A DNA stretch of 64,000 nt, taken from assembly GCF_012027395.1 (NCBI RefSeq), contig NZ_SNUJ01000005.1, positions 1 through 64,000 on the forward strand. Reading direction: 5' to 3'. The DNA comes from Thermococcus sp. LS1 (GTDB lineage Archaea > Methanobacteriota_B > Thermococci > Thermococcales > Thermococcaceae). The notes under the pieces were generated by a model. That model searched no databases and was not told the DNA's origin. It saw only the letters and a program-made list of their open reading frames with translations. The position numbers and the translations under genes are program-made. This document shows, one piece after another, positions 1 through 64,000 of the stretch (position 1 is its first letter; every line of letters starts with the position of its first letter).

Positions 1-1667
1 ATGAGCGGAGCATCGGCGACGCTGTAGCCCTTGAGCATCTCTGGAACGGCGGGCAAGTTGTTGTAAGTCGGCGCCCTGACCTTCCAGCGATAGACCTTGT
101 TCTTCCTGTCGGTCATGACGTAGTGGACAAGCTCGCCGCGATGGGCCTCGGTGAAGCCAAGTGCTTCTTCGTACTCCGGCAACTTGCCAATGGGAGTGAA
201 TATTTCCCCACCCGGCATCTGGTCGATGAGCTGCTCCACAATCCAGATGCTCTCGAAGAGCTCGTCCATCCTGACGAGAACTCTTGCTAAGACATCGCCT
301 TCCTTATAAACCGGTACCTTGAAGTCCACCTCGTTGTAAGCCATCGCTGTCTTGGTCGCTTGGTCAAGTCTGGTGTCTATTTTTCTCCCGCTGGCACGAG
401 CCGTTGGACCGAGGACCGAATATACCTTGGCGACCTTATAGGACAATATTCCAACGCCTTCCACTCTTTTGATAAACGTGTTAGTGTTCAGGGATATATC
501 TATGAACTTTTTCACCTCCTCACGTATCTGCCTGACGACCTTAGGCACTTCCTCCTTGCGATAGTCGAGCAGATCTCTCCTTACGCCGCCGACGATGTTC
601 ATTCCATATTGCTTTCTATTGCCAGTCAAACGCTCCATGAGCCACATAACAGGTTCTCTGATGCGCCATGAATGCATAAATCCAGTATCATAGCCAACGA
701 GGTGAGCAGCAATTCCGGCCCACAGAAGATGATTATGAATTCTCTCAAGCTCGAGGAGTAGAGTTCTTATGTACCTAGCTCTGTCTGGTATTTCAACGTC
801 AGCCAAGCGCTCAATCGCCATAGCATAAGATACTGAGTGCTGGTAGCCGCAGATGCCACAGACTCTCTCGGCAAGGAAGAGCACCTGATTGTAGGTCAGC
901 CTTCCCTCTCCTATCTTCTCGATTCCCCTGTGGGAGTAGAAACCCCGATAATCAACGTCAACTATTTCCTCACCCTTCACGAAAAGCCTGAAGTGAGCAG
1001 GCTCTTCAATACCCATGTGGACGGGACCCATCGGGACAAGGCAAGTTCCCTCGGGACCATCCTTGAACTCTGTATTCGGCTCAGTTATGGGCGAGTAGCG
1101 ATAATCCATGTCCTTCCTGAGCGGGTAAACACCCTCCGGCCAGTCCTCCGGCAGGACGAGTCTCCTTGGATCGGGATGGCCTATTGGTTTGAAACCGAGA
1201 AGATCCTTTACTTCCCTCTCTATCCACAGTGCTGCCGGAAGCTTCGCAGCGACGCCTGAGAAGCTCGGATCGTCCTCGGGTATATATGTCTTCAGGAAGA
1301 CGTAGTAGTTCCTGTCCATGTTGAAAGGTTCAACCTGGACGTTCAGGAGGGGCATGTAAATGAACTTTCCATTAAGAGGTCTTTCATCGGTTCCGATAGC
1401 AGTAGAAAAGTGTGTCTCCTTGAACTTCGGATGGTTATGCCACCAGAGCACGGCCTCTGGAAGGACTTCCATATCTATCACGAACTGATACTGGCCGTAG
1501 CTCATCCTCTTACATTCGCGTATATGTTCCTTAAAGGTCTCATAAAACTCGCTGAGACCTTCCCTCTCGGAGAGTATCTCATCGACGTTAGCTTCCTTGC
1601 AGTGGCCCCTCTCACGGACCCTGTACTCAAACTCAAAGTGAGCTTCCAAATCTTTAGTCTTAACCAT
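1..1667 (-). CDS. Group 4 [NiFe] hydrogenase large subunit, NuoC-NuoD/HycE-like (partial)
   Basis: This is the catalytic large subunit of a membrane-bound energy-conserving hydrogenase of the formate hydrogenlyase type. The frame runs open from an ATG at 1667 to the window edge, so about 555 residues are present and the C-terminus is missing. The first ~150 residues resemble the 30-kDa NuoC subunit; the rest resembles NuoD/HycE. Near residue 268 the motif RVCGICG supplies the first Cys pair that ligates the NiFe centre. The second Cys pair, near the C-terminus in this family, would lie outside the window. It starts two bases after the stop of the NuoH-like gene, so it belongs to the same operon. 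The small subunit and remaining hydrogenase genes are expected beyond position 1. Confidence 0.9.
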   Translation of the reverse strand, partial: MVKTKDLEAHFEFEYRVRERGHCKEANVDEILSEREGLSEFYETFKEHIRECKRMSYGQYQFVIDMEVLPEAVLWWHNHPKFKETHFSTAIGTDERPLNGKFIYMPLLNVQVEPFNMDRNYYVFLKTYIPEDDPSFSGVAAKLPAALWIEREVKDLLGFKPIGHPDPRRLVLPEDWPEGVYPLRKDMDYRYSPITEPNTEFKDGPEGTCLVPMGPVHMGIEEPAHFRLFVKGEEIVDVDYRGFYSHRGIEKIGEGRLTYNQVLFLAERVCGICGYQHSVSYAMAIERLADVEIPDRARYIRTLLLELERIHNHLLWAGIAAHLVGYDTGFMHSWRIREPVMWLMERLTGNRKQYGMNIVGGVRRDLLDYRKEEVPKVVRQIREEVKKFIDISLNTNTFIKRVEGVGILSYKVAKVYSVLGPTARASGRKIDTRLDQATKTAMAYNEVDFKVPVYKEGDVLARVLVRMDELFESIWIVEQLIDQMPGGEIFTPIGKLPEYEEALGFTEAHRGELVHYVMTDRKNKVYRWKVRAPTYNNLPAVPEMLKGYSVADAPL

Positions 1668-1668
1668 T

Positions 1669-2589
1669 TTACCACCCCATAAACGCTATTGCGAGTATTA
1701 TCATACCTGCGAAGAACATTCTAACGTTCATCTTGACCACATGATCAATCCTGAGCCTTGCGTTAGTTGCCTCAAGCACCGCTATTATTGGGTAGAACGC
1801 TATTGTTAGCAGGAACTGCAGTGCTAGCACGAGAGCTCCTTTTTCGGGTGTGTCTATCTGCCCAAGCCATGGGAGGATTAGCAGGCTGACAAAGAACCAC
1901 AACAGGGTGAAGCGTTTGATGTAGATTGCATAGTAGAACACTCCGAGGAGCCTTCCGCTATACTCCCCAAGTGGCCCACCTATGACTTCTTGCTCAGCCT
2001 CGGCTATATTGAAGGGTACGAACCCACTCTCAACATAGAGCGCGTAGGCGAGGAGTATATAGGTTAGTAACACCGACGGAGTAAGGTGAAGATTTGCTAT
2101 TATGCCAGAGATGCTGAGCGAGCCCGCATTATAGGCGAGGACTCCGTAGAGTACAGCTATTAACGGCTCAACAGTTAGGGCTATCTGCATTTCCCTGGCT
2201 GAACCAAGATGACTGAAAGCGTTCTGGACGGTCAAGCCTGCAAGGATGAGGAATATACTGACCATCATCATAACATAGAAGAACACTACTAGATTGAAGC
2301 CGAAGTCCACCAGCACGACATTGCCGTAGGGGAGGAGAAGGGCAGCGGAGATTGCAGAGACAAGGGCAAGATATGGTGCCCACGTGAACAGGGCGCTGGA
2401 TGTTGGTCTAACCGATGGAAGTGCGAAAAGCTTCTGGAGGTCATACCAGGTCTGACTGAGCGGAGGCCCTCTCCTGTACTGGAGCCTAGCCTTGACCCTT
2501 CTCGCAATACCGTCAAGATATGGTGGCAGAAAGAGCAGAATGAGAATACCAACAAGGCCGAACCCAAGTTTGATTATGTCTATTTTCAT
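1669..2589 (-). CDS. Hydrogenase membrane subunit, NuoH/HycD-like
   Basis: An integral membrane protein of about 306 residues with roughly eight hydrophobic segments, resembling HycD/HyfC and NuoH. It anchors the hydrogenase large and small subunits to the membrane and forms part of the ion path. Family signs include the N-terminal stretch RVKARLQYRRGPP and the acidic loop around EAEQEVIGGPLGEYSGR. I chose the ATG at 2589 because GAGGTGGGG lies just upstream; a GTG nine bases earlier is also in frame. The gene sits tightly between the 665-residue antiporter-like gene and the large subunit gene. Confidence 0.9.
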   Translation of the reverse strand: MKIDIIKLGFGLVGILILLFLPPYLDGIARRVKARLQYRRGPPLSQTWYDLQKLFALPSVRPTSSALFTWAPYLALVSAISAALLLPYGNVVLVDFGFNLVVFFYVMMMVSIFLILAGLTVQNAFSHLGSAREMQIALTVEPLIAVLYGVLAYNAGSLSISGIIANLHLTPSVLLTYILLAYALYVESGFVPFNIAEAEQEVIGGPLGEYSGRLLGVFYYAIYIKRFTLLWFFVSLLILPWLGQIDTPEKGALVLALQFLLTIAFYPIIAVLEATNARLRIDHVVKMNVRMFFAGMIILAIAFMGW

Positions 2590-2599
2590 CTTCCCCACC

Positions 2600-4597
2600 T
2601 CATAGTACCATTAGGATACCGATTATCGCTCCCACAACTATCAGGGCGAGCACCACGAAAGTTCCGAGCCTAAGTCCTGGGAGAATGTCCCTGACTATTC
2701 TGAGGAGCCTTATAAGCGGCTTGAATGTCTCCTCATCAATGTAGAGCAACTGTTCCTTTCTAAGGTCTGATAAGCTCTCAACATCCGTGTACGGTGTGTC
2801 AACAATCTTAACGAAGTAGCTCGCCACCCATATGTAGGCTCTGACAATATAGTGAATTATCTCCTCTCCGAGGCTGTAAAACCAGTCACCGAAGCGGTAG
2901 AAAGAGCCTATCTTCTCCTCATACTTGAGATAGTAGCCCTCTGCGGTTATCCTATACTCATCGGTATCGAGTTCCGTTGAACCACAATCCCAAGGCTTTG
3001 CTGTCTTGCCATACTCTGGTTTGAAGCTCAGGTACAGCCCGAGAGCAAGGACGCCGAAGAGCACCACGAAGAGCACTGGCGAGAATAACACCGAGCCAAA
3101 GCCTATCTTGTAGATGTTGTCCGTAAGTGGAGCGCTAAAGGGTTCGTTGAGTATCGGAGTTACAAGCTTCGGAAAGATACCTATAACGAGTGTAAGTCCG
3201 GCCAAAATCCACTGGCCGGCGAGCATTCCCACTGGAACCTCCTTTACAGTCGCATACTTTTTCATCTCACCACCAAACTGGGCACCGTAGAACTTTACGA
3301 AAGAGGCAAGCGTTGCAGCGCTTATGAACGCGGCGAGCACTGCACCAACAGCAAGAATGAAGCTCTTTGACTGGTAGCCTGCCACATATATAAGCCATTT
3401 ACTTATGAATCCATTGAAGGGTGGGATTCCGGCTATCGCAAGTGATGAGAAGAGCGCAGCAAGAGCGGTCCACTTCATGTACTTTCCAAGGCCACCAAGC
3501 TCATTTAGGTTAAAGGTTCCGGTTCTATATTCAACTGCTCCAGCCGAGAGGAAGAGCGAGGACTTAAAGATTGCGTGATTGAATGCGTGGAAGACACCAG
3601 CAAATGCTCCAAGAGCACCAACTTGGGCGAGGGTACCGCCCTTTGGTATCAGAGCCATTCCTATGCCGATTCCAAGCCAAATGTAACCCATCTGACCAAT
3701 GCTGTGGTAGGCAAGAAGTCGCTTTGCGTTAGTCTCCCTGAGGGCGTAGAGCGTTCCAACGGTAAGGGTAATGGCTCCGAGAACTGCAATCAGTAAGCCA
3801 AGGGTTGAACTGTCTCCTATGAGCCTCCAGATAAGAGCTATCAGCCCATAAATGGCGACCTTCTCCATGGCTCCGGCTATAATAGCTGAAACACTGCTCG
3901 GTGCTGCCCTGTAGGTCTCAGCGACCCAGAAGTGGAACGGAACTATCCCCGCCTTGGTCATGAACGCCAGCAGAAAGAGACCATAGAGGACTATCTTCGT
4001 GCTTTCTGGGGCAGTTGCAAGAGCAACGTGAATATTTCCAAAGGTGAGCTTCTCAAAGCTCCCCACAAGGGAGTAGGTGGTACCGAGGGCGAGGAAGAGA
4101 GGTATTGTATCGAAGAAATGCATTGTGATGTAGTACTTGACACTCACTCCAACATCCCTTGCCTTTTCACTGGAGAATACCAGTATAAACGAACTAAGAG
4201 TCATAAGCTCCCAACCTATGACAAAATACTCCATGCCGTCTACGGTGACGATTAGAACCATCGAGGCGAGAAAAGTATTGTATGCTATCGCGTAGACCCA
4301 TCCTTTGCCTTTGTTTTCAAAGATGTCCATGTAGCTTATCGCATAGAGGGAAGTTGCAATTCCAACGAGACCTATGATCAGCAGAAAGATATTCGAGAGG
4401 CCCGTTATGTTAAGGGAGACCCCAAATAGATCGACTCTCTGGGGGCCGTTGGTGTACACCTTGTAGGTCTCCCCAAGTACTGCGAGAGAGCCGATGAACG
4501 CCATGAAGCTTGAGGCCTTGACGGCAGTTTTATAGTCTGTCACGAACCCAAAAAGGCCGCCAATTATGAAGGCAATAATTGCATATTTGAGAAACAT
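2600..4597 (-). CDS. Antiporter-like hydrogenase subunit (HycC/HyfB, NuoL family), 665 aa
   Basis: A large polytopic membrane protein of the Mrp/NuoL/M/N antiporter family. It carries the conserved core (WELMTLSSFILV near residue 130, a second Lys-bearing helix near AFMTKAGIVPFHFW, and HAFNHAIFKSSLF) that makes ion-translocating half-channels. The C-terminal ~150 residues form a longer tail like that of HycC/HyfB. In formate hydrogenlyases this subunit pumps H+ or Na+ while electrons pass to the hydrogenase. The start at 4597 follows GGGTGATGTGAA. It lies seven bases from the preceding gene, within the operon. Confidence 0.9.
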   Translation of the reverse strand: MFLKYAIIAFIIGGLFGFVTDYKTAVKASSFMAFIGSLAVLGETYKVYTNGPQRVDLFGVSLNITGLSNIFLLIIGLVGIATSLYAISYMDIFENKGKGWVYAIAYNTFLASMVLIVTVDGMEYFVIGWELMTLSSFILVFSSEKARDVGVSVKYYITMHFFDTIPLFLALGTTYSLVGSFEKLTFGNIHVALATAPESTKIVLYGLFLLAFMTKAGIVPFHFWVAETYRAAPSSVSAIIAGAMEKVAIYGLIALIWRLIGDSSTLGLLIAVLGAITLTVGTLYALRETNAKRLLAYHSIGQMGYIWLGIGIGMALIPKGGTLAQVGALGAFAGVFHAFNHAIFKSSLFLSAGAVEYRTGTFNLNELGGLGKYMKWTALAALFSSLAIAGIPPFNGFISKWLIYVAGYQSKSFILAVGAVLAAFISAATLASFVKFYGAQFGGEMKKYATVKEVPVGMLAGQWILAGLTLVIGIFPKLVTPILNEPFSAPLTDNIYKIGFGSVLFSPVLFVVLFGVLALGLYLSFKPEYGKTAKPWDCGSTELDTDEYRITAEGYYLKYEEKIGSFYRFGDWFYSLGEEIIHYIVRAYIWVASYFVKIVDTPYTDVESLSDLRKEQLLYIDEETFKPLIRLLRIVRDILPGLRLGTFVVLALIVVGAIIGILMVL

Positions 4598-4603
4598 TTC
4601 ACA

Positions 4604-6040
4604 TCACCCTATGAATCCTATCTTCATAACAACATCTAGTGTAATCCATGGACTTACCATGCCTATGATTACCAGTGTTATCATTACTACCTTCATGAGC
4701 GTTGATTCGTGAATTTCGCTGACTGGTTGTGGCGCACCGAAGAAAATTTCCTTGAACCAAAGGAGCACAACCACAAGGAATATCGCCGCATCAAAGAGAA
4801 CAACGCCAGGGAAGAGCCATGATGCAATACCCTGGGCATGTCTAGTACTCATGATTGTGAATGCCTTGCTAAAGAACAGACCAAGGGGCAGGATACCTGC
4901 AAGGCCAAGGAAGCTGAGAAACCAGGCAACACTTGCCCATGGGAGGCTATGCCTTGTTCCCCTGATCTTCTCGAGGTCTGTCGTTCCAAAAGCGTAGGCA
5001 AAGGTTCCGATGCTCATGAATGCAAGGGCCTTAACGAGAGTGTGATTGACAACCTGATAAAGCGCTATCTGCAGACCAACTTTGTGGCCGAGAAGTGCAT
5101 ATGCGAGGGTTATGTAAGCAACGCCTATCTGTGCTATCGTAGAATAGGCTAAGAGTCTCTTGCCATCCTTCTGGAGCGGATAGTAGATCATCATGAGCAG
5201 TATCAGGACAACGGTGAGTGAGCCTAAAAGCCAGAACTCGTTCCTGCCAGGGTTCATGTACTGGATGACCCTGAAAAGCATGAAGCTCCCAAGAGGAACT
5301 ATTGATGCAGAGTGAATGTAAGCAGATGCCGGAACCGGACCGATCGTTGTATCTGGCAACCAAGAATAGAAGAACAACTGTGAACTCATCGCCAGCGCGG
5401 CAAATATTATGATTGTGAAGGTTGTGTCCTTGGTAAACTGATTAATGCCCTCCATCTTAGCAAACTCCTGATTTTCACTAAGGAGTGCAATGGCAACGAG
5501 AAGAAGTACAACCGCAAGGTTGAGTACAAGGAACGCCTTGATGGCATTACTCTTTGCATTTCCGTAAAAATTCACAAGGTGGAGAAGAGCTATTGCCATG
5601 AGCTCAAGGAAGACGAGGAACTGAACGAGGTTTGTGCTGTAGATAAATGTCATTGTTGAACCCATAAGTAGTCCGAGAAAAGCATAGAACTTCCCTTTTC
5701 CACTTTCAAGGGGGAACTGTCTGTTTGATGGACCCATGTAGTCTGCTGCATAGAGAACGAGTAAAAATCCTGTTAGAATCGAGATAAACCCCATCATAAC
5801 AGAGGCAACGTCAACGTTGAGGCCAAAGATCTCTCCAAGGTTTTCCACGCGGACATAAAAGTAGTGGTAGACATTCTCTGCCCCAGTCTGGAAAAAAGCA
5901 TAGAGGCCGTAGCTGTTTATGAGCAGAGCAAGAGCAATTATTATTGCCGCAGAAGTGTCTGCAGTTCTACCTTCCATCTTGTAGAGCAAAAGTAGCATGA
6001 AGGGCAACAACACCGATGCAAGGAATATTTCGCCGTTCAC
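4604..6040 (-). CDS. Antiporter-like hydrogenase subunit (NuoM/HyfF family), 478 aa
   Basis: A second antiporter-family membrane subunit of 478 residues with about 14 hydrophobic segments. Conserved features are the glutamate helix LVFLELMAIALLHLV, the helix around SWLPDTTIGPVPASAYIHSAS and the lysine helix YQVVNHTLVKALAFMSIG. A second antiporter-like subunit beside the HycC-like one suggests two ion half-channels in the complex. The start is a GTG with GGTGA four bases upstream. The 101-bp gap before it carries a T-run on the minus strand and a TATA-like stretch, so partial separation from fdhA and the ferredoxin gene is possible. Confidence 0.88.
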   Translation of the reverse strand: MNGEIFLASVLLPFMLLLLYKMEGRTADTSAAIIIALALLINSYGLYAFFQTGAENVYHYFYVRVENLGEIFGLNVDVASVMMGFISILTGFLLVLYAADYMGPSNRQFPLESGKGKFYAFLGLLMGSTMTFIYSTNLVQFLVFLELMAIALLHLVNFYGNAKSNAIKAFLVLNLAVVLLLVAIALLSENQEFAKMEGINQFTKDTTFTIIIFAALAMSSQLFFYSWLPDTTIGPVPASAYIHSASIVPLGSFMLFRVIQYMNPGRNEFWLLGSLTVVLILLMMIYYPLQKDGKRLLAYSTIAQIGVAYITLAYALLGHKVGLQIALYQVVNHTLVKALAFMSIGTFAYAFGTTDLEKIRGTRHSLPWASVAWFLSFLGLAGILPLGLFFSKAFTIMSTRHAQGIASWLFPGVVLFDAAIFLVVVLLWFKEIFFGAPQPVSEIHESTLMKVVMITLVIIGMVSPWITLDVVMKIGFIG

Positions 6041-6141
6041 ACTTCATCACCCAATTGTTTTAAACCTGTGGTTTTCATTGAAAAAGAAAAATACACTGAT
6101 CTCCTCCTGCCCTAAAGAACGAGGGTTGTGGAAAATGAAGA

Positions 6142-6639
6142 TCAGAGCACGAGGAGAGCATTTTCTCCCTTTCCCCTCTTCGCTGAGCTCTTCAGGTTCG
6201 CAACTATTTTTCCTTCTCTGGCCCAGAGGACATCGTTTATGTCGCCGTACTTGAGGGCCTCAGTTGGACACGCTGAGACACAGGCAGGGAGAAGACCTTT
6301 TGCCCTTCTCCCAGCACAGAGCGCACACTTGTCCATAATCTTGTTAGCTTCATCTAGCTTTGGAACACCAAATGGACATGCAACTGCACACATGAGACAG
6401 CCGATACACTTGAGGGGGTCGAGAACGACTGCGCCATCATCGTCCTTGGAGAGCGCGTTAACTGGACACACTTCCATACATGGAGCCTTTTCACAGTGGC
6501 GGCAATTGAAGGCGACGCTGGTCAAGTCAGGGAACTCAAAAACCCTAATTTTTGCTTCGCCATTGATTACTTCACATGCTACTTCACAGGCTTTGCAGGC
6601 AATGCAGCGCTTGAAATCGATAAATATCTTCTTGCTCAT
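6142..6639 (-). CDS. 4Fe-4S polyferredoxin electron-transfer subunit (HycB/HydN-like)
   Basis: A 165-residue iron-sulfur protein with four Cys clusters: CIACKACEVAC near residue 14, CRHCEKAPCMEVC near 47, CIGCLMCAVAC near 79, and CALCAGRRAKGLLPACVSAC near 105. This is the pattern of the HycB/HydN/CooF family, which passes electrons from the molybdopterin subunit to the hydrogenase. It is soluble and has no signal peptide. It begins six bases after the stop of the molybdopterin gene, so the two are co-transcribed. The C-terminal tail beyond the last cluster is short. Confidence 0.93.
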   Translation of the reverse strand: MSKKIFIDFKRCIACKACEVACEVINGEAKIRVFEFPDLTSVAFNCRHCEKAPCMEVCPVNALSKDDDGAVVLDPLKCIGCLMCAVACPFGVPKLDEANKIMDKCALCAGRRAKGLLPACVSACPTEALKYGDINDVLWAREGKIVANLKSSAKRGKGENALLVL

Positions 6640-6644
6640 TTAAA

Positions 6645-8711
6645 TCACCCCTCAACCTTGGAGATCCTACATGCGGCCGTCTTCAGCTCGGGCATCTCAA
6701 CGTACTTATCAAGCACATCTGCAGTCAAGTAGTTAAAGTCCCAGTGCCAGGGCATTGCTATTACCCCCTCCCTGATATTTGGAGTAACCTCTGCTCTGGC
6801 AGTTAGTGAGCCCCTCCTCGTCTCCACATTTACTAAATCCCCTGTTTTGATGCCCAACTTCGCCGCATCACTCACATTTATCATAACGAAAGGCTCTGGC
6901 CACCTCTTTTCGAGGCTCTTACTCCTGAAACTCCTGACTCCAGTACGGAACTGCCCAACCAACGTGAAGTTAGTAAGCCAGAATGGATACTCCTCGTCAG
7001 GCACTTCTCCAGGAGGCTCATAATCCACTGGAATTAAATGAGCTTTCCCATCTGGAGTCATGAACCCATCAAGGAACAGCCTCGTAGTCTCTGTCTTTTC
7101 ATCGGGGCACGGGAAGATGCAGCCTTCAATATTCTCTTTAAGCCTCTCCGGAGTGGCTCCTGCGAGTATGGGAACTGTCCGATTTATTTCCCGCAGTATA
7201 TCATCTACACTCGAATAGTTAAAGTACTCTCCAAGCCCCAATGCCCTAGCAACTTCAACTATTATCTGCCAATCTGGCTTGGCGTCTCCAGGAGGGTCTG
7301 CAGCTTTAAAACTTCTCTGGACTCTTCTTTCAAAACTCATTATTGTGCCTTCTTGCTCATACCATGCTGCAGCGGGGAGAACAATGTCCGCATACTGAGC
7401 AGTCTCGTTTGGGAAAACATCCTGAACCACAATAAACTCCGCTTTTTTCAGAGCTTCCCTGACAAATGCCGAGTTTGGAGCACCTTTTGCAGGGTTAACC
7501 CCCACTATGTATAACGCTTTAACCTTTCCTTCGTTGATGGCCTCTATTATCCTGAAGTATGTGAGCCCCGGTTTTCTCGGTATTTTGAAGCCCCAGATTT
7601 CTTCGATCCTCTTTACTTCTTCTTCATCTTCCACTGAGACTCTTCCTGGCAGCATATCACAATCAACGCCCATCATTGAGACTCCCATAGCGTTGTATGC
7701 ACCGGGTATTGCCCCAGACATCACTCCCTCCTTTCCAACGTACCCGCAGATAACAATGAGGGCTGCCAGTGCCATGTGAAGTAAAGTACCATTAGCATGC
7801 TGGGTTGAACCCATCTGCTGCAGTAATGCTCCCTTTCCCGCAGTTGCGAATGTTATTGCAGCTTTTTCAATTAATTCTGCCGGAACACCGCTGATCTTTT
7901 CTGCCCACTGTGGGGTGTACTGCTCAACTTTCTTTGCCAGCTCTTCAAAACCTTCAACTCTCTCAGCGATGAAGTCCTTGTCGTACAATTCATTTTTTAT
8001 TATCACATTGAGCATTGCCAAAGCAACTGCCAAATCAGTTCCGGGATATGGCTGAAGGTGGATGTCGGCGAACTTAGCAGTTTCGGTCTTCCTTGGGTCA
8101 ACAACAATTAACTTGGCTCCATTGTCCAGAACGGCCCTTTCAACATACTGCCCAAAGAACACTGGACTTGTTGCTGCGGGGTTATAACCCCAAATCAAGA
8201 TTGCTTTTGTTTTCGTTATGTCCTCAAACGGGTTTGTCAGAAATGGATTTCCGAGTATCTTCTGCTTGGCAAAGAACACTGTAGACTGACAGAATCTTCC
8301 GGGGTGCTCCACATTGTTCGTTCCCAGTGCTCTGGCCAGCTTTTGCAGAACATAATTTGCCTCCACTGATATCCTTTCAGTCCCCAAAAAAGCCAGTGCC
8401 TCCGGACCATATTTTTCTTTTATTTCTTTTAGTTTTTGAGCAATTTCTTTAATCGCTTCTTCCCAGCTGATCTCAACGAACTTTCCCTCTCCCCTTTCAC
8501 CAGCCCTCTTAAGAGGCTTCCTGAGCCTGTCTGGATGTCTAAGATACTGGAACGAAGCAACACCCTTTGGACAGAGCTTCCCCTTGTTGGGTATACCCGG
8601 GTGGTCGTAATCGAACTCGATTTTCTTGGGGTATCCATTGTCGTTTACTATATACAGCCTACATCCAACAGAACACCAAGCACAGACTACAGGCACAAGT
8701 TTTTCTGCCAT
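6645..8711 (-). CDS. Molybdopterin (bis-MGD) oxidoreductase, formate dehydrogenase alpha-like
   Basis: A 688-residue oxidoreductase of the DMSO-reductase superfamily, placed where the formate dehydrogenase H homologue sits in formate hydrogenlyase operons. The N-terminal 4Fe-4S site is C10, C13, C17 and C47. The candidate metal-ligand cysteine is C141 in GRFCQST, a plain Cys codon rather than UGA, so no selenocysteine is needed. By-eye alignment with E. coli FdhF puts Gln142 at the catalytic His141 position and a proline at Arg333 (segment GAIPGAYNAMG). Formate as substrate is inferred from gene context only; those two changes leave room for another substrate. The start at 8711 follows AGGGGTGATT and a TATA-like box near 8765. 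Confidence 0.82.
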   Translation of the reverse strand: MAEKLVPVVCAWCSVGCRLYIVNDNGYPKKIEFDYDHPGIPNKGKLCPKGVASFQYLRHPDRLRKPLKRAGERGEGKFVEISWEEAIKEIAQKLKEIKEKYGPEALAFLGTERISVEANYVLQKLARALGTNNVEHPGRFCQSTVFFAKQKILGNPFLTNPFEDITKTKAILIWGYNPAATSPVFFGQYVERAVLDNGAKLIVVDPRKTETAKFADIHLQPYPGTDLAVALAMLNVIIKNELYDKDFIAERVEGFEELAKKVEQYTPQWAEKISGVPAELIEKAAITFATAGKGALLQQMGSTQHANGTLLHMALAALIVICGYVGKEGVMSGAIPGAYNAMGVSMMGVDCDMLPGRVSVEDEEEVKRIEEIWGFKIPRKPGLTYFRIIEAINEGKVKALYIVGVNPAKGAPNSAFVREALKKAEFIVVQDVFPNETAQYADIVLPAAAWYEQEGTIMSFERRVQRSFKAADPPGDAKPDWQIIVEVARALGLGEYFNYSSVDDILREINRTVPILAGATPERLKENIEGCIFPCPDEKTETTRLFLDGFMTPDGKAHLIPVDYEPPGEVPDEEYPFWLTNFTLVGQFRTGVRSFRSKSLEKRWPEPFVMINVSDAAKLGIKTGDLVNVETRRGSLTARAEVTPNIREGVIAMPWHWDFNYLTADVLDKYVEMPELKTAACRISKVEG

Positions 8712-8730
8712 TGTCTAAATCACCCCTTAA

Positions 8731-8769
8731 TGACTAACTAGTCACTATAAGTTAGAACTTCTATTTAAA
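8731..8769 (-). promoter_or_regulatory. Promoter of the formate-hydrogenlyase-like operon with two palindromes
   Basis: On the minus strand a TATA-like TTTAAATA lies at 8762-8769, placing transcription start near 8738. Between it and the gene are two perfect short palindromes: AAGTT-AG-AACTT at 8749-8760 and TGACTA-AC-TAGTCA at 8731-8744, the latter across the predicted start. Their placement suits a repressor operator. Confidence 0.5.
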
Positions 8770-8824
8770 CATTCTCGCAACTTTTAGTGTTAAACTTTAA
8801 TGTATCTAATATATAAATTAGAAA

Positions 8825-8833
8825 CGTTTAAAA
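8825..8833 (+). promoter_or_regulatory. TATA box of the DsrE-family gene
   Basis: CGTTTAAAATG on the plus strand lies about 60 bases before the start codon and would start transcription near 8855. An AAACGTTT palindrome overlaps its upstream side at 8822-8829. Confidence 0.4.
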
Positions 8834-8886
8834 TGTCCATATTCTTTTACTGACGTATATGTAACTAGATGTCTGGGGTGACATCC

Positions 8887-9246
8887 ATGGAGAGTGATAA
8901 ACTGAAGGTCGTTTTCCATCTGGATCTTGATGATACACCAACACTGATGCTGGCGTTAAAATTCATAAACAATCTTTTCAAGGACGTTGGACAAGAAAAT
9001 GCTGAAGTTGCAGTTCTTGCCAATGCATTTGCTGTAAAACTCTTTGTCAAGGATTCCAACACGAAGTTCAAGGAGCAACTTGAAAATCTGCATAACTGGG
9101 GGGTTAAATTTTATGTCTGCAACAATGCACTAAATACACACTGCATTGACAAGTCCGCTATATTTGAATTCTGTGAAATAGTTCCGGCAGGAATAACAAA
9201 ACTAATAGAACTTCAAAAGGAAGGCTACGCATATGTTAAGACATGA
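8887..9246 (+). CDS. DsrE-family small protein
   Basis: A soluble protein of 119 residues resembling the DsrE/DsrF-like family (alpha/beta fold; sulfur-relay or redox-linked small proteins). The typical layout is seen: an N-terminal strand KVVFHLD, a middle strand AEVAVLANAFAVKLF, a variable helix, then VKFYVCNNAL and a C-terminal GITKLIELQKEGYAYVK. Cysteines occur in YVCNNAL, HCID and FCEIVP. I chose the ATG at 8887 because GGGGTGA precedes it by five bases; an in-frame ATG at 8869 lacks a site. It is divergent from the hydrogenase operon and shares its intergenic region. Its job is not known. Confidence 0.75.
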   Translation: MESDKLKVVFHLDLDDTPTLMLALKFINNLFKDVGQENAEVAVLANAFAVKLFVKDSNTKFKEQLENLHNWGVKFYVCNNALNTHCIDKSAIFEFCEIVPAGITKLIELQKEGYAYVKT

Positions 9247-9670
9247 TGTTTTGTTGTTAATTTTTATCTCTATCCCGTGAGGCTCGTTGTCTACGGACTT
9301 CATCATTGAACAATAAGAGCTTTTCCCTTTGTTTGTTTACCTAGTTGTAGTACTCGCAATCTCTTTAAAGAAATATAAAACTCCCTGTGGTCAATACACT
9401 TTGATATAAGTATATTCGCACTGACAGAATAGTATATAACTCTCTTTGAACTCATTATATAGAAAATAAAAAATAAATGAATTCATATTTTCAGAATTCC
9501 CTTGTTTAGAGCACGGGGTGAGTATGAGGAGTTTCCATACCAGAACCGAATTAATTTTAGAGGAAGCTAATAGTGGCTTAAATATTAATCATTAGATTAG
9601 ATTTAAAGAGAATAACATGGACACCAAGGGGATAATCAAGTGTAAGTCATCGAGAACTCCAAATTAGAGA
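9247..9670. other. AT-rich non-coding stretch with decayed remnants
   Basis: No credible gene is seen. The stretch is AT-rich and holds TATA-like sequences. A 23-codon frame starts at 9523 after GGGGTGAGT, but it ends quickly and looks like the remaining 5' end of a lost gene. Confidence 0.5.
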
Positions 9671-9912
9671 GCTTTCACTATACCCTTCCCGTAGTCCTCG
9701 GGACGGTGTGGGCGTTCATAGCAATCAACACCATCTTCGCAAGCTTTGTGATACCGCTCTTCAAAAAGAACTTGCCTTTCAGGAGAGTCTAACAAAGCTT
9801 GGCTCACTCGGTTCGGCGTCCTCTTCGGAATGCTCTCTGGGGTGTGGCTTTTCAGCTACTCCTCCGGCAGGATTGGAAGGGAGATTATCACGTACCGGCC
9901 CTTGAAGGTTAG
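9671..9912 (+). pseudogene. Fragment of a membrane protein gene, frameshifted
   Basis: Two plus-strand frames, joined only by a frameshift near 9785-9800, encode hydrophobic segments: VVLGTVWAFIAINTIFASFV followed by a basic stretch, then FGVLFGMLSGVWLFSYSSG. There is no start codon with a ribosome binding site. The end runs into the tail of the PAP2 remnant on the other strand. The parent family is not recognised. Confidence 0.45.
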
Positions 9913-9946
9913 AACTAGGGAGAGCAGGAACACCCCCATAAGCCAT

Positions 9947-10520
9947 TTATTCCTTATCCACTCCAAGCAGCGATTTGAACAGCAGGTAAGCCCACGGGGC
10001 GAATAGTAGGCTGAAGAAAACGTCGCTGAACCAGTGGTAGTGTAGGAAAAGCCCCGTGAGGGCGATTCCAACGGCGTACGTCCAGGCTAATGGAGCATAC
10101 TTTTCCAGCGATCTGAGGTGTAGGCAGATATTATCAAGGCCCTAAAAGTGTGGCCGGAAGGGAAAGCATACTTTCCAATCCCCAAGGAATCTCGGCCGGG
10201 GCTCAGCAAAGATGATCTTGAGGCCCCCTATAGCAATCAGGCCTATCCCGGAGGCGAGTATGAAAGCGGCGCTTCTCTTTGAAATCGAGCCTCTACCCAT
10301 CGGTCGAGGTAAATGACAAGAATTGCGAAGGGTATCAAGAAGAAGTTTCCACCGAGAGCTGTTAGGAGGTTCATCAGTTGGTGTATCGATGAGAGAAAGA
10401 GTCAAGTTTACCCACTTGCCTGCCCCCATCAACAGGCTCCCACTACCTGCAAGAGGAAGACTGCGACGACTCCAGTCGTGAAGATCAGGAAGTTTCTCCT
10501 AAAGTTAGCCTACCCCATGG
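9947..10520 (-). pseudogene. PAP2-family phosphatase, broken by several frameshifts
   Basis: Minus-strand frames put together give a recognisable PAP2 membrane phosphatase. The motifs appear in order: IIFAEPRPRFLGDW (KxxxxxxRP motif), KYAFPSGHTFRAL (PSGH motif) and LFLHYHWFSDVFFSLLF (His/Asp motif), followed by a C-terminal helix ending in LLGVDKE at 9947. They lie in different frames, and in-frame stops occur near the N-terminus, so the gene cannot give a full protein. The intact enzyme would remove phosphate from lipid or isoprenoid diphosphates. The catalytic motifs remain readable, so the decay may be recent. Confidence 0.75.
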
Positions 10521-10573
10521 CACTTTAGGAAGGAGGGACCGGTAAAAAAGCTTTCCTCGAAAGTCTCCTCAGG

Positions 10574-11140
10574 TTAAATAACCCCGGAGGCATAGAGTGC
10601 ATGATAGGCCTTGAGCAGCGCCTGCTGGACTTTTTTCGGTCCGAAGGTTCTAACGGCCCTTCCAAGGCCCTCGTTGTATATCCTGCGCAGTATGAAGTCA
10701 GTTTCGCGGCTTAGGTTGACCTTCTCCTGATTTTCAAGGTAGAGTCTCGCTATCTCCTCCGGTTCCCGGTAATTGAGGCCCTTGAGCCACTTGAGGGGTA
10801 TTCCGTCCTCGAAGCGCTTGATGACTTCAAAGCCTATTATCGTAACCTCGTCATCACCGTAGAGCCCCCCGTAGATTTTGCTCAGCTCCCTGACGAGTTC
10901 CCTGACGTCGGAAAAGCCGTCGAGCCTAGCATCTTCGTTGGTGAGCTCCTTAACTTTCTTTTTCTCGACGCGGGTTATCCTGACCTTGGCTATGGCGGTG
11001 TCGCTTGGCGTGATGACTAGGTAAATCTCGCTTCCAGGCTTGGCCTCGTAGTCCCCATACCTTATCGTCGTGACCTTGTCTCCCCTGAGGATCCTTGATT
11101 TGTAGGCGCTGTCAATCAGCATGAACTTCCTTATCTGCAC
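10574..11140 (-). CDS. ASCH-domain protein
   Basis: A soluble protein of about 188 residues. The N-terminal ~100 residues form an ASCH domain (PUA-like fold, suspected RNA binding): the pattern [15 protein letters not shown], then [24 protein letters not shown]. The C-terminal ~85 residues are mostly helical and basic. The start is uncertain: GTG at 11140 keeps the first strand, ATG at 11122 is also possible and TTG at 11155 is the longest. All overlap or abut the upstream HAD gene, so the two are probably co-translated. Confidence 0.75.
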
Positions 11141-11840
11141 GCTCTTTCCCTTCAAGGTTCAGCCCCCTGACTATCTCCGGAACCTCCTCCAATGACTTAA
11201 TCGTGAAGTCCGCGTACTCCAGATAGTCCAGCTCGCGGTTGGCGTACTTCCCATATTTAAACCATACTGTCTTCATGCCAACCTGCTTCGCCCCGTAAAT
11301 GTCCGAGTACAGCCTGTCGCCAACCATCAGCGCCTCGTGAGGCTCGACGTTGAACTTCCGCAGGGCCTTCTCAAATATCTTCCTGTGGGGCTTCTTGACG
11401 CCGAGATAGTCGGATATAAAGACCTCATCAAAGTATTCATCGAGCTCGAGGCGGAGTATCTTCTCCCACTGCTTTATGGGGTCGCCGTCGGTGATCACCC
11501 CGAGGCCAAAGCCATCTTTCTTGAGCTCGAGGAGGACTTTTCTAGCGCCCTTGACGCTTTTGAGGTAGGCGAACTTGGTGTTGTGATACGCTATAACCCC
11601 CGCGGCTATCCACTTGGGATTGTTCGGCAGGTCAAGCCTCCTCAGAAGGTAGTCGAAATGTCTCCCAAAGTTGCTTCCGTACTCGGTTATGAGCTCGAGG
11701 AGCTCATGATAAGCGGTTTCGAAATCAACGGGAAGCCCGTGGCGTACCATATTCTCTATAGCGTTTTTCCTAGCCATCTCAGCGAGTTTGCTCGTGTCAA
11801 CGAGCGTGTCGTCGAGGTCAAAGAACACGACCCTTATCAT
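11112..11840 (-). CDS. HAD-superfamily phosphatase (subfamily IA)
   Basis: A 242-residue haloacid-dehalogenase-like hydrolase. Motif I is [11 protein letters not shown] near residue 6 (nucleophile Asp and acid/base Asp), motif II is VITDGD, motif III contains the lysine of VKKPHRKIF, and motif IV is [15 protein letters not shown] cap domain of about 70 residues follows motif I. Close relatives in Thermococcales are annotated as glyceraldehyde-3-phosphate or general phosphatases; the substrate here is unknown. I start at the ATG at 11840 because GGTGGCGAG precedes it; an upstream ATG at 11855 lacks a site. Confidence 0.88.
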
Positions 11841-11874
11841 CTCGCCACCCACCATCCCTACGCTTTTCCCCTAT

Positions 11875-12291
11875 TTAATCCTTCCCGAGGTTAAGGAACG
11901 GGCCTTTCCTCTCACTCACCTGTCTCCTAGCCCACTTCATGGCCTGAAAGTACTCATCCTCCTCCATAAGCTCGTTGAGCAAATCTTCGAGCTTCCAGGT
12001 AAGGGACGTTTCCGTCGTGGTGGCAAATATTACCCTCCCGAGATTGAGGGAGCGAACTGCTTTTATTACCCCCTTCAGCGTCTCGTTGTCAACGTCATGC
12101 ATTATCACAAACTTTCTGAGATGCCAGTAGCTCGAACCGCTCAGCTTTTCGGCTTTATCAACTATCTCTCCAACGACACAGTCCCGGCAGTACTCGGGAA
12201 CCTCAAAGACGTCCAGGCCGCTGAGGGCCTCCATTACCTTTCCGGCCTCATCCTCATTAAAGCCAATGAGGAGAACCTTTCCACCCATCAT
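11875..12291 (-). CDS. DUF3783-domain protein
   Basis: A 138-residue soluble protein. It begins with a Rossmann-like strand GGKVLLIGF and ends in a segment resembling DUF3783 ([19 protein letters not shown] followed by ELMEEDEYF). Two cysteines lie in YCRDCVVG near residues 35-38. It overlaps the end of the Sir2 gene by four bases, so the two may be co-translated. Function is unknown. Confidence 0.72.
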
Positions 12292-13040
12292 ACCAGCCCC
12301 TTAATCCTTTCCATCAACTTTTCCATTGCCTCACCCGCCGGACAGCGCAGGAAGACGTCAGCTATGGGCGTAATCCCACTCTCCTCGGGATTTACCTCAA
12401 TGACTTTGCCCCCTGTTTCCTTGACTATCTGGGGGATGTACGCTGCGGGATAGACAACACCGCTGGTACCAATCACGAGAACCAGGTCTGCCTTCTCCGC
12501 GAGCTTAAAGGCCTCGTCCAGAGATTTCCTCGGCAGCGGCTCGCCAAACCACACCACGTCAGGCCTCAGAAGCGAACCGCAGTTTGGGCACTTTGGCAGG
12601 TCTTTCTGGGCCAGGAACTCTTCCAGGCGACCGCTCTCCTTGAGGTTTTCCTTATAGCTACAGGAGGTACACCTAACGCGGAAGATGTTGCCGTGGAGCT
12701 CGATGAGGTTTTTTGTGCCGGCCTCACGGTGGAGGTCGTCAACGTTCTGGGTTATCACAGCCTTCAAAATGCCCATCTCCTCGAGCTCAGCCAGAGCGTA
12801 GTGGGCCCTGTTGGGTCTGGCCTTCATTATGAGCCTCATTCTCCACTTGTAGAAGCTCCAGACGAGGTGAGGATCCTTCCTAAAGGCTTCTGGCGTCGCC
12901 AGCTCCTCCGGCCTGTGCTTCTTCCAGAGACCGTTGAAGCCCCTGAAGGTTGGAACACCGCTCTCCGCGCTTATTCCAGCCCCGGTAAAGGCTATGGCAA
13001 ACCTAGAGCGGGCGAGCAGTTTTGCGGCTTCCTCTATCAT
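12288..13040 (-). CDS. cobB: Sir2-family NAD-dependent protein deacylase
   Basis: A 250-residue sirtuin. It has the NAD-binding motif [15 protein letters not shown] near residue 18, TQNVDDLH with the catalytic His in ELHGN, two zinc-binding Cys pairs (CTSC and CPNC) and the VWFGEPLP and [11 protein letters not shown] motifs. These enzymes remove acetyl or longer acyl groups from lysines; in archaea a known target is the chromatin protein Alba. The ATG at 13040 gives the usual length; a longer frame to 13169 has no motif. A TATA-like TTTTTAAGG about 25 bases upstream suggests a very short leader. Confidence 0.93.
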
Positions 13041-13142
13041 GATTACACATACTCGGCTATCCTTAAAAATCATGCCCGACCCTGAGTTCTTTTCCCATCG
13101 ATGCCGAATAATCTTTGAAGTAGGTTTCACATTTCCGTGCGA

Positions 13143-13182
13143 GCCTTTAAATTGTATCCATGAGTACATTTTACCGAGGTGA
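13143..13182 (+). promoter_or_regulatory. Promoter and ribosome binding site of the amino acid permease
   Basis: CTTTAAAT at 13144-13151 is a TATA-like box; GAGGTGA at 13176-13182 lies five bases before the ATG at 13188 and decides the start against the GTG at 13179. Confidence 0.5.
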
Positions 13183-13187
13183 GAGAG

Positions 13188-14372
13188 ATGCCTGTCACTG
13201 ATGGAACCCCCAGGAGAAAGGTCACCACCTCACACGGGAGGTATTATGCGGAGAGACTAGCTGCAGAGAGACGTAAAAAGGTCACCCTCATCCAGAACCT
13301 GAGGAGAAGAAAGGCCACAGTAGCTTTGAGAACCTCCACGATAAAGGTCGAAAAGGCACGCATCACAAAGAACGAGGCCCTGGCAATACTCGTGGGAACA
13401 CAGATAGGGGCAGGGGTGCTTGGACTTCCCTATGCAGCCTCAAAAGTCGGCCTGATCCCAGCACTGGGCGTTCTCTTCGGAGTGATGCTTCTGATGCTGG
13501 CGACGGCATTCATAGTGCTGAAGTTCTCCGCCGAGATGGGCGGGGCGCAGATGAGCACCATAGCCAACAGAACCCTCGGAAAGGCAGGAGGCTGGCTCAT
13601 GTACATCAGCATATTCATAATGAGCTTCGGCGCGCTCCTCGCTTACATAGCGGGAATGGGCAGCGTCTTTTCCAGCCTTTTTGGTATAAGCGACACGCTC
13701 GGAGCGCTCATATTCTGGGTTCTGGCATCGCTCGTAGTTTACCATGGACTCGAAGCCAGCGGAAAGACCGAGCTCATAATGAGCTACATAATGCTCGCCC
13801 TCTTCATCGGCGTTACCCTGATGCTCACTCCCCACGCAGAGCTCGAAAACGGCCTCTACACCGACCTCTCGGGAATACTCAGCATAACAGGCGTTGCCAT
13901 CTTCGCCCTCGGCTGCCACACCATAATCCCCGACGTCTACAAGGGACTCGGAAGCTACGAAGAGACCAAAAAGGTCATTGTCCTAGCGTTCCTCATTCCA
14001 ACGGCCATTTACGCTGTCTTTATGGCAGCATTCCTTCTCGCCTTTGGAAAGAGCACCCCGGAAATCGCCACTCAGGGGCTCGAGCTGCTCTACGGCCACG
14101 TTGGCAAGCTCATAGGCAACTTAATTCCATTGCTGGCCATAACCACGAGCTACATAGGCATCGCCCTGGCTCAGCAGAGCAACAACGCCGAGTTCGTGAA
14201 ACTCAAGAAGCCGATAGCCTGGGGGCTGACGGTCATACCGCCAGCGGCACTCTACTTTGCAGGGGTCAAGAACTTCGCCGATGTGCTGGCCTTCGCCGGC
14301 GACACCGGTGATTTCCTGGCGTTCATAGTGCTGCCGATTCTCATTTACCTTGCCAGCAAGCTCAGGAAGTAA
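13188..14372 (+). CDS. Amino acid permease (aromatic amino acid/APC-fold family)
   Basis: An integral membrane transporter of 394 residues with about 11 hydrophobic segments, resembling the aromatic amino acid permease (Trp/Tyr) and AAAP families. The first core helix has [20 protein letters not shown], the unwound glycine-rich segment that binds the substrate amine. An unusually long, basic cytoplasmic N-terminus of about 60 residues, rich in Arg and Lys, precedes it. It stands alone between the divergent sir2 gene and glyA. The substrate is not certain. Confidence 0.85.
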
Positions 14373-14380
14373 CCCTTTGC

Positions 14381-14397
14381 TTTTTTCTATCCTTTTT
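14381..14397 (+). terminator. T-run terminator after the permease
   Basis: Two T-tracts (14381-14386 and 14393-14397) follow the stop within 30 bases, as in Thermococcales intrinsic termination. No strong hairpin is seen. Confidence 0.5.
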
Positions 14398-14469
14398 CGA
14401 AAGGACTCCTGAGTGTCAGCCGGGAGGGAAAAGAAAGCACATGAATCAGCCTTCAATTCTGCGGTAAGA

Positions 14470-14477
14470 TTTATATT
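14470..14477 (+). promoter_or_regulatory. TATA box of glyA
   Basis: TTTATATT lies about 37 bases before the ATG, giving a predicted start near 14499, beside the GAGGTG ribosome binding site. Confidence 0.5.
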
Positions 14478-14510
14478 CTCCCCGCTCAAATCCTCATCGA
14501 GGTGTTTCCC

Positions 14511-15782
14511 ATGGAGAACGGCTACAAAACCTACAGGGACAAGGTTATTGAGTATCTGGAGGCCCACGAGAAGTGGAGGAGCTCAACCATAAACCTGATT
14601 GCGAGTGAGAACGTAACCTCCCCGAGCGTCAACCGCGCCGTTTCTAGCGGCTTCATGCACAAGTACGCCGAGGGCTGGCCCAGGCAGAGGTATTATCAGG
14701 GCTGTAAGTACGTTGATGAGGTCGAGCTCATCGGTGTTGACCTCTTCTGCAAGCTCTTTGGAAGCGACTTTGCTGACCTCAGACCTATATCCGGAACCAA
14801 CGCCAACCAGGCAGTTTTCTTCGGTCTCACCCAGCCGGGAGACAAGGCTATCGTTCTGCACACTTCCCACGGTGGCCACATAAGCCACATGCCCTTCGGA
14901 GCCGCTGGAATGAGGGGCCTTGAAGTCCACACCTGGCCCTTTGACAACGAGGAGTTCAACATCGACGTTGACAAGGCCGCTCAGCTCATTCGTGAGCTCG
15001 AGCCAAGAATAGTCGTCTTCGGTGGTTCGCTCTTCCCGTTCCCACACCCGGTCAAGGAGCTCGCTCCGGTGGCTAAGGAAGTCGGTGCTTACGTCATGTA
15101 CGACGCAGCCCACGTGCTCGGTCTCATTGCCGGAAAGCAGTTCCAGGACCCACTCAGGGAGGGCGTTGACGTCATGACCGCCTCGACCCACAAGACCTTC
15201 CCGGGACCGCAGGGCGGTATAATCCTCTACAAGAACTTCGGTGATGACGTCGCCAAGCTCCAGTGGGCCATCTTCCCGGGTGTCCTCAGCAACCACCACC
15301 TCCACCACATGGCCGGTAAGGTCATCACCGCCGCCGAGATGCTCGAGTTCGGTGAGAAGTACGCGGCCCAGATTGTCAAGAACGCCGAGGCCCTCGCCGA
15401 GGAGGGCTTCAAGGTCATCGGCGAGGACAAGGGCTACACCGAGAGCCACCAGGTCATAGTTGACGTCAGCGACCTGCACGAGGCCGCTGGCGGTTGGGCT
15501 GCGCCGCTCCTCGAGGAGGCAGGCATAATCCTCAACAAGAACCTCCTGCCGTGGGACCCGCTCGAGAAGGTCAACACCCCGAGCGGCCTCAGGATAGGCG
15601 TCCAGGAGATGACCAGAGTTGGAATGCTCGAGGACAACATGAAGGACATAGCGGTCTTCATGAGGCGCGTCCTCATCGACAAGGAGGATCCGAAGAAGGT
15701 CGAGAAGGAAGTTGCCGAGTACAGGAAGGAGTACCAGAAGGTCTACTACTCCTTCGACCACGGCCTCCCAATGAAGGAGTGA
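14511..15782 (+). CDS. glyA: Serine hydroxymethyltransferase
   Basis: A 423-residue PLP enzyme that interconverts serine and glycine; in Thermococcales the one-carbon carrier is a modified pterin. The PLP lysine is Lys228 in STHKTFPGPQGG. Other family motifs are NLIASENVTSP near the N-terminus, YYQGCKYVDEVE, SGTNANQAVFFGL and DAAHVLGLIAG. I chose the ATG at 14511 because GAGGTG lies just upstream; the GTG at 14502 overlaps that site. The gene is GC-rich, as expected for a highly expressed enzyme, and stands alone. Confidence 0.96.
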   Translation: MENGYKTYRDKVIEYLEAHEKWRSSTINLIASENVTSPSVNRAVSSGFMHKYAEGWPRQRYYQGCKYVDEVELIGVDLFCKLFGSDFADLRPISGTNANQAVFFGLTQPGDKAIVLHTSHGGHISHMPFGAAGMRGLEVHTWPFDNEEFNIDVDKAAQLIRELEPRIVVFGGSLFPFPHPVKELAPVAKEVGAYVMYDAAHVLGLIAGKQFQDPLREGVDVMTASTHKTFPGPQGGIILYKNFGDDVAKLQWAIFPGVLSNHHLHHMAGKVITAAEMLEFGEKYAAQIVKNAEALAEEGFKVIGEDKGYTESHQVIVDVSDLHEAAGGWAAPLLEEAGIILNKNLLPWDPLEKVNTPSGLRIGVQEMTRVGMLEDNMKDIAVFMRRVLIDKEDPKKVEKEVAEYRKEYQKVYYSFDHGLPMKE

Positions 15783-15798
15783 GATTTCCTTCTTTTTT
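15783..15798 (+). terminator. T-run terminator after glyA
   Basis: A T6 tract at 15793-15798 follows the stop codon closely, within a pyrimidine-rich stretch. Confidence 0.5.
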
Positions 15799-15922
15799 CA
15801 ATTTCACAAGTTAGTAATCAAGATTTCTCCAGGGTAGTTTTGAGGGTTCTCCACTGAATCTGCCGTTCTGCTGAATTATATTCAAAGTCAGCGTTTTTTC
15901 GTCGGATTTCATCCCAGAAAAA

Positions 15923-16010
15923 GTTATAAACTCACTTTTCCAGTAAATTAAAGCGATGTCTGGCCTTCGTTCCCCATTCATTCGTAGAATAGGCCAGGCA
16001 TCGCGAACCT
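15923..16010 (+). ncRNA. Candidate small structured RNA with its own promoter
   Basis: A purine-rich BRE followed by TTATAAA (15924-15930) predicts transcription start near 15951. Starting at 15953 is a 14-bp inverted repeat: 15953-15966 (GCGATGTCTGGCCT) pairs with 15991-16004 (AGGCCAGGCATCGC), with one G-U pair and a 24-base loop. No open frame fits. Promoter spacing and stem position agree, so a small RNA is plausible. I see neither C/D boxes nor a clear ACA box, so the class is open. Confidence 0.45.
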
Positions 16011-16228
16011 TACGTAATCCGCTTTAAATAAGTGGCTCAAATAAGGGCTAAAATCAGACGAGTAAAGCCACAGAGTTCAAACTGGACCTTGACTTTGAAT
16101 AAGTCCTGTTTCCTTCCCGCATCTGTTAAAATAAAGAAGTTCAAATAACTCAACCGATCACTTCAATCTCTTTTGAAGCTTTGACAACCGTTAAGAACCT
16201 GGAAGTTGACACTTCTCCGGTGGTTCAC
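16005..16228. other. Non-coding stretch before the secreted protein gene
   Basis: AT-rich sequence without a credible gene. TATA-like runs occur near 16023 and 16130, and GGTGG lies just before the start at 16229. Confidence 0.4.
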
Positions 16229-16681
16229 ATGAAAAAGGCAGTCCCTGTACTACTGGTACTCCTGATAATCCCAGTGGTCCATTTCATGGTTTCCTCCCCC
16301 TCAGGAGGTGACAACGGCGGAACGGACGGAACTCCAGACGTTCCAGACGTCGTTCTGAAACTTGACAAGACGAGCTATGCCCCGGATGAGACTATGGTTC
16401 TAACAGTGGTCAACAACGCTAACTCGGAGGCAACAACTGGCTATGCATTCCAGCTTTACAGACTTGAGAATGGCAACTGGAAGGAGGTAAATCTTGACAT
16501 GGCCTTCATAGAGATAGGCATCATCATTGAGCAGGGCAAGAACTGGGAGCAGAAGATAGACCTGTCTAAGCTCAACCTCGAGCCTGGACATTACAAAATA
16601 GTCAAGAGCGTCTTCGTGGGCAACGTGACGGTAAAGCCCGAGGCCGAGTTCGACATCACCGGCTGGGGGTGGCAGAGTTGA
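16229..16681 (+). CDS. Secreted protein with an immunoglobulin-like domain
   Basis: A 150-residue exported protein. The first ~22 residues (MKKAVPVLLVLLIIPVVHF) are a signal peptide or anchor, followed by a Gly/Asp/Pro linker to about residue 42. The rest resembles a bacterial Ig-like domain: LDKTSYAPDETMVLTVVNN, then YRLENGNWKEV, and a C-terminal PGHYKIVKSV. No catalytic motif is visible, so binding or structural roles outside the cell are likely. I start at 16229 because GGTGG precedes it and the signal peptide begins there. A frameshifted paralogue follows directly. Confidence 0.72.
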   Translation: MKKAVPVLLVLLIIPVVHFMVSSPSGGDNGGTDGTPDVPDVVLKLDKTSYAPDETMVLTVVNNANSEATTGYAFQLYRLENGNWKEVNLDMAFIEIGIIIEQGKNWEQKIDLSKLNLEPGHYKIVKSVFVGNVTVKPEAEFDITGWGWQS

Positions 16682-17099
16682 GAAAGGGTCCCCTTGTCTC
16701 TCTCCTTATCCTTCTTCTCTGGGGTGCTACCGGTCCACACTTCATGATCAGCCTCGATAAGAAGCTTACGCTCAGGAAGAACGGCCCGAGCTGACTGTAA
16801 GGAACATCGGACTTATGCCAATTGAACTTGGCCGGGGATACCTCCTCTACCGCTGGGAGAACGGTAGCTGGGTTCGAGTTAGGACTGGGCTGATTTTTAC
16901 AGATGACCTCATAGTCCTCACACCTTTCCGCTCATGGAAGCAGCGGATAACCCTGAAATACCTGCCTGAAAACGAATCCATAGGGGACCCCCGTTTCTAT
17001 CCTAACCTCCCTCCCGGGAGATACAAGGTCGTCAAGGAGATCTGCGGCTGGCCGCGGGGATGCGTGAACGCGAGCATGGAGTTTGAGATAGCGGACTGA
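16678..17099 (+). pseudogene. Frameshifted paralogue of the Ig-like secreted protein
   Basis: A TTG at 16678 overlaps the preceding stop and opens a frame with a signal-like stretch (LVSLLILLLWGATGP). The frame reaches LDK and is then lost: one base is missing within about 16758-16763, after which the other frame continues as AYAQEERPELTVRN and runs to 17099 with YRWENGSWVRVR and PPGRYKVVKE. The parts align with the upstream paralogue (LDKTSYAPDETMVLTV). As read, no full protein can be made. It is either an inactivated copy or a one-base sequence error. Confidence 0.7.
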
Positions 17100-17110
17100 A
17101 TTCTTGGCAA

Positions 17111-17122
17111 AACTTTTTATCC
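17111..17122 (+). promoter_or_regulatory. TATA-like box before the tfs-PCNA-gins15 run
   Basis: AACTTTTTATCC lies about 45 bases before the tfs start, with GGGGTGAGA next to the start codon. Confidence 0.4.
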
Positions 17123-17164
17123 CCCAATCACATACCTCACCCCCGGCTGTAGGGGTGAGAGAAG

Positions 17165-17497
17165 ATGAAGTTCTGTCCAGAGTGCGGTAACCTTATGCTC
17201 CCGGATAGGAAGAGAAAGGTCTGGGTCTGCAGAAAGTGCGGTTATGAAGAGCCCTTCGACGAGGAGAAGGACAGGGAGAAGACAAGAATAACCCAGAAGG
17301 TCGAACACAAACCCGACGAGGGAATAATAGTCGTTGAGCAGGATCTGGCAACCCTTCCAAAGGTCAAGATAACCTGTCCGAAGTGCGGCAACGACGAGGC
17401 CTACTGGTGGGAGCTCCAGACGAGGGCCGGCGACGAGCCGAGCACGATATTCTACAAGTGCACCAAGTGTGGCCACGTATGGAGGTCCTACGAGTGA
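17165..17497 (+). CDS. tfs: Transcription factor S (TFIIS/Rpb9-like)
   Basis: A 110-residue two-zinc-ribbon protein that stimulates transcript cleavage by backtracked archaeal RNA polymerase. The N-terminal ribbon has CPEC and CRKC; the C-terminal ribbon has CPKC and CTKC. The acidic hairpin that enters the polymerase active site is present as RAGDEPSTIFYKC. Length is normal for the family. The stop overlaps the start of the 55-residue gene, which leads to pcn, so transcription and replication factors share an operon-like run. Confidence 0.95.
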   Translation: MKFCPECGNLMLPDRKRKVWVCRKCGYEEPFDEEKDREKTRITQKVEHKPDEGIIVVEQDLATLPKVKITCPKCGNDEAYWWELQTRAGDEPSTIFYKCTKCGHVWRSYE

Positions 17498-17661
17498 ACG
17501 AGGAGGAGAAGTTCGAAGTTTTAAAGCGCCTTGCTGAAAAGGCTCTTAAGGAGCTTGAGGAGGCATATAAAAGACTGCCCGATACAGACAACGGAAAAGC
17601 TTATTTATTCCGGGGAAAAGAAAGGGTTAGGCTGATGCTCAATATACTGGAGGAGGGGTAA
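17494..17661 (+). CDS. Small conserved-type protein between tfs and pcn
   Basis: A 55-residue frame from a GTG at 17494 that overlaps the tfs stop by four bases. It is mostly helical and charged (VNEEEKFEVLKRLAEKALKE and later GKAYLFRGKERVRLMLNILE), with no cysteine and no membrane segment. The overlap with tfs and the two-base gap to pcn suggest translational coupling and support its being real. I do not recognise a family. A small binding partner of polymerase or the clamp is only a guess from position. Confidence 0.6.
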   Translation: MNEEEKFEVLKRLAEKALKELEEAYKRLPDTDNGKAYLFRGKERVRLMLNILEEG

Positions 17662-17663
17662 AG

Positions 17664-18413
17664 ATGCCGTTCGAAATAGTTTTTGATGGTGCCAAAGATT
17701 TCGCCGATCTTATAGCCACCGCAAGCAACCTGATTGACGAGGCGGCTTTCAAGATAACTGAGGAAGGAATAAGCATGCGCGCCATGGACCCGAGCAGGGT
17801 CGTTCTCATCGACCTCAACCTCCCGGAGAGCATATTCTCCAAGTATGAGGTCGAGGAAGAGGAGACGATTGGAATCAACATGGACCACTTCAAGAAGATA
17901 CTCAAGCGCGGCAAGAACAAGGACACCCTCATCCTCAGGAAGGGCGACGAGAACTTCCTCGAGGTCACCTTCGAGGGAACCGCCAAGAGAACCTTCAAGC
18001 TGCCACTCATCGAGGTCGAGGAACTCGAGCTCGACCTTCCAGAACTTCCGTTCACAGCAAAGGTCGTTGTTCTCGGAGAGGTTCTCAAGGAGGCCGTTAA
18101 GGACGCCTCCCTCGTCAGCGACGCCCTCAAGTTCATAGCAAGGGAGAACGAGTTCATCATGAAGGCAGAGGGCGAGACCAACGAGGTCGAGATAAAGCTC
18201 ACCCTTGAGGACGAGGGTCTGCTCGACCTCGAGGTTGAGGAGGAAACCAAGAGCGCCTACGGAATCAGCTACCTCGCCGACATGATAAAAGGTATCGGAA
18301 AGGCCGACGAGGTCATCATAAGGTTCGGCAACGAGATGCCCCTCCAGATGGAGTACCCGATAAGGGACGAGGGTAAGCTGATATTCCTCCTCGCTCCGCG
18401 CGTCGAGGACTGA
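17664..18413 (+). CDS. pcn: DNA polymerase sliding clamp PCNA
   Basis: A 249-residue clamp subunit that trimerises around DNA and gives processivity to PolB and PolD while docking ligase, FEN1 and others. It begins MPFEIVFDGAKDFADLIATA and ends LIFLLAPRVED, matching Thermococcales PCNA, with MRAMDPSRVVLIDL early and an interdomain connector rich in Glu (EVEELELDLPELPF). Length is typical. The start is two bases after the small upstream gene, and gins15 follows after 34 bases. Confidence 0.97.
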   Translation: MPFEIVFDGAKDFADLIATASNLIDEAAFKITEEGISMRAMDPSRVVLIDLNLPESIFSKYEVEEEETIGINMDHFKKILKRGKNKDTLILRKGDENFLEVTFEGTAKRTFKLPLIEVEELELDLPELPFTAKVVVLGEVLKEAVKDASLVSDALKFIARENEFIMKAEGETNEVEIKLTLEDEGLLDLEVEEETKSAYGISYLADMIKGIGKADEVIIRFGNEMPLQMEYPIRDEGKLIFLLAPRVED

Positions 18414-18447
18414 TTTCTTTTCCTTCTCCATTTAGGCTGGTGAGAGC

Positions 18448-19017
18448 GTGGACATCGTTAAGCTCAGGGAACTGCTGGAGGGGGAGCTTTCATCCCCTGA
18501 CCTCACAGAGCTCGACGAAGAGTTCTACAGGGAATTCGACAGTCTGATAAAAGCCCTTAAACTCAGCGCTGAGAGCTCCCGCGAGAGGGGTGAGGACATC
18601 GAGGAGCGCCTTTACCTCGCCCAACTCAATATCGCCGAGAAGTTAATGCGCGAAATAATCAAAATCAGGCTCCATAAAATCGTAGATCTGGCCGTTGAAG
18701 GAATACCTCAAGAGATGACAGCCGAGGAGAAGAGGATTTTCACTATTCTGAGGGCATTCATCGAGCGTGAGGAGATTCCGGTTGAGGTTCCGGCCGAAGC
18801 CGTTGAGGTTCCCGAGAGCATCCCCACTGCAGAGCCACCAAGGAAAACCATTCCCAGGGAGGCGTACATAATCAAGATCGACCTCCCCAAAATCCTCGAC
18901 GCCGAGCTGAAAGGATACGGGCCGTTTAAAGCGGGCGATCTGGTGACGCTCCCCCGGGAGATAGCCAAGGTTCTCATCGAGAGGGAAGCTGCAGAAAAAA
19001 TCAAGATATCCCCGTGA
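18448..19017 (+). CDS. gins15: GINS complex subunit Gins15 (Gins51)
   Basis: A 189-residue replication protein. In Thermococcales the Gins15 gene lies next to pcn, as here. The N-terminal ~110 residues form the helical A-domain, a Pro/Glu-rich linker spans about residues 110-135, and the C-terminal B-domain has AYIIKIDLPKILDAELKGYG and a final LPREIAKVLIEREAAEKI. GINS joins MCM and the GAN/Cdc45 nuclease in the archaeal helicase. The start is a GTG preceded by GGTGAGAGC. The stop overlaps the start of the next gene. Confidence 0.88.
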   Translation: MDIVKLRELLEGELSSPDLTELDEEFYREFDSLIKALKLSAESSRERGEDIEERLYLAQLNIAEKLMREIIKIRLHKIVDLAVEGIPQEMTAEEKRIFTILRAFIEREEIPVEVPAEAVEVPESIPTAEPPRKTIPREAYIIKIDLPKILDAELKGYGPFKAGDLVTLPREIAKVLIEREAAEKIKISP

Positions 19018-19022
19018 TGGTT

Positions 19023-20933
19023 ATGCCGTTCTCCGCCTGCATGCGGGACTGCTACGACACCTGCTCGATGATAAGTGAGGTTAAGAATGGGCGCCTAGTT
19101 GTCAAAGGAAACTCCAGGCATCCAATAACGGAGGGGTTCCTTTGTCCAAAGGGCGCGCTTCTGCCCAAGTGGTTCCACGCGGAGGACAGGCTTAAGGTTC
19201 CGCTCATTAGAGCGGGCGAGAGAGGAAGTAGAAAATTCCGAGAGGCGAGCTGGGCGGAGGCCATCAACCTCGTCGCCCAAAAACTGATGGAGACGATAGA
19301 TGAGTACGGAAGCGAGAGCGTCCTCGTCTACCAGTACGCGGGGGATAGGGGCACTGTGAACTATGCCTTCCCGCTTAGGCTCTTCCACTACCTGAACACC
19401 GCAATGCTTGATTACGGAATTTGCGACCGGGCTGGCCAGGAGGCTTTGAGGGACATCTATGGAACGGCAGTTGGAATGGATCCCGAGGAGCTAAAAAGGC
19501 AGAAGCTCATCGTGTACTGGGGCATCAACGCCTTCTGGACCAACCTTCACGGCTTTATGCTGGCCAAAAAGCACAACCTTGAAATCTGGACCGTTGACGT
19601 CGTCAGAACCGAGACGGCAAAGAGAAGCGACAAGTTCTTCCAGATAATGCCCGATACCGATGTCCTCCTCGCTCTGGCCGTTGCGAAGCTCATCATAGAG
19701 AATGAGCTCTATGATAAGGACTTCGTCCGCGAGAACGTTTATGGTTTTAAAGAATTCAAGAATTATGTAATTAAACTGGGCCTTGACTTCGTGGAGCGCG
19801 AAACGGGTTTGAGCTATGAAGAAATTGAGGAGTTTGCCTTCGACTTCGCCGAGAAAAAAGGTGTTATACATATCGGATACGGCTTCCAGAGGTCTTTGAG
19901 TGGCGGAGAGGCAGTGAGGGCCATCTCAATTCTCCCGGCCCTGGTCGGTCATCACTTCGGCTTCATCTACGACATGAAAACGATAGACAAGAGCTATGCC
20001 GAAGGGGCTTTCCTGCGAACGAAGCCTGCAAAGAGAATCCCGCAGATGAAGCTTGCCGAATACATCGAGAAGGGCGAGATAAAGTTCCTCTACGTTTACA
20101 ACTCCAACCCGCTGGCGAGTTTGCCGAATCAGAACAGGCTCAGGAGAGCTCTGGTAGAAAACGATGTCTTTATCGTTACCCACGACATCTTCCTGACTGA
20201 CACGGCCCTATTCTCTGACGTCGTCCTGCCGGCGAACACCTTCTTTGAGAGGCTCGACATAGTTGACTCCTACTATCACCGCCACGTAGCTCTAAACGAG
20301 CCAGTTGCAGAACTTTACGGAAAATCCAACAGCGAGGTAACGAGGCTTTTGGCCAAAGCCCTTGGCATCGAGAACCCTCACCTCTACGAGAGCGACGAGG
20401 AGGTAATACGGAAGGTTCTGGAAATCAACGACCTAAGCTGGGAGGAGCTGAAAGCCAAGGGCTTCGTAAAGGTTCTAGAAAAGCCGAGGAAGTGGGAGAC
20501 ACCGAGTGGCAAAATCGAGTTCTACTCTCAGAGGGCCACTGAGCGCGGTCTATCACCGTTTCCGGAATACAAGCCCCCACAGGGCAACTACCCACTCCGC
20601 CTGCTCAGTCCAACGCACAGGATGACGATAACGAGCCAGTACCACAACACCTACGGGATAATAGACCCGAGCCTCTACATGAACCCAGATGATGCTGAGG
20701 AGAGGGGAATCTGCGACGGAGACACCGTAGAGGTTTTCAACGACAATGGGAGGATCAAAACGACCGTGAAACTTAGTGATGATGTTCCTAAAGGCGTCGT
20801 CCTACTCTACAAGGCCTTCTGGCCCTCTTTGCTTGGCTGGAACGTGAACTTTTTGACAAGCGATAAAACCGTCGAAAAATATGGCAACGGGTCTGCCTAT
20901 CATTCAACTTGGATTGATGTGAGAAAAGTCTGA
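19023..20933 (+). CDS. Molybdopterin (tungsten/molybdenum) oxidoreductase, stand-alone
   Basis: A 636-residue DMSO-reductase-superfamily enzyme. The N-terminal 4Fe-4S site is C5, C9 and C13, with a fourth Cys in EGFLCPKG. A likely metal ligand is the Cys of YGICDRAGQEA near residue 146. It has MGD-binding segments (LIVYWGINAFWTNLHG, SNPLASLPNQN) and the C-terminal domain with TSQYHNTYGIIDPSLYMNPD. There is no twin-arginine signal, so it is cytoplasmic. No partner subunit sits beside it, and the substrate is unknown. It overlaps the gins15 stop; ATG at 19017 or 19023 could start it, both without a clear ribosome binding site. Confidence 0.85.
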   Translation: MPFSACMRDCYDTCSMISEVKNGRLVVKGNSRHPITEGFLCPKGALLPKWFHAEDRLKVPLIRAGERGSRKFREASWAEAINLVAQKLMETIDEYGSESVLVYQYAGDRGTVNYAFPLRLFHYLNTAMLDYGICDRAGQEALRDIYGTAVGMDPEELKRQKLIVYWGINAFWTNLHGFMLAKKHNLEIWTVDVVRTETAKRSDKFFQIMPDTDVLLALAVAKLIIENELYDKDFVRENVYGFKEFKNYVIKLGLDFVERETGLSYEEIEEFAFDFAEKKGVIHIGYGFQRSLSGGEAVRAISILPALVGHHFGFIYDMKTIDKSYAEGAFLRTKPAKRIPQMKLAEYIEKGEIKFLYVYNSNPLASLPNQNRLRRALVENDVFIVTHDIFLTDTALFSDVVLPANTFFERLDIVDSYYHRHVALNEPVAELYGKSNSEVTRLLAKALGIENPHLYESDEEVIRKVLEINDLSWEELKAKGFVKVLEKPRKWETPSGKIEFYSQRATERGLSPFPEYKPPQGNYPLRLLSPTHRMTITSQYHNTYGIIDPSLYMNPDDAEERGICDGDTVEVFNDNGRIKTTVKLSDDVPKGVVLLYKAFWPSLLGWNVNFLTSDKTVEKYGNGSAYHSTWIDVRKV

Positions 20934-21083
20934 GGTAAGATTATGCCTAGAATTTCCCCTTTCTGACAAGTTTCCTCAACACTTTAATCACAAAATGGCA
21001 GTAAAATGAGTGTATTTTTTGCACGAACAACCCAGAGCTTATTAAGTTGATTGGATATTAGTCAAATTTGGTGCCGTTAGCAG

Positions 21084-21122
21084 AACCAAAAGGTTTATAT
21101 ATTCGAACCTAAGAGGTTTATA
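21084..21122 (+). promoter_or_regulatory. Peroxiredoxin promoter with AACCT/AGGTT repeats
   Basis: The TATA box is GTTTATATATT at 21093-21103, predicting a start near 21124. The inverted repeat AACCT-aag-AGGTT at 21106-21118 lies between them; another AACC/GGTT pair (21084-21087, 21092-21095) overlaps the upstream side. The same half-sites occur at the ahpC-type and rubrerythrin promoters. Confidence 0.55.
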
Positions 21123-21159
21123 GTGAAGACGACACACAAAAATGGAGAGGTGATGAAAG

Positions 21160-21810
21160 ATGGTCGTCATAGGAGAAAAGTTCCCAGAGGTTGAGGTTAA
21201 GACCACCCACGGAGTGATAAAGCTCCCGGAGTACTTTGCTGAGAAGGGCAAGTGGTTCATACTCTTCAGTCACCCGGCTGACTTCACCCCGGTCTGTACC
21301 ACAGAGTTCTACGCCATGCAGAAGAGGGTCGAGGAGTTCAGGAAGCTTGGCGTCGAGCCCATCGGACTGAGCGTTGACCAGGTCTTCAGCCACATCAAGT
21401 GGATGGAGTGGATTAAGGATAACCTCGGCGTCGAGATCGACTTCCCCGTCATAGCCGATGACCGCGGTGAGCTCGCCGACAAGCTCGGCATGATCCCGAG
21501 CGGCTCCACTATTACTGCTAGGGCAGTCTTCGTCGTCGACGACAAGGGCGTCATTAGGGCGATAGTTTACTACCCGGCCGAGGTCGGCAGGGACTGGGAT
21601 GAGATACTCAGGCTCGTAAAGGCCCTCAAGACCAGCGACGAGCACGGTGTTGCTCTGCCGCACAAGTGGCCGAACAACGAGCTCATCGGTGACAAGGTCA
21701 TCATCCCGCCGGCTGCCACCATCGAAGAGAAGAAGAAGCGCGAAGAAGCCAAGGCCAAGGGCGAGATCGAGTGCTACGACTGGTGGTTCTGCTACAAGAA
21801 GCTCGAGTGA
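21160..21810 (+). CDS. Peroxiredoxin (archaeal Prx6-type thioredoxin peroxidase)
   Basis: A 216-residue peroxidase that reduces hydrogen peroxide and organic peroxides. The peroxidatic cysteine is Cys46 in [12 protein letters not shown], and two more cysteines, Cys205 and Cys211 in CYDWWFC at the C-terminus, serve in resolution in the archaeal family. Homologues form decameric rings and are reduced by the thioredoxin or glutaredoxin-like system. GAGGTGATGAAAG precedes the ATG. It is monocistronic. Confidence 0.95.
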
Positions 21811-22034
21811 GGCTTTTAGCTTCACCTCTTTTCTATCCTTCCCTGAAAGATCTGGTAACTTTCTGGTTCCCCTGCTCATGCCAATACTTCCTATGCTGCA
21901 AAGGACTAAGGTAATGATGAAATGTCAAAGTGTTTCATTTGCTTAACTCTTTTGGAAGTTTCCTATAAAATTCAAAAATAAAAGCGGCAAAAAAGTTTAA
22001 AAACATGAAGAAAACTACAGAAAGGGGAGCGATT

Positions 22035-22622
22035 ATGGAAAGTTCATTGGAGGTTTTTATGAAAAAAGCAGAAATCGAAGAAAAGGTGAGGGAGGTTCTA
22101 AAGCAGATTACCAAAATGCCCCTAAGGGACGTTCTGAGTTATGTTGTTAAAGGCGAAGAAGACTCAACAAGCCTTTACACTTTTCTCTATGAAAATATTC
22201 CCAGCGATTATTACAAAAAGAGATTTAAGGAGTTTATTGAGACAGAAAAATCCCATGAGCAAAAAGTAATAGAGATTTTTAAAACATTATATTCCGGCGA
22301 AGAGCCAAAAGATGTTCCCTTTGAGAGTTGGACTGCAATATTCAAAGAAAGGGAGTTCAAGCTAAAAACAGCGAGAGAGTATCTTGATATTCTCGAAATC
22401 GCCATAGAATATGAGAAATTGGCGGAAGAAGTATATCTATATTTGGAAAAGAACATAGGAATTCCAGAATATAAACAGATATTCCTAGAGCTCGCAAATG
22501 ATGAACGCGATCACTATAATTTTGTGTTAAAGGAGTACGAGTTCTATAGGAAGATAAAGGCTGAACAAGAATTTCAAGAGCTCATCAAAGAGCTTATGAG
22601 AGATAAAAAAGAAAAGGGGTAA
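22035..22622 (+). CDS. Ferritin-like diiron protein (rubrerythrin-type, no rubredoxin domain)
   Basis: A 195-residue protein built as a four-helix diiron bundle. The expected pairs are visible: KGEEDSTSLY with IETEKSHEQK in the first half, and IEYEKLAEEVYLY with ANDERDHYNF in the second. It lacks the C-terminal rubredoxin Cys pairs of classical rubrerythrin. A related fold recurs at 57070, 61438 and 62361. The ATG at 22035 follows GGGGAGC; the upstream ATG at 22005 lies too close to the TATA-like GTTTAAAA at 21994-22001. Base use is more AT-rich than in its neighbours. The substrate is unknown; peroxide or iron handling is likely. Confidence 0.75.
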   Translation: MESSLEVFMKKAEIEEKVREVLKQITKMPLRDVLSYVVKGEEDSTSLYTFLYENIPSDYYKKRFKEFIETEKSHEQKVIEIFKTLYSGEEPKDVPFESWTAIFKEREFKLKTAREYLDILEIAIEYEKLAEEVYLYLEKNIGIPEYKQIFLELANDERDHYNFVLKEYEFYRKIKAEQEFQELIKELMRDKKEKG

Positions 22623-22787
22623 TCATTTTGCTGAGGGATGACAACCGTGCCTTGGTGGGATTATTTCCCTCCCTTCTTTAGCTGTCTATGTAAGCTTCTC
22701 CCAGTATGTACCCGAAGGATAAGAACGTGAAGTATGTTCATTTTATATCATACCTGACTGAATGGAGCAGATTAATGAGAAGCAAAG
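22623..22787. other. Intergenic stretch with possible gene remains
   Basis: A 33-codon plus-strand frame starting ATG at 22707 has no ribosome binding site and no recognisable motif. It may be the tail of a lost gene. Confidence 0.3.
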
Positions 22788-23492
22788 TCAAAGAACCCTT
22801 CTCCTGAACAGCCAGACCAGAGTCCCCAGCCACATCAGATGGACCACCAGCCCCGGCCAGAAATCCCCGTAGTCGTTGAAAGGAATCCCCTCGAAGAGCC
22901 TGTAGACCCAGTAGGTCGGAAGAAAGGCCGTGAACTTGCTCCAATCAGTTGATATGTTCCTGGCGATCACGATGAACTTTATGGCCGGCGGGAGGATGAG
23001 CAGCCAGCCGGCGACTTTTGAAACTGTCAAAGCCTGCATCCTAGTCTCCGAGAAGTCAGTTATCAACAGCGCGTAGGTCCACACTTCAATTATGAAAAGT
23101 GCCATGAGCGCCAGGAGGCCTTTCCACGGAATCGGTATGTCAAGAATTTTCGGCGCTAGGCCCGTAAGGATAACCGTTACAGCAGATGCCCAGAGGAGTC
23201 TGTAAGTTAAGAAGGCCTCACTCGATATCGGAATCACCTGAAGGGCCGCTATAGTTTTCTCTTCCTTTTCGTTGGCCATCATGAAGCCGGGAATCATGCC
23301 GAAGATGAGGGGAATGAAGATGATGCAAAAGATTGCTGCAGGCAGATAGAGAGCCCCCAGCCGGTCCTTGAAGTAGCGGACGACGAAAAGGAGGATTAGG
23401 GTAATGACGATGCTATAAACGAGCATCGGGTCCCTTTTCAGCATCTTCCAGTCAATCCTGTAAATGGCGAGGAACTTCTTCACAAAACTCAT
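22788..23492 (-). CDS. ABC-2 type transporter permease
   Basis: A 234-residue membrane protein with about six hydrophobic segments and the ABC-2 exporter layout: an N-terminal helix (DPMLVYSIVITLILLFVVRY), the EKEEKTIAALQVIPIS cytoplasmic coupling segment near residue 75, then four more helices. It overlaps the upstream permease gene by four bases. It probably pairs with the permease at 23489 and the ATPase at 24190 to export a drug, lipid or peptide; the substrate is unknown. Confidence 0.85.
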   Translation of the reverse strand: MSFVKKFLAIYRIDWKMLKRDPMLVYSIVITLILLFVVRYFKDRLGALYLPAAIFCIIFIPLIFGMIPGFMMANEKEEKTIAALQVIPISSEAFLTYRLLWASAVTVILTGLAPKILDIPIPWKGLLALMALFIIEVWTYALLITDFSETRMQALTVSKVAGWLLILPPAIKFIVIARNISTDWSKFTAFLPTYWVYRLFEGIPFNDYGDFWPGLVVHLMWLGTLVWLFRRRVL

Positions 23493-24193
23493 CTCAATCC
23501 CTCCACGGCGTATTTGTAAAAGCGGATTTTAGCGAGGTTGTATGCTACGATGCCCCAGATTACAAGGGCAATGCCCGACCACATCAGTGTTTCCCTCGCT
23601 ATCTCCTCGAAGCCCGCGTGGAAGAAGTAGAGTCCCGGATAGCTCGGTATAACGTAGAGCACCTTCCCCCATGGGCTGCTTATGAGCCCGTGGTATGCCG
23701 CAAAGGGTAGGAAAGAAAGCACCATGACGGCCAGCAGGGGCACGAAGTAGTCGTCCAGATCCCTGTATTTTGCAGCTATCGCTATGCCGAGGAGGGTGTA
23801 GACCACCGAGACCAGCAGAGTTCCGATGAGCACGTAGGCGATTTGGACGTTGAAGCCAGCGCCGACGACCACTATCACTAGCGCCCCGATAAGAGCTAGT
23901 AAAGCCATGATGATCGTTTTGGAGAGGTAATAGTCGCGCCACTCCATCGGCGTCACGGAGAGCGCTCCAATAGTGCCGTCCTTCTTGTCGGAGAATATCG
24001 AGGTTCCAATGAACATAAAGCCGAGCAGACCTGGCTCGATAAATATGAAAAGCGGTGCCATCGTCGGGACGTACTGCTCCGGGAAGGCCCTCAGCATAAC
24101 GCCGTAAGCTAGGGCCGCGAGGAAGTATATGGGGCAGGTGTAGTTTCTCATGCCCACCTTGAACTCGACCTTCATCAGCTGGGCAAAGCTCAT
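23489..24193 (-). CDS. ABC-2 type transporter permease
   Basis: The second permease of the exporter, 234 residues, with about six membrane segments. It carries the coupling segment SDKKDGTIGALSVTPMEWRDYY near residue 70, typical of ABC-2 permeases. It overlaps the ATPase gene by four bases and the following permease by four, so all three are translationally coupled. Two non-identical permeases imply a heterodimeric membrane domain. Confidence 0.85.
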   Translation of the reverse strand: MSFAQLMKVEFKVGMRNYTCPIYFLAALAYGVMLRAFPEQYVPTMAPLFIFIEPGLLGFMFIGTSIFSDKKDGTIGALSVTPMEWRDYYLSKTIIMALLALIGALVIVVVGAGFNVQIAYVLIGTLLVSVVYTLLGIAIAAKYRDLDDYFVPLLAVMVLSFLPFAAYHGLISSPWGKVLYVIPSYPGLYFFHAGFEEIARETLMWSGIALVIWGIVAYNLAKIRFYKYAVEGLR

Positions 24194-25041
24194 ACGAGCC
24201 TCCTCCCCGTCACCTTTAGGAATATCTCCTCGAGCGTAGGCTCCTCCGTGTTTATCCTTCTTACCTCGTGGTTCCGGAGGATTTCGAGGAACTCCTCGTT
24301 CTGACCCAAACCTTCTAGTGGGAATTCCTTAACCTCAACGTTGCCACTGGTGGCATATTCAACTTTCACAACCCTCTTACCCATCTTGACCTTGAGCTCC
24401 TTCGGGCTGTCCACGAGCCTCACAGCACCGTCCACTATGAATGCCACCCTGTCGCAGAGCTCGTCCGCCACGTACATGTTGTGTGTCGTTAGAAAAATCG
24501 TCTTTCCGTTCTCCTTCATCTCAAGGAGCATGTCCTTAATCTTCCTTGCGCTTCCAGGGTCGAGACCCTCTAAAGGCTCATCGAGGAAGAGTATCTCCGG
24601 ATCAGGGAGGAAGGCCCTCGCTAGGTCAAGCTTCTTCTTCATACCCTTGGAAAGGTTTCCAACCAACTGATCTGCTTCCTTGCCAAGACCCACCATCTTG
24701 AGCACATCCATGGGGTCAAGGTGCTTCTTGTAGAAGGAGGCAAAGAACTCAAGGTTTTCAAGGGCCGTGAGCTTCGAGTAAATTGCAGGAAACTCAAAGG
24801 AGACGCCTATTTTCTGATAGTAGTCCTTGCTCCACTCTCTCAAGTCTTTTCCAAAGACTCTAACCTCGCCTTCGTAGTCCTTGATTATCTTGACCAAGAT
24901 TTTAACTGTTGTCGTTTTTCCTGCCCCGTTGGGACCCAAAAAGCCGTAGATTTCCCCTTCCTCAACGGAGAAGCTCAAGTTTTCAACGCCCCTTACTTCA
25001 CCGTAGTATTTCCTAACGTTTTCGACCTCGATAACAGGCAT
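24190..25041 (-). CDS. ABC transporter ATP-binding protein
   Basis: A 283-residue ATPase. Walker A is GPNGAGKTTT near residue 36, the signature is LSKGMKKKLDLARAF near 129, Walker B is ILFLDEPLEGLD near 150, and the H-loop is TTHN. The C-terminal ~70 residues (KMGKRVVKVEYATS onward) form the extra domain seen in ABC-2 exporters of the drug or lipid export class. It is first in the three-gene operon. Confidence 0.93.
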   Translation of the reverse strand: MPVIEVENVRKYYGEVRGVENLSFSVEEGEIYGFLGPNGAGKTTTVKILVKIIKDYEGEVRVFGKDLREWSKDYYQKIGVSFEFPAIYSKLTALENLEFFASFYKKHLDPMDVLKMVGLGKEADQLVGNLSKGMKKKLDLARAFLPDPEILFLDEPLEGLDPGSARKIKDMLLEMKENGKTIFLTTHNMYVADELCDRVAFIVDGAVRLVDSPKELKVKMGKRVVKVEYATSGNVEVKEFPLEGLGQNEEFLEILRNHEVRRINTEEPTLEEIFLKVTGRRLV

Positions 25042-25146
25042 GCTCCCACCGGAGTGATTACGGTGGAAAACTACTTAACCTTGACCCCGCCCCATATGCG
25101 GGCGTGATGCGCTCTTTCATTAAAAAGAAAATGTGAGCTCCGAATT

Positions 25147-25890
25147 TTACCCCTCCCTTCTGGGCTTTTCACCTATAACCATTATCTCAATGTCGTCGAA
25201 ATCCACCTTCCTCTTTCCCCACCTTCCAGCAGTGCCTCCCCAGATGCCTTTTACTTCAAACCCAACCATTTTGAACATTAAGTAAAGCTCTGTGGGGACG
25301 TAGACACGCTCTCTAATCGGGAATTTTGTGCCATCGGGTGCCTCGATTTCTTCAAAGAACGTCATGGTGTTTGGGTCGAAAGTTCCTTTGGCTATGTCCT
25401 CGTTTGATGCTCCTTTAATTCCTGAAAGGGCACTTAGGACAGTCAAAATAAATTTTCCGCCAGGCTTTAGGGATTCATAAATGTTCTTGAGTATTGCTAA
25501 GTCATGCTCTATTGGGTCGTCACTTGAACCGATTAGTGAAAAGGCACCTTCGCAGAGGCATATGGCAGCGTCAAATTCCTCCTCACGCTTAAACTTCGTG
25601 GCGTCTGCTTTTATGAACTCCACTTCAACACCTTCCTTTTGAGCTCGTTTTCTTGCCTCTTCAAGCATTCTCTGGGATATGTCAATTCCTGTAACCTTGT
25701 AGCCTCTTTTTGCGAGCTCTATTGAGTGCCTCCCGACACCGCAGCCAACGTCCAGTATCTTGGCTCCTTCTGGCAGCTGAAACTCATTTAATAAAAACTC
25801 CACTTCCTTTTTTGTGTGTTTAGTAAACGGCTCTTCCAAGTAGTGACTCGCCTCTTTATCAAAAAACTCTTCCCATTCGTTCTTTTTCAT
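25147..25890 (-). CDS. SAM-dependent methyltransferase (class I)
   Basis: A 247-residue class I methyltransferase. Motif I is ILDVGCGVGRHSIELAK near residue 43, followed by VTGIDIS, the acidic motif IKADATKF and LKPGGKFILTVLS. The substrate cannot be told. I prefer the ATG at 25890; an ATG at 25896 and a GTG at 25899 are just upstream. It stands alone. Confidence 0.85.
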   Translation of the reverse strand: MKKNEWEEFFDKEASHYLEEPFTKHTKKEVEFLLNEFQLPEGAKILDVGCGVGRHSIELAKRGYKVTGIDISQRMLEEARKRAQKEGVEVEFIKADATKFKREEEFDAAICLCEGAFSLIGSSDDPIEHDLAILKNIYESLKPGGKFILTVLSALSGIKGASNEDIAKGTFDPNTMTFFEEIEAPDGTKFPIRERVYVPTELYLMFKMVGFEVKGIWGGTAGRWGKRKVDFDDIEIMVIGEKPRREG

Positions 25891-25899
25891 TGTCATCAC

Positions 25900-26157
25900 A
25901 TCCGAATTGTTCTCCGATAGTTAAAAAGGCTTGAAGGAACTTAAACCTGATGTCCGCTAACTTGTTCTGGTGGCTCTGACATCTTCAATCCAACAGATCT
26001 GCTAACTCCAGAATGAAACCTCCGAAACGTTCGTTCATCGGGTTTCTAAAATAGAGCTTATCCAAATCTAGGTCGGTGGTGGTCGTGAAGAATCTCGACC
26101 TTTATTCGTTTCATACGCAATCAAAGGGAACAAGATAAAAAGCAAAGCCCAGAAACT
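25900..26157. other. Intergenic stretch with a probable gene remnant
   Basis: A short minus-strand frame near 25975-26090 reads LDLDKLYFRNPMNERFGGF and is bounded by stops. It looks like part of an old gene, but the family is not recognised. Confidence 0.3.
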
Positions 26158-26472
26158 TCAGGAGTCAGAATCCAGAAGCATCATTAGCTTCTCTTCGACC
26201 TCCTTCTTCCTCACCAGGTTCTGCCTCGTGATTTCATTTCCTTCTTTGAGATAAATCAGCGTAGGTACGTTCATGACGTCGAACTTCTCCGCAAGTGGAA
26301 GATGCTTCTCCACGTCAACCTCCCAGAACTCCACTTCCTTATACTCCTCGCTCAGCTCGTGCATAAACGGTTCAATCATCCTGCATGGTGGACAGCCAGG
26401 AGAAGAAAACCAAAGGAGGGCATATTTGGCCCTTTTAACTTTTTCAAAGTCTCCATCAAACTCCCTGATCAT
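26158..26472 (-). CDS. Thioredoxin-like protein (CPPC)
   Basis: A 104-residue thioredoxin-fold protein. The redox motif SSPGCPPCRM lies near residue 26, with CPPC in place of the usual CGPC, and the cis-proline follows in FDVMNVPTLIYL. It is soluble without a signal peptide. GAGGTGG precedes the ATG at 26472. It follows copA by ten bases, so both are probably one transcript. In this setting it could reduce disulfides formed under copper stress or load metal sites; that is inference. Confidence 0.85.
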   Translation of the reverse strand: MIREFDGDFEKVKRAKYALLWFSSPGCPPCRMIEPFMHELSEEYKEVEFWEVDVEKHLPLAEKFDVMNVPTLIYLKEGNEITRQNLVRKKEVEEKLMMLLDSDS

Positions 26473-26482
26473 CTTAACCACC

Positions 26483-28885
26483 TCAAATCTTAGCTTTTTT
26501 CAAAAGCAATGAGTTTGTAACGACACTTACGCTGCTCAATGACATAGCTCCAGCAGCCCATTCTGGTCTGAAGGTGATTCCAAAGAGAACATAGGCCAGT
26601 CCAGCGGCGAATGGTATTAGGATGGTGTTGTAGAACATCGCCCAGAAGATGTTCTGCTTAATCTTTGAGAGCGTCTTTTGGCTGAGCTTTATTGCCCTAA
26701 CCACGTCTCTTAAGTCGTTTTTAATCAAGACGATGTCTCCGCTCTCCATTGCTATGTCGGTTCCAGAGCTTACTGCTATGCCTATGTCAGCTTGAGCCAA
26801 AGCGGGAGCGTCGTTTATTCCATCTCCGACAAAAATGACTACTTCTCCCTTCTCCTGAAGCTTCTTCACTTCATTTGCTTTATCCTGGGGCAAAACTTCT
26901 GCTAAAACGTAATCTATGTTAAGCTGTCTGGCTATCGCTTCTGCGGTTCTTCTATTGTCGCCGGTAATCATTCCAACTTTCTTGCCCATTTTGTGAAGCT
27001 CTTCTATCGCTTCTCTCGCACCTTCTTTGATTGTGTCCGCTATTCCAATGACTCCCACTATTTTTCCGTCAATTGCCACTATTATGGCCGTTTTAGCTTC
27101 ATCTTCGAGCTTGAGGAGGGCTTTTTCAACATCTCCTTCTATTGAGTAACCATTCTCTTTGAACAGCTTTCTATTTCCTGCCAAGATTTCCTTTCCATCC
27201 ACTACTGCTTTTACTCCCTTGCCGGTTATTGCCTCAAAGCTTTGGGGCTCTTTAACCTCCAATCCGAGCTCTTGAGCTTTCCTAACTATGGCTTCTCCTA
27301 GTGGATGCTCTGAGCGCTTTTCAGCTGAAGCTACTAAGCTCAAAAGCTCTTTCTCATCAATGCCAAAAGTCACTACATCCGTAACTTCAGGCGTCCCCCT
27401 TGTTAGCGTCCCCGTCTTATCGAAGAGAACTATTGTGGCTTTCCTCGCTATTTCCAGCACTTCACCGTTCTTAATTAAAATTCCCATTTCAGCACCTTTA
27501 CCCATTCCAACTGTTAAAGCCGTTGGAGTTGCCAAGCCAAAGGCACATGGGCAGGCAATCACCAAAACGCTGAGCAGTGTTGTGAAGGCGAAGAGTAGGG
27601 GCTGGTCAGCTATGAAGTACCAGTATCCAAAGGAGATTAGTGCTATTGTTAAAACGGTTGGAATGAAGTATGTAACGACTTTGTCCGCTAATCTCTGAAT
27701 CGGTGGTCTTGTATTTTGTGCTTCCTCAACGAGCCTAATTATTTGTGCCAGAACGGTGTCTCTTCCGACCCTCCTTGCCTCGATTTTAAGCACGGAGTTC
27801 TTGTTAATCGTTCCGCCGATAACCTCGTCGCCCTTCTTCTTTAAATTTGGAATTGGTTCTCCGGTGATCATCGATTCGTCAACGTAGCTTTCTCCCTCAA
27901 TTACAATTCCATCGACCGGAATCCTCTCTCCAGGTTTGACTATGACAATATCGCCGACTTTAACTTCGCTTATTGGAACTTCAATCTCTTTTCCATCCCT
28001 AATTACGGTCGCCTTTTTAGCTTGAAGCCCCATGAGCTTTTTAATTGCCTCACTCGTTCTTCCTTTGGCCAAGGTTTCTAAGTAGCGTCCAAGCAGGAGG
28101 AAAGCCATTAGCAAAACGCTTGCCTCATAAAAGTTGAACTCCCTCGGAATAATTCCTATTGTAGCTAAAACGCTTGCAAAATAAGCAGAACCAATTCCCA
28201 TGGAGTACATGACTTCCATGTTTAAGCTTTTGTGCTTCAATGAATTGAGAGCCTTTCCAAAGATATCCCTTCCAGCATAGATTATTGCCAGAGTTGCCAG
28301 CAGGAATTGAATGTAAATTAAGTTAGGAATTTCAATTCCAAACCTGTGAAGCTGCGCTGAGGCGAAGAGAGGTATTCCTATTCCCCAAGCAACTGCAAGT
28401 TTCTTCTTCATTTCCATTATGTGCTTCTCTCGAGCCTCTTTTTCTACGTCATAGCTTTCCTCACCTTCAACTCCCAAGAATTGGTAGCCAACCTCTTCAA
28501 TTGCTCTCTTAATGTCTTCCATGCTTACTAAACTTGGATCATAGCTTACTTTGGCCTTCTCAGTTGCCAAATTGACCTGGGCATCTAAAACCCCAGGGAG
28601 CTCTTTAAGAGCTACTTCAATGGTTTTGACGCACATTGCACAGGTCATTCCACCGATTTTTATTATTGCGTCTCTCTTTTCCCTGACCACCTGATAGCCG
28701 AGCTCTTCAATCGTCTTTATAATTTGATTCAGGCTGACCCTTGACTCATCGAAGTCAACGTAAACATTTTCAGAGTTTAAATTGGCCCTGGCGTCTTTAA
28801 CGCCATCAAGCTCTTTTAGAGCCGTTTCTATAGTTTTTACACACATTGCACACGTCATTCCATTAACCTTAAGCGTGAGCTTCAT
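26483..28885 (-). CDS. copA: Copper-exporting P1B-1 ATPase with two metal-binding domains
   Basis: An 800-residue copper pump. Two N-terminal HMA domains each have GMTCAMCVKTIE, near residues 8 and 83. Eight membrane helices follow, with the transport motif CPC in IACPCAFGLATPTAL, the phosphorylation site DKTGTLT and the hinge GDGINDAP. The last helices carry FYN and MSLSSVSVVTNSL, the Cu+ signature of P1B-1 pumps. It exports Cu+ (and Ag+) from the cytoplasm. The ATG at 28885 follows GGTGGTGG. It is divergent from copR. Confidence 0.95.
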   Translation of the reverse strand: MKLTLKVNGMTCAMCVKTIETALKELDGVKDARANLNSENVYVDFDESRVSLNQIIKTIEELGYQVVREKRDAIIKIGGMTCAMCVKTIEVALKELPGVLDAQVNLATEKAKVSYDPSLVSMEDIKRAIEEVGYQFLGVEGEESYDVEKEAREKHIMEMKKKLAVAWGIGIPLFASAQLHRFGIEIPNLIYIQFLLATLAIIYAGRDIFGKALNSLKHKSLNMEVMYSMGIGSAYFASVLATIGIIPREFNFYEASVLLMAFLLLGRYLETLAKGRTSEAIKKLMGLQAKKATVIRDGKEIEVPISEVKVGDIVIVKPGERIPVDGIVIEGESYVDESMITGEPIPNLKKKGDEVIGGTINKNSVLKIEARRVGRDTVLAQIIRLVEEAQNTRPPIQRLADKVVTYFIPTVLTIALISFGYWYFIADQPLLFAFTTLLSVLVIACPCAFGLATPTALTVGMGKGAEMGILIKNGEVLEIARKATIVLFDKTGTLTRGTPEVTDVVTFGIDEKELLSLVASAEKRSEHPLGEAIVRKAQELGLEVKEPQSFEAITGKGVKAVVDGKEILAGNRKLFKENGYSIEGDVEKALLKLEDEAKTAIIVAIDGKIVGVIGIADTIKEGAREAIEELHKMGKKVGMITGDNRRTAEAIARQLNIDYVLAEVLPQDKANEVKKLQEKGEVVIFVGDGINDAPALAQADIGIAVSSGTDIAMESGDIVLIKNDLRDVVRAIKLSQKTLSKIKQNIFWAMFYNTILIPFAAGLAYVLFGITFRPEWAAGAMSLSSVSVVTNSLLLKKAKI

Positions 28886-28894
28886 AACCACCAC

Positions 28895-29001
28895 CGATAT
28901 TTACTCAACAGCACACCTTAAGGGCATTATTTCTACCAAAGTGTAAACGCTAACCGAAGAATTTTTATATTTTGAAAACAAACAACTCGTGGGTGTTTAT
29001 C
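28895..29001. promoter_or_regulatory. copA-copR divergent promoter region
   Basis: A TATA box TTTTTATA at 28963-28970 serves copR, with a start predicted near 28992. The copA box is less clear. The region is the natural target of CopR; I see no perfect palindrome in it. Confidence 0.5.
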
Positions 29002-29601
29002 ATGACAAAGCTGGATGAACTGGATTTGAAGCTGATATACCTTCTCATGGACAACTCAAGATTAAGCATCTCCGAACTCGCGGAAAGACTCAGCGTCAGC
29101 AGGCCAACTGTTAAAACGAGGCTGGAAAAACTTGAGAAAGAAGGAATTATTCAGCGTTACACGATTAAACTCCACCCCGAACTCCAGAGGGCCCACAACG
29201 TCGTTGCTCTGATAATCAAAACTAACGAGCCAGAGAAGCTCCAAGAGTTTGAGGAAATCATCGAGATCAACCGCTTCACGAGTAAGAAGTACCTCATAAA
29301 AGTGGCTGTCGAAGACATGGAGGGGCTGAGAAACGTAATAGAAGGTGCCGGTTTTGAAGTGCTTGAGATAATGCCCATCCTAGAGAGTATCGAGAAAGAG
29401 CACCCTCCCAAGGTCAAGGTTCCATTCAAATGCGACTACTGCGGCAAGGAGATAGTCGGCGAGCCTATAGTTTACAAGTACCGCAACAGGGTTTATTTCT
29501 TCTGCTGCCCCACCTGCTTGAGAGAATTCAAGAGAACAAGGGAGAACATAGAGAAACTCAAGCTAAAAGAGCAGGAGGTAAAGCACGCTCACGAGCACTA
29601 A
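29002..29601 (+). CDS. copR: Copper-responsive regulator CopR (Lrp-type helix-turn-helix plus TRASH domain)
   Basis: A 199-residue transcription factor. Residues 1-60 form an Lrp/AsnC-type winged helix-turn-helix (SISELAERLSVSRPTVKTRL); the middle ~70 residues resemble the Lrp effector fold; residues ~140-180 form a TRASH metal-sensing domain with CDYCGKE and FFCCPTC. A His-containing tail follows. The Thermococcales CopR controls copA and is divergent from it, as here. The ATG at 29002 gives a short leader from the TATA box; the upstream ATG at 28972 would begin before the predicted transcript. Confidence 0.92.
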   Translation: MTKLDELDLKLIYLLMDNSRLSISELAERLSVSRPTVKTRLEKLEKEGIIQRYTIKLHPELQRAHNVVALIIKTNEPEKLQEFEEIIEINRFTSKKYLIKVAVEDMEGLRNVIEGAGFEVLEIMPILESIEKEHPPKVKVPFKCDYCGKEIVGEPIVYKYRNRVYFFCCPTCLREFKRTRENIEKLKLKEQEVKHAHEH

Positions 29602-30306
29602 AACCACGCCCATTGCCAGATCCCCCCGGCCGCTCATCTTTGAAAGCTTATTGACTGCTCCACCAAGCTTGGCATATTTAGTCCCATAGTGAAAGCCCAA
29701 GGTCACCAGGACCAGAGGGAGAACGGATATCCCAATGAATATGCCCAAAAGTGCAACTCGAATACTAAAGGAGAACCCATCAGATAGCAGAGAAGTCACC
29801 AAGAGATACGAAGGTAGGACACACGAGAGGGAGAGGAAGGACATTGCACCTCCCACCAGGAAGGCACTCAGTGGAGATGTGGCTTTTTCAAGAATTTTGT
29901 TGCTCTTCTCTTTCATCGGGTTGCTCATAGATATATTTACGTAGCCGAGCGAAGAGAGTATTTTATACAGCCCCACAACAATTCCAAACGCCACTACAAA
30001 ATACCTCAGGAACAAAAACCTCCCATGAAGATTCATCAAGGCAGAGGCTATGAGGCTGTATCCAAGAAGAACTCCCGCTGTAAAGGAAAACCCTACTTTG
30101 AGAACCCTCTTTTCATCAATCAGGGCAATCATTGAAAGGAGGAACACTATCATCAAGAAGATGGAGGGCCTCAGTGCATTCAGAATTCCAAGTGCTATCA
30201 CCGAAAGTGTCGTTAGACCGGTAAACTCTGTGAACTCAGTAATGGGCTCAGCGAGAGCACTTTTAGCCAGCAGACTGAATAAGAGCAGAACAAAAACTTT
30301 CTTCAT
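29563..30306 (-). CDS. CcdA/DsbD-like membrane protein with only one core cysteine
   Basis: A 247-residue protein with a signal peptide (MKKVFVLLLFSLLAKSALA) and about six further membrane segments in the CcdA (DsbD transmembrane) layout. In CcdA two inverted halves each carry a conserved Cys-Pro motif. Here the first half reads GILNALRPSIFLM without the Cys, while the second keeps SCVLPS. It may therefore not act as a full disulfide shuttle; a role in copper handling is inferred from its place between copR and the Met-rich protein. Its 3' end overlaps copR by 39 bases on the opposite strand. Confidence 0.7.
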   Translation of the reverse strand: MKKVFVLLLFSLLAKSALAEPITEFTEFTGLTTLSVIALGILNALRPSIFLMIVFLLSMIALIDEKRVLKVGFSFTAGVLLGYSLIASALMNLHGRFLFLRYFVVAFGIVVGLYKILSSLGYVNISMSNPMKEKSNKILEKATSPLSAFLVGGAMSFLSLSCVLPSYLLVTSLLSDGFSFSIRVALLGIFIGISVLPLVLVTLGFHYGTKYAKLGGAVNKLSKMSGRGDLAMGVVLVLVSVLYLLLF

Positions 30307-30319
30307 CACTATCACCTAG

Positions 30320-30673
30320 TTAGTGCTTCATTGAAGGGCTGCCTAAACGAACGATCATTACAGTTGAGCCGTCTTTCACTGTTATACTGACTTCCTCCCC
30401 TCTGGAAAGGCATGGTACCTCCATAGAATGTGTGTAGCGCACCTTCAAAACCTCCCCATCGGCATCAATTATCGCAGTACACGTGAGCTTTGTATAATCA
30501 TTATTTGGTATGCACTCTGTATCCGCCAAAACCAGTGCTTTTTGGACATCAAAGGCTTTACCTTCCACTAGATAACCAGTAAAAACATCTCCCTCCTTAG
30601 GAGTTAACGAAAAATAATATGATAAGAACAGCAGAAACAGAAGCAAAACTCCAAAAAATAGGGACCTCCTCAT
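30320..30673 (-). CDS. Membrane-anchored hypothetical protein in the copper island
   Basis: A 117-residue protein with one N-terminal membrane segment (SLFFGVLLLFLLFLSYYFSL), probably an anchor or signal, and an external beta-rich domain resembling a small OB-fold. Cysteines occur in TECIPN, LTCTAII and VPCLSR. No known family is recognised. It lies between the CcdA-like gene, 13 bases away, and the Met/His-rich gene, so it may be exported and act with them in metal or disulfide handling. Confidence 0.6.
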   Translation of the reverse strand: MRRSLFFGVLLLFLLFLSYYFSLTPKEGDVFTGYLVEGKAFDVQKALVLADTECIPNNDYTKLTCTAIIDADGEVLKVRYTHSMEVPCLSRGEEVSITVKDGSTVMIVRLGSPSMKH

Positions 30674-30720
30674 AATATCAGCCCCCTAAAAAGCATAATG
30701 AATGAAAAAGAGTAAGGAAT

Positions 30721-31062
30721 TCATTCATTCTCTCCCTCTTCTTCAATACCCATAGTTCTCTCGCAGTACTCGTGCATCTCCTTCCAGTCTTCTCCCATGT
30801 ACTTCTCCATTATTGGCTCCATCTCTTCCTCCATTTCCTCATGCATTTCAGTAAAGTTCCCGCTCTCCATGTACTGCTCCATTTCCGCATACATGTCTTC
30901 GTCCATCATGCCCGGCCCATGGGCGACGCCCATCATTGGACCAAAGCCTCCCCAGAAGTTCCGGTCTTCACCCCAGCTGAACGGCCCTGAATGCGCTAGA
31001 CCGTACGGGACCGCGATGAGAGCTCCAATTATGAATCCGATCAACACGGACTTCCACTCCAT
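30721..31062 (-). CDS. Met/His-rich membrane-anchored protein, candidate copper binder
   Basis: A 113-residue protein. An N-terminal segment (SVLIGFIIGALIAVPYGLAH) anchors or exports it, and the rest is rich in Met, His and acidic residues, with GFGPMMGVAHGPGMMDEDMY and repeated MEE/MHEEM units. Such Met-rich stretches bind Cu+ in extracytoplasmic proteins of other organisms. One Cys is near the C-terminus. It sits in the copper island next to copA, copR and copB. No family name can be assigned; copper buffering is an inference from composition and context. Confidence 0.65.
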   Translation of the reverse strand: MEWKSVLIGFIIGALIAVPYGLAHSGPFSWGEDRNFWGGFGPMMGVAHGPGMMDEDMYAEMEQYMESGNFTEMHEEMEEEMEPIMEKYMGEDWKEMHEYCERTMGIEEEGENE

Positions 31063-31086
31063 TTTGCATCACCTTTCTGTTGTTTT

Positions 31087-31125
31087 CATAGTACACTATG
31101 AGGGAAAGGCTAATAGGCTTATTAT
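31087..31125 (-). promoter_or_regulatory. Promoter and palindrome of the Met-rich protein gene
   Basis: On the minus strand an AT-rich box (CAAATAATAAG, about 31113-31125) predicts a start near 31094. The perfect palindrome CATAGT-AC-ACTATG covers 31087-31100, at that start. Confidence 0.45.
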
Positions 31126-31204
31126 TTGCAATGTGAGAAATGATTTTGAGAGAATTTGCTGAAGTGTAAGAATAAACCAAATCAAAAGTTTTCATGACTA
31201 CAAT

Positions 31205-31819
31205 ATGATGAAAATGGAGAAGACTGCCAAAAAATATGATAGATTTTCAAAAATTTACGACCTCTTCGAGAGCCCAATGGAAGCGAGGGCTTTCTCAAAG
31301 TACAGAAAGAAAGCCCTAAGTATGGCTGAAGGGAAAGTCCTCGAGATAGGAGTTGGGACTGGGAAGAATCTTCCATATTATCCTAAGGATGTTGAAGTAA
31401 TTGGTATAGACTTCAGCAGAGGGATGCTCGAAAAAGCGGAGAGAAGGAGAAAAGAGCTCGGTTTAGAAAATGTCAAGCTCCTCCTGATGGACGCCCAAAA
31501 TTTAGAGTTTGAAGACAACACTTTTGACACGGTTGTGAGTACTTTCGTGTTCTGTACAGTTCCAGACCCCATCAAAGGGTTAAAAGAAGCGTATAGAGTC
31601 CTAAAACCCGGAGGGAAGGCGATATTTCTAGAACACATGAAAAGTGAGTCAAAGCTTTTGAACATTCCACTCTACTTGATGGATCCGATAATGAAAGCCC
31701 TAGTGGGCACTTCGATGGTGAGAGAGACGCAAAAGAATATTGAAAAGGCTGGCTTCAAGATAGAAAAGGTTGAAAATCTCTTCTTCGACATCGTGAGGTT
31801 AATTGTTGCCACAAAATAG
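31205..31819 (+). CDS. SAM-dependent methyltransferase (UbiE-like class I)
   Basis: A 204-residue class I methyltransferase. Motif I is VLEIGVGTGKNLPYY near residue 46, followed by VIGIDFS, LLMDAQNLEF and LKPGGKAIFLEH. It resembles small UbiE/Coq5 and metalloid methyltransferases; the C-terminal part has no marked Cys pair of ArsM. It lies on the plus strand within the metal island. The start at 31205 has no clear ribosome binding site; an ATG at 31214 is possible. Confidence 0.8.
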   Translation: MMKMEKTAKKYDRFSKIYDLFESPMEARAFSKYRKKALSMAEGKVLEIGVGTGKNLPYYPKDVEVIGIDFSRGMLEKAERRRKELGLENVKLLLMDAQNLEFEDNTFDTVVSTFVFCTVPDPIKGLKEAYRVLKPGGKAIFLEHMKSESKLLNIPLYLMDPIMKALVGTSMVRETQKNIEKAGFKIEKVENLFFDIVRLIVATK

Positions 31820-31834
31820 TTTAAAAGAGAGCCC

Positions 31835-32131
31835 TCAGCCCTCTAAGAGTTTTCTCTTCCTTCTTTCATATTCCTCGTCGTCTATTTCTCCCCTTGCATA
31901 CTTCTCGTCAAGTATCTCAAGTGCACTCTTTTTTGATGTGCCTCCTGAGCTCTGCTCGATTATCCACTTAATGAACCACACTACCCCAACTATTATCAGT
32001 ATCCAGAACAGGAGCATGAATATTGCCCCAAACCAGCCGAAGTAGCCAAATCCCATCATGTCGTGCCACCCCCATTCTCCTTCTCCAATATGAACTAAAA
32101 ATCTTCCAGCGTTAATATTTTCAAACATCAT
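31835..32131 (-). CDS. SHOCT-domain membrane protein
   Basis: A 98-residue protein with an aromatic, Gly-rich N-terminus, one membrane segment (GAIFMLLFWILIIVGVVWFI) and a C-terminal SHOCT motif (LDEKYARGEIDDEEYERRKR) of about 30 residues. SHOCT tails follow many small membrane proteins and are thought to be oligomerisation modules. I start at the ATG at 32131 after GAGGCGAGTG. Its place between the methyltransferase and copB suggests a membrane role in metal stress; function is unknown. Confidence 0.78.
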   Translation of the reverse strand: MMFENINAGRFLVHIGEGEWGWHDMMGFGYFGWFGAIFMLLFWILIIVGVVWFIKWIIEQSSGGTSKKSALEILDEKYARGEIDDEEYERRKRKLLEG

Positions 32132-32239
32132 TTCACTCGCCTCATATATCACTCATTGCAAAGAGTTATATTCCTTATTTTTGTTAAAATGTAAAAACGG
32201 TGCCCCATAATTTCAAAAAATTAAAGCAGTAAGGGGGGT

Positions 32240-34396
32240 TCAAACTTTCAAAAACTTCGCGTTTATCGCGACTATCACCGTGCTCAAGCTCATCAGCAAA
32301 GCCCCTACTGCTGGACTTAACAGTATTCCATAGTTGTAAAGCGCCCCTGCTGCCAAGGGAATTGCGAATGTGTTGTAGCCAGTTGCCCATGCCAAATTCT
32401 GCACCATCTTCCTATATGTTGCTCTTGCAAGGTGTATCGCTGTTATAACGTCTCTTGGATCATTTTTAACCAAGATTATATCGGCACTTTCTATTGCCAC
32501 ATCGGTTCCTGCTCCGATTGCTATACCCACATCCGCCTGGATTAGTGCTGGGGCATCGTTTATTCCGTCCCCAACCATTGAGACGATAAAGCCTTTTTCT
32601 TGAAGCTCCTTAACTTTCTCCGACTTCTGGTGGGGCAGAACTTCAGCAAAGTAGCCATCCAGGCCAAGCTCCTCAGCAACCCACTTTGCAACTTTAGCGT
32701 TGTCTCCTGTGAGCATGTAAGCTTTAATCCCCATCTCGTGGAGTTTCTTTATCGCCTCTCTCGACTCGGGCCTTATCTTATCGGCTAAAGCCAAGGCACC
32801 AATCAGCTTTCCACTGATGATTAAGAACACCACGGTCTTACCCTGATCTAGCACCTTGTTGACGCGCTCGTCCTCCCTCCACAGGTTGTTCTCTTTGAGG
32901 AATCCTGGACTGACCACGAAAACTTCTTTTCCGTTGATGACGCCTTGGACACCTTTGCCCGGTAGAACCTTTGATTCTCTAACCTCGTAAACCTCAAGGC
33001 CGAGCTCCTCCGCCTTCTCAACTATGCCTCGAGCTATCGGGTGGCTTGAGTGCGCCTCAAGTGCGGCCGCGTACCTAAGTATCTCCTCCTCGCTCAGCTC
33101 GTCAAGTGGGATTATATCAGTTACCTCGAACTTCCCTTCCGTCAGTGTTCCTGTCTTATCGAAGACGACGACCTGTACATCCTTTGCCCTCTCAAAGGCT
33201 TCCCTGTTCCTGATGAGGATACCCTTTTTCGCCGAGATTGATGTTGACACCGACACCACCAGCGGAACTGCCAGGCCGAGCGCGTGCGGGCAGGTTATGA
33301 CCATCACTGTAACCATCCTCTCAAGGGCAAATACAAAGGGCTTCCCGAGGTAGAGCCAACTCCCGAGCGTTATAGTTCCCGCGGTTATTGCTATTAGCGT
33401 GAGGTAGAAAGCGGCCCTGTTCGCTAAATCTTGAGTCCTCGACCTCGTCTCTTGGGCCTGCTTTACAAGCTCAACCACCTGCATCAAGTAGGTCTCTTTT
33501 CCAGTCTTCTCAATCCTTACTTTAATTGAGCCTTCCAAGTTTATTGAACCACCAATAACAATGTCACCAGGCTTTTTATAGACAGGCTTTGACTCACCGG
33601 TGAGCATTGCCTCGTTTACGCTCGTCTCACCCTCAATTATGATGCCATCAGAGGGTATCTTCTCGCCGGGCTTGACTAAAACCACGTCTCCCTTCTTGAG
33701 CTCGCTCACTGGAACGTCTTTTATTCCTTCTGGGGTTATTAGGTGAGCATCAGTTGGCATTAGCTTTATAAGCTCCTCTAAAGCTCTCGAAGCACCGAGA
33801 ACAGAGCGCATCTCTATGTAGTGCCCCAAAAGCATGATGTCGATAAGCGTCGCAAGCTCCCAGTAGAAGGTCTTTCCGGGCAGCCCAAAGGTTACTGCAG
33901 CGCTGTAGAAAAAGGCAACCGTGATTGCCAAAGCTATTAGCGTCATCATTCCGGGGGTTTTCTTCTTAAATTCATCTCTCATTCCCGTTAGGAATGGTTT
34001 TCCGCCATAGAAGTAAACCACTGACGATAGCGCAAAGAGAACGTATCTATCGCCCGTGAACGTGAATGTAAAACCAAGGAACTTTTGAATCAGCGGAGAT
34101 AGGAGCAGTATCGGAATCGTAAGTATGGCAGAAACTATAAATCTCTTCTTAAAGTCCTCCATCATCATTCTATGGTGATCCGCATGCGAATGCTTGTGTT
34201 CTCCATGCTCAGGTTCATGAGCCGCGTGTTCGTGTTCTTCTGCATGTTCATGCATTTTGTGCTCTTCGTGTTTGTGCATTTCCATTTCTTCATGTTCCAT
34301 ATGTTCATGCTTTTCGCTTTCCTCATGTTGGTGCATCCTCATTTCTTTGTGTTCTTCATGGGTGTGCTCATTGTGCATCTTTTTTTCATCTTCCAT
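32240..34396 (-). CDS. copB: P1B-3-type copper ATPase with His-rich N-terminus
   Basis: A 718-residue metal pump. The first ~70 residues are a His/Glu/Met-rich tail with more than 20 histidines in place of an HMA domain. The transport motif is CPH in ITCPHALGLAVPL, marking CopB-type pumps; the phosphorylation site is DKTGTLT and the hinge GDGINDAP. The last helices have GYN and MSLSTVIVAINA. P1B-3 pumps move Cu2+ and/or Cu+ outward. The ATG at 34396 follows ATGGTGGTTGAT. It runs minus, alone. Confidence 0.93.
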   Translation of the reverse strand: MEDEKKMHNEHTHEEHKEMRMHQHEESEKHEHMEHEEMEMHKHEEHKMHEHAEEHEHAAHEPEHGEHKHSHADHHRMMMEDFKKRFIVSAILTIPILLLSPLIQKFLGFTFTFTGDRYVLFALSSVVYFYGGKPFLTGMRDEFKKKTPGMMTLIALAITVAFFYSAAVTFGLPGKTFYWELATLIDIMLLGHYIEMRSVLGASRALEELIKLMPTDAHLITPEGIKDVPVSELKKGDVVLVKPGEKIPSDGIIIEGETSVNEAMLTGESKPVYKKPGDIVIGGSINLEGSIKVRIEKTGKETYLMQVVELVKQAQETRSRTQDLANRAAFYLTLIAITAGTITLGSWLYLGKPFVFALERMVTVMVITCPHALGLAVPLVVSVSTSISAKKGILIRNREAFERAKDVQVVVFDKTGTLTEGKFEVTDIIPLDELSEEEILRYAAALEAHSSHPIARGIVEKAEELGLEVYEVRESKVLPGKGVQGVINGKEVFVVSPGFLKENNLWREDERVNKVLDQGKTVVFLIISGKLIGALALADKIRPESREAIKKLHEMGIKAYMLTGDNAKVAKWVAEELGLDGYFAEVLPHQKSEKVKELQEKGFIVSMVGDGINDAPALIQADVGIAIGAGTDVAIESADIILVKNDPRDVITAIHLARATYRKMVQNLAWATGYNTFAIPLAAGALYNYGILLSPAVGALLMSLSTVIVAINAKFLKV

Positions 34397-34430
34397 ATCA
34401 ACCACCATCATTAATTTCTAACTAACAAAA

Positions 34431-34459
34431 GATATTTAACCATTTTTCATACAAAATGG
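34431..34459 (-). promoter_or_regulatory. copB promoter with inverted repeat
   Basis: The TATA box GTTAAATATC (minus strand, 34431-34440) is abutted upstream by a perfect inverted repeat CCATTTT-TCATAC-AAAATGG at 34440-34459. Its place over the BRE suits a copper-responsive factor. Confidence 0.5.
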
Positions 34460-34572
34460 AAAATCCAAGCCGGACAGGTGCACTAGAAATAAAGAGAAAA
34501 GTTTCCAAAGTTAGCACCCACTAATAAAAGCATTTTTGGAATTTGACATAACATTCCGATTGTTACATATAC

Positions 34573-35251
34573 CTACTGTATATCACGCTTTATTCCAATA
34601 ACGATCTCTCCCGGCAGCCCAAATAACCACACTCTCTCTTTGTGCTTTATCTCAAATCCGGCCTCTCTTATTGATTGCTCAACATAGATAGGTCTACAGT
34701 CAATATATTGGGGAAACTTTTCGTGGAGCCACTCATAAAGCCTCAGCAAAACATTCCCACCTTCTTTTGACATGCTGACAACTCCAAGCCTCCCACCAGG
34801 TTTTAGAACCCTTTTAATCTCATTAAGAACTTTCGGAATCTCCGGTGTGTCAAAGAGCTCCAGGGTGAAGCTCATGAAAACAGCATCAAACTTGTTATCC
34901 TCATAGGGCAATTTTGAGGCGTCTCCACAGTACAGCTCGACTCTATCTAAAAGCCCAGCTTTTTCAAATCTCCTTTTACTAACTTCCAGCATCCCAGAAG
35001 AAATGTCAATACCGTAAACTTTTCCCTCTTCACCTACTAACTCAGCCATTTTCTTCAAGCAGTGCCCTGTTCCAAAGCCAATCTCCAGAACTATTTCCCT
35101 TTTTTAATGTCCAACAGCTCCAATGCCCTGTCCCCATATTTTTCTCAAAAAATGCAAAACAATCGTAAAATCGGCTGATCTTATCGTAAGCCTTTTTTGC
35201 CTGAGCCTTGGTTCTATATACCCGTAATACCTTGCGATTTTTTGAATTCAT
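34573..35251 (-). pseudogene. SAM-dependent methyltransferase broken by two frameshifts
   Basis: The gene starts at an ATG at 35251 (MNSKNRKVLRVYRTKAQAKK), loses frame at an A-run at 35139-35143, continues in a second frame through DRALELLDIKK, and loses frame again at 35094-35099. It then runs to 34573 through EIGFGTGHCLKKM, VYGIDISSGMLEVS and LKPGGRLGVVSMS. Adding one base at each site restores a class I methyltransferase of about 225 residues. Both breaks are one-base losses in or next to homopolymer runs, so they may be decay or sequence error. The C-terminal 161-residue frame by itself lacks motif I. Confidence 0.8.
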
Positions 35252-35312
35252 TTTGTTCGCCTTTTGTAGTTTGTATTTTAAATTATTTATAACTTGTCTC
35301 ACGCATTTGTGT

Positions 35313-35876
35313 TCATTTATTCCTTCTTTTGGGCATTCCAAAATACCTCGGAGTGCTCTCTTTATACCTCCTGTATTCCTCTCCGAATATACGCTCTAAA
35401 TAGGGTTCTTCAAGCTTGACGTTATACAAGTGAATCCCAATAATGAGTGCTATCGTGAGCAAAAGCGCAAGCCCTGAGCGTCCCATAATGGATATTCCAA
35501 TGAGAGCCAAGAACCATCCGATATACTGAGGGTTCCTGCTGTAGCGGTATATGCCTGTGGTTATGAGTTTTGAGGAATCCAAACCAGACATCCTCTTGAA
35601 TGAGCGGAACTCCAGCATGCCGAGGAGCATTATGACAAGTCCTACAACAGCGAGCACAGAACCACCGATTAAGGCAGCGGTTGCGTTAATGGGCATCAGC
35701 CAGAACCCTCTTAACGAGGCCCAGAGCACCAGAATAGAGTGGAGTGTATCACCTATCCATATTGCAGCCGAAACGTGGAGAGGTAATATTTCTCCCTTTT
35801 CATAAGTCCTCTTTATTCCAAACCATGAGTAGAGAGATAGAAGGAGAAATAAAAGAACGCCAAGCGCATAGAGCAT
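35313..35876 (-). CDS. Isoprenylcysteine carboxyl methyltransferase-like membrane protein
   Basis: A 187-residue protein with about five membrane segments, of the ICMT/phospholipid methyltransferase family. The signature is GIYRYSRNPQYIGWFLALIG near residue 115, which binds SAM, followed by the C-terminal LEEPYLERIFGEEYRRYKE. Archaeal members are of unknown substrate; methylation of lipids or quinone-like molecules is possible. It starts five bases after the Zn/Cd ATPase stop and so probably belongs to that transcript. Confidence 0.85.
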   Translation of the reverse strand: MLYALGVLLFLLLSLYSWFGIKRTYEKGEILPLHVSAAIWIGDTLHSILVLWASLRGFWLMPINATAALIGGSVLAVVGLVIMLLGMLEFRSFKRMSGLDSSKLITTGIYRYSRNPQYIGWFLALIGISIMGRSGLALLLTIALIIGIHLYNVKLEEPYLERIFGEEYRRYKESTPRYFGMPKRRNK

Positions 35877-35881
35877 CTACA

Positions 35882-37972
35882 TCACCTCAAAATTCTCATC
35901 GCATTAAACACCGCTATCAGGGCAACGCCAACGTCTGCAAAGACTGCCTCCCACATCGTAGCCTCCCCAAGGATTCCGAGGCTTATGAAGGCCAGCTTAA
36001 CCCCAAGGGCGAAGATTATGTTCTCCCAAACTATCCTCTGGGTCTTTCTGGCTATCTTGATACCCTTCGGCAGCTTTGATGGCTTGTCGTCCATTATGAC
36101 AATATCAGCGGTATCTATGGCCGCATCGCTTCCCAGAGCCCCCATTGCAACCCCTACATCAGCTCTCGCCAGCACTGGAGCGTCGTTTATGCCGTCTCCA
36201 ACGAAGACTATCTTCTCATTCGGAGCTTTCTTTTTCTCAAGCTCCTCAATGACCTTAACCTTGTCCTCAGGCAGAAGTTCAGCATAGAACCCATCCACGC
36301 CGATCTGCCTTGCTATTTCCTCTGCAACGTCTCTGTTATCCCCCGTCACCATTATAACTTTCTTAACGCCCAGGCGCTTTAATTCTCTAATAGCTTTCGG
36401 AGCATCTTCCTTTATCTCGTCAGATATAGCCAGGTATCCTGCGTACTTTCCGTTAACGACCACATGAGCGACGGTCCCTTTTATATGGCATGTATCGTGC
36501 TCAACATCAAAGCGGTGCAGCAGCCTGTCGTTGCCCACCATCACCTCAACGCCGTTTATTTTTGCCCTAACACCGTGTCCCGCTATTTCCTCGTGTTCTT
36601 TTATTTGAGCTTCGTTGATTTCTTTCCCATAGGCCTCTTTTATCGCCTTTGCAATCGGGTGGTTCGAGTGTGCCTCTGCTAAAGCTGCGAACCTCAAAAT
36701 ATCCTCTTCACTGAAGCCATTTCTCGTCTCTATCCTCGTGACCTTGAAGACGCCCTTTGTCAGTGTACCCGTCTTGTCAAAAGCTACGATTGTGGCTTTG
36801 CTGAGGGCATCGAGGAAGTTCGAGCCCTTGACGAGTATGCCCTCCCTCGCTGCTCTTCCAATCCCTCCGAAGTAGCCGAGCGGTATTGAAAGCACTAAAG
36901 CGCAGGGGCATGAGATTACCAAGAGCACCAAAGCCCTGTAGAGCCACTTAGAAAAGGGCTCTCCAAAAGCTAATGGGGGAATTAAAGCAACGAGTGCAGC
37001 TAATCCCACAACTGCCGGTGTGTAGTAGTGAGCGAACTTTGTGATAAACTTCTCTGTTTTAGCTTTCCTTGCACTTGCATTTTCCACGAGCTCCAAAATC
37101 CTTGAAATAGTTGACTCTCTAAGCTCTTTCGTAACTTTGACCGTCAAAAGACCGCTTAAGTTCACCATTCCCGAGAGAATCTCATCTCCTTCCTTAATGG
37201 TCCTTGGCACGCTTTCACCGGTCAAAGCTGAAGTATCGACGCTCGAGCTTCCCCCAATAACAGCACCATCAACTGGAACCCTCTCACCGGGCTTGACAAT
37301 TATAATGTCCCCTACCTTAAGCTCCTCTGGTTTGACTCTAACTATCTTATCACCGACTTTCAGGTTTGCATATTCGGCTTTTAATGATAACAAGGCCTTA
37401 ATTGAGCGCCTCGACTTGTTGACAGCTATGTCTTGAAAGAACTCGCCAACGATGTAGAACAGCATAACCCCCACAGCTTCTGGATATTCCCGAATTGCAA
37501 ATGCCCCCAGTGTGGCTATAGCTATGAGGGAGTTCTCATCAAAGACGTTTCCATGCACCGAGTTGATGAAAGCGTTCCTCAGCACTTTCCAGCCCACAAG
37601 AAGGTAGCTCACGACGAATATTCCAAGCACAAAGGCATTGTCGTAGTTGTAATAGTATCTAAGGAGCATTCCCACTGCGAAGAGCACGAGCGAAGGTATG
37701 ATGAAGTAGAGCGTCTTCTGTGGGTCTTCGTCGTGGTCGTGGTGGTGTCCGTGGTCATTGTCGTGGTGATGCTCTTCCTTCTCAATTATCTTAACACCCG
37801 GCTCGACCTTTTTCACTATCTCTTTGGCCCTCTCCACGTCGCCCTCAATAACTAGCCCGATCGTCGTGAAGTTGACTAAGGCGAACTCGAAGCCTTCTTT
37901 TTTCAGCGCTTCCTCAATTTCATAGGTACAGCTGGCACAGTCAAGGCCTTCTAATTTGAGCTTCTTTGGCAT
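35882..37972 (-). CDS. Zn/Cd/Pb-type P1B-2 ATPase
   Basis: A 696-residue metal pump. One N-terminal HMA domain has GLDCASCTYEIEEAL near residue 10, and a His-rich linker follows near residue 70. The membrane core has CPC in ISCPCALVLSIPLG, DKTGTLT and GDGINDAP. The last two helices carry ALGVK and ADVGVALIAVFNAMRIL, whose Lys and Asp match the Zn2+/Cd2+ site of ZntA-type pumps. The ATG at 37972 follows GGAGTGAGC. It overlaps the ArsR-type regulator gene region, so the two are co-transcribed. Confidence 0.92.
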   Translation of the reverse strand: MPKKLKLEGLDCASCTYEIEEALKKEGFEFALVNFTTIGLVIEGDVERAKEIVKKVEPGVKIIEKEEHHHDNDHGHHHDHDEDPQKTLYFIIPSLVLFAVGMLLRYYYNYDNAFVLGIFVVSYLLVGWKVLRNAFINSVHGNVFDENSLIAIATLGAFAIREYPEAVGVMLFYIVGEFFQDIAVNKSRRSIKALLSLKAEYANLKVGDKIVRVKPEELKVGDIIIVKPGERVPVDGAVIGGSSSVDTSALTGESVPRTIKEGDEILSGMVNLSGLLTVKVTKELRESTISRILELVENASARKAKTEKFITKFAHYYTPAVVGLAALVALIPPLAFGEPFSKWLYRALVLLVISCPCALVLSIPLGYFGGIGRAAREGILVKGSNFLDALSKATIVAFDKTGTLTKGVFKVTRIETRNGFSEEDILRFAALAEAHSNHPIAKAIKEAYGKEINEAQIKEHEEIAGHGVRAKINGVEVMVGNDRLLHRFDVEHDTCHIKGTVAHVVVNGKYAGYLAISDEIKEDAPKAIRELKRLGVKKVIMVTGDNRDVAEEIARQIGVDGFYAELLPEDKVKVIEELEKKKAPNEKIVFVGDGINDAPVLARADVGVAMGALGSDAAIDTADIVIMDDKPSKLPKGIKIARKTQRIVWENIIFALGVKLAFISLGILGEATMWEAVFADVGVALIAVFNAMRILR

Positions 37973-37974
37973 GC

Positions 37975-38322
37975 TCACTCCTCCATGTGCTTAAGCGCAA
38001 CCTTCAAAATCTCCCTTATGTGCTCGTCATCCAGGCGATAGAAGACGTTCTTTCCGTCCTTCCTGTATGTAACGATTTTTCTATCCTTCAAGATTCTAAG
38101 CTGGTGAGATATAGCTGAAACTGACAGGCCGGTAATGTTCGATAAATCGCACGTGCAGAGCTCATCCTCCAGCAGTGCGAAAAGTATCTTAAGCCTTGTG
38201 GAGTTGCCTAAAGCGTCAAAGAAATCGGAAATCTCAAGTATTGTTTCATCATCAGGCAGCTTTTTCTTGGCTTTAATGATTTTGTCCAAGTGCTCTTCAT
38301 ACACCTTACATACTTCTGCCAT
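37975..38322 (-). CDS. ArsR/SmtB-family metal-responsive repressor
   Basis: A 115-residue winged-helix regulator. The metal-site motif ELCTCDLSN lies near residue 57, then the recognition helix LSVSAISHQLRILKD, the wing TYRKDGKNVFYRL and a C-terminal helix with H and E residues. The CxC motif resembles the alpha3/4-N sites of CadC/ArsR that sense Cd, Pb or Zn. It is first in an operon with the P1B-2 ATPase. ATG at 38322 follows GAGGTGATGAAAA. Confidence 0.93.
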   Translation of the reverse strand: MAEVCKVYEEHLDKIIKAKKKLPDDETILEISDFFDALGNSTRLKILFALLEDELCTCDLSNITGLSVSAISHQLRILKDRKIVTYRKDGKNVFYRLDDEHIREILKVALKHMEE

Positions 38323-38337
38323 TTTTCATCACCTCTA

Positions 38338-38370
38338 CATTTGAGCAATTGTGCAAATGTTATTATAAAG
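38338..38370 (-). promoter_or_regulatory. arsR-pump promoter with operator palindrome
   Basis: The TATA box CTTTATAATA (minus strand, about 38360-38370) is followed downstream by the 22-bp palindrome CATTTGAGCAATTGTGCAAATG at 38338-38359, with 18 of 22 positions symmetrical. This is the size and place of an ArsR-family operator. Confidence 0.65.
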
Positions 38371-38394
38371 GTTTCTGAACAGACGTGAGTAGAG

Positions 38395-39297
38395 TCACTC
38401 CAAAGAGAGCAAATACACCCCAAAGAACATCAAAATGCCAAAAAATGCTTTAATTGCTGTAAAGCTCTCTCCAAGGATTAAAAAAGCAAAAAAGGCGCCA
38501 ATTAATGAGGAAGTTGAAAAAATTGCTCCTGTTTTCATGGCTCCAATTTCTCTTAGAGCAAATAGAAACAGCACGATGGAGAAGCCTATGCTGAAAGCAC
38601 CGACCGTTAGTATATACGGAAGGCTTTGAAGCGGAATGTAGAGGGGAATTCCAATTAGAGAAGCCAAAATTAATAGCGCACTCCCTCCAAACAGCCCCTT
38701 TAGTGAAGTTACCAAGAGCAAATCCCTCTTAACGCTTAGCAGCTTGCTCAAATTATTGTCTATCGCCCATGAAAGACCTGCCAAGATTATTAAAATGTTC
38801 CCAAGGATGCCTTTGCTCAGCTCTACCTCTCTAAAGTTTTCTGTCGAGATTACAACGGCTCCAATCAGGATTAAGAGGATTCCAAAAATACTTTCTCGTG
38901 AGACTTTCTCTTTAAAGATTAAGAGAGCGATTAAGACTGTGAACAATGTTTCAGTATTGAGTAGAAGGGATGCATTGACCGCTGTTGTTTTATTAAGCCC
39001 AAACATAAAGGATAGCGGTGCCAAAAAAGAGCCAAAGAGCACTATAAAAGCTAATAGCAGGAGGTCTCGCCTTGAGAAGTGTTCTTGGGTTTTAACTTTA
39101 AATTCAAGCCTTTTGAGAACTTTATCCTTGAGTGGTGTGAAACGGAGAAGCATTAGAACTATTCCAGCCGTTAGATAAATGCTTCCCGCTACAATCATCG
39201 GGTGAACATCCCTAAGAGCGATTTTATTTAGCGTTGAGCTTATTCCAAAGAGCAGTGCTGCTAAGAGAGCGCCCACATAGCCATAATGGTGAGTCAT
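38395..39297 (-). CDS. DMT-family (EamA) transporter
   Basis: A 300-residue permease with ten membrane segments in two EamA halves (about residues 5-140 and 155-300). The second half starts GILGNILIILAGLSWAIDNN, and glycine-rich helices ending SLEE-like complete it. Members export metabolites or toxins. Its substrate is unknown, and it is set between the arsR operon and the YHS gene, though its own promoter (AACTTATAAGG near 39320) suggests separate control. Confidence 0.88.
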   Translation of the reverse strand: MTHHYGYVGALLAALLFGISSTLNKIALRDVHPMIVAGSIYLTAGIVLMLLRFTPLKDKVLKRLEFKVKTQEHFSRRDLLLLAFIVLFGSFLAPLSFMFGLNKTTAVNASLLLNTETLFTVLIALLIFKEKVSRESIFGILLILIGAVVISTENFREVELSKGILGNILIILAGLSWAIDNNLSKLLSVKRDLLLVTSLKGLFGGSALLILASLIGIPLYIPLQSLPYILTVGAFSIGFSIVLFLFALREIGAMKTGAIFSTSSLIGAFFAFLILGESFTAIKAFFGILMFFGVYLLSLE

Positions 39298-39385
39298 GTA
39301 GTAAATCTAAAATAAAGCCCTTATAAGTTTAGTTCACACGAAAAAGAGAAAGGTAATACAAAATTGCACCCTTTCAGCCAAAGTG

Positions 39386-39401
39386 TCACGCTAATGCGTG
39401 A
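39386..39401. repeat. Short hairpin in the gap before the YHS gene
   Basis: TCACGC-TAAT-GCGTGA forms a perfect 6-bp stem with a 4-base loop in the 203-bp gap 39298-39500. It may help end the YHS transcript; no other feature is seen in the gap. Confidence 0.3.
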
Positions 39402-39500
39402 AGAACTGCATACAAACCAGAGTCGGCAGAAAGAAAGAGCATTAATATTAAAAGCATGCCCCTTCATCAGCAGTATCCCTAAAAGGAAAAGTAAAGAAGA

Positions 39501-39719
39501 TTAATGGCAGCAACAGCCGTGTCCTCTGCCATGTTTATGACCATGAGAATGCATGCCGTGCTCGTGCTTCATTTCCTCTTCCTTGACGTATTTTTCGGGA
39601 TTTGCTTCAAATTGAGCTTTGCAGTGTGGAGAGCAGAAGTAGTAAGTCTTTCCACCGTACTCCACTTTGAACTCGGTTTCTTCACTAACTTCCATTCCGC
39701 AGACTGAGTCTATGGGCAT
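39501..39719 (-). CDS. YHS-domain metal-binding protein
   Basis: A 72-residue protein. Residues 1-50 form a YHS domain (PIDSVCGMEV, then GGKTYYFCSPHCKAQFEANP), a treble-clef-type metal-binding fold found in Cu and Ag resistance proteins. The C-terminal ~20 residues are His/Gly/Cys-rich (MHSHGHKHGRGHGCCCH), adding metal ligands. The ATG at 39719 follows GGAGGTGG. It starts one base after the CopZ-type gene ends, so the two are translated together. Confidence 0.85.
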   Translation of the reverse strand: MPIDSVCGMEVSEETEFKVEYGGKTYYFCSPHCKAQFEANPEKYVKEEEMKHEHGMHSHGHKHGRGHGCCCH

Positions 39720-39720
39720 T

Positions 39721-39927
39721 TCAAGCCACCTCCACATCATAGCCGAACTTCGCTACGGCGTTGATTAGGTCCTCGATCTTGAGCTTTGACTCATCGTACT
39801 CGACGACCGCGGTCTTGTTCTCGAGGCTAACCTCTGCTTTGGCGCCAATCTTCTCCAGGGCCCTCCTGATGGTCATCACACAGTGCCCACAGCTCATATT
39901 GCTGATCTTCAAAACAACTTTCGCCAT
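39721..39927 (-). CDS. copZ: Heavy-metal-associated (CopZ-type) chaperone
   Basis: A 68-residue HMA-fold protein that shuttles Cu+ to P1B pumps. The metal site is MSCGHCVMTIRRALE near residue 12, followed by the fold's KAEVSLENKTAVVEYDESKL. Only one HMA domain is present. The ATG at 39927 is preceded by GGTGATT. It leads the two-gene unit with the YHS protein. Confidence 0.88.
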   Translation of the reverse strand: MAKVVLKISNMSCGHCVMTIRRALEKIGAKAEVSLENKTAVVEYDESKLKIEDLINAVAKFGYDVEVA

Positions 39928-40021
39928 TTCAATCACCGGTACTAACTAAGCGCGAAAGCTTATTGTCCTTATTCTTTACAAGGTGAAAAGAAAATAGAGA
40001 AAAAACTTCAAAAACTGAAAA

Positions 40022-40399
40022 TCACAGGGAGTCAATTATTTTCTTGAGCTTCTCCTCCATTGGCTCCATAATCTCCACGACTTTCTTCCCGGCTACCTTC
40101 CAGGCGATGCTGGGCAGGGCGACTCCAAGATAGTTTCCGTCCTCCTTCCGGTAGCCAAAGCCAGTACAGGGTAGGAGGGCACCGATGTTTGGGTCAATCT
40201 TCACGAGCTCCTCCACCAGCTCGCTGTGGCAGATGAATAGCAGGTGGTAGTCCGCTATTATGCCGTCTTCACCTTCGGTTATCGCAACCGGAATCCTCTC
40301 GCCTATCAGAAGGAACCCCTCCTCCTCGAGCTTCTTCTTAAAGCGCTCCCACACGAAATCTAGATCCTCATCAAACCTCCTGACGTAGTAGAACTCCAT
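40022..40399 (-). CDS. DUF302-family protein
   Basis: A 125-residue soluble protein with the DUF302 layout: an N-terminal segment starting MEFYYVRRFDEDLDFVWERF, the middle strand DYHLLFICHSELVEELV, and PCTGFGYRKEDGNYLGVA containing the family's Pro-Cys turn, ending in a helical tail. Its function is not established. It overlaps the CoA-binding gene area upstream and lies near the FTR1 permease; a second DUF302 gene is at 52175. Confidence 0.78.
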   Translation of the reverse strand: MEFYYVRRFDEDLDFVWERFKKKLEEEGFLLIGERIPVAITEGEDGIIADYHLLFICHSELVEELVKIDPNIGALLPCTGFGYRKEDGNYLGVALPSIAWKVAGKKVVEIMEPMEEKLKKIIDSL

Positions 40400-40404
40400 C
40401 ACCA

Positions 40405-40773
40405 TCACCCCGTCTCCACCATTATGCACTTTATAAAACTGTACTCCACGCCTTGGCTCTCCAAAAACTCCCTAATCTCTTCGCTCTCAGCTCCGGGCTG
40501 GAACCACAGCCTTCTGAAACCGGCTTCAACGGCTTCCTTTGCCACCTGAATGCCAACATTAGGAGGGACAACAAAGACTACCACATCCACATCTTTCGGG
40601 AGCTCCCTAACGCTTCTGTAGCACTTTAATCCTTCAATCTCGTCGTAGTTGGGATTAACGGGCAGAACCTCAAAGCCCTTTCTCATTAAATCTCTCAGGA
40701 TTATGTTGCCGTATTTGGCTGGATTCGGGCTTGCCCCCACCAGGGCGATCCGCTTAAAACTCCGCACGTCCAT
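40405..40773 (-). CDS. CoA-binding-domain protein (YccU-like)
   Basis: A 122-residue Rossmann-fold protein resembling YccU: RIALVGASPNPAKYGNIILRDL at the N-terminus, then GFEVLPVNPNYDEIEGLKCY, and VVVFVVPPNVG. The family binds CoA or a related nucleotide. The ATG at 40773 follows AGGTGAAGAAA; longer frames toward 40866 have no ribosome binding site. It ends five bases before the DUF302 gene and is probably in one unit with it. Confidence 0.85.
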   Translation of the reverse strand: MDVRSFKRIALVGASPNPAKYGNIILRDLMRKGFEVLPVNPNYDEIEGLKCYRSVRELPKDVDVVVFVVPPNVGIQVAKEAVEAGFRRLWFQPGAESEEIREFLESQGVEYSFIKCIMVETG

Positions 40774-40840
40774 TTTCTTCACCTGACTTGAACTCAGATT
40801 CATGCTTTTTATGCATTGCTGGACAAAAATGAGTAAAAAG

Positions 40841-41698
40841 CTAAACGCTACTTTTGAGTCCTGCATCTTTAGGATTCAGCAAAGGCTCCTTCCCGTAGGC
40901 CCTGAGCACGAGGTACAGGGCGAGGATGAGGTAACCGAACTGCACTATTATCCTTCCCCACTCCATGCTCGTCGAGTACCCAAAGAGCACTGCAAAGAGG
41001 GAACCTATCGCTCCCTTGTGGTGCCACACACTGTCGCTTGGAATGCCGAGGTCGTACGCGGTTTCACTTGTGAATCCCAAATCCATTCCTTCCTCCTCAG
41101 CCCACTCTATGAGCTCATGGGTCCCGTAACCTGCCATGCCAGCAGCGACGAAGACAAGGAGTATCGAGCTGTAGTAGAAAAATGTCCTCAGGTTTATCTT
41201 CATGCCAACTCCGTAGATGAGGTAGGCGAGTATAAATGCACTGACTAAGCCCGTTATAAGGCCGAGGAGCGTGCCGCCGAAGTCCTGAGTCATGAAGGGC
41301 GTGAGGAACAGGACAGTCTCAAGTCCCTCCCTGAAGACAACTATGAACGTAAAGCCGATTAATGCAAGGGGACCTATTGTGTTGCTGATCCTGCTCTCTA
41401 TCTCCGCCCTGATGTTTTTACCTTTAGTAGCCATCCAGTATACCATGCTCGTGAGGACTATCACAGCCAGGTAGGAAGCCAGGCCCTCAAAGAGCTCCTT
41501 CTCTTCTAGGCCCCCATAGAGCCCCAGTATCGCGGCTCCGAGGAGAATACTAGCCAGCAGGGAAAGTCCCACGCCGATCCAGACGTTTTTTATCTGTTCA
41601 GTCCGGTTGGTTCTCCTTAAATAGGCAACTATTATTGCGACTATTATGGCGGCCTCAAGGGCCTCTCTGAAGGTTATGAGGAAAGCGCCAGCGTTCAT
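40841..41698 (-). CDS. FTR1-family high-affinity iron permease
   Basis: A 285-residue membrane permease with seven segments. Two REXXE motifs, REALEAAIIV near residue 11 and REGLETVLFL near residue 120, ligate Fe during transport. Bacterial and archaeal members act with partner proteins or alone on Fe2+ or Fe3+. GGAGGTGG precedes the ATG. The TTTTAG/CTAAAA repeat just upstream may control it. No oxidase partner is next to it. Confidence 0.88.
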   Translation of the reverse strand: MNAGAFLITFREALEAAIIVAIIVAYLRRTNRTEQIKNVWIGVGLSLLASILLGAAILGLYGGLEEKELFEGLASYLAVIVLTSMVYWMATKGKNIRAEIESRISNTIGPLALIGFTFIVVFREGLETVLFLTPFMTQDFGGTLLGLITGLVSAFILAYLIYGVGMKINLRTFFYYSSILLVFVAAGMAGYGTHELIEWAEEEGMDLGFTSETAYDLGIPSDSVWHHKGAIGSLFAVLFGYSTSMEWGRIIVQFGYLILALYLVLRAYGKEPLLNPKDAGLKSSV

Positions 41699-41966
41699 TA
41701 CTCCACCTCCGAAATTTTTAGGCCAGTCTAAAATCTCTCGGATAACTTATGAAGTTTACCTTTGCCAAATTGAAGTTTTGGACGTAGGGGTGAAAACGCC
41801 CGCGTTCAGGAGGGAGATACTTCAACAGCAAAACCCAATGGTTTGGATATCGAACCTGAGTTTCAGACAATTCGCAATAATTGCCCGGGTATGGGCATAC
41901 CCATGTCTGTCACCTGCTTAATGTGAGAAAGAAACGGCTCAAAATTTACAAAATGAAAAAGTAGAG
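41699..41966. other. Intergenic stretch with palindromes
   Basis: No gene is seen. Besides the operator-like repeat, GGGTATG-GG-CATACCC lies at 41887-41902 and AAACC/GGTTT at 41831-41844. Confidence 0.4.
41723..41736 (-). promoter_or_regulatory. Candidate operator before the FTR1 gene
   Basis: The half-sites TTTTAG and CTAAAA, spaced by about six bases, lie at about 41715-41734, just before the start codon and near the predicted start. The shape resembles iron-repressor sites that contain TTAGG. Confidence 0.4.
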
Positions 41967-42536
41967 TTAAATCTTTCCAACTAAATCGAGGCTGACCTCA
42001 AGGGTCTCCTTGCCGGGCTCCCAGCTGGCCGGACACACCTGTCCGGGGTGCTCCCTCACATACTTAGAGGCCCTGAGCCTTCTCAGTATCTCCTTCGCGC
42101 TCCTGCCTATGCTCAAATCGTGCATCTCCATGTGGACGACTTTTCCGTCAGGGTCTATGATAAAGGTCGCCCTCCAGGAGACGCCCTCGTCCTCGATATA
42201 GGTGCCAAACAAGCGGCATATCTTTCCGGCTGGATCGGCGAGCATTGGGTACTTTATCTTCTTGATCGCGGGGGAAGTATCGTGCCAGGCCTTGTGGACG
42301 TAGGCAGTGTCCGTTGAAACGCTCAGGATCTCGGCGCCTTCCTTCTTGAACTCCTCGTAGTATTCGGCAAGCTCCTCAAGCTCCGTCGGGCAGACGAAGG
42401 TGAAGTCAGCCGGATAAAACGCCAAAACAACCCACTTGCCCCTGTAGTCCGAAAGCTTAACCTTCTCTATTGCGTCCTTTTCCGGAAGGTAGGCATCTGC
42501 CTCAAAGTCCGGGACGATTTCTCCAACTTTCACCAT
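41967..42536 (-). CDS. ahpC: AhpC-type 2-Cys peroxiredoxin
   Basis: A 189-residue peroxiredoxin matching the AhpC/Prx1 group. The peroxidatic cysteine is Cys49 in PADFTFVCPTELEEL, and the resolving cysteine lies in HPGQVCPASWEPG near residue 168. It reduces hydrogen peroxide and organic hydroperoxides with electrons from a thioredoxin-like or AhpF-type partner; none is adjacent. The ATG at 42536 follows GAGGTG. It runs opposite to the FMN reductase gene. Its promoter has a symmetrical AACCT/AGGTT site. Confidence 0.95.
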   Translation of the reverse strand: MVKVGEIVPDFEADAYLPEKDAIEKVKLSDYRGKWVVLAFYPADFTFVCPTELEELAEYYEEFKKEGAEILSVSTDTAYVHKAWHDTSPAIKKIKYPMLADPAGKICRLFGTYIEDEGVSWRATFIIDPDGKVVHMEMHDLSIGRSAKEILRRLRASKYVREHPGQVCPASWEPGKETLEVSLDLVGKI

Positions 42537-42564
42537 CTTTCAAACACCTCGGAACTATGTTGGG

Positions 42565-42590
42565 AAACCTAACTTATATAGGTTTGCCTA
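42565..42590 (-). promoter_or_regulatory. ahpC promoter with overlaid operator
   Basis: The perfect inverted repeat AAACCTA-ACTTATA-TAGGTTT (42565-42585) encloses the TATA box (TATATAAG on the minus strand, 42573-42580). A third half-site CCTA follows at 42587-42590. A bound repressor would block TBP. Confidence 0.65.
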
Positions 42591-42638
42591 ACAAAGTGAA
42601 AAGTTCCAAAATCGAAAGTGTTACATTTTGAAGGACAA

Positions 42639-42669
42639 ATTTAAATATCCCAAAAGCGAACTTCGTTCG
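42639..42669 (+). promoter_or_regulatory. FMN reductase promoter
   Basis: AATTTAAATAT at 42638-42648 is the TATA box. CGAAC-TTC-GTTCG at 42657-42669 is a perfect palindrome beside the predicted start, and GGTGATAAG leads to the ATG at 42678. Confidence 0.45.
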
Positions 42670-42677
42670 GTGATAAG

Positions 42678-43373
42678 ATGAAGGTTAAGATAGTTCTCGG
42701 AACGGCAAGGGAAGGTAGGAAAAGCGAGAAAGTTGCGAGGTACCTCGTGAAGAAGGCCCAAGAATTCGGCTGGGACGCTGAGCTGATAGACGTCCGCGAT
42801 TACCTCCTCGCCTACACCCACCGCTGGAGGATCACACCGAAGATGAAAAAATACCGGGAGAAGATTCTCGAAGCGGATGCGCTCATCATAGTCGCACCCG
42901 AGTACAACGAGAGCTATCCCGGAGAGCTTAAGATACTCCTGGACACAATTTACGACGAGTACGAGGCTTTACCAGTTGGAATATGTACCGTCTCAAGCGT
43001 TACCGGCGGCGTTAGGCTGCTGATGGAGCTGAGAATCGCGTCGCTTAACTACCGCATGCTCCCAGTTGCGCAGGTTCTGTTCTACAACGTGGACGATATA
43101 TTCGAGGGCGAAGAGCTAAAGGACGAGAAGTATGAGGAGAGGGTTGGAAGGCTCTTCGGGACTCTTGAAAAGTACGCGAAGGTCCTGAAGCCGATAAGGG
43201 ACGAAGTAAGAGAAAAACCCAGAGAAAAGGAGCGGGGGAACTATGAGGTCGTAGTTGTATATCCACGGAGAGACCGCCTTAGATGGGTCGCCCAAGTCGC
43301 TGAGTGCGCTATGGAAGAAGGAAAACCACTGATTCCTGCTTATGCTCCACGCCGCGAAGAGCCAGTAGGTTAG
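42678..43373 (+). CDS. NADPH-dependent FMN reductase with an aberrant C-terminus
   Basis: A flavodoxin-fold protein of the NADPH-dependent FMN reductase family over residues 1-185: KIVLGTAREGRKSEKVARYL (FMN phosphate loop), IIVAPEYNESYPGELKILLDT, and AVTGG-like VSSVTGGVRLL. From about residue 187 the frame reads through the reverse strand of a DUF998 gene (43236-43409). This implies a deletion that removed the true stop, so the last ~45 residues are not part of the family. It may still be active. It is divergent from ahpC, fitting a redox role. Confidence 0.82.
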   Translation: MKVKIVLGTAREGRKSEKVARYLVKKAQEFGWDAELIDVRDYLLAYTHRWRITPKMKKYREKILEADALIIVAPEYNESYPGELKILLDTIYDEYEALPVGICTVSSVTGGVRLLMELRIASLNYRMLPVAQVLFYNVDDIFEGEELKDEKYEERVGRLFGTLEKYAKVLKPIRDEVREKPREKERGNYEVVVVYPRRDRLRWVAQVAECAMEEGKPLIPAYAPRREEPVG

Positions 43374-43409
43374 GGCGCCGGCGATTCCTGAGTACTTAAG
43401 CAACTTCAA
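43236..43409 (-). pseudogene. 5' end of a DUF998 membrane protein gene, truncated
   Basis: On the minus strand from an ATG at 43409 the frame gives a membrane segment (YSGIAGALTYWLFAAWSI) and the DUF998-like motif HSALSDLGDPSKAVSPWIYN. Beyond about 43236 the frame becomes the antisense of the FMN reductase and means nothing. The rest of the gene is gone, so the fragment is a deletion remnant. Confidence 0.7.
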
Positions 43410-43470
43410 CCTAAGTCCCCAGATAAGGAGTTTTGCCGCCCCCCATATAAGCGTATTTCATCTGAGCGTC

Positions 43471-43476
43471 AAAAAA
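43471..43476 (-). terminator. T-run terminator after the suf operon
   Basis: Six T on the minus strand follow the sufD stop by eight bases. Confidence 0.4.
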
Positions 43477-43483
43477 GAGAATG

Positions 43484-44605
43484 TCAGAGCAGGCCCTCGA
43501 TGAGCTCCGCTATGTTCCCCCGGGCCTTGCCCCTGAGGCGCTCCAGGTGGCTGCTCAAGGCCTCGCCGATGCCGTGGATGAAGAGGCTCAACGCCTCCTC
43601 CCTCTCAAGTCCGCGCGAGCGGAGGTAGAAGAGGGCATCCTCGTCGAACTGATGGACTGCTGCTGAGTGGGAAGCCTCTTCGATTTCTGATGTATCGACC
43701 TCGAGCATTGGCACACTCACGCCAAGAGATCCTTCATCCATTATCGTCATATGCGAGATTACCCTACTTGAAGAGTCCCTTGCACTCTCGAAGACCTTCG
43801 CAACACCCCTATGTACTGCCCAGCCTTTTTGATAAGAGAAGCCGTGCACTCTTGTCTCGCTTCTGCTCTTTTCGCCGTACTGGAGGACGTTAGTGAGGTA
43901 GTCAACGGCCGAGCTTATGCCCAGGGGCATTCCCCTCAGGATGAGCTCGCTCTCTCTACCTTCAAGCGAGTAATCTTCACGGTGGTGGCTCATGAGGCCA
44001 CCTTTAATGAGGGTGAACACGTTGACTCTAGCTTTTTCGCCGAGTGATGCCCTCAGGAGGTAGTGGGACAGCGAAGAGTGCCTTCCGACGGTGAGGATTT
44101 CGAGGTCGGCGTTTCTCGCTTTAAGCTCGACCACTAAGGATTTTGTTCCTTCTTCGCTCAAATCGTAGATGATTATCGGTACCTTCACGCCCTCGGCCTC
44201 TATGCTGATGTGGTGGCTGATGAAGGCCTTCTTCGATAGGTGTGATACTATCACAAGCGGCTCGGGAAGGTCTTCGGTTATCCTCAGCCTGTAGGACTTC
44301 TTCAGCGCGTAGAAGTGGAAGCCAAGGATTCTTGACTCCTCCGGACTTGAGAGGCCAAGCGTCCCCTCAGTTAGCTCAACGCCGGCTGGAAGGTTAAAGC
44401 TCGCTTCACTCCCAGAGAGGAGGACGTGCGCCTTAATCTTCACTTCCCCGGCCTTTGCCTCCGTCGGAAGCCTAAGTGGTGAGTTCTCCTCAAAGAGCTT
44501 CCACTTCGTGTAGCCCTTTATCGTTGGACTGTCCCCGTACTTCTGGTACTCAAGCTTTTGCAGCTTTTCCAGGGTAATCCCGTTAGAGAGTCCTTTAGGA
44601 CGCAT
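43484..44605 (-). CDS. sufD: Fe-S cluster assembly scaffold SufD (SufB/SufD family)
   Basis: A 373-residue beta-helix protein of the SufBD family. It partners SufB, with SufC as the ATPase, in the scaffold that assembles Fe-S clusters. The C-terminal third has EIEEASHSAAVHQFDEDALFYL, matching the SufD/SufB core with the conserved His, and SRGLEREEALSLFIHG. Its last ~100 residues form the helical end. The start is at 44605, where the sufB stop overlaps the ATG by one base. Confidence 0.93.
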   Translation of the reverse strand: MRPKGLSNGITLEKLQKLEYQKYGDSPTIKGYTKWKLFEENSPLRLPTEAKAGEVKIKAHVLLSGSEASFNLPAGVELTEGTLGLSSPEESRILGFHFYALKKSYRLRITEDLPEPLVIVSHLSKKAFISHHISIEAEGVKVPIIIYDLSEEGTKSLVVELKARNADLEILTVGRHSSLSHYLLRASLGEKARVNVFTLIKGGLMSHHREDYSLEGRESELILRGMPLGISSAVDYLTNVLQYGEKSRSETRVHGFSYQKGWAVHRGVAKVFESARDSSSRVISHMTIMDEGSLGVSVPMLEVDTSEIEEASHSAAVHQFDEDALFYLRSRGLEREEALSLFIHGIGEALSSHLERLRGKARGNIAELIEGLL

Positions 44606-46029
44606 CAGCCAACACCCCCCATCTCGCTGAACTCCAGCTCTATGACCTTCTTGAGCACCTCGACGTACTCGAAAGGCAGCCCCTCGAGGATTTCGCTAAT
44701 GAAGCCAAGCACTATGAGGCTCTTCGCTTCTTCCTCACCTATTCCGCGCGAGTTCATGTAGAAGAGCTTGTCCTCGCCGAGCTTCCCGGTGGTGGCTTCG
44801 TGGATTATGCTCGCAGTCGGCTCGTCGTTCTGGTTGTGCGGATAGGTGTAGGCCTTACTCTTCTTGTCGAGGATGAGTGAATCACAGGAAACCGTAGCGG
44901 TCGAGTTCCTGGCGCCCTTAATGATCCTCACCAGACCGCGGTAGATGTTTATTCCGCCGTTGGCGCTTATGCTCTTCGAGACTATCTTGGAGCTGGTGTT
45001 GGGTGCGAGGTGCCACGTCTTTGCGCCGGTATCCTTCATGAAGGGCCCATTGCTGAGGGAGACGACGTATTGGGCAGTCCTCGCGCCCTCGCCCTTCAGG
45101 ACGCTCGAGGGGTAGGTGTAGGTTATCCTGCTCCCTATGCTGCCCTCTATCCACTCGACGTAGGCGTTCTCCTCTATGATGGCGCGCTTGTTGTTGAAGT
45201 TAATGACGTTCCTGCTCCAGTTCTGTATCGTGGTGAACTTGACGGTCGCTCCTTTGTGGGCGTAAATCTCGACCATGCCGTCGTGGAAGGAGAAGCCCTT
45301 GTACATCGGAGCTGAGCAGCCTTCGATGAAGTGTATGTAACTTCCCTCGTCGGCAACCAGGAGAGTGTGCTCGAACTGTCCCTCCAAAGCCGAACCTATG
45401 ACGAAGAAGGCCTCGACTGGGAAGGGGATTCTCACGCCCTTGGGCACGTAGACGAAGACTCCCCCGCTCCAGAGGGCATGGTGCAGAGCGGAGAACTTGT
45501 GCTCTCCAGCGGGGAAGACCCTGCCGAAGTACCGCTTCACGAGATCCGGATACTTCTGCACCGCCTCCTCCATCGGTATCATGATTATGCCCATCTTCTC
45601 GAACTCTCCCTTGAGCTTCGAATAGACGCTCTCACTGTCAAACACGGCGGTTAAGCCGGAGAGGAACCTTTTCTCTATTTCGGGAATGTTGAGCCTCTCA
45701 AAGGTCCTCCTGATGTTCTCGGGCAGGTCCTCCCAGTCCTTAATCTCATTGCCTATCTCGGGCTTCGAGTAAAGGGTGAGGCTTTCCAAGTCAAGCTCCT
45801 CAATGCCGACGACCCATTTGGGCATGGGCAGCTTGTGGAAGAGCTCTAAAGCCTTGAGCCTGTGCCTGAGCATCCACTCCGGCTCGTTCTTTATCCTCGA
45901 GAGCTCCTCTATCATGTCCTTCGTCAGCTCGCCCTTGAGCTCTATCTCTTTGGGATATGGCACTGCCGTGCCGAGTATCTCCTCAAGGGAGCCAGCTTTG
46001 AGGATTTCGGCGAGTTTAGACTGCTCCAT
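44605..46029 (-). CDS. sufB: Fe-S cluster assembly scaffold SufB
   Basis: A 474-residue scaffold protein with the SufB layout: a helical N-terminal domain, the beta-helix core with EGCSAPMYKGFSFHDGMVEI, and the C-terminal domain (EPTASIIHEATTGKLGEDKLFYMNSRGIGEEEA). Cys residues in the core (CSAP, SCDSL) are candidate cluster or sulfur sites. It overlaps sufC by 14 bases and sufD by one, so all three are coupled. Confidence 0.95.
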   Translation of the reverse strand: MEQSKLAEILKAGSLEEILGTAVPYPKEIELKGELTKDMIEELSRIKNEPEWMLRHRLKALELFHKLPMPKWVVGIEELDLESLTLYSKPEIGNEIKDWEDLPENIRRTFERLNIPEIEKRFLSGLTAVFDSESVYSKLKGEFEKMGIIMIPMEEAVQKYPDLVKRYFGRVFPAGEHKFSALHHALWSGGVFVYVPKGVRIPFPVEAFFVIGSALEGQFEHTLLVADEGSYIHFIEGCSAPMYKGFSFHDGMVEIYAHKGATVKFTTIQNWSRNVINFNNKRAIIEENAYVEWIEGSIGSRITYTYPSSVLKGEGARTAQYVVSLSNGPFMKDTGAKTWHLAPNTSSKIVSKSISANGGINIYRGLVRIIKGARNSTATVSCDSLILDKKSKAYTYPHNQNDEPTASIIHEATTGKLGEDKLFYMNSRGIGEEEAKSLIVLGFISEILEGLPFEYVEVLKKVIELEFSEMGGVG

Positions 46030-46750
46030 AGTCCTCCACCGCCGCGAAGCCCTTCTCCTCTATTATCTTCACGAGCTCGACTCCGCCAGAGGCAACCAGC
46101 CTGCCCTCCTTGAGGACGTGAACCTTCTGGGCGTTGAGGTACTCCAATATTCTGCCGTAGTGTGTGATTAGGAGTATTGAGGTGCCCTCGCTGTGCAGCC
46201 TATCAATTATCCCGGCCATAACTTTGAGTGAGTCAACATCAACCCCACTGTCCGGCTCATCCAGAATCAGGAGCTTCGGCCTGATAAGGTAGGCTTGAAG
46301 CATCTCAAGCTTCTTCCTCTCTCCACCGGAAAAGCCGACGTTGAGCCCTCTTGAGAGCATCGAGCTGTCGAAGCCGAGCTCTTCAACGGCTTTGAAGATC
46401 ATGTCGTAGGCCTCAACTTCGTCTATTCCCCTTAGGTTCTTCAGCATCCTCTGGAGGAACTGGATGACCTTAACACCCTCGACTTCCACTGGATGCTGGA
46501 AGCTGAGGAATATCCCCTTCTTGGCCCTCTCCTCTGGCTTCATCTCCGTTATATCCTCACCGTTAAAGGTTATCCTGCCCTTCACTACCCTGTACCTTGG
46601 ATGACCGGCTATGGTCAAGGCCAGAGTTGATTTTCCGCTTCCGTTGGGACCCATGACGACGTGGAGTTTGCCTTTTCCAATATCAAGCGTGATTCCCTTG
46701 AGTATTTCCTTATCCATAACTTTGACGTGTAAATCTTCCACCTTCAGCAT
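46016..46750 (-). CDS. sufC: Fe-S assembly ATPase SufC
   Basis: A 244-residue ABC-type ATPase. Walker A is GPNGSGKSTLA near residue 33, the signature is GFSGGERKKLEM near 138, Walker B is KLLILDEPDSGVDVDSL, and the H-loop is ITHYGRIL. It drives the SufBD scaffold. The ATG at 46750 follows GGTGATGGG. It is first in sufCBD, without sufS or sufE genes, as is usual in Thermococcales. Confidence 0.96.
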   Translation of the reverse strand: MLKVEDLHVKVMDKEILKGITLDIGKGKLHVVMGPNGSGKSTLALTIAGHPRYRVVKGRITFNGEDITEMKPEERAKKGIFLSFQHPVEVEGVKVIQFLQRMLKNLRGIDEVEAYDMIFKAVEELGFDSSMLSRGLNVGFSGGERKKLEMLQAYLIRPKLLILDEPDSGVDVDSLKVMAGIIDRLHSEGTSILLITHYGRILEYLNAQKVHVLKEGRLVASGGVELVKIIEEKGFAAVEDYGAV

Positions 46751-46762
46751 GCCCATCACCGT

Positions 46763-46785
46763 CCTTTATATACCCAGTATTGGGT
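46763..46785 (-). promoter_or_regulatory. suf operon promoter with palindrome
   Basis: The TATA box TATATAAAGG (minus strand, about 46763-46773) lies next to ACCCAGTATTGGGT (46772-46785), where 12 of 14 positions are symmetrical. It covers the BRE. Confidence 0.5.
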
Positions 46786-46940
46786 AAAAAAGTTCGCCTT
46801 TAAAACCTTTCTTCACAAATTTGTGTAATCAACTTGGGTCTCACATCCTGGTAACATTTATTTGGATCGAGTTTTCAATCCGTCAAAATTTGATGCTGTG
46901 ATTTAGTTCACGAACAACCCATGCAATCTAGAATATTAAC

Positions 46941-46946
46941 AAAAAA
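46941..46946 (-). terminator. T-run terminator after the ferritin gene
   Basis: Six T on the minus strand follow the ferritin stop by eight bases. Confidence 0.4.
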
Positions 46947-46953
46947 GAGGAAC

Positions 46954-47475
46954 TCAGCCCCCCTGAAGAAGGAGGTTTGGAAGCTGCGGAGCCCTTTGAC
47001 CAAGCTCCTGGTCGAGCATGAAAAGAACCTGCGGGCTGTCCTTTGCAAACTTGAGCTTATCAACAATCTTTTTGACACTTGCCTCTTCTTCAACCTGCTC
47101 GTTTATGAACCACTCCAAAAATGCCCTCGTTGAGTAGTCCTTCTCCTCCTCGGCCAGAGCGGCGAGCTCGTTTATGCACTTGCTTATGAACTGCTCGTGC
47201 TTGTATGCCGCCTCAAATGCTGCCAGTGGGGATTCCCACTCCTTTGGCGGCTGCTCTATTGCTTTCAGCTCGACCCTTCCGTTCCTGTCGTAGATGTAGT
47301 TGTAAAACCTTAGTGCATGTCCAAGTTCTTCCTCAGCTTGCGCTTTCATCCAGTTGGCAAACCCCTCCAGGTTAAGGTCCTCAAAATAGGCCGCCATTGC
47401 AAAGTACAGGTATGCAGAATAAAGCTCTCTGTTAAGCTGCTCATTTAGAGCTTTCAACATTCTTTCACTCAGCAT
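46954..47475 (-). CDS. ftnA: Ferritin
   Basis: A 173-residue ferritin, which forms a 24-subunit iron-storage shell. Ferroxidase ligands are visible: Glu17 in LNREL, Glu50 and His53 in AEEELGHAL, and later [14 protein letters not shown] with its Glu and Gln. It begins [20 protein letters not shown], as in Pyrococcus ferritins. The ATG at 47475 follows GGTGGTGGCC. It stands between suf and the thiI genes and is separately transcribed. Confidence 0.96.
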
Positions 47476-47542
47476 GGCCACCACCCCACTATAGTTACGC
47501 GCGGTTACTCTAAAAGTTTTCGCCTTAGATTTTTGAAAAACT

Positions 47543-48634
47543 TTAAATTATTCCCTCTTTTTCCAAAATATCCAAGATTTTCAAGAATTCCTCATACTTC
47601 CCCTGAGTCACAACTCTCTCGGGTCTGAACGGACAATCACAGTATGGGTACTCTAAAAAGGCTTGATATGTGCCAATTTCCCTCGCTATCTTAACTATCT
47701 CTTCCTTGTCCATGCCCAGCAAGGGTCTGTGCACGGGGAAACGGACGCTCATGGTCTCAAAGTAAAGGTTCGCCAGTGTCTGCGAAGCCACCTGGCCAAG
47801 GGAATCCCCCGTAACAATGCCCAGTGCACCTTCCTCCCTCGCTATCTCCGCGGCTCTTCTCAGCATAGCGACCTTGCACAGGACGCATGTCCATTCCTGC
47901 ATGTTTATCCTGCTGAGGACGGCCACGTAGGGTCTCAGAACTTCAAAGTGGTTCTCCACAATGAGTTCAATGTCTTTTGGGGAGTAATCATTGAGTATCT
48001 CAACGGTTTTCTCTACAACCTCCCTCGCGTTCTGCCCCTGGTCGAAGTGAACCGCTATTATTTCTGCGCCCCTCTTCATCATGAGGAATGCGGCAACAGG
48101 TGAATCTATGCCACCGCTGAGCAGAACCACGACCTTCCCCTGCGTGCCAACTGGAAGCCCGCCGACGCCTTTAATCTTCTCAAAGAAAACGTAGGCCTTC
48201 CCCTTTATAATTTCAATTCCTATCGTGAGCTCGGGATTTTCCAGATCTACTTTCCAGCCGAATTCTTTCACAATGAACGCCCCTATTTCCCTGTTAACCT
48301 CAACAGAAGTCTTGAGGAACGCCTTATCCAGCCGCTGAGTTTCCACCTTAAAGCTTTTCGGATTCAAACCTTTCAGGGCTTCTCTCAGATAGTCTGGCAC
48401 TTCCTCGTAGTTCATCTCCCTCGCAGGCGAAACCGAAACAACGCCCGGGACTTTTGCAATAATCTCAGCCGCTTCATCGGGGGCCTCAATGAGGATTCGT
48501 CCTCTAATCAACCTCGCCTTTGCTTTAATCCCTTTCCTCTCTAAGGCAGCTAGGATGTTCTCTACGAGCCTTCTTTCAAACTCTCTTCTTTTGCCCCTCT
48601 TTACTGCTATCTCGCCATAGCGTACCAGTATCAT
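47543..48634 (-). CDS. thiI: tRNA 4-thiouridine synthetase ThiI (no rhodanese domain)
   Basis: A 363-residue enzyme. The N-terminus holds a ferredoxin-like and THUMP domain ([19 protein letters not shown] to about residue 160). The PP-loop motif is [21 protein letters not shown] near residue 172, and the end has [17 protein letters not shown] with its Cys. It lacks the rhodanese domain of bacterial ThiI, as do other archaea. It makes 4-thiouridine in tRNA and may serve other sulfur transfers. It starts one base after the E1-like gene ends. Confidence 0.92.
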
Positions 48635-48635
48635 C

Positions 48636-49610
48636 TCAACCACCCAAATAGCGTGCAAAGAAGTTTTTGGCTTCCTTTTCGTCCTCAGCACCGCGGATTA
48701 TCATCCTGCCGCTCGTAAATATCAGGATCTCAGCGTAGTCGTCCTCGAACTGGATGAACTGCGACGTCTTGATATACTCAATGCCGAGGGCATCGAGCCT
48801 TTTGGCGAGCTCATCAAGGTCCACGCTCATCCTCTCGGGGGGAGTTATTTGAATCGAACCGTCACACATGTGCTCTATCTTCATCTGCTTCTCCAGGAAC
48901 GTGAAGTTGTGCCTAACGCAGACCTCACAGTCCTCCCTCCTCGGGATCTCCACCTTCTCAAAGTCAAGTGTCTTGGTGTCGAAGAAAATCAGCTCACTCT
49001 TCACTTCCTCACCTAAGAGAATCTTAGCCGCTAGAGTGACGGCCAGCGAAGCAGCGAGGGGCGGAACGTAGCTCATAATCCCTGCGACGGCGCACGTTGG
49101 CATGGGCCTTGAGGGCAGCTTCGGCATCAAACAGCGGAAGCAGGCAGTCTTTCCTGGAATTATGGGCATCAAGTTGCCGTAAGTCGCCAAGATGCCAACG
49201 TAAATCCATGGTTTGTTGCTCTTCACCGCGTAGTCGTTTATTACCTGCCTCGTGTAAATGTTGTCCGTTCCGTCTATAATGAGGTCAGCTTCGTCCAGAA
49301 GATGCACCGTTGAAGGGTTTAAGTCCTCAAAGTGACCAATAACGTTCTCAAAGCGCTCCTTCAGGACCTCCACCTTGGGCTTTCCTATATCCTCACTTGT
49401 ATATATCGTCCTTGGAAGGTCGCTCTCGTCCACAAAGTCCCGGTCTATCACTATTATTCTTCCAACGCCCAGTTTGTGAAGGAAGTAGACCTCCCAGCTC
49501 CCCAGTGCTCCTGCCCCCACAACTGCAACCGTGCTCTCGCTGAGCTTTCTTTGGCCATCCATACCGATTATCGGGAAGTGCCTCGAAAAGTCCATCTTTA
49601 CATCCACCAT
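48636..49610 (-). CDS. E1-like adenylating enzyme (ThiF/MoeB/HesA family)
   Basis: A 324-residue protein. Residues 1-240 form the E1-like domain: VAVVGAGALGSWEVYFLHKL (ATP), IIDGTDNIYTRQVINDYA and two zinc-binding Cys pairs (CFRC and CEVC). About 80 more residues follow, ending in an added C-terminal part (SRMIIRGAEDEKEAKNFFA). These enzymes adenylate small ubiquitin-like sulfur carriers. In archaea the homologue UbaA links SAMP conjugation and tRNA thiolation, which fits its coupling to thiI. I start at 49610 after GGTGG. Confidence 0.88.
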   Translation of the reverse strand: MVDVKMDFSRHFPIIGMDGQRKLSESTVAVVGAGALGSWEVYFLHKLGVGRIIVIDRDFVDESDLPRTIYTSEDIGKPKVEVLKERFENVIGHFEDLNPSTVHLLDEADLIIDGTDNIYTRQVINDYAVKSNKPWIYVGILATYGNLMPIIPGKTACFRCLMPKLPSRPMPTCAVAGIMSYVPPLAASLAVTLAAKILLGEEVKSELIFFDTKTLDFEKVEIPRREDCEVCVRHNFTFLEKQMKIEHMCDGSIQITPPERMSVDLDELAKRLDALGIEYIKTSQFIQFEDDYAEILIFTSGRMIIRGAEDEKEAKNFFARYLGG

Positions 49611-49702
49611 GCTACCACCATTGGAAGCTTCTAAGAGGCTCAAAAAAGGCTTTTGAAAACCAAAAGTTCTGGACAATTCTGGGACATAAAATTCCCGCCG
49701 AG

Positions 49703-49730
49703 CCGGAAAGGATATTAAACCCGTTTCCGG
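49703..49730 (+). promoter_or_regulatory. Nitroreductase promoter with enclosing repeat
   Basis: CCGGAAA (49703-49709) and TTTCCGG (49724-49730) enclose a 14-base spacer with the TATA-like GATATTAAAC. The repeat is perfect. Confidence 0.55.
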
Positions 49731-49749
49731 AACTTTCGCCGGTGATGGT

Positions 49750-50298
49750 ATGGAGTTCTTTGAGGTGTTGAGAAAAAGGAGAAGTATAAGGCGCTTTCAG
49801 GATAAGAAAGTCCCGAAGGAGCTGGTAGAAAAGCTTCTTGAGGCTGCTTTCCTTTCGCCGAGTTCATACAACAAAAGGCCCTGGCACTTCATAGTCGTTG
49901 ATGATAAGGAAAAGCTCCAGAAGCTCTCGAAGGCGAAGTTAGGCGCCTCTGGGCTGGCAACGGCTCCTTTAGCCATCGTCGTGACGGCGGATGGTGAGAG
50001 GAGTGACGTATGGATCGAGGATGCTTCCATAGCGGCTGAGCATATGCAGCTTGCGGCCGTTGCCCTGGGTCTGGGATCCTTCTGGGTGCAGATTAGGAAC
50101 AGGATGCACAACGAGGAGAAGAGCGCCGAGGAATACGTGAGGGAGCTCTTAGACATTCCAGAAAACTACCGCGTTCTCTGCATCATTGGTGTTGGCTATC
50201 CAGCGGAGAACAAGCCGCCCCACGGCGAAGAGGTCTTTGAGTGGGGGAAAGTGAGCTACAACGGGTTTGAGAGGCGTTTTAAGGGTGGCCCTGAATAG
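49750..50298 (+). CDS. Nitroreductase-family flavoprotein
   Basis: A 182-residue FMN protein. The N-terminal RKRRSIRRFQDKKVPKEL, then AAFLSPSSYNKRPWHFIVV and GLGSFWVQI match the nitroreductase fold. It has the FMN-phosphate Arg pair at the start. Substrate is unknown; the group also includes dehalogenases and quinone reductases. GGTGATGGT precedes the ATG. Its promoter has its own inverted repeat. Confidence 0.92.
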   Translation: MEFFEVLRKRRSIRRFQDKKVPKELVEKLLEAAFLSPSSYNKRPWHFIVVDDKEKLQKLSKAKLGASGLATAPLAIVVTADGERSDVWIEDASIAAEHMQLAAVALGLGSFWVQIRNRMHNEEKSAEEYVRELLDIPENYRVLCIIGVGYPAENKPPHGEEVFEWGKVSYNGFERRFKGGPE

Positions 50299-50343
50299 TT
50301 CACACGTTGGAAGCGTTCAATTTGACTGCCAACCTCCCGTTTA

Positions 50344-50368
50344 TTTTGCATTCTGCAAAAAATAAATG
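50344..50368 (+). promoter_or_regulatory. Promoter of the small Cys protein gene
   Basis: The perfect inverted repeat TTTTGCA-TTC-TGCAAAA at 50344-50360 leads into AAAAATAAATG (50358-50368), a TATA-like box giving a start near 50388. Confidence 0.5.
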
Positions 50369-50394
50369 CCATAAGAACCCCCGGAGAGTAAAGA

Positions 50395-50613
50395 ATGGTG
50401 GTATCAGTGAGAGCAAGGGTATGCATGTTCTGCGCAGGGGAAAGAATTGGAGACGTCGTTAAAGTCCTTGAGGCAAAGGGCTACTCCGTCAGCGTGGAAG
50501 GGTGCATAGGGCTCTGCGCCAAATATCCCTGCGGCAACGTAAACGTGATAGCCGGCGAAAAAGAGATATCCGCCAAAGACTTCGGGGGGTTCTTGGAGGC
50601 ACTGAGGATATAA
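50395..50613 (+). CDS. Small Cys-rich thioredoxin-fold protein
   Basis: A 72-residue protein. The Cys pattern is CMFC near residue 10 and CIGLCAKYPCG near 37. It resembles DUF1450-like or 2Fe-2S thioredoxin-like families, where such Cys patterns bind a cluster or a disulfide. It has no signal peptide. It lies just before the thioredoxin-CcdA gene, which has its own promoter, so the two may act together in redox. The family is not certain. Confidence 0.65.
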   Translation: MVVSVRARVCMFCAGERIGDVVKVLEAKGYSVSVEGCIGLCAKYPCGNVNVIAGEKEISAKDFGGFLEALRI

Positions 50614-50645
50614 AAACCGTGAAGGCCCCACGGTAATCCCGGAGG
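50608..50645 (+). promoter_or_regulatory. TATA box and ribosome binding site before the thioredoxin-CcdA gene
   Basis: GATATAAAA (50608-50615) predicts a start near 50637; GGAGGT at 50640-50645 lies five bases before the ATG at 50651. They support this start over the ATG at 50843. A small hairpin ACCGTG/CACGGT lies between the box and the predicted start. Confidence 0.5.
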
Positions 50646-50650
50646 TTGGT

Positions 50651-52162
50651 ATGCCTGGATTCATGTGGGCAGCGAATGTGATAAGCGTGCAGGAGGTTCG
50701 CGGGATGGGAGGAAGTGAAATCCTCCAGAAACATGTCAAAGTCGTGTACCCCGGCAAGATAACAGCGGAATGCCTGGAGATGGGTTATGTCCCGACGACA
50801 TTTGATGAAAAACGCTTCAAAAAAAGTCTTTTTAACGGTGGCATGGAACCCTTTTGGGTGAACCGGGTGAAGAGAGCTGTCCTGTTGTTCGGTATCATCC
50901 TGCTTTTTGCAGGACTCGCGGCGGGTGCAGAGGTCTCCTACGGGGGACTCAGCTTCCACGATGTCTCGACCGGGGAAGAGCTGGATAACCTCATCAAGGC
51001 CCATGAGGGCGAGTACTTTTTCATCTTCTACCACTCAGAGAGCTGCCCGGCATGCAACTACATGAAGACGAGCGTTTTCCCGACTGAGAAAGCCAAGGAG
51101 ACCCTTTCGGGATTGAACCTTGTTTCCATCGACGTTTACAAAGCGCGCTCCCTTACAACGCTCAGATATAGGGTTTACGATGACGTTGTTGTCCTCCAGC
51201 CAGACAACGCTGGCTACTACAGGCCAAAAACTCCGGGGGAAGAGATAAGCGTCGGCGTTCCGGGGACGCCAACGATGGTAATATTCAAGGTCGAGAACGG
51301 CACCAGAATCCTGAAGGGAGTAGCGATCGGTGCGCTCAATCCTGATGGTTTGGAGTTCTTCGTAAAGACTGCAGTGGGGAGCGATGAAAAACCCCAAGGA
51401 GGGGAACAAACTCAAACCACGGAAACTGCAACGTCCCAGGCCCAGGAAAACAACACAAACCTCACCCTCGCGGTTCTCCTGCCGATATTCTCGGCCGGAA
51501 TACTGAGCGTCTTCTCACCCTGCGTCCTGCCCCTCATAGTCGGCACTTTCTCCCTCACTTTCGCGAGGAGGAGCGTGGAGCTGATAATAGCTGGCATGGT
51601 GTTATCTTTCGCCATCTTGGGCGCCCTGGCAGGTAGTTTTGGTTCCTATGCGGCCCAGATAAGGGGAGCCCTGTACCTCATAGGCGGCCTCGGCTTCATA
51701 GTGATTGGCCTGGGCTTCCTGAGCGAGAGCGTAAGCGCCAAGCTTGAGAGGTTCCTGAGCTTTTCGGCATCGGATAAGGTAGCGTCGAAGAGAGGAAAGC
51801 TGTATGACTTCGCCCTCGGCTCGGCCTTGGGGGCCACGTGGCTCGGCTGCATAGCCCCTTACGTCGGCTTCGCCGTCATTACTGCCGCACTAAGCGGCGA
51901 CACCCTAAGCGGGATAATCGTGATGGGAACCTATGGCCTTGGCATGGGGCTGACGGTTTACCTGATTACCTCCTCGAAGGACCTGGGGGACTGGATAAAC
52001 AGGAAGTTCCTCTCGGGGAGGATAGGCCTCAGCAAGTCTGGCAAAGCAAAGTGGGAACGGGCCTTGGGTGTAATCCTTGTGCTCCTCGGACTGCTTATGC
52101 TCACAGAACTCACACCATTAAAGTTCTGGAGCGCCCTCTTTGAGGGCCTTTCAAAACTCTGA
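50651..52162 (+). CDS. Thioredoxin-CcdA (DsbD-like) transmembrane redox protein
   Basis: A 503-residue membrane protein. Residues 1-64 are an unexplained leader; residues 65-95 carry a signal/anchor segment (VKRAVLLFGIILLFAGLAA). An outside thioredoxin-like domain follows (~95-250) with SESCPACNYM, then a Gln/Thr linker. The CcdA domain (~275-500) has both active motifs, FSPCVLPLIV and LGCIAPYVG. It carries reducing power from the cytoplasm to the outside, as DsbD does. The ATG at 50651 has TATA and GGAGGT; the ATG at 50843 has GGTGG and would remove the leader. Which start is used is open. Confidence 0.82.
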   Translation: MPGFMWAANVISVQEVRGMGGSEILQKHVKVVYPGKITAECLEMGYVPTTFDEKRFKKSLFNGGMEPFWVNRVKRAVLLFGIILLFAGLAAGAEVSYGGLSFHDVSTGEELDNLIKAHEGEYFFIFYHSESCPACNYMKTSVFPTEKAKETLSGLNLVSIDVYKARSLTTLRYRVYDDVVVLQPDNAGYYRPKTPGEEISVGVPGTPTMVIFKVENGTRILKGVAIGALNPDGLEFFVKTAVGSDEKPQGGEQTQTTETATSQAQENNTNLTLAVLLPIFSAGILSVFSPCVLPLIVGTFSLTFARRSVELIIAGMVLSFAILGALAGSFGSYAAQIRGALYLIGGLGFIVIGLGFLSESVSAKLERFLSFSASDKVASKRGKLYDFALGSALGATWLGCIAPYVGFAVITAALSGDTLSGIIVMGTYGLGMGLTVYLITSSKDLGDWINRKFLSGRIGLSKSGKAKWERALGVILVLLGLLMLTELTPLKFWSALFEGLSKL

Positions 52163-52174
52163 GGAGGTGGAAAA

Positions 52175-52528
52175 ATGTTCAGATACAGGAGAAAGGTTGG
52201 GCTGAGCCTTGAGGAAGCCGAAAAGAAGTTTAGGGAGGAGCTCGCAAAGAGAGGCTACAAAGTGATCCTTGATTTCACGCCAAGCGATGTTATCAGGAAC
52301 AACCTCGGGGTCGAGATGGAGCCCTACAGGATACTTTATGTCTGCAACCCAAAGGTCTTCTACGAGATGACCAAGAAGGAATACGAGATAGGCTCCTTCG
52401 CGCCGTGTCCGGTGCTCTTCTACGAGAAGGACGGCGAAACCTACGTGGCCATCAACACCGCCGACGACGTGCTCGACATAATCAAAGAGCCCCTTGAGGT
52501 CGTTAAAAGCGTTATTGAGGACCTTTAA
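52175..52528 (+). CDS. DUF302-family protein (second copy)
   Basis: A 117-residue soluble protein resembling DUF302: MFRYRRKVGLSLEEAEKKFREELAKR, then YRILYVCNPKVFYEM and FAPCPVLFYEKDGETYVAI with the Pro-Cys-Pro turn. It follows the CcdA gene by 12 bases after GAGGTGG, so it is co-transcribed. It shares the Cys-Pro pattern with the first copy at 40022. Function is unknown. Confidence 0.8.
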   Translation: MFRYRRKVGLSLEEAEKKFREELAKRGYKVILDFTPSDVIRNNLGVEMEPYRILYVCNPKVFYEMTKKEYEIGSFAPCPVLFYEKDGETYVAINTADDVLDIIKEPLEVVKSVIEDL

Positions 52529-52542
52529 CGAAGTCGTCTCGC

Positions 52543-52560
52543 CTTTTCTTTTTCCTTTTC
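52543..52560 (+). terminator. Pyrimidine-rich terminator after the DUF302 gene
   Basis: Repeated T-tracts (TTTTCTTTTTCCTTTT) follow the stop. Confidence 0.4.
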
Positions 52561-52603
52561 AGAAAATCAACGTCCAGCGAGCCGGATTTTTAGACTTGCA
52601 AAA

Positions 52604-52617
52604 GAAAATTATATAAA
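52604..52617 (+). promoter_or_regulatory. Promoter of the 2-oxoacid oxidoreductase operon
   Basis: AAATTATATAAATC at about 52604-52617 is a TATA box with a start near 52637. AAACCT at 52628-52633 is one half-site of the motif seen at the peroxide-defence promoters. Confidence 0.45.
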
Positions 52618-52673
52618 TCTAATCCACAAACCTTATGATGTCGAAAGTCGAACTTAATCCGAAGTGATGTGTT

Positions 52674-54386
52674 ATGGTGGAGTTTCGAGAAGACCTTTCT
52701 GTGGTTTTAGGTGGGGCGGCCGGGCAGGGCATCCAGACCGTCGAGGAGATTCTGACCAGAACGCTGAAGTTCTCAGGCTACAACGTCTATGCAAACAAGG
52801 AGTATATGTCGCGCGTTCGTGGAGGCATAAATACCACGGAGATAAGGGTTTCATCCAAGAGAGTAAGGGCTTTCGTGAAGAAGATAGACATTCTAATTCC
52901 CTTCAAGCGCGGTGTTCTCCCGTGGGTCAAGGACAGGATATCGGAGAGTACAGTCGTCATCGGCGAGAAGGAAAACGTCGAGGAGGAGTTTCTCGAGAAG
53001 ATCCACTTCATCGAGGTTCCCCTCACCAAGATGGCGCTCGATGTTGGCAGTCAGCTCTACCTCAACACCATAGCGGCGGGCATTGTCGTTGGCATCTTTC
53101 GCGGTGAATTCTCGGCGGTTGAGGAATACCTGAAGGAGCGCTTCGGGAGCAAGGGCGAGAACGTTGTTCAGAAGAACATCGAGGCGGCAAAGAAGGGCTA
53201 CGAACTCGGCCTCAAGCTCCTCAAGGAGGGCACCGTAAAGGTGGAAGTCCAGAGGAAAGAAAAGGTCAGGGACGAGATACTCCTCAGCGGAGCCGAGGCT
53301 GTGGCTCTGGGTGCCCTCGCCGGGGGTATGAACTTCCTCAGCTTCTATCCGATGAGCCCCTCAACAGGGGTGGCAGTTTTCGCGGCACAGCATGCGGAGG
53401 ATTTCGAGATAGTGGTGGAGCAGGTCGAGGACGAGATTTCCGCAATCAACATGGCCTTAGGAGCCTGGTACGCCGGAGCGAGGGCTATGGTAACCACCTC
53501 CGGCGGCGGCTTTGCCCTGATGACCGAGGCGCTCAGCCTGGCTGGGATGGCCGAGAACCCGATAGTCATACACCTCGCCCAGAGGCCTGGACCTGCAACC
53601 GGCTTGCCCACGAGAACCATGCAGGGCGACCTAAATCTCGTTCTCCACGCCGGCCACGGCGACTTCCCGAGGATTATCCTCGCCCCGGGCAACATAGAGG
53701 AGGCCTTCTACATGAGCGCCGAGGCATTCAACCTGGCGGACAGGTACCAGGTACCTGTAATAATACTCACCGACCAGTACCTTGTGGATACCTACTACAA
53801 CCTCCCTGAGCTCGAGCTGGATAAGGTCAAGGTCGAAAAACACATAGTCGAAGCGAAACCCGGCTATAGGAGGTATGAACTCACCGAGGACGGAATATCG
53901 CCGAGGGCGATCCCAGGTTACGGTGAGGATGTGGTTGTAGCCAATGGAAACGAGCACGACGAGTGGGGCGACATAACAGAGGATGCAGAACTCACAGTCA
54001 GAATGCAGGAGAAGAGGGCAATCAGAAAACTCGAAACCATCAGGAAGAACGCACCGCTGCCAAGACTTATTGGAGGGGAGGATGCCAAGTACATCATCGT
54101 TGCCTGGGGTTCGACGCTCCACATTGTTGAGGAGGCCATAGAGAAGCTCGGTAGGGACGATGTAGCGCTGCTCCACTTCAGCTGGCTTTATCCGCTCAAC
54201 CCGGAGGCAAAGAAGTTCTTCGAAGGCAAGACCATCATAGCCGTCGAGCTCAACGTTACGGGCCAGTTCGCGGAGCTTCTAAGGAAGGAGCTTGGCGTTG
54301 AGGTTCATCATAGGGTTCTCAAGTACGATGGGAGGGCCTTCTCGGTTGAAGAAGTCCTCGATGCCATCAATGGGGTGGTAGAATGA
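52674..54386 (+). CDS. korA: 2-oxoacid:ferredoxin oxidoreductase, fused gamma-alpha subunit (KorA-like)
   Basis: A 570-residue protein. The N-terminal ~180 residues are the gamma domain ([32 protein letters not shown]), followed by the alpha domain with GNEAVALGA-like [25 protein letters not shown] and [20 protein letters not shown]. The fused gamma-alpha form is that of KorA-type enzymes. With the beta subunit it decarboxylates a 2-oxoacid to an acyl-CoA and reduces ferredoxin. The substrate cannot be read; it lacks a delta ferredoxin gene. The stop overlaps korB by four bases. Confidence 0.9.
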
Positions 54387-55267
54387 ACCTTGAGAAGGTC
54401 GACAAGAGCCGCTTCGAACCAAAGAGGCCAGGGAGCCAGGACATAGCCTGGTGCCCAGGATGCGGCAACTTCGGAATCAGGAACATCCTCATAACGGCCT
54501 TGGCGGAGCTCGGCCTTAACCCCAACGAGGTGGCAATAATCAGCGGTATCGGTCAGGCCGCAAAGATGCCTCACTATATAAAGGCCAACGGATACCACAC
54601 GCTCCACGGCAGGGCCATTCCGATAGCAACTGGGGTGAAGACGGCAAATCCAGAGCTGACCGTCATAGCAGAGGGTGGAGACGGCGACATGTACGCCGAA
54701 GGCGGCAACCATCTCCTTCACGCGATAAGGAGGAATCCAGACATAACCGTTCTCATTCACGACAACCAGATATACGGCCTCACGAAGGGTCAGGCTTCCC
54801 CCACCACGATGAAGGGAATAAAGACGCCCACTCAGCCGTGGGGTGTCTTTGAAGAGCCCTTCAACGTCATTGCCCTTGCCATAGCCCTCGATGCTTCCTT
54901 CGTTGCGAGAACCTTCATGGGGTATTTCAGGGAGAGCGTCGAGATAATAAAGAAGGCGATAGAGCACAAAGGTTTGGCCATAGTCGATATCTTCCACCCC
55001 TGCGTCAGCTTCAACAAGGTGAACACCTACGCCTGGTACAGGGAGCACACCTACTGGATGGACGACCATGACTCCTACGACAGGGAAGCGGCCTTTAAGC
55101 GCGCGATTGAAACCGATCCGCTCCCGCTCGGCGTGTTCTACATCAACGAAAAGCCCACATTTGAAGAGCTTGTTCCTGCCTACAAGAGGGACAAAACGCC
55201 GCTGTGGAAGAGGGAGCCAAAGGTCGAGGAGATAAGAAAGATTCTAGATATTAAAAGGAGGCTCTGA
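54383..55267 (+). CDS. korB: 2-oxoacid:ferredoxin oxidoreductase beta subunit (KorB-like)
   Basis: A 294-residue TPP-binding subunit. [11 protein letters not shown] near residue 27 holds the Fe-S Cys pair; [20 protein letters not shown] and [17 protein letters not shown] form the TPP-Mg site; a third Cys lies in HPCVSF. It joins the gamma-alpha subunit, whose gene it overlaps. The following peroxiredoxin begins two bases later, so the enzyme, which is oxygen-sensitive, is co-expressed with a peroxide scavenger. Confidence 0.93.
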
Positions 55268-55268
55268 A

Positions 55269-55721
55269 ATGGTAAAAGTTGGAGACATTGCACCTGATTT
55301 TATTTTGAAAGACCAGAACGGGGAAGAGTTCAGGCTGAGCGACTTCAGGAGGAGACGGGTTCTGCTCTCTTTCCATCCCTTAGCATGGACGAACATCTGT
55401 GAAAGGCAGATGAAAGCCCTAGAGGAGCATTATGATGAGCTTGAGGAGCTCAACGTTGTTCCTGTGGGAATAAGCGTTGATTCAGTCCCAACAAAAAAGG
55501 CATGGGCGGATCACATGGGCCTTAAAAAGCTCAGAATCCTGGCGGACTTCTGGCCCCATGGGGAAGTTGCACGGAAGTACGGCCTCTTCAGAGAGAAGGA
55601 TGGAATCTCGGAAAGGGCGAACGTGATAATAGACGAAAACGGCAGGGTGGCTTTTGTGAAGGTCTATCCTCTCGGAGAGCTTCCGGACTTAAACGAGATA
55701 CTGGCAGTCCTGAAGGGATGA
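55269..55721 (+). CDS. Peroxiredoxin (BCP/AhpC-TSA type)
   Basis: A 150-residue peroxiredoxin. The peroxidatic cysteine is Cys44 in HPLAWTNICERQM; the usual PxxxTxxC motif is changed to PLAWTNIC. No second Cys is seen, so it looks like a 1-Cys enzyme needing an external thiol. The length and order are those of the bacterioferritin-comigratory group. It is the third gene of the korAB unit, only two bases after korB. Confidence 0.9.
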   Translation: MVKVGDIAPDFILKDQNGEEFRLSDFRRRRVLLSFHPLAWTNICERQMKALEEHYDELEELNVVPVGISVDSVPTKKAWADHMGLKKLRILADFWPHGEVARKYGLFREKDGISERANVIIDENGRVAFVKVYPLGELPDLNEILAVLKG

Positions 55722-55762
55722 ATTAATAACCATGGAAAGAGAACTCAAAGGTGGTGATGGCA

Positions 55763-56992
55763 ATGCCAAAGGTCTGGACTGAAAAAATACTGGATGACCC
55801 CGAGCTTTACCTTATAAGGATTGATGACGACAGGATCAAGTACTTCGAGGCCACCTGGGACATCCCGGAGGGCATAACCTACAACGCTTACCTCATGAAG
55901 CTCGAAGATGCCGTTGTTCTCTTTGACATAACTAAGAAAGAGTACACAGAGGAATTCATGGAGGCCCTCAAGAGCATCGTTGACCCCAAAGAGATAACGC
56001 ACATTATCATCCATCACACCGAGCCAGACCACAGTGGAGCCCTTCCGGCAGTTCTTGAGGCCAACGGATACAGGGCCCAGCTCATAGGCACGAGCTTTGC
56101 GAAGCGCTTCCTTGAGGGGTTCTACGGAGAAAAGGTCGTCGAGAACTTCTACACAATCAAGGACGGCGAGGAGATGAACATCGGTGGAAAAACCTTCCGC
56201 TTCATAACCGTCCCGTGGCTCCACTGGCCGGACACGATGATAACCTATGTCGTTGAGGATAAGCTCATCTTCAGCTGCGACGCCGGCGGAGGCTACTTCA
56301 TTCCCCCAGTCATTGACGACAGCGACGAGAAGGTTATCGAGGAATATCTCCCCTACGTCACCAAGTACATAGTCACCGTCATAGGCCACTACCACAAGTA
56401 CATAGTCCAGAACATAAAGAAGCTCAAGGAGCTCGGCATAGTGCAGGAGGCGAGGATGATACTCCCCGGCCACGGACTGATATGGCGCAAGAACCCCATG
56501 AGGATATTTGAGCACTACGAGGCTGTCGGTGCTGGAAAGGTAAAGAAGGGCAAGGTTCTCGTCATCTACGACTCGATGTACGGCTTCGTCGAGAGGAGGA
56601 TGGAGATTGTTTTGGACGAGCTCAAGAAGCACGGCCTCAATCCGGTAGTCTACAAGTTCATGGACAAAGAGGCACCGGCAGTTAGCGATATCCTCGGGGA
56701 GATTCCCGACAGTGAGGCGATAGTAATAGGAGCCTCAACTTACGAAGCCGAGATACACCCGAGGATACGCTACACCCTCTATGAGATAGTCGACAAGGCC
56801 AACTACGAGAAGCCAGTCCTCATTGTCGGCGCCTTTGGCTGGGGCGGCGTTGCTGGAAAGAAGATAGAGACCATGATAACCCGCAGCAAGTTCGATCACG
56901 TGGACACGGTTGAATCGCGCGGCTGGCCGACTCTGGAGGACGAGGAGAGGCTTAGGGAAGGCGTCAGGAAACTCGTCAGGTGGATTTCCTGA
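55763..56992 (+). CDS. Flavodiiron protein (A-type flavoprotein, FprA-like)
   Basis: A 409-residue protein. The metallo-beta-lactamase-like domain holds the diiron ligands HHTEPDHSGALP (His, Glu, Asp, His), the His of VPWLHWPDTM, the Asp of FSCDAGGGYF and the His of LPGHGLIW. The C-terminal flavodoxin domain (~255-409) binds FMN (VIYDSMYGFVERRM, IGASTYEAE). It reduces oxygen to water with electrons from rubredoxin. I chose ATG at 55763 after GGTGGTGATGGCA. Gene context (peroxiredoxin, NROR, rubrerythrin) supports oxygen scavenging. Confidence 0.93.
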   Translation: MPKVWTEKILDDPELYLIRIDDDRIKYFEATWDIPEGITYNAYLMKLEDAVVLFDITKKEYTEEFMEALKSIVDPKEITHIIIHHTEPDHSGALPAVLEANGYRAQLIGTSFAKRFLEGFYGEKVVENFYTIKDGEEMNIGGKTFRFITVPWLHWPDTMITYVVEDKLIFSCDAGGGYFIPPVIDDSDEKVIEEYLPYVTKYIVTVIGHYHKYIVQNIKKLKELGIVQEARMILPGHGLIWRKNPMRIFEHYEAVGAGKVKKGKVLVIYDSMYGFVERRMEIVLDELKKHGLNPVVYKFMDKEAPAVSDILGEIPDSEAIVIGASTYEAEIHPRIRYTLYEIVDKANYEKPVLIVGAFGWGGVAGKKIETMITRSKFDHVDTVESRGWPTLEDEERLREGVRKLVRWIS

Positions 56993-57030
56993 CCCTTTCA
57001 TTATCCTTTCATTATTTGACCCCACTGCGT

Positions 57031-57040
57031 AGGTTTAAAT
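57031..57040 (+). promoter_or_regulatory. Promoter of the ferritin-like/NROR unit
   Basis: AGGTTTAAAT at 57031-57040 combines a TATA-like box with an AGGTTT half-site of the peroxide-defence motif. The start codon at 57070 has AGGTG close by. Confidence 0.4.
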
Positions 57041-57069
57041 ACTTCAAACACAGATGTTACATATAGGTG

Positions 57070-57615
57070 ATGTTAGTGAATGAAATTCTTGATAAACTTG
57101 TTGAGCTTCCCCTGAGGGAGATACTCGGCTACGCTATAGCCTCAGAAGACGACACCAAGGCTTTTTATGAGGGCCTTGCCTCCAGAACAGGGGGGCTGCT
57201 CAGAGACTTCTTCCAGACCCTTGCTACAGCCGAGGACTCTCACAAGAAGACTCTCCTAAGGCTGCACGAAACGCTCTTTGGGGATACTGACTACACCGTT
57301 CCCGAAGGGATACCCTTCGCCGAAGCCTCGATCAGAGTCGACACTGTCGTTAACCTCGTGGAGGCTATGAGAATTGCCCTAATCAATGAAAAAGCTGCAG
57401 AGAGGCTATACACCCACCTGGAAAAACGCCTCCCAGAGCACAGGGCCATATTCGGATTTCTGGCGGCGCAGGAGAGAGCCCACTACGCGTCCATAAAATC
57501 TCATGTTGAATATCTCGAGGGTTTCACGGAGGGCAAGCCAGAATACGTCAACGCTCCCATTGAGCACCTTAACACCCAGCTCGAACTTTACCTAGCGCCC
57601 CACACACGGTCGTGA
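57070..57615 (+). CDS. Ferritin-like diiron protein (rubrerythrin-type, no rubredoxin domain)
   Basis: A 181-residue four-helix diiron protein with two ligand pairs: ASEDDTKAFY with ATAEDSHKK, then INEKAAERLY with AAQERAHYAS. It begins with VNEILDKLVELPLREILGYA, a leader helix seen in the copies at 22035 and 61438. The NROR gene begins nine bases later, so this diiron protein is likely to receive electrons from it through rubredoxin. The GTG at 57067 is an alternative start. Confidence 0.82.
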   Translation: MLVNEILDKLVELPLREILGYAIASEDDTKAFYEGLASRTGGLLRDFFQTLATAEDSHKKTLLRLHETLFGDTDYTVPEGIPFAEASIRVDTVVNLVEAMRIALINEKAAERLYTHLEKRLPEHRAIFGFLAAQERAHYASIKSHVEYLEGFTEGKPEYVNAPIEHLNTQLELYLAPHTRS

Positions 57616-57624
57616 GGTGACAGC

Positions 57625-58707
57625 GTGAGGGTTGTAATAGTCGGCGATGGGCCTGGAGGAGTTGAGCTTGCCAAGAGACTCTCAGGGGACTTTGAAGTAA
57701 CAATAGTGGACAGAGAAGAGCTCCCTTACTACCCAAAGCCGATGCTGAGCCACTACATAGCAGGGTTCGTAGATGAAAAGGCCCTTTTTCCGTATTCAGC
57801 CGAATGGTATGAGCGAAATGGAATAGACCTCAGATTAGGCGTTGAAGCCAAGGTCATAGACAGAGCGAAAAAGGTTCTCGTAACGAACAAGGGGGAGCTT
57901 CCCTATGACGTCCTCGTTCTTGCGACTGGAGCGAGGGCAAGAGGGCCTTCCATACCCGGGAGGGAGCACATCCTGACCCTAAGAACCTTCGACGACGCCA
58001 AGATGATAAGGGAAAGGCTTGAGGAAGAGGGAGAAATCACAGTCATTGGCGGCGGCTTCATAGGGCTTGAGCTGGCCGGGAACGTGGCCAAGGCAGGCTA
58101 TTCTGTCAAGCTCATCCACAGGAGCAAGAATCTCCTCAGGCTGGACGAGGAGCTGAGCGAAAAGCTCCAGGAAAAGCTGGAAGAGGTCGGAGTTGAGTTC
58201 CACCTCGAGGCCAACCTTCTGAAAGCCGATGAGAACGGTGTGGAGACCGATAGGGGGTACATCTCTGGGAGGCTTAAGGTCTGCGCCTTCGGGGTAGTTC
58301 CCAATAAGGAGCTGGCTTTGAGGAGCGGAATCCACGCCGGGCGTGGAATATTCATAGATGCAGGGTTCAGAACCTCCGCGAAGGACGTCTATGCAATAGG
58401 CGACTGCGCCGAGTACGGCGGGACAATATGCGGGACTGCCAAAGCCGCCGTGGAGCACGCAAAGATCCTTGCAAACCTGCTCAGGGGGCAGGATGACCAT
58501 TACCACTTCTTCTGTTCGGCGCTCTTTAAGTTCGCCAACTTAAACGTTGCATTGATTGGAAGGACAAGGGGAGAAGGCAGATGGGTTGACGAAAAAACGA
58601 AAGTTTTCTACAAAGATGAAAAGCCTATTGGGGCAGTTGTGCTCGGAGACGTAAGGAGAGCTATTGAGGTTGAAAAAGCAATCAAAGAAGGGCTACCTAT
58701 TGACTGA
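57625..58707 (+). CDS. nror: NAD(P)H:rubredoxin oxidoreductase
   Basis: A 360-residue FAD enzyme with two dinucleotide-binding motifs, [13 protein letters not shown] at the start and [13 protein letters not shown] near residue 140, plus the third FAD motif [10 protein letters not shown]. It reduces rubredoxin with NAD(P)H. The start is a GTG after GAGGTGACAGC. Superoxide reductase, rubrerythrin and the flavodiiron protein are the expected acceptors and lie within 5 kb. Confidence 0.94.
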
Positions 58708-58721
58708 AATGATAAAGTGTA

Positions 58722-58751
58722 CAAACCTAAGGTTTGGAAAATCGTTATATA
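58722..58751 (+). promoter_or_regulatory. Rubrerythrin promoter with operator-like palindrome
   Basis: The perfect palindrome CAAACCT-A-AGGTTTG (58722-58736) lies directly upstream of the TATA box GTTATATA (58744-58751). The same half-sites occur at 21106 and 42565. Confidence 0.65.
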
Positions 58752-58795
58752 CCTCACCGCCCAACTATTAATGCAGAACCTATGTTGGTGATAGT

Positions 58796-59311
58796 ATGGT
58801 TGTGGAAAGGAAAATGACTCGGAAGTTTCTGGAGGAGGCCTTCGCTGGCGAAAGCATGGCCCACATGAAGTACCTTATCTTCGCCGAGCAGGCGGAGAAG
58901 GAGGGCTATCCTAACATAGCCAAGCTCTTCAGGGCAATAGCCTATGCCGAGTTTGTCCATGCCAAGAACCACTTCATAGCCCTCGGAAAGCTGGGCAAGA
59001 CTCCCGAGAACCTGCAGGAAGCCATAAACGGGGAGACCTATGAGGTCGAGGAGATGTACCCTGTCTTTAAGAACGCGGCCGAGTTCCAGGGCGAAAAGGA
59101 TGCCGTCAGAACAACTCACTACGCCCTCGAGGCAGAGAAGATACATGCTGATTTCTACGCAAAGGCAAAAGAGAAGGTCGAGAAGGGAGAGGACATTGAG
59201 CTAAAGAAGGTCTACATCTGTCCAGTTTGCGGCTACACCGCCGTCGATGAAATCCCCGAGAAGTGTCCGGTGTGCGGTGTTCCGGGAGATAAGTTTGTGA
59301 TCTTCGAGTGA
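58796..59311 (+). CDS. rbr: Rubrerythrin
   Basis: A 171-residue protein closely matching Pyrococcus furiosus rubrerythrin in length and sequence. The diiron domain has FAEQAEKEGYPNIAKLFRA and TTHYALEAEKIHADFY; the C-terminal rubredoxin domain has CPVCGYTAVDEIPEKCPVCG. It reduces hydrogen peroxide. GGTGATAGT precedes the ATG. A separate promoter, with palindrome, precedes it. Confidence 0.97.
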   Translation: MVVERKMTRKFLEEAFAGESMAHMKYLIFAEQAEKEGYPNIAKLFRAIAYAEFVHAKNHFIALGKLGKTPENLQEAINGETYEVEEMYPVFKNAAEFQGEKDAVRTTHYALEAEKIHADFYAKAKEKVEKGEDIELKKVYICPVCGYTAVDEIPEKCPVCGVPGDKFVIFE

Positions 59312-59346
59312 TTTCTTTGTTTTTCTTAATGGACAAGTTTGAAACG

Positions 59347-59360
59347 CAAACCTTATAAGG
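59347..59360 (+). promoter_or_regulatory. Rubredoxin/SOR promoter
   Basis: CAAACCTTATAAGG (59347-59360) holds the TATA box CCTTATAAGG, itself a palindrome. Its AACCT half-site fits the peroxide-defence motif. Confidence 0.45.
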
Positions 59361-59393
59361 CCTGACTAACAACATTAGAGTGAGGTAATGGAA

Positions 59394-59555
59394 ATGGCGA
59401 AGTGGAAGTGTATTGTTTGTGGCTATATCTACGACGAGGACGAAGGCGACCCTACCAATGAGATAGAGCCCGGAACCAAGTTTGAGGACCTTCCCGAGGA
59501 TTGGGTCTGCCCGCTCTGCGGTGCCCCCAAAGATATGTTTGAAAAGATAGAGTGA
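59394..59555 (+). CDS. rub: Rubredoxin
   Basis: A 53-residue electron carrier. The iron ligands are Cys6, Cys9, Cys39 and Cys42 (CIVCG and CPLCG). It begins [20 protein letters not shown], like the Pyrococcus protein. I chose ATG at 59394 to match that N-terminus; ATG at 59388 is in frame. GAGGTAATGGA precedes it. It leads into the superoxide reductase gene after 10 bases. Confidence 0.97.
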
Positions 59556-59565
59556 GGTGGTGGAG

Positions 59566-59913
59566 ATGCTGAGCGGAACCATAAAGAGTGGTGACTGGAA
59601 GGGAGAGAAGCACGTGCCCGTTATAGAGTACGAGAAGGATGGCGACCTCGTCAAGGTTGAGGTCAGCGTCGGCAAAGAAATCCCGCACCCGAACACCCCC
59701 GAGCACCACATCGCCTGGATCGAGCTTTACTTCCACCCCGAGGACGGCAACTTCCCGATTCTCGTCGGCAGGGTTGCCTTCACCAACCACAGCGACCCGC
59801 TTACCGAGCCAAAGGCCATCTTCTTCTTCAGGACCCAGAAGAAGGGCAAACTCTACGCCCTGAGCTACTGCAACATCCACGGCCTCTGGGAAAATGAGGT
59901 CGCGCTTGAGTGA
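59566..59913 (+). CDS. sorA: Superoxide reductase
   Basis: A 115-residue 1Fe superoxide reductase. The iron ligands are Glu14, His16, His41, His47, Cys102 and His105 (CNIHG). It begins MLSGTIKSGDWKGEKHVPVI. It is about nine residues shorter than the Pyrococcus furiosus enzyme, with a shorter loop before the C-terminal strands. It reduces superoxide to peroxide with electrons from rubredoxin, encoded just upstream. Confidence 0.97.
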   Translation: MLSGTIKSGDWKGEKHVPVIEYEKDGDLVKVEVSVGKEIPHPNTPEHHIAWIELYFHPEDGNFPILVGRVAFTNHSDPLTEPKAIFFFRTQKKGKLYALSYCNIHGLWENEVALE

Positions 59914-59930
59914 AAATTTAGGCCCCAAAC

Positions 59931-59950
59931 CCCCCTTTTCTCTTTTCTGT
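59931..59950 (+). terminator. T-rich terminator after the SOR gene
   Basis: CCCCTTTTCTCTTTTCTGTT follows the SOR stop by about 20 bases. Confidence 0.4.
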
Positions 59951-60031
59951 TTCAACTGTAGCTCTTCTCGAAAGCTTTATCTACTTCCACTGAGAAAGTG
60001 TAAAAGTAAAAACACATAAGGCGTTGGGAAG

Positions 60032-60688
60032 ATGTTGGAATCTTATCAGATAGTGATGAGAATCGGCGGGGCGATTACTCTTTTTGGAATTGCCCTCACA
60101 TGGCTCACCTTCAGGAATCTCGAGAGGATCGTGATGGGAACCCGGCACCTCTCAGTGCTCTTGTTACTGGGCGGCTTTTTAACTGCACTGGGATTCATCA
60201 GTGGGATGACAGTGCAAAGCGGGGACTTAATTCATGTAATCTCATTCCTAGTCATTATTGGACCTGGAATAATAGCTTACGCCCTCTCTACGGGAAACCT
60301 CGTGAACCCAACCCTGAGACTTCTGCTCCAGTTTGGGCTTGTACTCTCGAGCCTGATCCGGGTAGGAAGACATTCGGACATCACGAAAGAGATTATCCAG
60401 ATTGGCTCATTGCTCTCAGTAATCCTGCTCATGAACTCTCTCTTCTCACTGAAATTCATTGGGAACGATGTAAAGACTCTACTAAAACTCTCCTCTTGGC
60501 TCATAGTGATTTTCTCATGGATGCGGTTTGGATTGATAGACTATAGAGGACTCTCAAGAGCCATCATATTTAGTGTTTACTTAACGTCAATCGTCCTCTG
60601 GGTTGCGGCGGCATATATCACATACCTCGCAGTATCGGTAATACCGACCACAGGAATACTGGACAAATCCGACCAGGAAGGCTTTTAA
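60032..60688 (+). CDS. Membrane protein of unknown family
   Basis: A 218-residue protein with about seven hydrophobic segments, starting MLESYQIVMRIGGAITLFGI. No signature is recognised. A charged loop near residue 33 (RNLERIVMGTRHL) and a Thr/Asp-containing end follow. It has a TATA-like box near 59970 and may have its own promoter. Its neighbours are SOR and the MIP18-family pair; a role in the same stress is possible but unproved. Confidence 0.6.
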   Translation: MLESYQIVMRIGGAITLFGIALTWLTFRNLERIVMGTRHLSVLLLLGGFLTALGFISGMTVQSGDLIHVISFLVIIGPGIIAYALSTGNLVNPTLRLLLQFGLVLSSLIRVGRHSDITKEIIQIGSLLSVILLMNSLFSLKFIGNDVKTLLKLSSWLIVIFSWMRFGLIDYRGLSRAIIFSVYLTSIVLWVAAAYITYLAVSVIPTTGILDKSDQEGF

Positions 60689-60720
60689 CGCGACATGAGG
60701 AATCCCCATCGGTGAGGACA

Positions 60721-61080
60721 ATGAAGATTTACATGCCTAGTCGCGAGTGGCCAGAGCACTATAAAGCTGTTCTCGACGAGCTGAGGAAGATAACTGACCC
60801 GATCACGGGGGGAGACATTCTTGACTCGGGGGTAATAGCCGGCCTTGAAGTTACGGAGGACACCCTGAAAATCTGGCTTAACTTCGAGAGCCACGCCGAG
60901 TACAATATAACCGGCCAGTCGGCGATAGCGTACTCCAAAATAATCGGTGACATCATCGAGCGCTTTGCCCTCGTCAAGTTCGACAACGTCTATGTCTACG
61001 ACCTCAGGAACAACCCCGTTGGTGTTTTTGAGAATAAGAAAGGCTATACGATCGAAGATTTGAGCTCGGAGAAGGTCTGA
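60721..61080 (+). CDS. MIP18/DUF59-family protein, Fe-S assembly-like
   Basis: A 119-residue protein with the MIP18 (DUF59) layout: VLDELRKITDPITGGDILDSG near residue 15, then VIAGLEVTEDTLKIWLNF. It has no Cys in the family's CxxC place. The ATG at 60721 follows GGTGAGG. MIP18-type proteins help build Fe-S clusters in archaea and eukaryotes. The next gene is a second MIP18-like protein only three bases away. Confidence 0.75.
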   Translation: MKIYMPSREWPEHYKAVLDELRKITDPITGGDILDSGVIAGLEVTEDTLKIWLNFESHAEYNITGQSAIAYSKIIGDIIERFALVKFDNVYVYDLRNNPVGVFENKKGYTIEDLSSEKV

Positions 61081-61083
61081 GCT

Positions 61084-61434
61084 ATGGGGCTCTTTGATCT
61101 CCTAAGGTCGGGGAAAAGACCAAAATCAGGACCGCGTAAGGATCTGCCTCCAGAGGTTCAAAGGGTAGTTGAGATTCTGAAGAAAATTCAGGATCCAGAA
61201 ACCGGCGTTAACATCGTAGACGAGGGACTGGTTTACGGCCTGACGGTTGAAGGAGATAGGGTTGACGTTTTCCTCCTCATGGCCCGCTCCACTCCAGAAT
61301 GTCACGCCTGCCAGATGCTGGCGATAAACGTGCAGAACAAGATTCTGAACGAGATCCTTCAGAGTCTCAAGGAGGAAGGCTTTAATAAAATAAAGGTCTA
61401 TAACGAACTTGGACTGTTGCTTGCGGAGGGATGA
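61084..61434 (+). CDS. MIP18/DUF59-family protein, Fe-S assembly-like
   Basis: A 116-residue protein. After a short basic N-terminus it reads VEILKKIQDPETGVNIVDEG and LVYGLTVEGDRVDVFLLMA, then TPECHACQMLAI with two Cys in a CHAC motif, as in cluster-carrying MIP18 proteins. Unlike its neighbour it keeps the Cys pair. It sits between the first MIP18 copy and the diiron protein and starts only three bases after the former. Confidence 0.82.
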   Translation: MGLFDLLRSGKRPKSGPRKDLPPEVQRVVEILKKIQDPETGVNIVDEGLVYGLTVEGDRVDVFLLMARSTPECHACQMLAINVQNKILNEILQSLKEEGFNKIKVYNELGLLLAEG

Positions 61435-61437
61435 TTT

Positions 61438-61962
61438 ATGGTTCCACCTGAACTCGACGAGGGGCTCCCCCTAGAGAAGATTAAAGACTTCTCCATTGAG
61501 GAGCTCCTCGGAATGGCCATCAAGGCCGAGATTGGGGCGAGGGAGTTCTACACAAGCCTCGCCGAGAGAATAGACATTCAGACCCTCAAGGAGAAGATAG
61601 AGTGGCTCGCCAGAGAGGAAGAAAAGCACGAGACGCTTTTGAGGGAAATCTACACGAACATGTTCCCGGGACAAGAGGTCGTCTTCCCGGAGGAGCACAT
61701 AGGACCGGAGCTCCAGCCGGTAGTGAGGGAACTCTACAAGGTCGAGGACATAATAGACCTAATCCGTTGGGCTATGAAAGCCGAAGAGATAGCGGCCAAC
61801 TTCTACGCCGAGCTCGAGAACATCGTGGAAACGGAAGACAAGAAGAGACTCATGCGCTATTTGAGCGACATTGAGAAAGGCCACTACTATACCCTCAAGG
61901 CCGAGTACGAGCTCCTCCTTGACTGGGCAATGTACAGCCAGATGATGAACGTCGGGCCGTAA
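61438..61962 (+). CDS. Ferritin-like diiron protein (rubrerythrin-type)
   Basis: A 174-residue diiron bundle with ligand pairs IKAEIGAREFY with REEEKHETL, and MKAEEIAANFYAEL with DIEKGHYYTL. It has an N-terminal leader like the copies at 22035 and 57070. No rubredoxin domain is seen. It begins three bases after the second MIP18 gene, so Fe-S assembly proteins and a diiron protein share a transcript. Iron storage, peroxide reduction or iron donation are possible. Confidence 0.8.
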   Translation: MVPPELDEGLPLEKIKDFSIEELLGMAIKAEIGAREFYTSLAERIDIQTLKEKIEWLAREEEKHETLLREIYTNMFPGQEVVFPEEHIGPELQPVVRELYKVEDIIDLIRWAMKAEEIAANFYAELENIVETEDKKRLMRYLSDIEKGHYYTLKAEYELLLDWAMYSQMMNVGP

Positions 61963-62016
61963 ACCCTTCTACCATTTTTCTCTCCAGGACATTGGATTTC
62001 TTAAAGAGAAAAAGGT

Positions 62017-62316
62017 TCAAAGCTCCACTTTTACTCCTGTCTCCTCCTCGACCTCCTCAAAGCCCTTTTTCATCCATTCCTTCAGCTCAGGGTCGAGCTT
62101 GAGGAGTAGAGCCAAAAACTCGCCTACATGCTCCTTCTCCTCATTTGCAACATCGAGGAAGGTGTGTTTTACCGCCTCGTCATCAATCAGCTCAGCAAAC
62201 TGCTCGTAGAAGTTTATAGCGTCGAGCTCAGCTATGACCGCCCAGCGGAGGGCCTGGACGATTTCCTTCTTGGACAGCTTTTCTTTGTTTATGGAAATGG
62301 GGTTCAAACCCAGCAT
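62017..62316 (-). CDS. Small ferritin-like protein, encapsulated-ferritin type
   Basis: A 99-residue protein with only one diiron pair: VIAELDAINFYEQ near residue 30 and ANEEKEHVGEF near 62. This half-ferritin layout is that of the encapsulated ferritin (EncFtn) family, which dimerises to form the site. A C-terminal acidic tail follows; no typical encapsulin-targeting sequence is apparent. No shell gene is in the window. In some Thermococcales the shell and this domain are fused. The ATG at 62316 follows GGTGATT. Confidence 0.7.
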   Translation of the reverse strand: MLGLNPISINKEKLSKKEIVQALRWAVIAELDAINFYEQFAELIDDEAVKHTFLDVANEEKEHVGEFLALLLKLDPELKEWMKKGFEEVEEETGVKVEL

Positions 62317-62360
62317 GGAATCACCGTCCATATATCGTCCCTGAAGGTTATAACGCTTCC

Positions 62361-62840
62361 TCAGTCAACCTCGAGGCTGAAATCCTGGTAGTCCATCCAG
62401 ATGCCCGTCTTCATGACGGAGTCGTACTGGGCTTTAAGTAGCTCATAGTGGGACTTCTCGACCTTTGCAAGCTCTTCAAAGATACGCCTGACACCCTCAT
62501 GCTCGGCCTCCTTTGCCGCCCTCTCGTAGAATTCCCACGTCAGCTTTTCCTGCTCCATTCCAATCCTTACCGCATCGACTTCACTGAGGTTCTTTTCGTT
62601 CACGTTGACCAGGAGCTTTTCGAGAGTTTTCCTATCCACCACGGGTAGCTCGCACTTCTCTATCAGGGCCTCGACGAACTTCTCCTCAAACAGGCCCCAG
62701 TGCTCGGCCTCCTCGTGGGCCAAAAATAAGAACATCTTCTTTGCCTTATCATCCCTGGCCTTTTTGGCCAGCTTTAGGTAGAACTTCAGCTCGGTCTTCT
62801 CAACTTCCAAAGCCAAAGCTAAAGCCTCAATCTCCTTCAT
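62361..62840 (-). CDS. Ferritin-like diiron protein (erythrin-type)
   Basis: A 159-residue diiron bundle with ligand pairs VEKTELKFY with HEEAEHWG, and QEKLTWEFY with VEKSHYELL. Two halves of about 75 residues each are visible. The ATG at 62840 is preceded by GGTGGTATC. It runs minus, sharing the promoter region with the acetyltransferase gene, and ends 45 bases from the EncFtn-like start, so the two may be one unit. Confidence 0.8.
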   Translation of the reverse strand: MKEIEALALALEVEKTELKFYLKLAKKARDDKAKKMFLFLAHEEAEHWGLFEEKFVEALIEKCELPVVDRKTLEKLLVNVNEKNLSEVDAVRIGMEQEKLTWEFYERAAKEAEHEGVRRIFEELAKVEKSHYELLKAQYDSVMKTGIWMDYQDFSLEVD

Positions 62841-62843
62841 GAT

Positions 62844-62890
62844 ACCACCAAAGAGTTTTATTGAGCTTCTGACTAATAACCTTTGGTGGT
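62844..62890. repeat. Mirrored leader repeat between divergent genes
   Basis: ACCACCAAAG (62844-62853) and CTTTGGTGGT (62881-62890) are perfect inverted copies 27 bases apart, so each divergent gene has the same CTTTGGTGGT in its leader. A TATA-like TTTTATTG lies between. Confidence 0.5.
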
Positions 62891-62895
62891 CGAAA

Positions 62896-63420
62896 GTGAG
62901 GATTGAAAGGGTTGAAATTCCCATCAGGCTGAAAGATGAGCTGGTAAAGTTCGTCTTCAGGGTTTACCAGGGCACGAATGGAGCTTATCCAGCGCTCGAA
63001 TGGGTCGAAAACAAGCCGAGTATTGACGATTTCGAGGGCTTCAGGAAGGTTTACGAGCCTTTCCTTGAGTTCCGTCTTGGGAAAGAGTTCGACGAGCTAT
63101 ACGTTCTGAAGGAAGGTGGAAAGATAATAGGCACCCTCGCCCTCGTCTACAACCTGGAGGGCAAGGACGTCTGGTGGGTGCCAGAGGAGATTAAGAGCGA
63201 GAGAACGGGCCTCATAGAGTTCTTCATGGTTGATCCTGCCTACAAAGGTAAGGGCTACGGCTCAAAGCTCCTAGAGTTCGCCATAACTCGCCTGGCCGAG
63301 CTAGGAAAAGATGCCTACGTGATAACCTTCCCGAACCTTGAGGCCTACGGCTACTATCTCAGGAAGGGCTTCGAGAAGGTGATAGACTACAAGGAGTTCG
63401 TGGTGTTGAGAAAAACATAG
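62896..63420 (+). CDS. GNAT-family N-acetyltransferase
   Basis: A 174-residue acetyltransferase. The core motif A is GLIEFFMVDPAYKGKGYGSKLLEFA near residue 115, the acetyl-CoA-binding loop. I start at the GTG at 62896; the longer frame to 62839 has no ribosome binding site. CTTTGGTGGT sits upstream. The substrate is unknown. Confidence 0.85.
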   Translation: MRIERVEIPIRLKDELVKFVFRVYQGTNGAYPALEWVENKPSIDDFEGFRKVYEPFLEFRLGKEFDELYVLKEGGKIIGTLALVYNLEGKDVWWVPEEIKSERTGLIEFFMVDPAYKGKGYGSKLLEFAITRLAELGKDAYVITFPNLEAYGYYLRKGFEKVIDYKEFVVLRKT

Positions 63421-63431
63421 GGCAGAGAGCG

Positions 63432-64000
63432 CTAGGTAGCTCCCGGAGGCCTGAACATATCCTCAATATCATTGCGAATTTTCTTGAACGGTCCTTCCAG
63501 GTACACCTTCCCGCCGCTTATGACCACTGCGTAATCCGCCAGTCCTTCAAAAGGCCCCCATATGTGGCTTATGAGGATGAAGCTCCTGCCTTTGCCTTTC
63601 CACTTCCTGATGATGCCCACGATTTCGACAACGCTCTCGAAGTCTACATTGGCCAGCGGCTCGTCCAGAAACACCACATCGGGCTCTCCCACGAAGGCCT
63701 GCGCGAGGCTCAGTCTCTTCAGCATTCCCGAGGAGTAGCCATCTATCCGTCTGTCGAGGGCGTCCTCGATGCCGAAGAGCTTGGCGGCCTTTTCTGCATC
63801 CTCTGGATCCGTACCCCTGCTCCTCGCTATGAATTCCAGCCATTCCCGTCCCGTAGTCAGCTTCGGGAATCTTCCGGGGTCAAAGGCTACGCCAACGCTT
63901 TTCCTTGCCTCCGGATGCCTCCAGGGATCCTTTCCGAGGAGCTTCACAGTTCCTTTCGTTGGCTTGTAGAGGCCTAGTGAGACCTTCATGAAGGTGCTCT
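63432..64000 (-). CDS. ABC transporter ATP-binding protein (partial)
   Basis: An ABC ATPase that extends past the end of the window, so its Walker A and N-terminus are missing; the visible frame continues upstream of the ATG at 63989. The signature is YSSGMLKRLSLAQAF, Walker B is VVFLDEPLANVDFES, and the H-loop is ISHIWG. It matches the ABC-2 exporter class and probably has its permease beyond the window. At the C-terminus it ends EDMFRPPGAT. Confidence 0.88.
   Translation of the reverse strand, partial: STFMKVSLGLYKPTKGTVKLLGKDPWRHPEARKSVGVAFDPGRFPKLTTGREWLEFIARSRGTDPEDAEKAAKLFGIEDALDRRIDGYSSGMLKRLSLAQAFVGEPDVVFLDEPLANVDFESVVEIVGIIRKWKGKGRSFILISHIWGPFEGLADYAVVISGGKVYLEGPFKKIRNDIEDMFRPPGAT

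What the first reader, a model, noticed from the sequence alone, without database searches (positions are those of the whole stretch)
6645..8711. Formate-hydrogenlyase molybdopterin subunit lacks two residues used by formate dehydrogenase H
The metal-ligand position is Cys141, but the next residue is Gln where E. coli FdhF has the catalytic His141, and the segment matching Arg333 reads GAIPGAYNAMG with Pro at that place. Both changes together are unexpected for a formate dehydrogenase. The enzyme may use a different substrate, or a different mechanism for formate, while feeding a complete group 4 hydrogenase.
Basis: partly seen in the sequence, partly recalled or inferred. Interest (0 to 1): 0.6.

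Follow-up and report, generated by a model that had tools for sequence, protein, structure and literature searches.

The report
Hydrogenase-linked "formate dehydrogenase" missing catalytic residues
In heat-loving Thermococcus archaea, a whole branch of hydrogenase-linked proteins labelled "formate dehydrogenase" lacks the two residues that formate dehydrogenases rely on, so the label, and perhaps the fuel they burn to make hydrogen, needs testing.

Summary
The 688-aa protein on the minus strand (6645-8711) has Cys141, the metal-ligand position, followed by Gln142 where FdhF has His141. It has Pro336 where FdhF has Arg333, and Ala338 replaces the nearby Gln.

This is not a one-off. The change is fixed in 38 of 38 members of one well-supported Thermococcaceae clade. 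All 35 aligned members of the other main thermococcal FdhA clades keep Cys-His-Arg-Gln. By gene order the clade contains T. onnurineus Fdh1 (TON_0281), which is not needed for growth on formate; the formate-active Fdh2 and Fdh3 keep His and Arg. It matches the "group 4 fhl" operons of Holden and Sistu: TetR upstream, no formate transporter, MobA in the operon. The window copy is under purifying selection and is joined to a group 4 hydrogenase module of another lineage.

Most likely it is a working bis-MGD oxidoreductase, electron-coupled to a group 4 [NiFe]-hydrogenase, whose substrate pocket is rebuilt so that formate is not its main substrate. A weak or non-canonical formate dehydrogenase remains a serious rival, because B. 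subtilis ForC works with Gln but keeps Arg. The substrate is unknown. The window ends inside the hydrogenase large subunit, so "complete hydrogenase" is not shown by the window itself.

The parts
6645..8711 (-). FdhA-like bis-MGD oxidoreductase subunit, 688 aa, Cys-Gln...Pro-Gly-Ala type; [4Fe-4S] ligands Cys10, Cys13, Cys17, Cys47; Lys49
8286..8291 (-). Codons of Cys141 (metal ligand) and Gln142 (His141 position of FdhF)
7698..7706 (-). Codons of Pro336-Gly337-Ala338 (Arg333-Gly-Gln335 of FdhF)
6142..6639 (-). FdhB/HycB-like 4Fe-4S electron-transfer subunit, 165 aa, 86% to the C4 paralogue
4604..6040 (-). MhyC: Proton_antipo_M (NuoL/N-like) membrane subunit
2600..4597 (-). MhyD: Proton_antipo_M membrane subunit
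1669..2598 (-). MhyE: NuoH-like membrane subunit
1..1667 (-). MhyF: group 4 [NiFe]-hydrogenase large subunit with the N-terminal motif RVCGICGYQH; 3' end lost at the contig end

Best explanation
The protein belongs to a Thermococcaceae clade of DMSO-reductase-family subunits, the FdhA of 'group 4 fhl' operons, i.e. the T. onnurineus Fdh1 type. It most likely still binds a Mo/W-bis-MGD cofactor through Cys141 and passes electrons through its own [4Fe-4S] cluster and the HycB-like FdhB to an ion-translocating group 4 [NiFe]-hydrogenase. The substrate pocket has been rebuilt from Cys-His/Arg-Gly-Gln to Cys-Gln/Pro-Gly-Ala, removing both positively charged second-sphere side chains that formate dehydrogenases use to hold formate/CO2. 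I therefore think formate is not its main physiological substrate and that it couples oxidation (or reduction) of another, probably internal, compound to H2. Shown: residues, clade, operon, selection. Inferred: cofactor, electron path. Least certain: that formate is not the substrate.
For: 38/38 clade members are Cys-Gln-Pro-Ala and 35/35 members of the Cys-His-Arg clades are Cys-His-Arg-Gln. Only 13 positions are fixed differently between the two sets, and three of them are these second-sphere residues. The Gln/Pro clade is single with SH-aLRT 100, a long stem (0.59 changes per site) and no reversion. Cys141, the FeS ligands and Lys49 are invariant, and MobA sits at the end of group 4 operons, so a metal cofactor is probably present. 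Purifying selection: dN 0.015, dS 0.186 against the 97% copy. Formate transporter in 21 of 27 genomes with a Cys-His-Arg fhl/nfd FdhA, but in 1 of 20 with only the Gln/Pro type, and that one is an incomplete genome that also holds FdhD. T. onnurineus Fdh1 (= locus L109 by gene order TON_0276-0281) is this type; only the fdh2 cluster is needed for formate growth and Fdh1 rises on sulfur instead. In T. paralvinellae group 4 fhl expression falls on formate. RcFDH R587K already has a large Km for formate and a lower kcat. Relative to Cys-His-Arg paralogues, five clade members lose 63-280 bits on the formate dehydrogenase model and gain 23-81 bits on thiosulfate reductase PhsA.
Against: No member has been purified, so absence of formate activity is not shown. 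B. subtilis ForC oxidises formate with Gln in place of His, though it keeps Arg. Four of five members tested still pass the TIGR01591 formate dehydrogenase cut-off. T. litoralis membranes show formate-dependent H2 evolution although the FdhA of its characterised fdh-mhy operon has Ala for Arg; that organism also has another FdhA. No neighbouring gene names an alternative substrate.
Confidence: 0.55

Rival explanations
1. It is a non-canonical formate dehydrogenase: formate is still oxidised, with other residues doing the work of His141 and Arg333, serving cytoplasmic formate (for example from peptide breakdown) and not needing a transporter.
For: ForC works with Gln next to Cys. Whole-protein fold and sequence are closest to formate dehydrogenases. 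Published authors assume formate removal during amino-acid catabolism for this complex and for T. litoralis.
Against: ForC keeps Arg (RGH); here Arg is Pro and the adjacent Gln is Ala, in all 38 members. RcFDH R587K loses formate affinity. No covarying His/Arg near either loop was found in the clade comparison.
Confidence: 0.3
2. The subunit is catalytically dead at the metal site and serves as an electron-transfer or structural adaptor, as NuoG does in complex I.
For: Loss of second-sphere residues. A related thermococcal type (group 3) has lost even the Cys ligand.
Against: Cys141, FeS ligands and Lys49 are invariant in the clade, MobA is in the operon and selection is strong. The dead-looking group 3 proteins diverge fast, whereas this clade is well conserved.
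Confidence: 0.12

Closest known systems
Thermococcal group 4 fhl / T. onnurineus fdh1-mfh1-mnh1 (TON_0281)
   Same: Same clade, same Cys-Gln-Pro-Ala, HycB-like partner, group 4 hydrogenase, no formate transporter in the operon; the C4 paralogue also has TetR upstream
   Different: The window copy has no TetR or hyp genes upstream, and its FdhA/FdhB pair is joined to a hydrogenase module of another sub-lineage
Thermococcal formate hydrogenlyase Fdh2-Mfh2-Mnh2 (group 1A)
   Same: FdhA fold, HycB-like subunit, group 4 hydrogenase
   Different: Cys-His-Arg kept, formate transporter (often also FdhD) alongside; 49-52% identity
E. coli FdhF in formate hydrogenlyase-1
   Same: Best structural match (1fdi, TM-score 0.86), same complex logic
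   Different: Sec-His-Arg-Gln replaced by Cys-Gln-Pro-Ala
B. subtilis ForC (YjgC/YrhE)
   Same: Gln next to the Cys ligand
   Different: ForC keeps Arg (RGH), has an N-terminal extension and a menaquinone-linked partner ForE
T. litoralis fdhAB-mhyCDEFGH (group 3)
   Same: Same gene order from fdhA to the hydrogenase; also lacks the Arg
   Different: Cys-His kept and Arg is Ala; near relatives have Ser for Cys; separate clade

Membership tests
Formate dehydrogenase alpha subunit (TIGR01591) | Score above curated cut-off | tested here: met
   690.3 against 666.25 bits
Mo/W formate dehydrogenase, functional | Cys/Sec ligand | tested here: met
   Cys141
Mo/W formate dehydrogenase, functional | His next to the ligand and Arg in the second sphere | tested here: not met
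   Gln142 and Pro336 in 38/38 clade members
Mo/W formate dehydrogenase, functional | Formate oxidation | not testable with these tools
   No activity data for any clade member found
Group 4 fhl / Fdh1-type clade | Phylogenetic position with T. onnurineus fdh1 | tested here: met
   Clade support 100; L109 by gene order
Group 4 fhl / Fdh1-type clade | TetR gene about 350 nt upstream | tested here: not met
   None at the window copy; present at the C4 paralogue and other loci
Group 4 fhl / Fdh1-type clade | No formate transporter in the operon | tested here: met
   None nearby; the two transporters of this genome are beside the C1 and C2 fdhA genes
ForC subfamily | Cys-Gln with Arg-Gly-His | tested here: not met
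   Cys-Gln present, Arg absent
Nitrate reductase (Met/Thr at the two positions) | Met and Thr at the His and Arg positions | tested here: not met
   Gln and Pro
Group 4 [NiFe]-hydrogenase complex | Large subunit with NiFe motifs, small subunit, NuoH and antiporter-like subunits | tested here: inconclusive
   N-terminal motif and membrane subunits in the window; large-subunit C-terminus, HycF-like and small subunit at the end of contig C2, join inferred

The most novel reading that the evidence does not exclude
The Fdh1/group 4 complexes of Thermococcaceae are a distinct class of H2-coupled, ion-pumping bis-MGD oxidoreductases with a substrate other than formate (for example a sulfur compound or an aldehyde), mislabelled as formate hydrogenlyases across the order.
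Probability: 0.4. Interest if true: 0.78.

Novelty: new variant of a known kind. Interest (0 to 1): 0.57.

Why it matters
Reviews and stress, pressure and proteome studies of Thermococcales count these operons as formate hydrogenlyases and build energy budgets on formate. If the clade does not use formate, a third type of H2-coupled energy-conserving complex is waiting for its substrate, and predictions of formate metabolism from genomes are wrong for about half of the genomes that carry it (20 of 37 here have no other fhl/nfd FdhA detected). If it does use formate without His and Arg, it is a natural test of what those residues do, a question still debated for formate dehydrogenases and for CO2-reducing catalysts. 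Either outcome can be tested with one purified complex from a genetically tractable host.

Tried and rejected
A pairwise aligner seemed to show the solo (group 5) FdhAs also lacking Arg; MAFFT restored it, so that was an artefact. The AlphaFold model (pLDDT 72.5) has both active-site loops below 50, so I draw nothing from it about pocket geometry; it supports the fold only. FdhD was tested as a marker of formate enzymes and rejected: several Cys-His-Arg formate hydrogenlyase genomes also lack it. A sulfur reading (DsrE beside the window gene, TauE beside the G113 copy, DUF302 in many group 4 operons, sulfur induction in T. onnurineus, better PhsA score) was followed, but none of the neighbours is conserved across the clade, so it stays a lead. 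No SurR motif lies in the 157-bp intergenic region. The phylum-wide search returned the same 115 genomes as the class search. The scan of 84,980 species genomes with two clade peptides found the type only in Thermococcus records plus two remote hits; other bacterial or archaeal lineages with a different N-terminus could be missed.

Full report
OBSERVATION. The gene is on the minus strand, 8711 to 6645, 688 aa. Against FdhF (PDB 1aa6) the phmmer alignment is ungapped through both sites: Cys141 on Sec140, Gln142 on His141, Pro336 on Arg333, and Ala338 two residues later where FdhF has Gln. Codons were checked. The protein passes the NCBIfam formate dehydrogenase cut-off (690.3 against 666.25 bits). 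An automatic pipeline will therefore name it formate dehydrogenase.

HOW WIDESPREAD. The window's genome has four close FdhA paralogues: the window gene, one at C4 (74%), one at C2 (54%) and one at C1 (50%). The C4 copy shares Gln/Pro; C2 and C1 have His/Arg. A class-wide search of 115 genomes, added loci and an 84-protein alignment gave 38 distinct Gln/Pro proteins and 35 His/Arg proteins, without a mixed case inside either set. Only 13 positions are fixed differently between the sets, and three of them are the second-sphere positions 142, 336 and 338. If 13 of 688 positions were drawn at random, all three being hit would have probability about 5e-6. Two of the three were picked by the finding beforehand; the third on its own has about 0.016. 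In the tree the Gln/Pro proteins form one group (SH-aLRT 100, stem 0.59) with no reversion. That is a quick tree; its long outgroup and group 3 branches make deep order unsure, but not this group.

WHICH KNOWN SYSTEM. Gene order identifies it. In genome G075 (contig length 1,847,607, which I recall as T. onnurineus NA1) three fdhA genes lie at 248, 494 and 1,434 kb. The first (L109) sits in the order NiFe-large, NuoH, two antiporter-like, HycB-like, FdhA, which fits TON_0276 to TON_0281, with TetR, HypD and HypF beyond. The literature gives TON_0276 as the hydrogenase large subunit, TON_0280 as Fdh1B, TON_0281 as FdhA and TON_0286 as HypF. This first one is Gln/Pro. The other two (L120, L121) have the described Fdh3 and Fdh2 gene orders and keep Cys-His-Arg. 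So the formate-active enzymes have His/Arg and the Gln/Pro enzyme is Fdh1. The fdh2 cluster is the only one needed for formate growth. Fdh1 subunits and its hydrogenase were up-regulated on sulfur, to the authors' surprise. Holden and Sistu's group 4 fhl operons (TetR about 350 nt upstream, no formate transporter, expression lower on formate in T. paralvinellae) match the clade's loci. In G111 (contig length as I recall for T. paralvinellae) TetR ends 357 nt upstream of the Gln/Pro fdhA.

FORMATE TRANSPORTER. Formate transporter genes are in 22 of 115 genomes. They occur in 21 of 27 genomes with a His/Arg fhl or nfd FdhA, and in 1 of 20 genomes where only the Gln/Pro type was found. That one, G112, is about 75% complete and also has FdhD, so its His/Arg gene is probably missing from the assembly. 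Fisher p = 6e-7, not corrected for kinship. Lack of a transporter does not exclude internal formate.

IS IT A WORKING ENZYME. The metal-ligand Cys, the four FeS Cys and Lys49 are invariant. Many group 4 operons end with a MobA that scores above NCBIfam's cut-off and so should make bis-MGD. Against the 97% copy in G113, dN is 0.015 and dS 0.186. Hence a conserved, probably cofactor-loaded enzyme rather than a relic. ForC shows that Gln for His is tolerated in formate oxidation when Arg stays. For R. capsulatus FDH, R587K has a large Km for formate and a lower kcat, and azide inhibition points to Arg587 as the anion site. I found no published formate dehydrogenase with Pro there. Relative to His/Arg paralogues, clade members score lower on formate dehydrogenase models (655-727 against 790-935 bits) and higher on PhsA (265-301 against 220-242). 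This hints at a moved specificity but does not identify a substrate.

WINDOW CLUSTER. FdhA here is 97% identical to a G113 copy that stands with only an FdhB and no hydrogenase. The window's hydrogenase genes are 74-88% identical to those of the clade's 60%-type operons and only 38-70% to the genome's own C4 operon. So an FdhA/FdhB pair appears to have been joined to another lineage's hydrogenase module whose own FdhA is also Gln/Pro, which suggests equal function. The window begins inside the large-subunit gene. C4 and C5 end in 127 identical bases. The last residues of the large subunit, the HycF-like and small subunits lie at both ends of contig C2; the set at the high end (small subunit 85-87%) fits the window's operon and the set at the low end fits C4. 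The join is inferred. Beyond it lie a SufS-family cysteine desulfurase and ordinary metabolic genes.

STRUCTURE. The AlphaFold model (12 sequences) has pLDDT 72.5 with both active-site loops below 50. Foldseek's best match is FdhF (TM-score 0.86), with nitrate reductases and ForC close behind. It confirms the fold, not the pocket.

SIDE RESULT. T. litoralis (identified by an exact primer match from Takacs et al. in G101) has Cys-His but Ala for Arg in the FdhA of its characterised fdh-mhy operon. Six related group 3 proteins have Ser for the Cys ligand. Formate-dependent H2 evolution was seen in T. litoralis membranes but not characterised.

VERDICT. Observation confirmed and generalised to a clade; interpretation plausible and not refuted; substrate unknown. 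I put 0.55 on "not a formate enzyme in the main", 0.3 on a non-canonical formate dehydrogenase and 0.12 on a non-catalytic subunit.

Noticed in passing
L118:2984-4897, L119:2120-4033, L071-L076: Group 3 FdhA: the T. litoralis type has Ala at the Arg position, and six related proteins have Ser at the Cys metal-ligand position, so the published T. litoralis 'formate hydrogenlyase' also lacks a catalytic residue.
   Followed up: partly
window 1-8711 and L103:11963-14535: Module swap: the window FdhA is 97% identical to a G113 copy that stands with FdhB but no hydrogenase, while the window hydrogenase genes belong to another group 4 sub-lineage.
   Followed up: partly
window 1; G000 contigs C4 end, C2 both ends: Contigs C4 and C5 end in 127 identical bases inside the hydrogenase large-subunit gene and both operons seem to continue at the two ends of C2; an assembly break at a repeat.
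   Followed up: yes
window 8869-9246 (+): DsrE/DsrF-like gene divergent from fdhA, 157 bp away; not seen beside other clade members.
   Followed up: partly
window 19014-20933 (+): A distant DMSO-reductase-family protein (639 aa) with Cys in GICDRAGQ, present in nearly all relatives; function not examined.
   Followed up: no
L053:5928-6374 and L106:266-706: Conserved 143-148 aa protein of unknown function beside MobA in group 4 operons; only a faint nucleotidyltransferase-like hit.
   Followed up: partly
NCBIfam TIGR01591 hits of the clade, e.g. window 6645-8711: This equivalog model calls most Gln/Pro proteins formate dehydrogenase although the catalytic His and Arg are absent, a likely source of wrong annotation.
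   Followed up: yes
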